Shown one piece after another: positions 1 to 24,010 of a DNA stretch of 24,010 nt; within the stretch, counting starts at the first letter, position 1; each line of letters begins with the position of its first letter. The DNA lies in the IMG/VR virus record IMGVR_UViG_3300035145_000988, positions 1 to 24,010 of that record; one strand, 5' to 3'. Position numbers and translations under genes: made by a program. The notes beneath the pieces were generated by a model. It was not told where the DNA came from. It saw nothing but the letters and a program-made list of their open reading frames with translations, and did not search any database. Source of the DNA: a virus.

Positions 1-1819
1 ACGTTACAGTAGCACCAGAAATCGTAATAGATGCTGCTACATTTGTATTCCAAACAGGAGAACCAAGAATAGGTACTACCTGAACATCCCAATATGTTGG
101 TGCATTGGTGTCATCAATATCAGCAACTTGATAAAAACCTTGTGTAAAGTTTGTATCGTTTGTATCATCCAGGTAAATGTATGTACCACCAGGGATGATA
201 GTTGTTGGATCGTTTGATGTTCTAAACTTGTTACTGCCAGAAGTTGCTGTAATTGTTACACCAAGAGAACTTCCAACAGCAGCATTAGTGATATAATTAA
301 ATTGTTCACCCTCAACAAAGGAACCACTTGTCAGGCGAACGTCAATAGTACCAGCAACATATGCACTAGCACCTGTAGTTGTGGCAAATGTGACACCATC
401 AACTAATGCTCTTGCACCAGTGTTGACACCAACAACTTCTACGCCAGTTTGTAGATTTGCAAGACCTGTGTTCTGCTGGAAACCAACACGGAAACGATCT
501 GGTCCAAAAATCTGGTGACCGATTGGGAACTGAACACCAAAGTCTCCATTGACTTCTTTATCAAGCAGAACTCTTTGCTTATCGTCGAAGACCATAGCAA
601 AGTCCCAGGTTGCAACTGGGTCACCATTTGCGTCAATTTGGTCTCTATAAGTTACGCCAATAACATAGTTCTTATCACCAAACTTGACAATGTGCTTGCC
701 AGGATTTCTTGGTCTGATGATTACAAGACGTAGGTTGTCACCAACGATCGAACAATCAGGTGGTAGAGAGATTGGGTTATCTTCTAGATAATCACCACCA
801 GAAACGATGATAGATTCTTTAACACCAGGAGTTGACCACGCTAACTGCGCTGCTTTCTTGATCGTTCTAACTGGGTTAACTGCAGAACGACCATCGTTCA
901 AGTCAGAACCAATCTGCTCAGAAACATAGATACGACCACCAACGTCATTCGTTGCTAGGTTGAGGACGTATTCTGTAGTTGCAATCTTGTCTGTTCTATC
1001 TCCAAGCAAAGGAGTAATAGAACGTGGATAGATACCTGCTTCACCAGTTTCGCCATACTTGAATGCACCAGTATCATTCGATCTGAAACCAATGTGCTTG
1101 AAATTAACTTCTCCGTTTTGTACAATACCGTCAACATGTACAGGCGCGGTAACACCTGTTTGTCCAGTGTTTAATGCTTGATAAACATTAGCACCAAAAT
1201 ATCTGTACTGGTTTTCTTGAATAATAACATTGGAATCCCATAGGGTTCCAGTGCCATTCATATAAGTCTTGAGGTTTGGACCTCTGAGGTTTAGGTCTGG
1301 AGTAACAAAGTTGTCAATGTCCAGGTTGAGAATTCTCGCCGTATCAGAAATGATAGACGTTGAGGTTCTAATAGCACCGTTGATGTCAAGTTCAAAGTCA
1401 ACAGTATCAAGTACAGCATCTGCAGTAGCACCGTTACCATTACCACCAGAAATTGTTACTGTAGGAGCAGACGTGTAACCAGAACCAGGATTATTAATCG
1501 CAATGTTAATAACCTGACCATTGAAGATAAATGCAGACGCTAGAGCTTGTACACCACCTGCTAAATTTGGTGGTCCAAGAGTAACAGAAGGAGCTGTGCT
1601 ATAACCAGAACCACCAGTGAGAACATTAACCTCGTTAACTCTTTCTCCAGTTCTGTTAATACCAACACGGGGCAAACCCGTATTAGTGTCTAACTGAGTT
1701 CTCAAGATTTCTCGTTCGAGAGATCCTGTGCCTCCTCTAATAGTAAGTTCGTTATCACCGATGAGTTTTGGTTGTTGACCTCTTACAAACTCTTTATCGG
1801 AATTGATGTTGAAACTCAT
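1..1819 (-). CDS. Fibre/tailspike-like structural protein with beta-helix segment (partial; C-terminus beyond left edge)
   Basis: The minus-strand frame starts at the ATG 1817-1819 and is open to the left edge, giving 606 residues with no stop; I translated it by hand. The N-terminus (FVRGQQPKL, LTIRGGTGSLEREILRTQLD, LPRVGINRTGE) resembles N-terminal regions of marine T4-like fibre proteins. Two GxGY repeats follow: GGSGYSTAPSVTL (Tyr73) and NPGSGYTSAPTVTISGGNG. At about residues 298-345, GRIYVSEQIGSDLNDGRSA and VRTIKKAAQLAW, followed by IIVSGGDYLE and NPISLPPDCSIVGD, form the opening pattern of right-handed parallel beta-helix proteins (pectate-lyase-like fold). That fold is used by phage tailspikes, sometimes with polysaccharide-degrading activity; no catalytic site can be judged from the visible part. 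The start has only a weak Shine-Dalgarno (GGCAGGCACC), 40 nt after the 166-residue gene and behind a late-promoter-like box. Confidence 0.83.
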   Translation of the reverse strand, partial: MSFNINSDKEFVRGQQPKLIGDNELTIRGGTGSLEREILRTQLDTNTGLPRVGINRTGERVNEVNVLTGGSGYSTAPSVTLGPPNLAGGVQALASAFIFNGQVINIAINNPGSGYTSAPTVTISGGNGNGATADAVLDTVDFELDINGAIRTSTSIISDTARILNLDIDNFVTPDLNLRGPNLKTYMNGTGTLWDSNVIIQENQYRYFGANVYQALNTGQTGVTAPVHVDGIVQNGEVNFKHIGFRSNDTGAFKYGETGEAGIYPRSITPLLGDRTDKIATTEYVLNLATNDVGGRIYVSEQIGSDLNDGRSAVNPVRTIKKAAQLAWSTPGVKESIIVSGGDYLEDNPISLPPDCSIVGDNLRLVIIRPRNPGKHIVKFGDKNYVIGVTYRDQIDANGDPVATWDFAMVFDDKQRVLLDKEVNGDFGVQFPIGHQIFGPDRFRVGFQQNTGLANLQTGVEVVGVNTGARALVDGVTFATTTGASAYVAGTIDVRLTSGSFVEGEQFNYITNAAVGSSLGVTITATSGSNKFRTSNDPTTIIPGGTYIYLDDTNDTNFTQGFYQVADIDDTNAPTYWDVQVVPILGSPVWNTNVAASITISGATVT

Positions 1820-1851
1820 GGTGCCTGCCAGCCCTAATTATCCTCAGTTAT

Positions 1852-1858
1852 TATTTAG
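1852..1858 (-). promoter_or_regulatory. Late-promoter-like box CTAAATA before the left-edge gene
   Basis: The minus strand reads TAAGCTAAATAATAACTGAGG directly after the stop of the 166-residue gene. CTAAATA is identical to the box before the 2,698-residue gene and close to T4 TATAAATA. It ends 32 nt before the ATG at 1819. The match to the other two gaps in motif, strand and spacing supports a late promoter. Confidence 0.55.
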
Positions 1859-1859
1859 C

Positions 1860-2360
1860 TTATACCCAATCAATACTAACAACTTTGGTGTGTGCTATCC
1901 ACTTGATTGTGTTTGTAGTACCTGCTCTAGTGGTTGTATAACTGAATCTGTTCGTAGAACCTAAAGGTTGAATGTCCCAAGTTTGACCAGTAGGAATATC
2001 ATCTTTGATAACTGTTCTCATTGTAGATAATACAGATGTACTACCAACTGCATCACAGAAAACAGCACTCTCAAGTTTTGCAGAGTAGATTGTTCCTTGT
2101 GGATTTACACCAATGATGTGTGCTGTGACAAAATTGATAGTATTACTTTCGATTACAATCTGAGTACCAACAGTATCTAATTGCAGAACAGCAGTGTTGA
2201 TACCTCTAAGAATATACTCAGTTGTTTTACTGTCAGAATATACAGAGTTTTTAATCTCAAGGGTATTGAGATCTTTAGCATTTCGCAATTCATCGACAAC
2301 AGTAGTCTTGTCGATGGAAAATCCACCAACGGAATCAAACTTTTCTCTTGTGGTTGCCAT
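1860..2360 (-). CDS. Small beta-rich virion protein (166 aa)
   Basis: This 166-residue protein starts one base after the stop of the 1,713-residue gene, so the two are translationally coupled; the upstream AAGAACTAAG is a poor Shine-Dalgarno. The N-terminal part (residues 1-45) is partly helical, with KTTVVDELRNAKDLNTLEIK. Residues from about 75 on alternate strand-like stretches and turns: FVTAHIIGVNPQGTIYSAKL, RTVIKDDIPTGQTW, RFSYTTTRAGTTNTIKWIAH. This layout is typical of small beta-sandwich modules of phage fibres and connectors and is loosely similar to the C-terminus of the preceding 1,713-residue protein. There is no signal peptide, membrane segment or catalytic motif. It is probably a virion or fibre-associated protein; I cannot assign a T4 counterpart. 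Confidence 0.75.
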   Translation of the reverse strand: MATTREKFDSVGGFSIDKTTVVDELRNAKDLNTLEIKNSVYSDSKTTEYILRGINTAVLQLDTVGTQIVIESNTINFVTAHIIGVNPQGTIYSAKLESAVFCDAVGSTSVLSTMRTVIKDDIPTGQTWDIQPLGSTNRFSYTTTRAGTTNTIKWIAHTKVVSIDWV

Positions 2361-2361
2361 C

Positions 2362-5300
2362 TTAGTTCTTAGTTACGTTGGATACAAAGGTAATGTTGAC
2401 ACTTTCTGTTGGGTTGATTGGTCCCAACTCTACATTGATCTTAACTTCATTAGTTGCGGTGTACTCAAAAGTAGGAATAATAAGTTGTGTTCCAGTTCTG
2501 ACATTACCATACTCTGTATGGAATACGTCGCTACCATTATCTATAACACCAAACTCGAAGAATTCTTTATCTCCGCTAGTTGGGTTCTTCGCAACTACAA
2601 CAACTTTTGCTCCACAATCAGTTGCACTAGCATAAATTGTAGAACTTCCGTTGTTTGTGGTTCCTTTAACTAGAGTAATATCTTCGGTTAGAATTCTGAC
2701 ATCGTTAAGTTCAAACTCCTTGAGATCACCATCAAAGACCTTAACTCCATTAAAGTTGCCAGTACCAAATGTTGTATTAAAATATACATCTCCTTGGTTG
2801 TCTAGTCTTAGAACAGGATCAACTGTCAATCCAGCAGACAAACCAAGATCGAAGTATTGCTTGGATGTATGAAGGAATGTTGTGGTGACAGAAGTATTAT
2901 CAAGTGTTGTTTCTGCACTGTTAAATGTCATTAGATTTGCAGTAATCTCAAACTGATTACTTGTTTGAGATCTGATAGTATCTACACTGAAGAAATCAAG
3001 TGCGGTTGTGGTGAGTTGTAATGTATTGTTTCCATCATTGTAGAAGTACAAGATGTTTTCATTTTGTCCAGGAGCAGTCTCTGGAATAATGTAAGTGTTT
3101 TGATCAACGTCTTTAACTCCACCAAGTGAACCCCAGTTACCATTGTTATCATATCCTTCAAACTGACTGGAAGTTGTATTAAATCTAATAGATCCAGTTT
3201 CTGCTGCACCACGTTGTGTATCTGCACCAACAGGAATAACAAAAGATGTCTGTGCGTCAACCTTGAGTTTCTTACCAGAGTTAGGTCTGATGATGATATC
3301 ACTAATGTCACTTGACATTACGTTTGCTAGGAACCTCAGTTCTCCAGAAACTACAAGAGGAACATCGCCAAGAGGTCCAACTCTTACTTCTTCAACACCA
3401 TTAAATTCTACTGCTGCTACTGCAAGAGAATTCCAGGTAAGTTCTGCTGTGTTGTTTGGTTGAGCACCAGTTGTATGTGTTGGTTCATTACCAGAACTAG
3501 CAGTGACACCTGCTTGAGTTACTTCATAAACATTATTTCTGTAAGCAACAAACTGTCCTACAGTTACAGGTGTGTTAGCAGTCCATTGTGTAAATGCAGG
3601 AGCGTTTACATTATACGAGGAAATAGTCCTCATATTAACAAACTGAAGTGCAGTAGGTGTTACCTTCAGAGTATTAATGTTATCATTGATAAACCATAGT
3701 GTGTTATCATTAGCACCTACAGTTTCTTCTGCTTTGATATAGGTGTTGCCATCTAGGTCACGAACACCACCCAAGGAAGACCATGCTGAGTTAGTGCCAT
3801 TGTAACCTTCATACTGTTGTGTCTCAGTATTATATCTGATAAGACCATCAACCAATTGGTTTGAAGGAGGTCTTGCTGCAGTATTACCAACAGGAATTCT
3901 AATTGCACTGTCTGTATTGACATTTGCAATTCTACCAGGAGCAGGTTTTAGAATTAGATCATTGGATCCAAGAGAACGGAACTCATTGGTTTCAATCTCA
4001 AGTTGGTCATTAACACTAACTTTACCAAATGTTTTTAGTTCTCCTTGTGTAGATAGATCACCAGAAGTTAAAGAGATTGATAGAGTTGATTGTTGAGTTG
4101 CACTATCAAAAATATCAACGTTTGATGAAATCAAGAACGAACCTGCTGTGGTCAGTGTAATACCACCAGCAGCATTATTAATATTGGTGACTGCCAAATC
4201 TGTGCCAGCAATATCAGGAGCAGTTAATGTTCCAGAGATATTACCAGTAGCACCCGCTACTTCACCAGTTGCGGTGACGTTAATTGCAGTAAGTTCTCCA
4301 CTATTAACATCAGACTTAACAATATCTGTACTTACAACAGATTGAACTGTAATCTCTGCTCCAGATCCAAAAGATCTTGGGTTGTTTGGATCTGGTGTTA
4401 ATGTTGCTGCAGTAGTAAATCTAAAACCAGCATCATCATCACCATTTGCACCTTGATCATAGTAATAAAGTGTTGGTGTATTAGCAGTTACCTTAAGTGT
4501 AAGTGAATTGCTTTCGCGCTTTACACCATCGAGATATTCAGAACCTGTAAAAGTTAGAATTGCTGTGCCAGCACCAGTTGGCAAAGTGTCCAATGTAACC
4601 TGTGTTGCACTATCAATAGATGCAATCTTAGTTCCTGTTGCTAGAGTACCGTTTCCAGTTGCGGTAACTTCCATACCAACAACCAAGTTGGTTACGTTGG
4701 CAAGTGTGACAGTTAAAGAAGTGTCATCTAACGTAGTAGAGAAACCTGTATATACAGAAGGTGCTTTGTCTCCACCCTCAAATGCTGATAGAGCAAAGTT
4801 TGCGCTTGCATTAGAAGCATCTGATAGATCAAACAGATAACTATCACCAACATAGAGTGTTAGATCAGGAGCAAGTACATCATCAATAAAGATTTTCTTA
4901 TCTGTTCCAATAGCAGTTGCTGTCGCGACAGAATATGTGTTTGCTGTGCTACCATTGAAGATAACATTATTACCAGCAGCAAAGTCTGTATCAACGCCTT
5001 GAGTTGTATCAGCAACAACAACTGATGTAATATTACTTCCAGAAGTTAGGATGCCAACAACATCAACAGGAGTAAATGAAGTTACACTATCAATCTGAAT
5101 ACTAAGATCATCTGCAGGTGAAGCACCACCAACTAAATTACCAGCAACGGTAACTGTTTCTTGTGCTACATATCCGAAACCAGCATTAGCACCTACGACT
5201 ACACTAGCATTACCGAATGAATCACGAGTTACATCAATTGTAAGTCCTGTACCAGAACCACCAGTAGCAGCAACTCCAGTGTAAGTTGAATCTGCTTGTG

Positions 5301-7503
5301 CTAGAATTGTAGTGCCACTCAGTAAAATAGCAGATGCAACACTACCATCTCTTTTCTTAATTTCTTGTCCAACAGAAACTGCGGAAGTAGGAACAGATCC
5401 ACTAAATGTTAGTGTCTGTGTTGGGAAGAATTTAACTACTTTAGTATTTGGTTGTACTAGGTCAGTAGGAGAAACTGTGAGTAAATCACCAACAGAGTAA
5501 CCATTACCTCCTTCAGTTACTTCTACTTGACTAATTGCACCTAGAACATCAACTCGATAAGAGAATGCTGTTGTTCCTACACCAAATGCTGGTTGGAAAG
5601 ATAGAGTTGCAGTACCAGGAGCGGTAGGTGCTGTGCTAAGAGAAACCGTTAAAGTTGCAGCGTCTACGTTACTAACAGTTGTTCCTGTAGCGAGAGTACC
5701 AGTACCACCAGTTTGAACAATACTGTCACCAATAGTAATACCAGTTACAGAGGTTAATACAATATCTGTTAGGTTTGGTGAAGAGAATGTCAGACTTGCA
5801 GCACCAGAGCTGTCTGCTGGGAATGACATTGTTAGTGTTGTTGCACTATCAATAGATTGAATAGTTGCACCCTGTGCGACAAATCCAATGTCACCTTGAC
5901 CATTGAAGATGTTCATTCCAACCGTAAGACTGGAAGTATCAGCAATTGTAATTTGTGATTGTCCTTGGGTCAGGGTTGTATTAATACCAGAGATTGAACC
6001 AGGAAGAACTGTAGTTAAACCAGATACTCCTGTTGGCAGTGCTAGAAGATCTCCTACAGTATATCCAGAACCATATGTAGATACGGCAAAGTCAGCAATA
6101 GTTCCAGGTGATGTAGTTGAAGTAAATGCAAATCCAGAACCAAATCCACCAAAGAAAGAACTACTAATACCAAGTACATCATTTACCAGATAGTTTTGAC
6201 CACTGGAATTAACAGCAACGTTAGTAACACTACTTGTATAACTTACAGTGCTGATAGTGTATACTGCACCAGTACCACCACCAATTTGACCATCGATAAA
6301 CATGATCTGGTCACCAACACCATAACCAGTACCTGCTTGTGTAAATGATACAGTGTCTAGTTCTCCATTTGCATTGATTACAACATCAGCAGTTGCTCCT
6401 CTACCAGCAGTTGTTGTAGAACCAGAGACAACGGTAATATTGTTACCCATGCCAGCGTGCTGGGAACATTCATATCCAATTCCCTGAGCACCAGCAGTGT
6501 CATGAATAACGAGATCAACAAATGCACCTGCGTTTCCTTCTACACCAAATGTAACTACAGTAAAATCAGCAGCAGGCAGTGCGTCTAAAACACCTGCACC
6601 ACGGAAATAAATCGGATGCCCAGTCATACTGGCATCAGAAATATCAAATCTATATGTGTTACCAATCTCTAATGTTGGAGTTGGTCTAGTAACACCATCA
6701 ATTACATATTCATATGGGGTTACACCGCCGTCTCCAATTGAGGTAACAACAAAAGTTTGTCTTGGTACGTTATAAACATCAACAGCGTTATAACTTCCTG
6801 TTGTATAACCAGATCCAGGAGTTGATGCAGAACCACCAAGATTAGTAGTACCAGTTACAGTAACATCAAAAGTTGCACCTGTACCAGAACCACCAGTAGC
6901 AGGAACAGATGTATATGATCCAGGTGGATAACCAGAACCAGCATTAGTAATACCACCTAACAATTCTGGAACGTTAAATTCGCATGTAGCTCCAGTGCCA
7001 TTACCACCAATTAGATCAATACCAGTGTAGTTTTGACCAGGAACGTAGTTTGCACCAATATTGAGAACAGTACCAGCAAATCCTACAACGGTGATAGTTG
7101 CTTCACCACCGTCACCAGTACCACCAATGAAAGGAACCTCTGTATAATCACCTTCGTCATATCCAGAACCAGTGTTAGAAACTAGAAGTCCAGCAGTCTC
7201 AAGATTATTCTTTTGAACAACAAAATCTTTATAAGACGTAAGTCTGATATCAGAAATATCAAACAGTCTTTTTGTATTAGCAACAAACCCAATTGTATCG
7301 AGAGCAGGTCTGTAAATACCAAGCTCAGCGTCAGAAGTGAACGCTAGTGACGGAGCTAACCTAGTACCATCTCCAAGTTTTAAGTTGCCAGTTGATAGAT
7401 CACTACCACCTTGCGTTACGTTAAAGATTGACGTTGCAATCTCGTTAATTTTTACCCTTTGCTGTTCAAAGGTGTCGGTACGTGCGACATTAATTGCTGG
7501 CAT
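2362..7503 (-). CDS. Mosaic tail-fibre-like structural protein (1,713 aa) with cupredoxin-like domains
   Basis: The N-terminus (INVARTDTFEQQRVKINEIA, then GNLKLGDGTRLAPSLAF and LGIYRP) is typical of fibre-like proteins of marine myoviruses. Domains in order are GxGY repeats (about 108-240); a cupredoxin-like domain with His296, Cys346, His349 and Met352; GxGY-vGD repeats (about 380-510); two GM/SIDS repeats (about 505-640); more GxGY modules; a second, degenerate cupredoxin-like domain split by a third GM/SIDS repeat (about 870-1025); two tandem fibre repeats of about 115 residues (about 1173-1288 and 1396-1510); and a C-terminal beta-sandwich-like segment including DNGSDVFHTEYGNVRTG. The start has GAGAG about 10 nt upstream, inside the 68-residue gene that it overlaps by 14 nt. 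The next gene starts one base after its TAA. It lies in the gp9-gp12 region by synteny; a host-contact or fibre-attachment role is inferred. Confidence 0.85.
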   Translation of the reverse strand: MPAINVARTDTFEQQRVKINEIATSIFNVTQGGSDLSTGNLKLGDGTRLAPSLAFTSDAELGIYRPALDTIGFVANTKRLFDISDIRLTSYKDFVVQKNNLETAGLLVSNTGSGYDEGDYTEVPFIGGTGDGGEATITVVGFAGTVLNIGANYVPGQNYTGIDLIGGNGTGATCEFNVPELLGGITNAGSGYPPGSYTSVPATGGSGTGATFDVTVTGTTNLGGSASTPGSGYTTGSYNAVDVYNVPRQTFVVTSIGDGGVTPYEYVIDGVTRPTPTLEIGNTYRFDISDASMTGHPIYFRGAGVLDALPAADFTVVTFGVEGNAGAFVDLVIHDTAGAQGIGYECSQHAGMGNNITVVSGSTTTAGRGATADVVINANGELDTVSFTQAGTGYGVGDQIMFIDGQIGGGTGAVYTISTVSYTSSVTNVAVNSSGQNYLVNDVLGISSSFFGGFGSGFAFTSTTSPGTIADFAVSTYGSGYTVGDLLALPTGVSGLTTVLPGSISGINTTLTQGQSQITIADTSSLTVGMNIFNGQGDIGFVAQGATIQSIDSATTLTMSFPADSSGAASLTFSSPNLTDIVLTSVTGITIGDSIVQTGGTGTLATGTTVSNVDAATLTVSLSTAPTAPGTATLSFQPAFGVGTTAFSYRVDVLGAISQVEVTEGGNGYSVGDLLTVSPTDLVQPNTKVVKFFPTQTLTFSGSVPTSAVSVGQEIKKRDGSVASAILLSGTTILAQADSTYTGVAATGGSGTGLTIDVTRDSFGNASVVVGANAGFGYVAQETVTVAGNLVGGASPADDLSIQIDSVTSFTPVDVVGILTSGSNITSVVVADTTQGVDTDFAAGNNVIFNGSTANTYSVATATAIGTDKKIFIDDVLAPDLTLYVGDSYLFDLSDASNASANFALSAFEGGDKAPSVYTGFSTTLDDTSLTVTLANVTNLVVGMEVTATGNGTLATGTKIASIDSATQVTLDTLPTGAGTAILTFTGSEYLDGVKRESNSLTLKVTANTPTLYYYDQGANGDDDAGFRFTTAATLTPDPNNPRSFGSGAEITVQSVVSTDIVKSDVNSGELTAINVTATGEVAGATGNISGTLTAPDIAGTDLAVTNINNAAGGITLTTAGSFLISSNVDIFDSATQQSTLSISLTSGDLSTQGELKTFGKVSVNDQLEIETNEFRSLGSNDLILKPAPGRIANVNTDSAIRIPVGNTAARPPSNQLVDGLIRYNTETQQYEGYNGTNSAWSSLGGVRDLDGNTYIKAEETVGANDNTLWFINDNINTLKVTPTALQFVNMRTISSYNVNAPAFTQWTANTPVTVGQFVAYRNNVYEVTQAGVTASSGNEPTHTTGAQPNNTAELTWNSLAVAAVEFNGVEEVRVGPLGDVPLVVSGELRFLANVMSSDISDIIIRPNSGKKLKVDAQTSFVIPVGADTQRGAAETGSIRFNTTSSQFEGYDNNGNWGSLGGVKDVDQNTYIIPETAPGQNENILYFYNDGNNTLQLTTTALDFFSVDTIRSQTSNQFEITANLMTFNSAETTLDNTSVTTTFLHTSKQYFDLGLSAGLTVDPVLRLDNQGDVYFNTTFGTGNFNGVKVFDGDLKEFELNDVRILTEDITLVKGTTNNGSSTIYASATDCGAKVVVVAKNPTSGDKEFFEFGVIDNGSDVFHTEYGNVRTGTQLIIPTFEYTATNEVKINVELGPINPTESVNITFVSNVTKN
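2975..3985 (-). repeat. Two tandem fibre repeats of about 115 residues in the 1,713-aa protein
   Basis: Copy 1 (about 3640-3985) and copy 2 (about 2975-3318) share this order: IIP/IRIPVG, then G-(L/S)IR(Y/F)NT, (Y/F)EGY, W-SLGGV(R/K)D, NTYI, (L)-F-ND-NTL and TTALxF. A linker of about 105 residues separates them. This pattern is common in phage fibre shafts and probably marks repeated beta-structured segments. Confidence 0.7.
4425..4895 (-). other. Degenerate second cupredoxin-like domain interrupted by a GM/SIDS repeat
   Basis: The frame KIFIDDVLAPDLTLYVG, then GDSYLFDLSDASN, mirrors the first domain (EYVIDGVTRPTPTLEIG, GNTYRFDISDASM). The ligand sites are absent: GHPIYF is replaced by SANFAL, and GYECSQHAGMG by LYYYDQGANG. 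A GM/SIDS repeat (about 4549-4725) sits between the two halves, as if inserted into a loop. Confidence 0.55.
6410..6745 (-). other. Cupredoxin-like domain with complete His/Cys/His/Met set (in the 1,713-aa protein)
   Basis: The segment runs from YEYVIDGVTRPTPTLEIG through GNTYRFDISDASMTGHPIYF to GYECSQHAGMGNNITVV. The order His296 (codon 6616-6618), Cys346 (6466-6468), His349 (6457-6459), Met352 (6448-6450) matches type-1 copper proteins. The C-x2-H-x2-M spacing is that of amicyanin, and the GHP segment occupies the place of the first copper histidine. Metal binding is inferred. Confidence 0.65.
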
Positions 7504-7696
7504 TTTTTACTAACTCTCGTAGAAGGGACTTAATTTCAGAGATTTCATTCTTCAACATATTTATGTCGTCTAACGCGGAACCTAGCTGCTGAGATTTACG
7601 CCTCGCAGCTATAGCAGAATCGTCACGATTGATGATGGCACCTGTGTTTTGGTCCCTTACGAGACCATCATGCCCTTCAACTTTGATGTAACTCAT
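7490..7696 (-). CDS. Small coiled-coil protein between two giant structural genes
   Basis: This 68-residue protein has no membrane segment or signal peptide. Its N-terminus, MSYIKVEGHDGLVRDQNTGA, resembles small conserved proteins found next to structural genes in T4-like cyanophages (recollection, not searched). Residues about 42-65 (DDINMLKNEISEIKSLLREL) have hydrophobic heptad spacing typical of a short coiled coil. It starts 9 nt after the stop of the 2,698-residue gene, and its last 14 nt overlap the start of the 1,713-residue gene, so the two are probably translationally coupled. No strong Shine-Dalgarno is seen before its ATG, which also suggests coupling to the upstream gene. Possible roles include an assembly factor or chaperone for the adjacent fibre-like protein, or a minor virion protein; neither is shown by the sequence. 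Confidence 0.8.
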   Translation of the reverse strand: MSYIKVEGHDGLVRDQNTGAIINRDDSAIAARRKSQQLGSALDDINMLKNEISEIKSLLRELVKNASN

Positions 7697-7705
7697 GCGC
7701 GGAAC

Positions 7706-10700
7706 TTAGAAAGAGGCAACTGCACGAATATCTTGGACCTTTGGAGCATACGCGGGATCTACAGTCATCATTACAATCTTGACTGCAAAAGAGGCAAACT
7801 CTGGTAGATCAGATACACTGTACTTGAGTTCTTGATAAGAAGATTGCTTTTCAGTAACACTAGAAATATTATTTTCACTGGTTGCAATTTCAAGAACATC
7901 AGGAGAACCATCTGTATTGAAGTATTCCCAATCGATATCTTCAAAGTTTTCTTGACTGGATGCCTTCTTAAATCTGTAAAGAACTTTTACATTTGCAATA
8001 TCTTTGACATTGGCAGTTAGTCTTACATCAATAGAAGTTCCAGGATTAGAAATACCAACTTCCTTAGTTACATACTTAGCAATAGAAGAACTATTCTTAG
8101 ATGTATCTTCTGCAACAAAGTCAATACCGTTTGTGTATTCAATCGATCCAACTTCTAGATAACTTGCTTCTGTATCTTCTTGTGTAGGATATTTTACAAT
8201 ATCACCAACACGGAAGATATCTGGAGTTTGATTAGCAGTATCTGCTCCTCTGGCAAATGCAGCATTGCCAAGAATTTTTCCAGTAAAATCATCATTGATT
8301 GGTTGAATATCAGTTCTCAATGTCAACTCTTGAGATCTGCTATTCCAAAGGACTGATTTACCAGTAATAATATTGTCATATGTCTCTAGGATAACAGATG
8401 GATTACGTGCTACAATAGTTGCACCATCTGCGATATCAAAGAATAGTTCTGCAGGATTAGAATCTACAATTACCGAAGTCAATTGTGCTTGGTCACCAAG
8501 ACTAACTGTTTCACCTTGCTGGAAGAACTGCTGTGTCTTGACGCGAACATAAACAACAGAACCATTTACTCTTGCAATTGTTCCAGATGCCTTTGTTGTC
8601 TGACCTTTGATAACTTGACCTGTCTGAATTTCTGTTCCACCATTTCCAGAGAGTTGGAATTGATAAACTGGGAAGAACTTAATCTTCTGATCTTGTCTAC
8701 CAAATCTAGTCTCTTTACCAGCACCATTTTCAACTCTAGTAGTAGAAGTTTTAACTGATGCATTGGAAAGATCGAAAATTGGAGATAAGTTAGAAGCAGT
8801 AGAAGATAGTTGGATCTTATAGACCAAAGACTGATCAAGATTGTTTAGAGTCTCATTAATCTCAGATGCGACAATCTTTTGATTAGTAAAATACTGTGGT
8901 TCGTTTAAGAAAGTTTTTTCATAATCTGTTTGAGAATATGAAACATAGTTAGTAGTAGAACTATCTACAGGAACAATATTGGTTGTTTTAATGAAACTTT
9001 CTACTTTTGTACCAGTAAATGATAGATATCCAACTAAAGGATATAAAGTTTCAAACTTTCTATTATGAGTACCATATACAACAGAACCACCACCAAACGA
9101 ATTACTAGAAGCGTTAGTTATAGATGTAATATTATAAGTATCAACACCACTATTAGAAATTTGGAATAGAGTGCTATTCAGAATATCTGCTGTTACACCA
9201 CCAGTTTCCTGTGCAGTTCTGTAGAAGACATAGGATTTACCACTGTCTTCAAAACCATGATCTCTATGATTTGCTTTTACAATCTTATTGTTATTCTTGA
9301 ATAGTTTGGAAGTAGCATTTGTAGCAGCACTTGCATTTGTCTCGAATGGATTTTCCTGTAATAGTTCATATCCAAGATTATCATTCTTGAGTAGAAGATT
9401 TGCAGTTCTAGAAATATCAAACTCTGCACGATATAGAGTAAACTTCAAGTCTTCTGCATTGTCTTCTTGCCAACTCTCAGTGTTCTGAGACTTGTAGAGA
9501 GAACCTAGAGATGCTTGAGTTGTAATAACTGTGCTAGTAGAGATGTCAGTCTCACCCAAGAGAGAAGACCACAACTCATAATCAGTGGAATCTGTTTCCA
9601 CAACTAGAGCATACTCAGTATCATTTTGTAGATATACAGGATAATCAAAAGCAAAGTGTGTTGGAGTTGTAGATTCTGTAACTCCCTCTACGTCAATTGA
9701 AACACCCATTCTTACTGCAGGTGTATCAATATCAATAATGGTTTGAATTTCGCATCCACCTGCACCATTACCAATACCTTTGACAACAACGGAAGGTGCC
9801 TCTGTATATCCAAAACCACTCAGAGAAATTTCTGCATTGTAAATCTTACCACCAGAAACTTCTACAGCAGCAGTAGCAGTAGATCCACCTGGCAATTGTG
9901 GACTTTCAATAGTTAGAATTGCACTATCATAATTTAGACCAGGGTTAGTAACTCTAATACCAGAAAGTTTACCACTGTCCTTTGCAATAGTAAGTTTTAA
10001 ATTAGTTCCACCTGTATCATTAGCAAGAGTTAGAGAAGGAATTTCTAGATCTTCATTTTGTACAAAAGATTTACCATTGTGATTACCAAGTACAATAGTG
10101 TATACTTGCTCATTTGTAAGACTATACTTACCAGATGCAGTAGCAACTAGTTCTACATTGTTCTTATCGAAGATTTGTAGAATAGGACCAGATGCAGCAG
10201 ATGTAACACCTGTTACATTTTCATTTTTATAAACAGCAACATCACCATTTGTATAACACTTGAGGAAGGTATTTGGTGATAGTGTTTTTTCAGATCCAGG
10301 AACAATATTCTTTCCTGGTTTTTCTGCATCTACATCAGTAATGTATGCCTTGACTGGAATGTATGGGTCTTTCTTATTGAAGAAGAGATCTACACCAGTA
10401 ACGAAACATCCACCCTCTTGGTTTTCAACCTTAAACATTTGAGCAAGAGGATTAGGTCTTATTGGATTGTCAGTATTGCTCTCTACAGTTTGTACACCTT
10501 CATTGGATTTGAAAGTAGATGGTTTTGTAGATACAATACTAGATGGATTTTCTGGTAAGATACCAGTTGCATAATACTTAACTTCAGTGTAGTTAACACT
10601 AGCATCATTTTTACTCTCGTTTGTAGCACTAGAAGTAAATCTGAATGTTAGATCTCCAGTAGAAACATTAATTTGTTCAGAACTTGTATCGTATGATAGT

Positions 10701-13700
10701 GTATCAACATCTCCATTCCATACTGCATTTTCAGTAGGTGCATATCCACCAGGAAGAATAATTAAACCAGATGCGTTACCATATTCATCAGTAGTAATAC
10801 CACCATTAAATGCAGATAGAGAGTTACCAGCGATACCTGTAAATCTCAAATCAGGGTTAACCCAACGATCAATATTTCTACCCTCAAGGAAGACATACAT
10901 CTTCGTATTAGGTTTCATTCTTCTAATGACATACTTAATAGGAAGACTTCTAGCAAAGAATGATAGAGAGTTGGAAACAACATTTCCTCTCACAGTCTTA
11001 GTCTGTACACCCTTGCCAACATCATTATTCTGTGGACTGATGTTAGAAGAACTTGCAACAGAAGCAGATGTAACAGTTGCAATTGCTTGCTGTGTATTTA
11101 CTTCACCAAGAGAATTGATAGAAGCAAATGCTGGTGCTGCACCAACCCAGTTAATGATGAAAGAGTTATGGATACTAGAGAAAGATTCTTTAGTGTTATC
11201 CTTTGCAAGGAAGATAGTGTATAGGTTTGTATTTGTATCTACAACTAATGGTTCTTCATGTTGATCATACCATTGGTCGATAGATGGGGAAAGTTCACCA
11301 TCACCAACATACTGCACAACAACAAATGGATTTGGATTGATCTTCTTAGATGCAGCACTATTTCCTAGTAAAGAAAGTGGTGTGTATGGCAATGTCACCA
11401 TGTGTCCACTCTTCTTATAACCTGCAACAGATCTTTGGTCTTCTCTTACATTGACTTCTACAAGATCAATGCTATCTTCTCTAGATTGAGGACGCAAAAC
11501 AGACTGTTGTGGATCAATAGCACAACGATAATCAAGAGAGGTTAGGTTACCAACGCTATGTGCCTCAAAATTGTCAACAAAGAAACCAGACTTAAATCTG
11601 TCCATGCCAACACTGTCTCTAACTTGCATGTTGAGAGCTTGTTGCTCAAGGATGCTAAGTGTGGTATAATATTCAAGACGCTCAATACGCTTCTCCAGCT
11701 TGCCGATATCCCTCATCGTGTAGCGTCTATTATCCACTGGGGTAATCCTTACATCCTTGCTTGTCCTTGTATAAGCAGGGATGTAAGCGTAAAACAGTGC
11801 AATAGCATCATCAATTGGTTCTGGTTTTACAGGGTTTAGTGAAGAATTACCTTCTTTGACGATAAACTCACCCTTCTTGTTAAGGAACACACCATCAATA
11901 CGATCTAGATACTCTTTCTGACTAAACGAGAATGTATATTCTAGACCATTATCAGATGCTGGACTGCTAGCAATAACAGCACCAGAACCAGAGAAAGATC
12001 CTTCGGTTACTTCTAGTAAAGACTTATCAAGATAACCTGGGATGATAGCATTGTTATCAACCTTTGGACGGAAGTCAATTACATTCTTAAGTTCTAGATT
12101 GCCTAGTACAGGAGAGTTAAATCCTGGAATTTCATCTTCTCCAACACCTGCTTCATGCAAGTAACTGTCAATAGTACAGAAATCACCTTGAGAATGTACA
12201 AAGAAATCAAATGCAATTACTAGTTGTCCAGTAGAAGATTCAAATCCTGGTTTTAGAACTAGTCTGGATACATCATATAATGTATCTCTTTGACCATCAT
12301 CGAAAGTATAGCGATCAGTAACATCTATACCAGATACTAGATTACCAGCAGTATCAACTTCAGGTGGTTGTGATGGTGTTCCCTCATAAACATATCTGAG
12401 TTTAAATACATCAGAGTAAGAAATTAGTTCGATAACATCACTATCATAATCATTACCTCTTAGAGGAATAACACGGTCACCAGATGCAGTAACAACAATT
12501 CTCTTGTTTCTTACAGCAGTCTTAAGTCTTGGTTTTGCGTTAGATACTTCTAGAGTTGCAGTCAACTTAAGTTTAGGGAATGTTCCATTTGAAGGAACAG
12601 TTCCAAAATATCCTTCAGGGACATTTAGATTAATACTACCAGAAGTAAGACCACTAGCAGTATCTGTAGCAGAAGAGATAGAAACAGAATCTGCAGGAAT
12701 GTAAACGATATCACCCTTTGCAATGTTAGGTGCATCACCTGGGTCAAGTACAGTGATGATATAATTTTCTTCTGTGTAAGCAGCAAATCTTTGTGTTCCG
12801 AATGGTAACTGAGCAGCAAAAGTGATAAGTCCATCACCAGAAGCGGCAGTAGTTACAAAATCTCTACGGAAATAGTATTTGATCTTAGTATCATCACCAC
12901 CAGCAGAAATTTGTACTACTTGCTTACTACCAGTTGGGTAAAGTAGAGTTCCACCATTAGTGTTTTCTGCTTTTGGACGTAAACGTACAATGCTTGTGTT
13001 AACAACATTACCTGGCAATGCTTGATCTAGATAAATTCTGGTCTTATCGACACCCTCTGCTTGAGTAGCATATTCTACTGTAGTACGAATAATGTTATTA
13101 TCTTCATCAGAGAATTGAATTAAGTCTCCTTGCTGTAGGAAACCAGCAGCATCAGCACTGAAACTTGTAGATTCTACAAATGTTGTTCCCTTTCTACCAA
13201 AGAAAGTGAAACTTGTAACGTCAGTGAGATCTGCATATGACTGATTATCTACTACAACATCAGCACTAAATTTGTTAGCACCACCAGAACCATAAGAAGA
13301 ACCAATAGACTTAACATTCTGTGGACGATAAGTTGTTACAGCATCTCTAACCAATACTGCACGTACTGATGCTGCACCACCTGCAGATCCAGATCCAGTA
13401 ATAATAACTTCAGGTGGTTGAGTGTACTCAAGATTTCTTACAAAAGAAGCATTAACAATACCTACTTTATAAACAGATCCACCAGTGGTCTCTGCTAGAA
13501 TTTTAGAACTATCATAAGTTACACCATTGATCTGAACACCAGCACCAGTTGCATAACCAGCACCTCTATTGTTAACAATGAAGTGAGAAATTGTATTGTT
13601 CTTAGCAATCCTTACTGTATTATCATCTTCATCTCTGATAGATTCTCCTGGTAAGAAGTTACCAGATAAAGTCTTAACGAAGAGAATTCTGCCAGCAGAA

Positions 13701-15802
13701 TAAACACCAGATGCTGTTCCTTCGACAACACCATATGCACCACTTTCTAAACCAAATACATACTTACCTTCATCGTATCCAGTAGGAGCAGTTTCTAGAA
13801 TGATCTTGGTAAAGAACTGAGGATCAAAATATGATAATCCAAAGATAGAATTATATACTGATGTTCCACCTGCTAGACGACCTTTAGAAAGAATAACGTC
13901 AGAATCAGAATTGAAACCAGCACCTCTCTTTTTAAGGAAGAAGTTGTTTGGTTTTACTTTACCAATCAAAGGAGTAAATGTATTTCTGTAATCCTTTACT
14001 TCTGCCCAATATGACGTAACTGCACTAGTAGATTCTGCGTCAGTTCTGGAAATGTATAGTTTTCTAATTTTATCTGCAATACCATCATCATACTCAATCA
14101 AGAGTTGATCTAATTCATTCTTTTTACCTACAACAGTAATTTCAAGGAACTGTGTTGATTCATTAGTATCAATAGAAGGTCTGTTGATAGTAGCAAAAGA
14201 TACAGCAGTTAGAGTTCCAACATCTGTAGCAGTTCCCTCTGCACTATAAGATCTGATATAGTATAGAGTTCCATACTTGCTCTCAAAGTTAGCATCTGTA
14301 ATATCTGCTAGATTTGGTTGACCATTAAGACCGTTTACCTTAAGGGTAAGAGTTTTAATACCATCATCTGCTGTGAGGTTAAGTCCTCTTCTTACGATAG
14401 TTTGTCTGTGTTCTGTGGTTGCCTCAGTTCCATTTACACCAATAGATGCATCATTAAAAGATCCATAGAGAAACACATCAGGATATGCTGTTAATTCAGC
14501 ACCTTCTTTGTTTAGAGGAACACTACCATATACGTTAGTAACATTAAGAGTAGGAAGTCTCTTTGATTTTACAGTTACATTTTCACTGGTTAGACTTTCT
14601 CTTGCTTTGTTAATTTCAAGATATTTGATTTCTTTGTTTACAATCTCATATCCTCTAACATATGCCTTACCAGGACCAATGCTAGCGATCATTTTTCTAG
14701 CAGCTACGCCTTGGTCATATCCATTATAGAGACCAAATTCATCTGCAGCGTAGATACCTCTGTTACCATCTTTCTGCGCCCACTCACGCATGTTGATGTC
14801 AAAGTTGGTGACAACATAATCACCACTCTCATCATATGTTCTGCGTGCTAGAGTTTGCTCTAGTACACTAAAATCTGTAGTGGTAATCTTTCTTTGTACA
14901 ACACCTCTCTTAACAGTAAGGAGTTGAATAAAATTCTTATCAGTAATTGCATCTAGAGCAAACTCTTTCATCTCTAGACTGATCTGCAGTCTGTGAGCTC
15001 CAGGTGCAGTGTAGTTAGAACTGCCAATAGCATTATCATAAAGAGACGCATCAGTCTCAGGAGTTGCAATCGCTTCCTTAATTGTAAATCCTACTTTTGC
15101 AGATGGTTTGTCATAATACTCTTCGATAACGAGGAGTTGCTCATCATTACGAACAAAATAACCATTAACAAAATAGATACCTTCTTCTACCTTGACAGCA
15201 GAACCATAACCCATTGCTGGACTGTCAAGAGATGTTACTTCACCTGTGTCAGGATTAGTAACAGAAATACTAGTAGGAAGTACGCTACCATCTGTTCCAA
15301 CAACTAGTAGAGGAGTGTTTACACCATCGACAACTTCTAATGTCTCACCTTGGCGGAATGTTGGTTCAGTGTTAGAGTTACCACTATTGAGATAACTTAC
15401 AAATAATGTGTCTGCATTGGTTTCAGTTGCATTTCTCGTAGAGAGAACAGTTCCTAGAACACCAGAGGTTAGACCTCTTAACTGTTGACCTACCAACTGA
15501 GTAATGTCATACTTTTTATAAACAATATCGTCTCCCTCTGAGATAGCAACCTCTGAGACAGACGATAGTTTAACGTAATCTAATTTTGTGTTGAGACCTA
15601 CCTCACCAGGAATTACCTGTTCACCCTGCTTAAAAGCATACTTTCCAAAACTCTCAATCTGGTTCTGGAGAATGGATTGAACTTGCGTTAGTTCCCTACC
15701 TTGAATAGAGTATCCAGGACGGAATAGAATCTTATAAAAATTCTTACTCGCGTCAAAGTCCTCGTAATAAGGATTTACATTTAGGTTAGTCTTCTGAGGC
15801 AT
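7706..15802 (-). CDS. Giant baseplate/tail structural protein (2,698 aa), DUF4815-like
   Basis: Its N-terminus has FDASKNFYKILFRPGYSIQ then RELTQVQSILQNQIE (about residues 15-50), a signature of large structural proteins of marine T4-like phages that resembles DUF4815 (family name from memory, not searched). Further landmarks are a predicted coiled coil, RDIGKLEKRIERLEYYTTL (about 1362-1380); VIRRMKPNTKMYVFLEGR (about 1625-1645); NPLAQMFKVENQEGG leading to VDLFF (about 1784-1810); PVYLQNDTEYALVVE (about 2053-2068); GSLYKSQNTESW (about 2100); and a C-terminal FAVKIVMMT...VQDIRAVASF. Between these lie GxGY repeats (coding near 13510-13575 and 9740-9960) and at least three GE...GxV modules. I see no catalytic motif or transmembrane segment. 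It lies between gp8 and the fibre-like genes, where T4 has gp9 and gp10, so a role as baseplate periphery or fibre connector is plausible but unproven. The length is exceptional for a baseplate component. Confidence 0.85.
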   Translation of the reverse strand: MPQKTNLNVNPYYEDFDASKNFYKILFRPGYSIQGRELTQVQSILQNQIESFGKYAFKQGEQVIPGEVGLNTKLDYVKLSSVSEVAISEGDDIVYKKYDITQLVGQQLRGLTSGVLGTVLSTRNATETNADTLFVSYLNSGNSNTEPTFRQGETLEVVDGVNTPLLVVGTDGSVLPTSISVTNPDTGEVTSLDSPAMGYGSAVKVEEGIYFVNGYFVRNDEQLLVIEEYYDKPSAKVGFTIKEAIATPETDASLYDNAIGSSNYTAPGAHRLQISLEMKEFALDAITDKNFIQLLTVKRGVVQRKITTTDFSVLEQTLARRTYDESGDYVVTNFDINMREWAQKDGNRGIYAADEFGLYNGYDQGVAARKMIASIGPGKAYVRGYEIVNKEIKYLEINKARESLTSENVTVKSKRLPTLNVTNVYGSVPLNKEGAELTAYPDVFLYGSFNDASIGVNGTEATTEHRQTIVRRGLNLTADDGIKTLTLKVNGLNGQPNLADITDANFESKYGTLYYIRSYSAEGTATDVGTLTAVSFATINRPSIDTNESTQFLEITVVGKKNELDQLLIEYDDGIADKIRKLYISRTDAESTSAVTSYWAEVKDYRNTFTPLIGKVKPNNFFLKKRGAGFNSDSDVILSKGRLAGGTSVYNSIFGLSYFDPQFFTKIILETAPTGYDEGKYVFGLESGAYGVVEGTASGVYSAGRILFVKTLSGNFLPGESIRDEDDNTVRIAKNNTISHFIVNNRGAGYATGAGVQINGVTYDSSKILAETTGGSVYKVGIVNASFVRNLEYTQPPEVIITGSGSAGGAASVRAVLVRDAVTTYRPQNVKSIGSSYGSGGANKFSADVVVDNQSYADLTDVTSFTFFGRKGTTFVESTSFSADAAGFLQQGDLIQFSDEDNNIIRTTVEYATQAEGVDKTRIYLDQALPGNVVNTSIVRLRPKAENTNGGTLLYPTGSKQVVQISAGGDDTKIKYYFRRDFVTTAASGDGLITFAAQLPFGTQRFAAYTEENYIITVLDPGDAPNIAKGDIVYIPADSVSISSATDTASGLTSGSINLNVPEGYFGTVPSNGTFPKLKLTATLEVSNAKPRLKTAVRNKRIVVTASGDRVIPLRGNDYDSDVIELISYSDVFKLRYVYEGTPSQPPEVDTAGNLVSGIDVTDRYTFDDGQRDTLYDVSRLVLKPGFESSTGQLVIAFDFFVHSQGDFCTIDSYLHEAGVGEDEIPGFNSPVLGNLELKNVIDFRPKVDNNAIIPGYLDKSLLEVTEGSFSGSGAVIASSPASDNGLEYTFSFSQKEYLDRIDGVFLNKKGEFIVKEGNSSLNPVKPEPIDDAIALFYAYIPAYTRTSKDVRITPVDNRRYTMRDIGKLEKRIERLEYYTTLSILEQQALNMQVRDSVGMDRFKSGFFVDNFEAHSVGNLTSLDYRCAIDPQQSVLRPQSREDSIDLVEVNVREDQRSVAGYKKSGHMVTLPYTPLSLLGNSAASKKINPNPFVVVQYVGDGELSPSIDQWYDQHEEPLVVDTNTNLYTIFLAKDNTKESFSSIHNSFIINWVGAAPAFASINSLGEVNTQQAIATVTSASVASSSNISPQNNDVGKGVQTKTVRGNVVSNSLSFFARSLPIKYVIRRMKPNTKMYVFLEGRNIDRWVNPDLRFTGIAGNSLSAFNGGITTDEYGNASGLIILPGGYAPTENAVWNGDVDTLSYDTSSEQINVSTGDLTFRFTSSATNESKNDASVNYTEVKYYATGILPENPSSIVSTKPSTFKSNEGVQTVESNTDNPIRPNPLAQMFKVENQEGGCFVTGVDLFFNKKDPYIPVKAYITDVDAEKPGKNIVPGSEKTLSPNTFLKCYTNGDVAVYKNENVTGVTSAASGPILQIFDKNNVELVATASGKYSLTNEQVYTIVLGNHNGKSFVQNEDLEIPSLTLANDTGGTNLKLTIAKDSGKLSGIRVTNPGLNYDSAILTIESPQLPGGSTATAAVEVSGGKIYNAEISLSGFGYTEAPSVVVKGIGNGAGGCEIQTIIDIDTPAVRMGVSIDVEGVTESTTPTHFAFDYPVYLQNDTEYALVVETDSTDYELWSSLLGETDISTSTVITTQASLGSLYKSQNTESWQEDNAEDLKFTLYRAEFDISRTANLLLKNDNLGYELLQENPFETNASAATNATSKLFKNNNKIVKANHRDHGFEDSGKSYVFYRTAQETGGVTADILNSTLFQISNSGVDTYNITSITNASSNSFGGGSVVYGTHNRKFETLYPLVGYLSFTGTKVESFIKTTNIVPVDSSTTNYVSYSQTDYEKTFLNEPQYFTNQKIVASEINETLNNLDQSLVYKIQLSSTASNLSPIFDLSNASVKTSTTRVENGAGKETRFGRQDQKIKFFPVYQFQLSGNGGTEIQTGQVIKGQTTKASGTIARVNGSVVYVRVKTQQFFQQGETVSLGDQAQLTSVIVDSNPAELFFDIADGATIVARNPSVILETYDNIITGKSVLWNSRSQELTLRTDIQPINDDFTGKILGNAAFARGADTANQTPDIFRVGDIVKYPTQEDTEASYLEVGSIEYTNGIDFVAEDTSKNSSSIAKYVTKEVGISNPGTSIDVRLTANVKDIANVKVLYRFKKASSQENFEDIDWEYFNTDGSPDVLEIATSENNISSVTEKQSSYQELKYSVSDLPEFASFAVKIVMMTVDPAYAPKVQDIRAVASF

Positions 15803-15806
15803 CTTG

Positions 15807-15810
15807 CTCC
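15807..15810 (-). promoter_or_regulatory. Strong ribosome binding site of the 2,698-residue gene
   Basis: The minus strand reads GGCGGAGCAAGATG: a GGAG core 4 nt before the ATG. It is the clearest Shine-Dalgarno in the window and fixes the start at 15802. The other starts have weaker sites. Confidence 0.75.
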
Positions 15811-15813
15811 GCC

Positions 15814-15841
15814 AAATACTAGTATCTAGTCCCTAGTATTT
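15814..15841. repeat. Perfect 9-bp inverted repeat with three ACTAG copies in the gp8-2698 gap
   Basis: The arms are AAATACTAG (15814-15822) and CTAGTATTT (15833-15841), separated by a 10-nt loop that holds a further ACTAG. One arm contains most of the CTAAATA box, and the other ends just before the ribosome binding site. On the minus strand no T-run follows the hairpin, so it does not look like an intrinsic terminator. It could be an RNA hairpin near the transcript start or an operator-like palindrome. Confidence 0.6.
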
Positions 15842-15843
15842 AG
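15837..15843 (-). promoter_or_regulatory. Late-promoter-like box CTAAATA before the 2,698-residue gene
   Basis: The minus strand reads CGCTAAATACTAGG just after the gp8 stop codon. CTAAATA differs from the T4 late box TATAAATA only at its 5' end, and the same heptamer occurs before the gene at 1819. It ends 34 nt before the ATG at 15802. Its position and its recurrence in intergenic gaps support a late promoter; activity is inferred. Confidence 0.55.
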
Positions 15844-15851
15844 CGAAGTAA

Positions 15852-17666
15852 TTAGAACTCAATAACTAGTTTGATATCTTCGATCTGGTCAGCAGCACGA
15901 GTGATCAGACGACGGTTCTCAACGTAGATAACGTCACCAGAGTTGTTCTCGACTTCTGGAGCAGCAAGACCACTAGAGAATGTTACGCCAAGTAGTGTAG
16001 AAGCATAAGAAGTATCTACGTTACCAGAAGCAGCGGAACTTTCTCCAGTAATTGCATTAGAACCATTGCTCTCGAATGCTCTTACTACACCTTGATCAGT
16101 GTGTGCATCGTTTGTTTGGATATACTTAAGTACACCAGCAGTTGTAGAACCACTATCCAAAGTCCAGGAAACAACTGTACCGTATGCAGTACCACCAGTT
16201 ACAGTCTGAACAATCTTCTCGTCAGTGTTGTAATCTGCGGTAGCACCAGTAATCTTGATAGACTTTAGACCAGAGAGGGTATCTGCAGTAGCAAATGTTG
16301 TTGTACCCCACTCAAGTGGATCAGCAATAATACCAATACGACGGAAATCGTTATCAACAGGGAAGTCACCAGAACCTTCAGCGTAGGTTAGGCGAATGTT
16401 TGTCATTACGCGCTTACCGTTAAGTTCTGTTTCATGATCAGAACCATGACCGCCCTCGGGAGGTAGGATTGCTTCAATAGCACCAGTTGCACCAGAACCA
16501 GTCGCAACTGCGCTGCTTAGACCAGTGTCAGAGAAGAGGTTGCCATTACCAAGAAGAATATTAGCATAAGTGTAACCTGATCCTCTTGCTTGTACACTTG
16601 CAGAAGTGATTGTACCAGAACCGTTAGTTACTAGTTGTACTACACCACCAGTTCCGTCTCCCTTGATGCTTGTATAAAGGGTTTGGGAAGCAGGTAGACC
16701 AGCACCAGCATCTTCTACTAGTACAGCGTCGATAGCGCCTGCAACAGCAGCAGAAACAACACCAGTTCTAGATGCGTTAGCAGGAAGAACGATTGGCATG
16801 AAGTCGGAAGATAGGAACTTCAGAACATCATCAGTTGGGATGGTGTACATATACTTCCAGATGTAACCAGCACCAGTTGTCTCAGTATAGAGACCAGTTG
16901 CAGAATCATAGTTAGCACCTGCTACAGATGGTTCCTCAGTCGCGTTCTGTCCAGTAGCGTTAGAAGGATCCTCACCATTGTAGAGGCACTTAAATACTTC
17001 GTAAGAAGAGTTCATTACATAGAACTTAGCGTCAGCAATGCTGTTAGCGCCAGTTGCGGTTTGCTTACCAATTTGACCACCGCCACCAGGAGTAGCAGAG
17101 TAGTCAGGTTTCCACATGTCGTACTTAGGGTTAGCAACTAGGTCCCAGTTGTAACGACGGATAACAGTTCTTGCATAAGAATCAGTAATACGCTTTGCAG
17201 CGATTAGTTCGTCATACAGAGCAATCTTCTCAGACTGGTTGTCAAGAGGAAGAGGTGGAATGTTCTCGTCTGCATAACGATAAACGCCAGACTTAGCAGT
17301 AGCACCTGTGTCAGATCCACCAGCACCACCAGTACGGCACTTAAGGTCGGTTCCTAGAGCAGGAGCAGAGTTAATACCATTGCTGCCAAAAACGTCGGTT
17401 AGAAGGAGGGCACTATCATAAACTGCAGCAATCGTGGCACGGAAGGTGGTGGAACCGTATGTTCCTACATACACCTCGTTACCAACTGTAAATGCGGTTG
17501 CGTTCTTGGAGTAGATTTCAAGATATGCTCTCCAAGGTTGCGGACGACCCACAAAGAAGTACATTCTAGAACGCTCTGCGCTCGTATCAGTCGCGCCCTC
17601 TGTGAGGGATTCTAGGAATTGTTTCGCGTTAAAGATACGAAACTTATCAGAAATAATAGCAGCCAT
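15852..17666 (-). CDS. 8: Baseplate wedge protein gp8 homologue, expanded
   Basis: This 604-residue protein matches T4 gp8 (334 residues) in order from end to end. The matches are SDKFRIFNAKQFLESL near the N-terminus (T4 TSKFRTEKMLNFYNSI), RMYFFVGRPQPW at about 34-45 (T4 TIFITFGRSEPW), YEVFKCL then GYIWKYMYTIP at about 218-275 (T4 GYVWEYLFEIP), FRRIGIIADPLEWG at about 444-457 (T4 FRQISIITNPLEA), and the C-terminus GDVIYVENRRLITRAADQ (T4 GEMIYMENRPPIIMAMDQ). In T4, gp8 dimers form part of each baseplate wedge with gp7 and gp10. The additional length lies mainly in two insertions: GxGY-type repeats at about 305-390, and a GE...GxV module at about 470-560, between the last two conserved blocks. 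The Shine-Dalgarno is weak (GGATAAAG), but the start agrees with the family N-terminus. It lies 58 bp after the gp7-like gene, behind a tandem late promoter. Confidence 0.93.
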   Translation of the reverse strand: MAAIISDKFRIFNAKQFLESLTEGATDTSAERSRMYFFVGRPQPWRAYLEIYSKNATAFTVGNEVYVGTYGSTTFRATIAAVYDSALLLTDVFGSNGINSAPALGTDLKCRTGGAGGSDTGATAKSGVYRYADENIPPLPLDNQSEKIALYDELIAAKRITDSYARTVIRRYNWDLVANPKYDMWKPDYSATPGGGGQIGKQTATGANSIADAKFYVMNSSYEVFKCLYNGEDPSNATGQNATEEPSVAGANYDSATGLYTETTGAGYIWKYMYTIPTDDVLKFLSSDFMPIVLPANASRTGVVSAAVAGAIDAVLVEDAGAGLPASQTLYTSIKGDGTGGVVQLVTNGSGTITSASVQARGSGYTYANILLGNGNLFSDTGLSSAVATGSGATGAIEAILPPEGGHGSDHETELNGKRVMTNIRLTYAEGSGDFPVDNDFRRIGIIADPLEWGTTTFATADTLSGLKSIKITGATADYNTDEKIVQTVTGGTAYGTVVSWTLDSGSTTAGVLKYIQTNDAHTDQGVVRAFESNGSNAITGESSAASGNVDTSYASTLLGVTFSSGLAAPEVENNSGDVIYVENRRLITRAADQIEDIKLVIEF

Positions 17667-17703
17667 GGGTTTCTTTATCCGACGTTGTGATTTGTGCCTG
17701 AGT

Positions 17704-17717
17704 TATTTATATTTATA
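17704..17717 (-). promoter_or_regulatory. Tandem overlapping T4-type late promoter boxes before gp8
   Basis: On the minus strand the gap between the gp7-like and gp8 genes reads GCTATAAATATAAATAACTC. It holds two copies of TATAAATA (17710-17717 and 17704-17711) that overlap by two bases. TATAAATA is the T4 late promoter -10 box read by the phage sigma factor gp55. The nearer box ends 37 nt before the gp8 ATG. A further TAAATA (17722-17727) overlaps the stop codon of the upstream gene. Promoter activity is inferred. Confidence 0.75.
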
Positions 17718-17724
17718 GCAATAT

Positions 17725-20700
17725 TTAGGTAATTGTATGCGGAACCAACTGTTGTCCATTTGAAATGGTAGTTGGACCCTTAACATGTGTGCATCCAGTA
17801 AATGAATTGGATGTCTTACCAGTGTATTGTATAACTGATCCACCAGAGGTGAATACATATCCAGTTGTTGGGAACAATGTAGTATCTTGTACCTGAACAG
17901 TGGACGGAATTGTTCCAGAACTACTTGTTACAGCAACAGGGTTCTGGATGGATGGTGGTAGTAGATTGAAGTATGCACCAGCGATAGTGTAACTAGACTT
18001 AGCACGCTTAGTGAAGTCTTCAATTCTGAATGCAGGGAAATAAGTAGAGAACTCTAGGATAGAAAGACCAGAAGCATTGGCAACACCATCATCGAAGATG
18101 CCATCAAACATACTAATAGTATGTCCGACATTGGTTCTGGTATACTGTCCAATGTAACCAGTATCAACTCCAAACACGGAGTTTACAACCTGAACTTGTG
18201 TAGTATCTCTCTTGAGAACATAATATAGACCTTGTACATCAATTAGATCAACAGAAGAACCATCTCTCTTGATAACAGGATCTGTAATAAATGCAGTTTC
18301 CTCGTATCCATCGATAACTCCGCCAGGTGGAGGAGTAAGAACAACTTCCAATGCAGACTTGGTAATATCCAACTCTTCAGGAGCAGTTACTTGTCTTTCT
18401 ACCTTTCTTTCAAATCCAGAATCTACAAATCCAGCAGATACCATCGTGACATCGCTTTCACTCTGGATCTCAAGTACACCACCGAATGCAACAGATACAA
18501 GTTCTGGGATCTGTCTAATGAAGGTTCCTGCTAACCATCCTTTCTCGGTTGTTCCTCTTTGTGCTCTATCAACTTTAATGAAACGATCATTTAGTTTCTT
18601 GCTGTAGAATACAACCTCATCTCCAATAAGTAAGAAACCATTAGGATCAAACTTAGTGGTGTCTGGGATGTATACAACTGTCTCACCAGGAGCAAGGTCA
18701 ACCTGTAAGTAAGCAGCAGTCTCAAAGAAGTTGACATTAGACAACGCATCATTAGGAATTAGATTCTCAATAGTGGTTGTGATTGCCTTACTTACTGTCG
18801 AGATAGAATTGACAGTAACGATGTCTTGTACTTCAGCAGATACAACTGTTGCATTGTGGAATGTGTCAATTAATGGAACATTAGCAGCAGATGTCTCCTG
18901 CCAAGACTTAACTTCAATAACATCTCTCTGAGGATCTAATTGTCCACCAATAGAGAATACTTCAATTTCATCTGGTGTGAATACTCTCTCAATATCAATC
19001 TCAGAAGTTGGAATACCAAGAGATACACTAGATCCAGAAGAAATACCAGTAAGACCAGCGTCACTAATCTCACTAATGAAGGAAATGGCATTCATACCAA
19101 ATCCTTGTACTTGAGTGTTAAGATTTAGTGTAACAAGTGATACACCAATGTCTCTTTCACTTAAGATGTCAAATCTTCTAGAAACAATTACCTGTGGTGC
19201 TTCGGTATATCCAGAACCACCATCAATCAAGTCTACACTAATGACTTGACCTTTTGCTACTAGTACATTTGCTCTAGCACCACCACCATTACCATTCTTA
19301 GGAATGAACTTAAGAACAGGTGGTGTATAATATTGATATGCAGTAGGTTGTGTAAGAGGATCGTAACTACGTTGGTTCCAGGTTAGCGATACGACAGAAC
19401 CATTCTCAATAGTGGCAACTACAGCAAGACCTTCACCTCTAGTAATACCAGTATAAGTCTCAATTGAGACTGCTCCATAGATATCATCTGTTAGTTGCTC
19501 TCCAGGTCTACCATCTTTACTTGTAGCAGTTTGTGGTAGTCTCTTGATCTTTCTAAATCCTTCTTCTCCCTCAACACGGATTTGATCTCCGCTGGAGAGT
19601 GACAAGAATGGACTTCTATAAGTCTTACCTAAGAAAGTACCAGACCAAAGAGCATTATCATCCTCAAGAACTTTTCTTCCTAATTCATCTGTCTTATAGA
19701 CAAGATTTATATTTGTATAATTGGCAGCAGCAACAACGAAAGTTCTGTTATAGTATCCTTTTACACCAAATACAAGATCGAGAGTTTCGTCAATACTAGC
19801 ATTTTGAGACTTTAGATCCCATGCTAAAGTATTGCCAGAAGCAAACAAGTTAGATACTTCACCAATGACATTAAATGTGCCGTCTGCTTTTACTTGCCAT
19901 ACATGAATAGGTGAACCAATCTTATCTCCCATCCAAGAATAAGTTTGATATGGAGAGAGTATAGAACTATCAAAATCTATTTCAAGTCTTGCTCTAGCAA
20001 AATATGTGTCTGGAGCATAGTCATAGATGTTGAGAATTTGACCTACGTCTCTACCATAGAGGTAGCGCATGTCAATCTTAACTTCTGGTTGAATAGGAAC
20101 ATTAAAGAAAATGTTTGGACCAGAGATTGTATATGACTGTCTTTCACCTTTCTGTTGTAATACACCATCGAGGAAGACATATAAGTTGTCTTCACTTTCA
20201 ATATTTTGTACAGTATTGTCTTCTACATCCAAAATTAGGAACGGACCAGTTCTTACACCATTGACTAGAGCATAATCAATAGTAAGTCTCTTATAGTTAC
20301 CAACACCAATACCAACAACTTTTTCTACAGCAGTTGGTTCGCCAATAGACTTAGCACCTAGGTCTTGATCCCAAATAGGAGCAACATCAAACTTAATCAA
20401 GTTTGGAATTACACTTCTATCAATGAAGTATGCATCAAAGAGTGGATAATTTTCTGTATACTTAGGTCTCTGTAATACTGCATTGATAGTAAGGAAAAGA
20501 TTTTCATCTTCCTCAAGTTTTACAGGACTACCATTATCCCAATACAATTCAAAATCTTTGGTTTCTCCGTCAATAAAATCAGGTAGAGATCTTGTTACGT
20601 CTTCTTGTTCTAAAATGTCTCTAACATTTGCAAACAAAGAATCTGTTGCAGAAACAACATCATCACACTCACCTACTGGTAGAATTGGATCTCCAATAAT

Positions 20701-23700
20701 ATGAATATTACTGTATGTTAGTTTTGCTGCCCAGTTTCCTGGTCTGTTTAAGTTTTGCTTAGTTTCAACAACATAACCAGGACCATATCTCATAATATCT
20801 TTACTGATGCTAGAGAAAGTCATGAGAGAACTTTCAACATCTGCACACAATGGCGTTAGATTATCAATTAGAACATCAGGATCAGTAACTTGACCTAAGT
20901 TTCTCATTGCCAAGATCATTTGATCTCTAGCATAGTCAAAAATTAGATCCATACCATCGAGACTGTTAATACCACCATCAGTAGTAATCTTACGGATTTC
21001 TCCATCAGGATATCCAGTCTCAACCCAGAAATCTAGTCTTGTGTTTTGAACTAGTCTTTGGTTACCACCATATCTTAGGTGATACACAATATCATCAATT
21101 TGTCTTCCAATAAGTTTTTCGCAAAGTGCAGCACTTACTGCAGTATTGACATTAGCAGCACGATAACTTTCTGTAGCACTAATAATAAATGATCTATTGA
21201 GATTAATTAGTGTTCCAGCATCATAGAACGTTCCGTTGTTTAGATTGCTCCAAGAGAACGTTGCTTGGTCTGTACCAGAGAAAGATACACCAACACTAAC
21301 TGTTTGTCCAGGTGGAACAGAGAATGTATTACCAGGAGCAACAGATGCTGTACTGGTTGGTAGAACTCCAGTGGTTCCACCTCCAGACAATGGAGTGTTA
21401 CCTGCAGGAACACCACCGCCACCAGCAGAGTTTGCTAGAGCAGCACGACTGAGAGTAATTTGTGTATCACTATCGATAGAAACAACTTTAGTTCCTTCTG
21501 GATATGCTCTACCAGAACTTACATACATGCCAATAGCAATGTTGTCAGTGCTGCTGACATTCATTACTGTAGAACCTTGGATGTATGTGATATTTACATC
21601 AATGTAATCCCAGTTTCTGATAGCAAGTTTTGCTAGTCTAGTAGCATAAGAGAAAATATCAGTAGAAGCAGATCTATTGTTTTGAATATACAGATATTCG
21701 CTATCTGAATTGAAGATAGATGTATAATCAATCGTCTTGATATTTCCACCAAAACGAAGATCATGATCATATGCTTCTAAGATAGATCTAATGTTTCTTT
21801 GATAATCATCAGTCTTAGTTGCCCAATCTAGGGATGGATGAGTTGCTCTTGCATAACCAAGAGTTTCATCAATAATAAAGTCGGTATTTCTTTCAATTTG
21901 ATTTGCAGCATCAATCCATCTACCATTACGCTGGTAAATATTTTTTAATTTTCTAAAGTGTTTATCGTTGTATTGGTTATCCTTAAATGCAACGTACTTG
22001 GCATAGAAGTTAACACCACCATACTTAGTGACATCAGTTGTTCCTTCACCAGTCTGCTTTTGATTTGCTCCTAGTGGTGGAGCAGAGAATGTAATTTGAC
22101 TACCAGAAACAGTGTATGAAACACCAGGATCTTGTAGTACACCATCTAAAGTAACAATCAAATTTTTCTCATCATATGGAGTAAACACTGTATCTGTGTT
22201 TACATTCCTAAGATCAAATGTTGTCTTTCCTTGTAATCTTCCATCTCCATCATAGTATCCAGTAAATGGATTTTTAAAATACCATGGTTTAGGAAGTTGT
22301 GGTGCTGGTGGATTGGTAACATCATCATAATAACCAGGAGTGTTATTGAAAATCCTAACCTCAAAGGCAAGCATTTCATTAAACAGGAATTCACTTGCAG
22401 CAGCAGATCCTTGTGCTTTACGAATTCTTTGGTTCTCTACTTTCTGTAGAGTTTGAGTTACAACTCTGGTTGTGTTCTCAACAGTAATTCTATTCTTTTC
22501 AGGATCCCATAGTTGTAAGATAGTAAAATGATCTGCCTTTGGCATTTCTGCTGGCATTTCAGTTGTAGCAGTTGCTTCAATATCTACTTGTCCAAATAAC
22601 TGGAAACCAGCAGGGTGAGTAGTAGACTTGATTAGTTCACGCCATTGATCAATTGGTGTTTTAGACTTAACAACGTAAGAGTAATCTTGATAGAAATAAC
22701 TATCTAATACTTTCTGATTAGATACACCTAAACGTCCTCTATCAGACTTGAAGTATCCAATATTGTCATAGAAAGAAGCAATATCCTCACTGAACGTAGT
22801 AACATAAACTTTGCGAACTGTGCCACGAGCATTTGGACCAGCACCTCTAATTTCTACATTCTCTCTAACAATACCAGTTACACTTCTAAGTTTTAGTAGA
22901 TTAGATCCTTTTCTCCATTCAGTTACAGTTGCTCTGAATACTTCTACACCATTAACAGTTTGTGTAACAAGCTCACCTTTTCTATATGATGTGTTATTGT
23001 TCTTTGCAACAGTGACAATATAGTTGGATGAAAATGTAGAAGATACTGTTTTATCTAAGTGGAAAGAACCACCATTGTTAGTAATAGAAATACTTCTAGG
23101 AATACCAATTGTTGTACTATCTACATATGCCTCAACATCTCCCTCAACAATTGCTACTTCAGGAGTAAATGTATATCCTCTACCAGGATTGTCTACAACA
23201 ATAGAGAAGATCTCACCATTTCTAACAACAACTTTGAAAGTTGCATTTACACCATCACCATTAGTAATGATTACTTTTGGGTTTGAATAATTTGATCCTT
23301 TGTTGGTTACATCAATACCGACGATAGTTTGAGATGCTTGATCAAATAGAACAGTTGCAGTTGCTCTAAACTTTTCATTAGGATCAACGCCATCAATGAC
23401 TGGAACTTTCTTATAATTTAATCCAAGGTTCGTGATTGCATAACTGTTAATCTCACCAACAGCGAACTGACCAGTAGTAGTATAAGAAATGGATCCAGAA
23501 CCATCCCAAAGAGGCTCACTATCAATATCATAAACAAAACGAGTTGATGTAACATAGTTAACTGTCTTGACACCTTGTAGTGGATCTGTTATAATTCTAA
23601 GAGACTTGCCCTCGGCATTTACAATGCCTTTATTATCAAAATAGTAGAAGTTGGTGAAGTCTGTGCCTACCTTCTTACTATAGTTGTTGGATGCTAATCT

Positions 23701-24010
23701 AGCACCAAAACCAAACTTGACATCAGTGAAAGCGCCAGGGTTTCCTGGTAGAACTGTCGAGGCAGTCTTTTCTAATGTTTTTAAATTATAACTCTTACTA
23801 GGAGACATATCAAAGTAAGTCCCAGTGAGAGAAGAGTGAGACGTGTCAAACGTATACTTGTAAAACTCCTGTACATTGATATCTGGATTAGGAGTGAATG
23901 TAGTATTGTCTTCAGAGAATTCAAACTTATAGATTAGAGAACCAACAGAATCAATACTTACTAGTCTATCTTGAGAACTAACATCAAAGAAACTAGAACT
24001 AGGAGTTAGT
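17725..24010 (-). CDS. Giant gp7-like baseplate wedge protein (partial; N-terminus beyond right edge)
   Basis: The frame stays open from its TAA at 17725-17727 to the right edge, giving 2,094 visible residues. The ATG at 23806-23808 is therefore an internal Met; the 67 codons before it read as ordinary protein. About 22590-22700 encodes SYVVKSKTPIDQW followed by HPAGFQLFG, which aligns with T4 gp7 RSYYVMKIKSNLPSSRW and HPVGFGFIA. Gene order (directly before gp8) agrees. In T4, gp7 is the large wedge subunit of the baseplate. T4 gp7 has about 1,032 residues and ends soon after this stretch; here about 1,600 residues follow. They include three LDGVLQ-type segments, two helical (L/D)R(F/Y)GGN segments (about 21800 and 21070), one GM/SIDS repeat (21430-21590), several GxGY repeats, and two C-terminal DTTxF modules (18505-18660, 17760-17905). 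The gp7 call is sound for the middle; the function of the extension is unknown. Confidence 0.82.
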   Translation of the reverse strand, partial: LTPSSSFFDVSSQDRLVSIDSVGSLIYKFEFSEDNTTFTPNPDINVQEFYKYTFDTSHSSLTGTYFDMSPSKSYNLKTLEKTASTVLPGNPGAFTDVKFGFGARLASNNYSKKVGTDFTNFYYFDNKGIVNAEGKSLRIITDPLQGVKTVNYVTSTRFVYDIDSEPLWDGSGSISYTTTGQFAVGEINSYAITNLGLNYKKVPVIDGVDPNEKFRATATVLFDQASQTIVGIDVTNKGSNYSNPKVIITNGDGVNATFKVVVRNGEIFSIVVDNPGRGYTFTPEVAIVEGDVEAYVDSTTIGIPRSISITNNGGSFHLDKTVSSTFSSNYIVTVAKNNNTSYRKGELVTQTVNGVEVFRATVTEWRKGSNLLKLRSVTGIVRENVEIRGAGPNARGTVRKVYVTTFSEDIASFYDNIGYFKSDRGRLGVSNQKVLDSYFYQDYSYVVKSKTPIDQWRELIKSTTHPAGFQLFGQVDIEATATTEMPAEMPKADHFTILQLWDPEKNRITVENTTRVVTQTLQKVENQRIRKAQGSAAASEFLFNEMLAFEVRIFNNTPGYYDDVTNPPAPQLPKPWYFKNPFTGYYDGDGRLQGKTTFDLRNVNTDTVFTPYDEKNLIVTLDGVLQDPGVSYTVSGSQITFSAPPLGANQKQTGEGTTDVTKYGGVNFYAKYVAFKDNQYNDKHFRKLKNIYQRNGRWIDAANQIERNTDFIIDETLGYARATHPSLDWATKTDDYQRNIRSILEAYDHDLRFGGNIKTIDYTSIFNSDSEYLYIQNNRSASTDIFSYATRLAKLAIRNWDYIDVNITYIQGSTVMNVSSTDNIAIGMYVSSGRAYPEGTKVVSIDSDTQITLSRAALANSAGGGGVPAGNTPLSGGGTTGVLPTSTASVAPGNTFSVPPGQTVSVGVSFSGTDQATFSWSNLNNGTFYDAGTLINLNRSFIISATESYRAANVNTAVSAALCEKLIGRQIDDIVYHLRYGGNQRLVQNTRLDFWVETGYPDGEIRKITTDGGINSLDGMDLIFDYARDQMILAMRNLGQVTDPDVLIDNLTPLCADVESSLMTFSSISKDIMRYGPGYVVETKQNLNRPGNWAAKLTYSNIHIIGDPILPVGECDDVVSATDSLFANVRDILEQEDVTRSLPDFIDGETKDFELYWDNGSPVKLEEDENLFLTINAVLQRPKYTENYPLFDAYFIDRSVIPNLIKFDVAPIWDQDLGAKSIGEPTAVEKVVGIGVGNYKRLTIDYALVNGVRTGPFLILDVEDNTVQNIESEDNLYVFLDGVLQQKGERQSYTISGPNIFFNVPIQPEVKIDMRYLYGRDVGQILNIYDYAPDTYFARARLEIDFDSSILSPYQTYSWMGDKIGSPIHVWQVKADGTFNVIGEVSNLFASGNTLAWDLKSQNASIDETLDLVFGVKGYYNRTFVVAAANYTNINLVYKTDELGRKVLEDDNALWSGTFLGKTYRSPFLSLSSGDQIRVEGEEGFRKIKRLPQTATSKDGRPGEQLTDDIYGAVSIETYTGITRGEGLAVVATIENGSVVSLTWNQRSYDPLTQPTAYQYYTPPVLKFIPKNGNGGGARANVLVAKGQVISVDLIDGGSGYTEAPQVIVSRRFDILSERDIGVSLVTLNLNTQVQGFGMNAISFISEISDAGLTGISSGSSVSLGIPTSEIDIERVFTPDEIEVFSIGGQLDPQRDVIEVKSWQETSAANVPLIDTFHNATVVSAEVQDIVTVNSISTVSKAITTTIENLIPNDALSNVNFFETAAYLQVDLAPGETVVYIPDTTKFDPNGFLLIGDEVVFYSKKLNDRFIKVDRAQRGTTEKGWLAGTFIRQIPELVSVAFGGVLEIQSESDVTMVSAGFVDSGFERKVERQVTAPEELDITKSALEVVLTPPPGGVIDGYEETAFITDPVIKRDGSSVDLIDVQGLYYVLKRDTTQVQVVNSVFGVDTGYIGQYTRTNVGHTISMFDGIFDDGVANASGLSILEFSTYFPAFRIEDFTKRAKSSYTIAGAYFNLLPPSIQNPVAVTSSSGTIPSTVQVQDTTLFPTTGYVFTSGGSVIQYTGKTSNSFTGCTHVKGPTTISNGQQLVPHTIT

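Follow-up and report, generated by a model that had tools for sequence, protein, structure and literature searches.

A predicted cupredoxin domain with a type-1 copper ligand set in a tail or baseplate protein of a T4-like marine phage

The stretch of viral DNA analysed here (24,010 nucleotides, positions 1 to 24,010 of the IMG/VR record IMGVR_UViG_3300035145_000988; referred to as the window) encodes a 1713-residue protein in which residues 250-360 probably adopt a cupredoxin fold with all the ligands of a type-1 copper site in place, this domain being a module of a baseplate or tail protein from a T4-like marine phage. We assign this reading a probability of roughly three in four. The protein (P0001) is encoded on the minus strand (2362..7503) and the domain corresponds to positions 6424..6756 of the same strand, as indicated by an AlphaFold2 model, cupredoxin matches in the PDB and a profile match with an E-value of 1.2e-39. 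The initial annotation had placed a type-1 copper-like site at 6410-6745, which on the minus strand reads as residues 365-253 of the ORF 7503-2362. In the translation of this ORF residues 296, 346, 349 and 352 are indeed H, C, H and M, and the C-x2-H-x2-M spacing described for them, which is the ligand-loop spacing of amicyanin, is present in the window copy. The predicted ligands are encoded, all on the minus strand, at 6616..6618 (His296, ligand 1), 6466..6468 (Cys346, ligand 2), 6457..6459 (His349, ligand 3) and 6448..6450 (Met352, axial ligand 4). The whole protein has just 3 Cys, 6 His and 10 Met, and its single C-x2-H-x2-M motif compares with a mean of 5e-5 expected by chance (20,000 shuffles of the protein).

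The cupredoxin outline proposed from the sequence is borne out by structure prediction, as a high-confidence cupredoxin fold is predicted and solved cupredoxins match across the domain. The AlphaFold2 model of residues 247-363 has nine strands, a pLDDT of 94.2 and a pTM of 0.88. In a Foldseek search of the PDB the ten best rows are all copper proteins by title, and so are 38 of the 50 best rows, the other 12 being non-copper proteins. With VIA the best scores belong to the N-terminal domain of a nitrite reductase (2dv6; Z 9.2, 99 residues aligned, 2.8 A), to two-domain laccases (Z 9.1 over 105 residues) and to rusticyanin (Z 8.4); these Z values are moderate, since according to the tool's own note models without clear relatives reach best values of 7-8.

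The type-1 copper layout, with a His at a strand start, a Cys ending the penultimate strand and a His/Met loop, is also found in the model. In model numbering H50 stands just before the strand 52-55, C100 at the end of the strand 94-100, and H103 and M106 in the loop preceding the last strand (108-113). The convergence of the four residues asked about in the initial annotation was judged from this topology. Taking the range ends of the rusticyanin alignment (model 1-113 on 36-155 of 1a8z) and assuming no net gaps, H50 falls at about position 85 and M106 at about 148. The rusticyanin residues H143 and M148 are mutated sites named in PDB entry titles, and H85 and C138 are the other ligand positions of rusticyanin.

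At least 330 matches to the domain were found in at least 301 loci, and 310 of the matches cover all four ligand positions. H, C, H and M are kept in 309 of these 310 spanning copies, so that the free variation among homologues that would have spoken against the site is not seen; the sole exception has lost all four ligands. Because each domain scan took the most similar 80 loci, divergent site-less copies may be under-sampled in these numbers. After clustering at 70% identity the set is kept in 79 of 80 clusters, and the representatives of the domain share a mean identity of 37%, down to 21%. An alignment of 26 sequences has seven invariant columns in total, namely the four ligands and Y, F and Y. 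Some of the retrieval patterns contained ligands, and therefore positions outside the patterns were counted separately: C, H and M are kept in 81 of 81 copies (just 13 clusters at 70% identity) from a scan whose patterns left them untouched, and the first His in 81 of 81 copies from a scan whose patterns left that residue untouched. The loop spacing among the 309 copies with the full set is x2/x2 in 302, x2/x3 in five, x2/x4 in one and x6/x2 in one, and in 89% of copies the first ligand His is followed by P. Twenty of the 330 matches are partial and without the C, H and M positions; these were set apart as degenerate second copies, ten of which keep the first His, several of the 20 being near-identical loci.

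Searches with sequence families gave a more mixed picture. A search with cupredoxin profile HMMs, as had been suggested with the initial annotation, missed the window copy, which stays below the curated cut-off of PF00127 (21.2 bits), and reached relatives: PF00127 matches six of 67, weakly. About as weak are the matches of CBM_4_9 (5/67, best E 0.0025) and of the plant At5g54830 domain (10/67). For the window domain no Pfam family matched at all and no PDB sequence was found at E<=1, and the members of the 26-sequence alignment had no match in NCBIfam. Profile-profile comparison with cyanophage plastocyanins, whose profile consists of eight mostly similar rows with one poorly aligned, gave low probabilities of 15.7% and 12.3%. 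The top match of a profile search against the PDB was a SUMO2 chain (E 0.0098 and 0.024), presumably by chance. The link to copper proteins thus came from profiles, structure and relatives and not from single-sequence searches of Pfam or the PDB. Among the open-licence PMC papers listed for this subject (in two cases the first 20 of 229 and the first 20 of 638), none describes a cupredoxin as part of a phage tail, and a report elsewhere is possible.

The term "fibre-like" used for the protein at the outset turned out to be approximate. By PHROG the whole protein is assigned to phrog_6005 "virion structural protein" (E 0) and matches part of phrog_32294 "baseplate wedge subunit", and only the domain by itself finds a "tail fiber protein" as best match (phrog_30742, E 1.7e-16); phrog_677 is a further family matched by the protein or the domain. 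These descriptions name structural, tail-fibre or baseplate roles alone and neither copper nor cupredoxin. The neighbours in the structural gene block are a homologue of gp8 (baseplate wedge), a DUF4815 protein and a tail fibre. With both a virion protein family match and a structural gene block, the 1713-residue protein is likely to be present in the virion, judging from family names and gene context. Virion proteomics of S-SM1 identified 41 proteins (PMC3037559).

Phages that infect Synechococcus, Prochlorococcus, Pelagibacter and Methylophilales have the module in tail fibres, in baseplate proteins and in further structural proteins; the laboratory phages Syn1 and P-SSM2 are among its carriers. 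It is also found in lipoprotein-like proteins of SAR86 bacteria, one of which matches CBM_4_9 (E 0.0089) and is the clear cellular case. At least 27 loci come from bacterial genomes. All three Pelagibacteraceae proteins tested are T7-type tail fibres (PF03906) and two further proteins match phage tail and baseplate families; therefore these five loci represent phage or prophage. One relative, from cyanophage ACG-2014j, scores 21.7 with PF00127, above the cut-off, and matches the domain profile (E 1.4e-8). In the PDB it has 24 matches at E<=1, of which 22 are to blue copper proteins (best E 0.0039), with amicyanin appearing only at E 0.99. We had considered it as a fibre copy and rejected this, because the protein, recorded as hypothetical, is a subtilase (PF00082, E 1.4e-23) with the domain at its end, and its C-terminal part including the domain matches phrog_677 "baseplate wedge tail fiber protein connector".

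The window contains two more copies of the domain, both degenerate and without the copper site. The second copy of the 1713-residue protein is split. Its N-terminal half (residues 857-918, 4750..4935, minus strand), recognized by profile matches and alignments, has an Ala aligned with the first His; an HMM search of the window proteins revealed an inserted module (residues 919-986, 4546..4749, minus strand); the C-terminal half, with an approximate boundary from an alignment of 13 homologues, covers residues 987-1030 (4414..4545, minus strand) and has LYYYDQGANGDDDAGF in place of the YxC-x2-H-x2-M of intact copies. A structure prediction of this copy from a 10-sequence alignment (pLDDT 65.7, pTM 0.53) is too low to judge the fold. 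The third copy is partial and lies in a 2094-residue ORF (23713..23895, minus strand; profile matches E 1.9e-8 and 3.2e-5), the match stopping before the Cys-His-Met part. As a point against the copper reading, the degenerate copies show that the protein tolerates a site-less relative of the domain.

The domain most likely binds copper. Because a domain of a tail protein keeps the ligand set and recurs in the tails of ocean phages, virus particles may carry copper. Loading is doubtful in the reducing cytoplasm, where the protein is made, and because free copper is very low there, copper would be loaded outside the host, probably taken up once the finished virion meets it. The copper could then lock a rigid, host-facing beta-sandwich module in the tail, which is a weaker inference than copper binding, and the next possibility would be that the domain responds to redox state or recognises copper during contact with the host. 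A more specific form of the latter, in which the site is a trigger and an electron or a change of state at the host surface signals contact or baseplate switching, seems unlikely to us. Type-1 sites with non-Met axial residues exist, and here the axial Met is conserved like the other ligands, so that tuning of the site may matter; also, relatives are part of proteins whose annotation reads tail fibre, tail spike or baseplate. However, no electron partner is known, and the module is common to phages with very different hosts, from cyanobacteria to Pelagibacter and Methylophilales.

Occupation of the site by a different metal (zinc or iron), or a plain structural cluster in its place, in a beta-sandwich spacer or sugar-binding module to which copper is incidental, would fit the zinc binding of type-1 sites in vitro and the weak CBM_4_9 matches of five of the 67 members and the SAR86 protein. 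We find it quite improbable, because a set of four residues with an axial Met and a short ligand loop is typical of type-1 copper, the fold matches are copper proteins and the ACG-2014j relative exceeds the PF00127 cut-off. Descent from a cellular plastocyanin-like domain that was taken up and retained just as a scaffold would agree with the site-less second and third copies retained in the same phages, but stepwise loss of ligands would then be expected, whereas 309 of 310 copies keep all four at a mean identity of 37% (minimum 21%), and we consider such a relic extremely unlikely. It is very doubtful, too, that phage-borne copper is a lure for a metal-uptake receptor of the host, as there is no known receptor, the copper of type-1 sites lies beneath a His edge and is thus buried, unlike the chelated metal of a siderophore, and copies in the baseplate need not touch a receptor. 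This idea draws on the presence of the module in phages of ocean bacteria and on the histidine-bound iron of the T4 fibre with the Trojan Horse hypothesis for iron, as described in PMC11705849, where metal in phage tails is discussed for iron.

If the domain binds copper as we favour, many marine tailed phages, T4-like ones as well as those with T7-type fibres, would have a redox-active metal centre at or near the end that contacts the host, with hosts ranging from cyanobacteria to Pelagibacter. This would offer a concrete way to test metal or redox control of adsorption, add virions to the possible marine copper ligands, and give a function label to a module in proteins named merely "virion structural protein" or "tail fiber". 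A far-reaching version, rather unlikely at present, is that type-1 copper centres are standard in the tails and baseplates of phages infecting the ocean's most abundant bacteria. They would act in host contact, with redox state or copper gating attachment or the switching of the baseplate, and through them virions would be a seawater pool of copper bound to protein.

With plastocyanin and azurin (PF00127), including the cyanophage plastocyanins, the domain shares the cupredoxin fold and the H...C-H-M ligand order, but those proteins are small exported electron carriers whereas the domain is part of a 1713-residue structural ORF, and the His-to-Met spacing is x2 here and x4 in seven phage plastocyanins. 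A role as auxiliary metabolic plastocyanin was rejected, given this location and a separate small PF00127 gene in seven of the eight phages searched. Amicyanin shares the ligand loop, yet it gave no PDB sequence match with the window domain, its methylamine dehydrogenase gene context is absent, the identified window genes being phage structural, and it has HN after the first ligand where most copies of the module have HP. The best fold matches are the multicopper oxidases, two-domain laccases and three-domain nitrite reductase (Z 9.1 and 9.2), and G-x-T-Y-x-F...HP of the domain aligns weakly with GKSYIFELKNMTQYQHPIHLHG of PDB 6vox (E 0.16). In contrast to these enzymes there is a single domain here, and because the 1713-residue protein has no HxH, a trinuclear copper site is lacking; oxidase activity is not expected. 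The iron-binding fibres with HxH motifs described in PMC11705849 (T4 gp37; Alteromonas phage R22Y) likewise hold metal in a phage tail protein but use different ligands, with no HxH in six window proteins tested.

The HMM search of the window proteins also located more copies of the inserted module, at residues 506-574 and 579-636 of the 1713-residue protein and 806-859 of the 2094-residue ORF, and glycine-rich GSGY modules (residues 101-236, 6796..7203, minus strand) directly before the cupredoxin domain.

The domain under study is encoded in a minus-strand block of baseplate and tail genes of the 24,010-base virus record. In block order this comprises a large structural ORF (24009-17725, phrog_4406), a gp8 homologue (17666-15852, PF09215), a DUF4815 protein (15802-7706), a small ORF, the 1713-aa ORF carrying the domain at residues 250-360 (7503-2362, phrog_6005), and lastly a small structural protein followed by the start of a tail fibre. 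In relatives the homologue of the 1713-aa ORF is annotated as 'virion structural protein', and the labels of the gene upstream vary between structural protein, 'baseplate wedge initiator', 'virulence associated protein' and DUF4815 protein.

The initial annotation had proposed a cupredoxin fold with a type-1 copper site formed by His296, Cys346, His349 and Met352, and was right on both site and fold. All four residues are found at these positions of the 1713-aa protein, in which the C-x2-H-x2-M pattern is expected 5e-5 times per shuffled copy. AlphaFold2, supplied with an alignment of 67 relatives, predicts nine strands for the domain (pLDDT 94.2, pTM 0.88). The best PDB match of this model in a Foldseek search is 2dv6, a three-domain nitrite reductase from Hyphomicrobium (E 2.3e-4), followed by rusticyanin and multicopper oxidases. 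By title, 38 of the 50 matches listed are copper proteins, including all of the first ten; the remaining 12 are Flt3 complexes, the SO1698 peptidase and other proteins. VIA-align superimposes the model on the N-terminal part of 2dv6 (chain residues 25-136; Z 9.2, 99 residues, 2.8 A), on two-domain laccases (Z 9.1, 105 residues, 3.0 A) and on rusticyanin (Z 8.4, 96 residues, 2.9 A), scores which are moderate on the tool's own scale. In type-1 copper proteins one histidine precedes a strand, the cysteine ends the penultimate strand and the second histidine and the methionine lie in the next loop. The predicted structure has the same order: the first histidine stands just ahead of a strand, the cysteine at the end of the penultimate strand, and histidine and methionine in the loop leading to the last strand.

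These residues do not vary freely among relatives. An alignment of 26 domains (the window, four of 13 close IMG/VR loci and 21 of 22 loci from phage records, those omitted being mostly near duplicates) has only seven invariant columns, of which four are the ligands and the other three are aromatic. The profile built from it was run over 301 loci in total, including those added by three viral scans (the best 80 of at least 596, at least 581 and at least 509 relatives) and the 27 of a genome scan. It gave 330 matches, 310 of which span the four positions. H, C, H and M are present in 309 of these 310, a count in which divergent copies may be under-sampled because the scans kept the most similar loci alone; the set is kept in 79 of 80 clusters at 70% identity and in 8 of 9 at 40%. 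Ligand residues formed part of some search patterns, so copies judged at pattern-blind positions were tallied separately, and it is these tallies that are fair counts: C, H and M occur in 81/81 copies retrieved by N-terminal-half patterns alone (13 clusters at 70%), and the first histidine in 81/81 copies retrieved by C-terminal patterns. The sole exception, L266, has E, S, N and I at the ligand positions, and losing all four together is what a single metal site would predict. The C-x2-H-x2-M spacing itself is found in 302 of the 309 copies with a full ligand set.

Further along the 1713-aa protein, from residue 857 to about 1030, lies a second copy that is interrupted by an inserted module; its predicted structure is of low confidence (pLDDT 65.7, pTM 0.53). 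Among 13 aligned second copies, two have Cys at the cysteine position and 11 have D, S or N there, and none has C-x2-H-x2-M. Profile search of the window revealed a third, partial copy within the 2094-aa ORF; ten of the phage records searched likewise have weak partial matches, in ORFs 3224 to 5195 aa long. Such sister copies provide a natural contrast: a site not kept whole decays, whereas intact copies retain all of it.

In sequence searches the window copy alone matches nothing in Pfam, NCBIfam or the PDB. Within the 67 relatives, six match the plastocyanin/azurin family PF00127 at E<=0.1 (best 4.7e-4), five match CBM_4_9 (best E 0.0025) and ten weakly match the plant At5g54830 domain (PF25489, best E 0.0061). 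That plant domain could be a cupredoxin relative that has so far gone unnoticed. PF00127 and the domain profile coincide in place in copies from ACG-2014j, P-SSM2, ACG-2014h and P-TIM68. The ACG-2014j copy, at 21.7 bits, exceeds the PF00127 cut-off of 21.2, the other three falling below it; against the PDB (E<=1), 22 of its 24 matches are blue copper proteins (plastocyanin, rusticyanin, azurin, pseudoazurin, auracyanin or amicyanin; best E 0.0039). Direct profile comparison of the domain with cyanophage plastocyanins gave a weak match. In these four phages the cupredoxin-like domains of YICQFHGGM type (L312, L313 1414-1740, L314, L315) make up a second sub-family, nearer plastocyanin.

The copies matched by PF00127 have different carriers. 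In ACG-2014j it is a subtilase (PF00082) with a baseplate-connector-like C-terminus and the plastocyanin-like domain at the protein end (L374 876-2924, i.e. NC_026926.1 164875-166923), a protease-cupredoxin fusion in a cyanophage. The P-SSM2 carrier is a 'tail spike protein', that of ACG-2014h a hypothetical protein and that of P-TIM68 a 'baseplate wedge tail fiber protein connector', and all three Pelagibacteraceae genome loci tested are T7-type tail fibres (PF03906) bearing the domain.

Searched against 50,697 phage records at E<=1e-5, the window domain matched 40, the S-B68 copy 70 and the Bellamy copy 22. By organism name nearly all are Synechococcus, Prochlorococcus, Pelagibacter or Methylophilales phages or marine single-cell or metagenome records; one outside this pattern is 'phage 023Pt_psg01'. 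In 19 records or genomes picked for having the domain, 1 to 5 matches each were found (E<=0.001, degenerate copies included). Among bacteria, a SAR86 genome encodes a 174-aa protein in which the domain is accompanied by an N terminus resembling that of lipoproteins (L139 2872-3396), and for which no Pfam match above cut-off was found. In the order of SAR86, 51 of 101 genomes match at E<=1e-6, with ORFs of 167 to 3942 aa, and seven of 14 new loci (L362, L363, L364, L366, L369, L370, L373) have a similar N terminus, a hydrophobic run ending 'ACGGGG' or 'GCGGGG'. SAR86 bacteria thus have the domain in small lipoprotein-like proteins (eight examples) as well as in ORFs above 3000 aa. The module is thus common to marine phages and marine bacteria. 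Among viral structures the same predicted fold recurs in P-SSM2 fibre proteins, in proteins named 'baseplate wedge tail fiber connector' and in giant-virus proteins (Marseillevirus LCMAC201/202 and Pithovirus LCPAC302/304), four of which are named 'Beta-sandwich'.

Residues, predicted fold, conservation and modular reuse are established, and the domain probably binds copper. The cytoplasm contains very little free copper, so the metal would most likely be taken up once the virion is released. With less weight than binding itself, we suggest that copper would render the module rigid and stable in a host-facing part of the tail; it is also possible that redox state or copper gates contact with the host, and the strictly kept axial methionine mildly favours tuning of the site over mere bracing. 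Iron in phage tail fibres, held by HxH pairs, has been described together with the Trojan Horse hypothesis (PMC11705849); the six window proteins tested contain no HxH. The petE genes of cyanophages are already known (PMC3037559, where the words copper and cupredoxin are absent from the main text), and the reported viral NirK (PMC8115048) is a different case. Among the matches listed in open-licence PMC there was no report of cupredoxin or copper in phage tails. The domain is a known fold in a new setting, not a new fold.

The 1713-aa protein contains three copies of a repeated module of the form '..VGM.V...G..A.GTKI.SIDSATQVTL..', and the 2094-aa ORF has one more (approximately 4546-4749, 5596-5988 and 21433-21594, minus strand); one copy of this module sits nested within the second cupredoxin-like copy.
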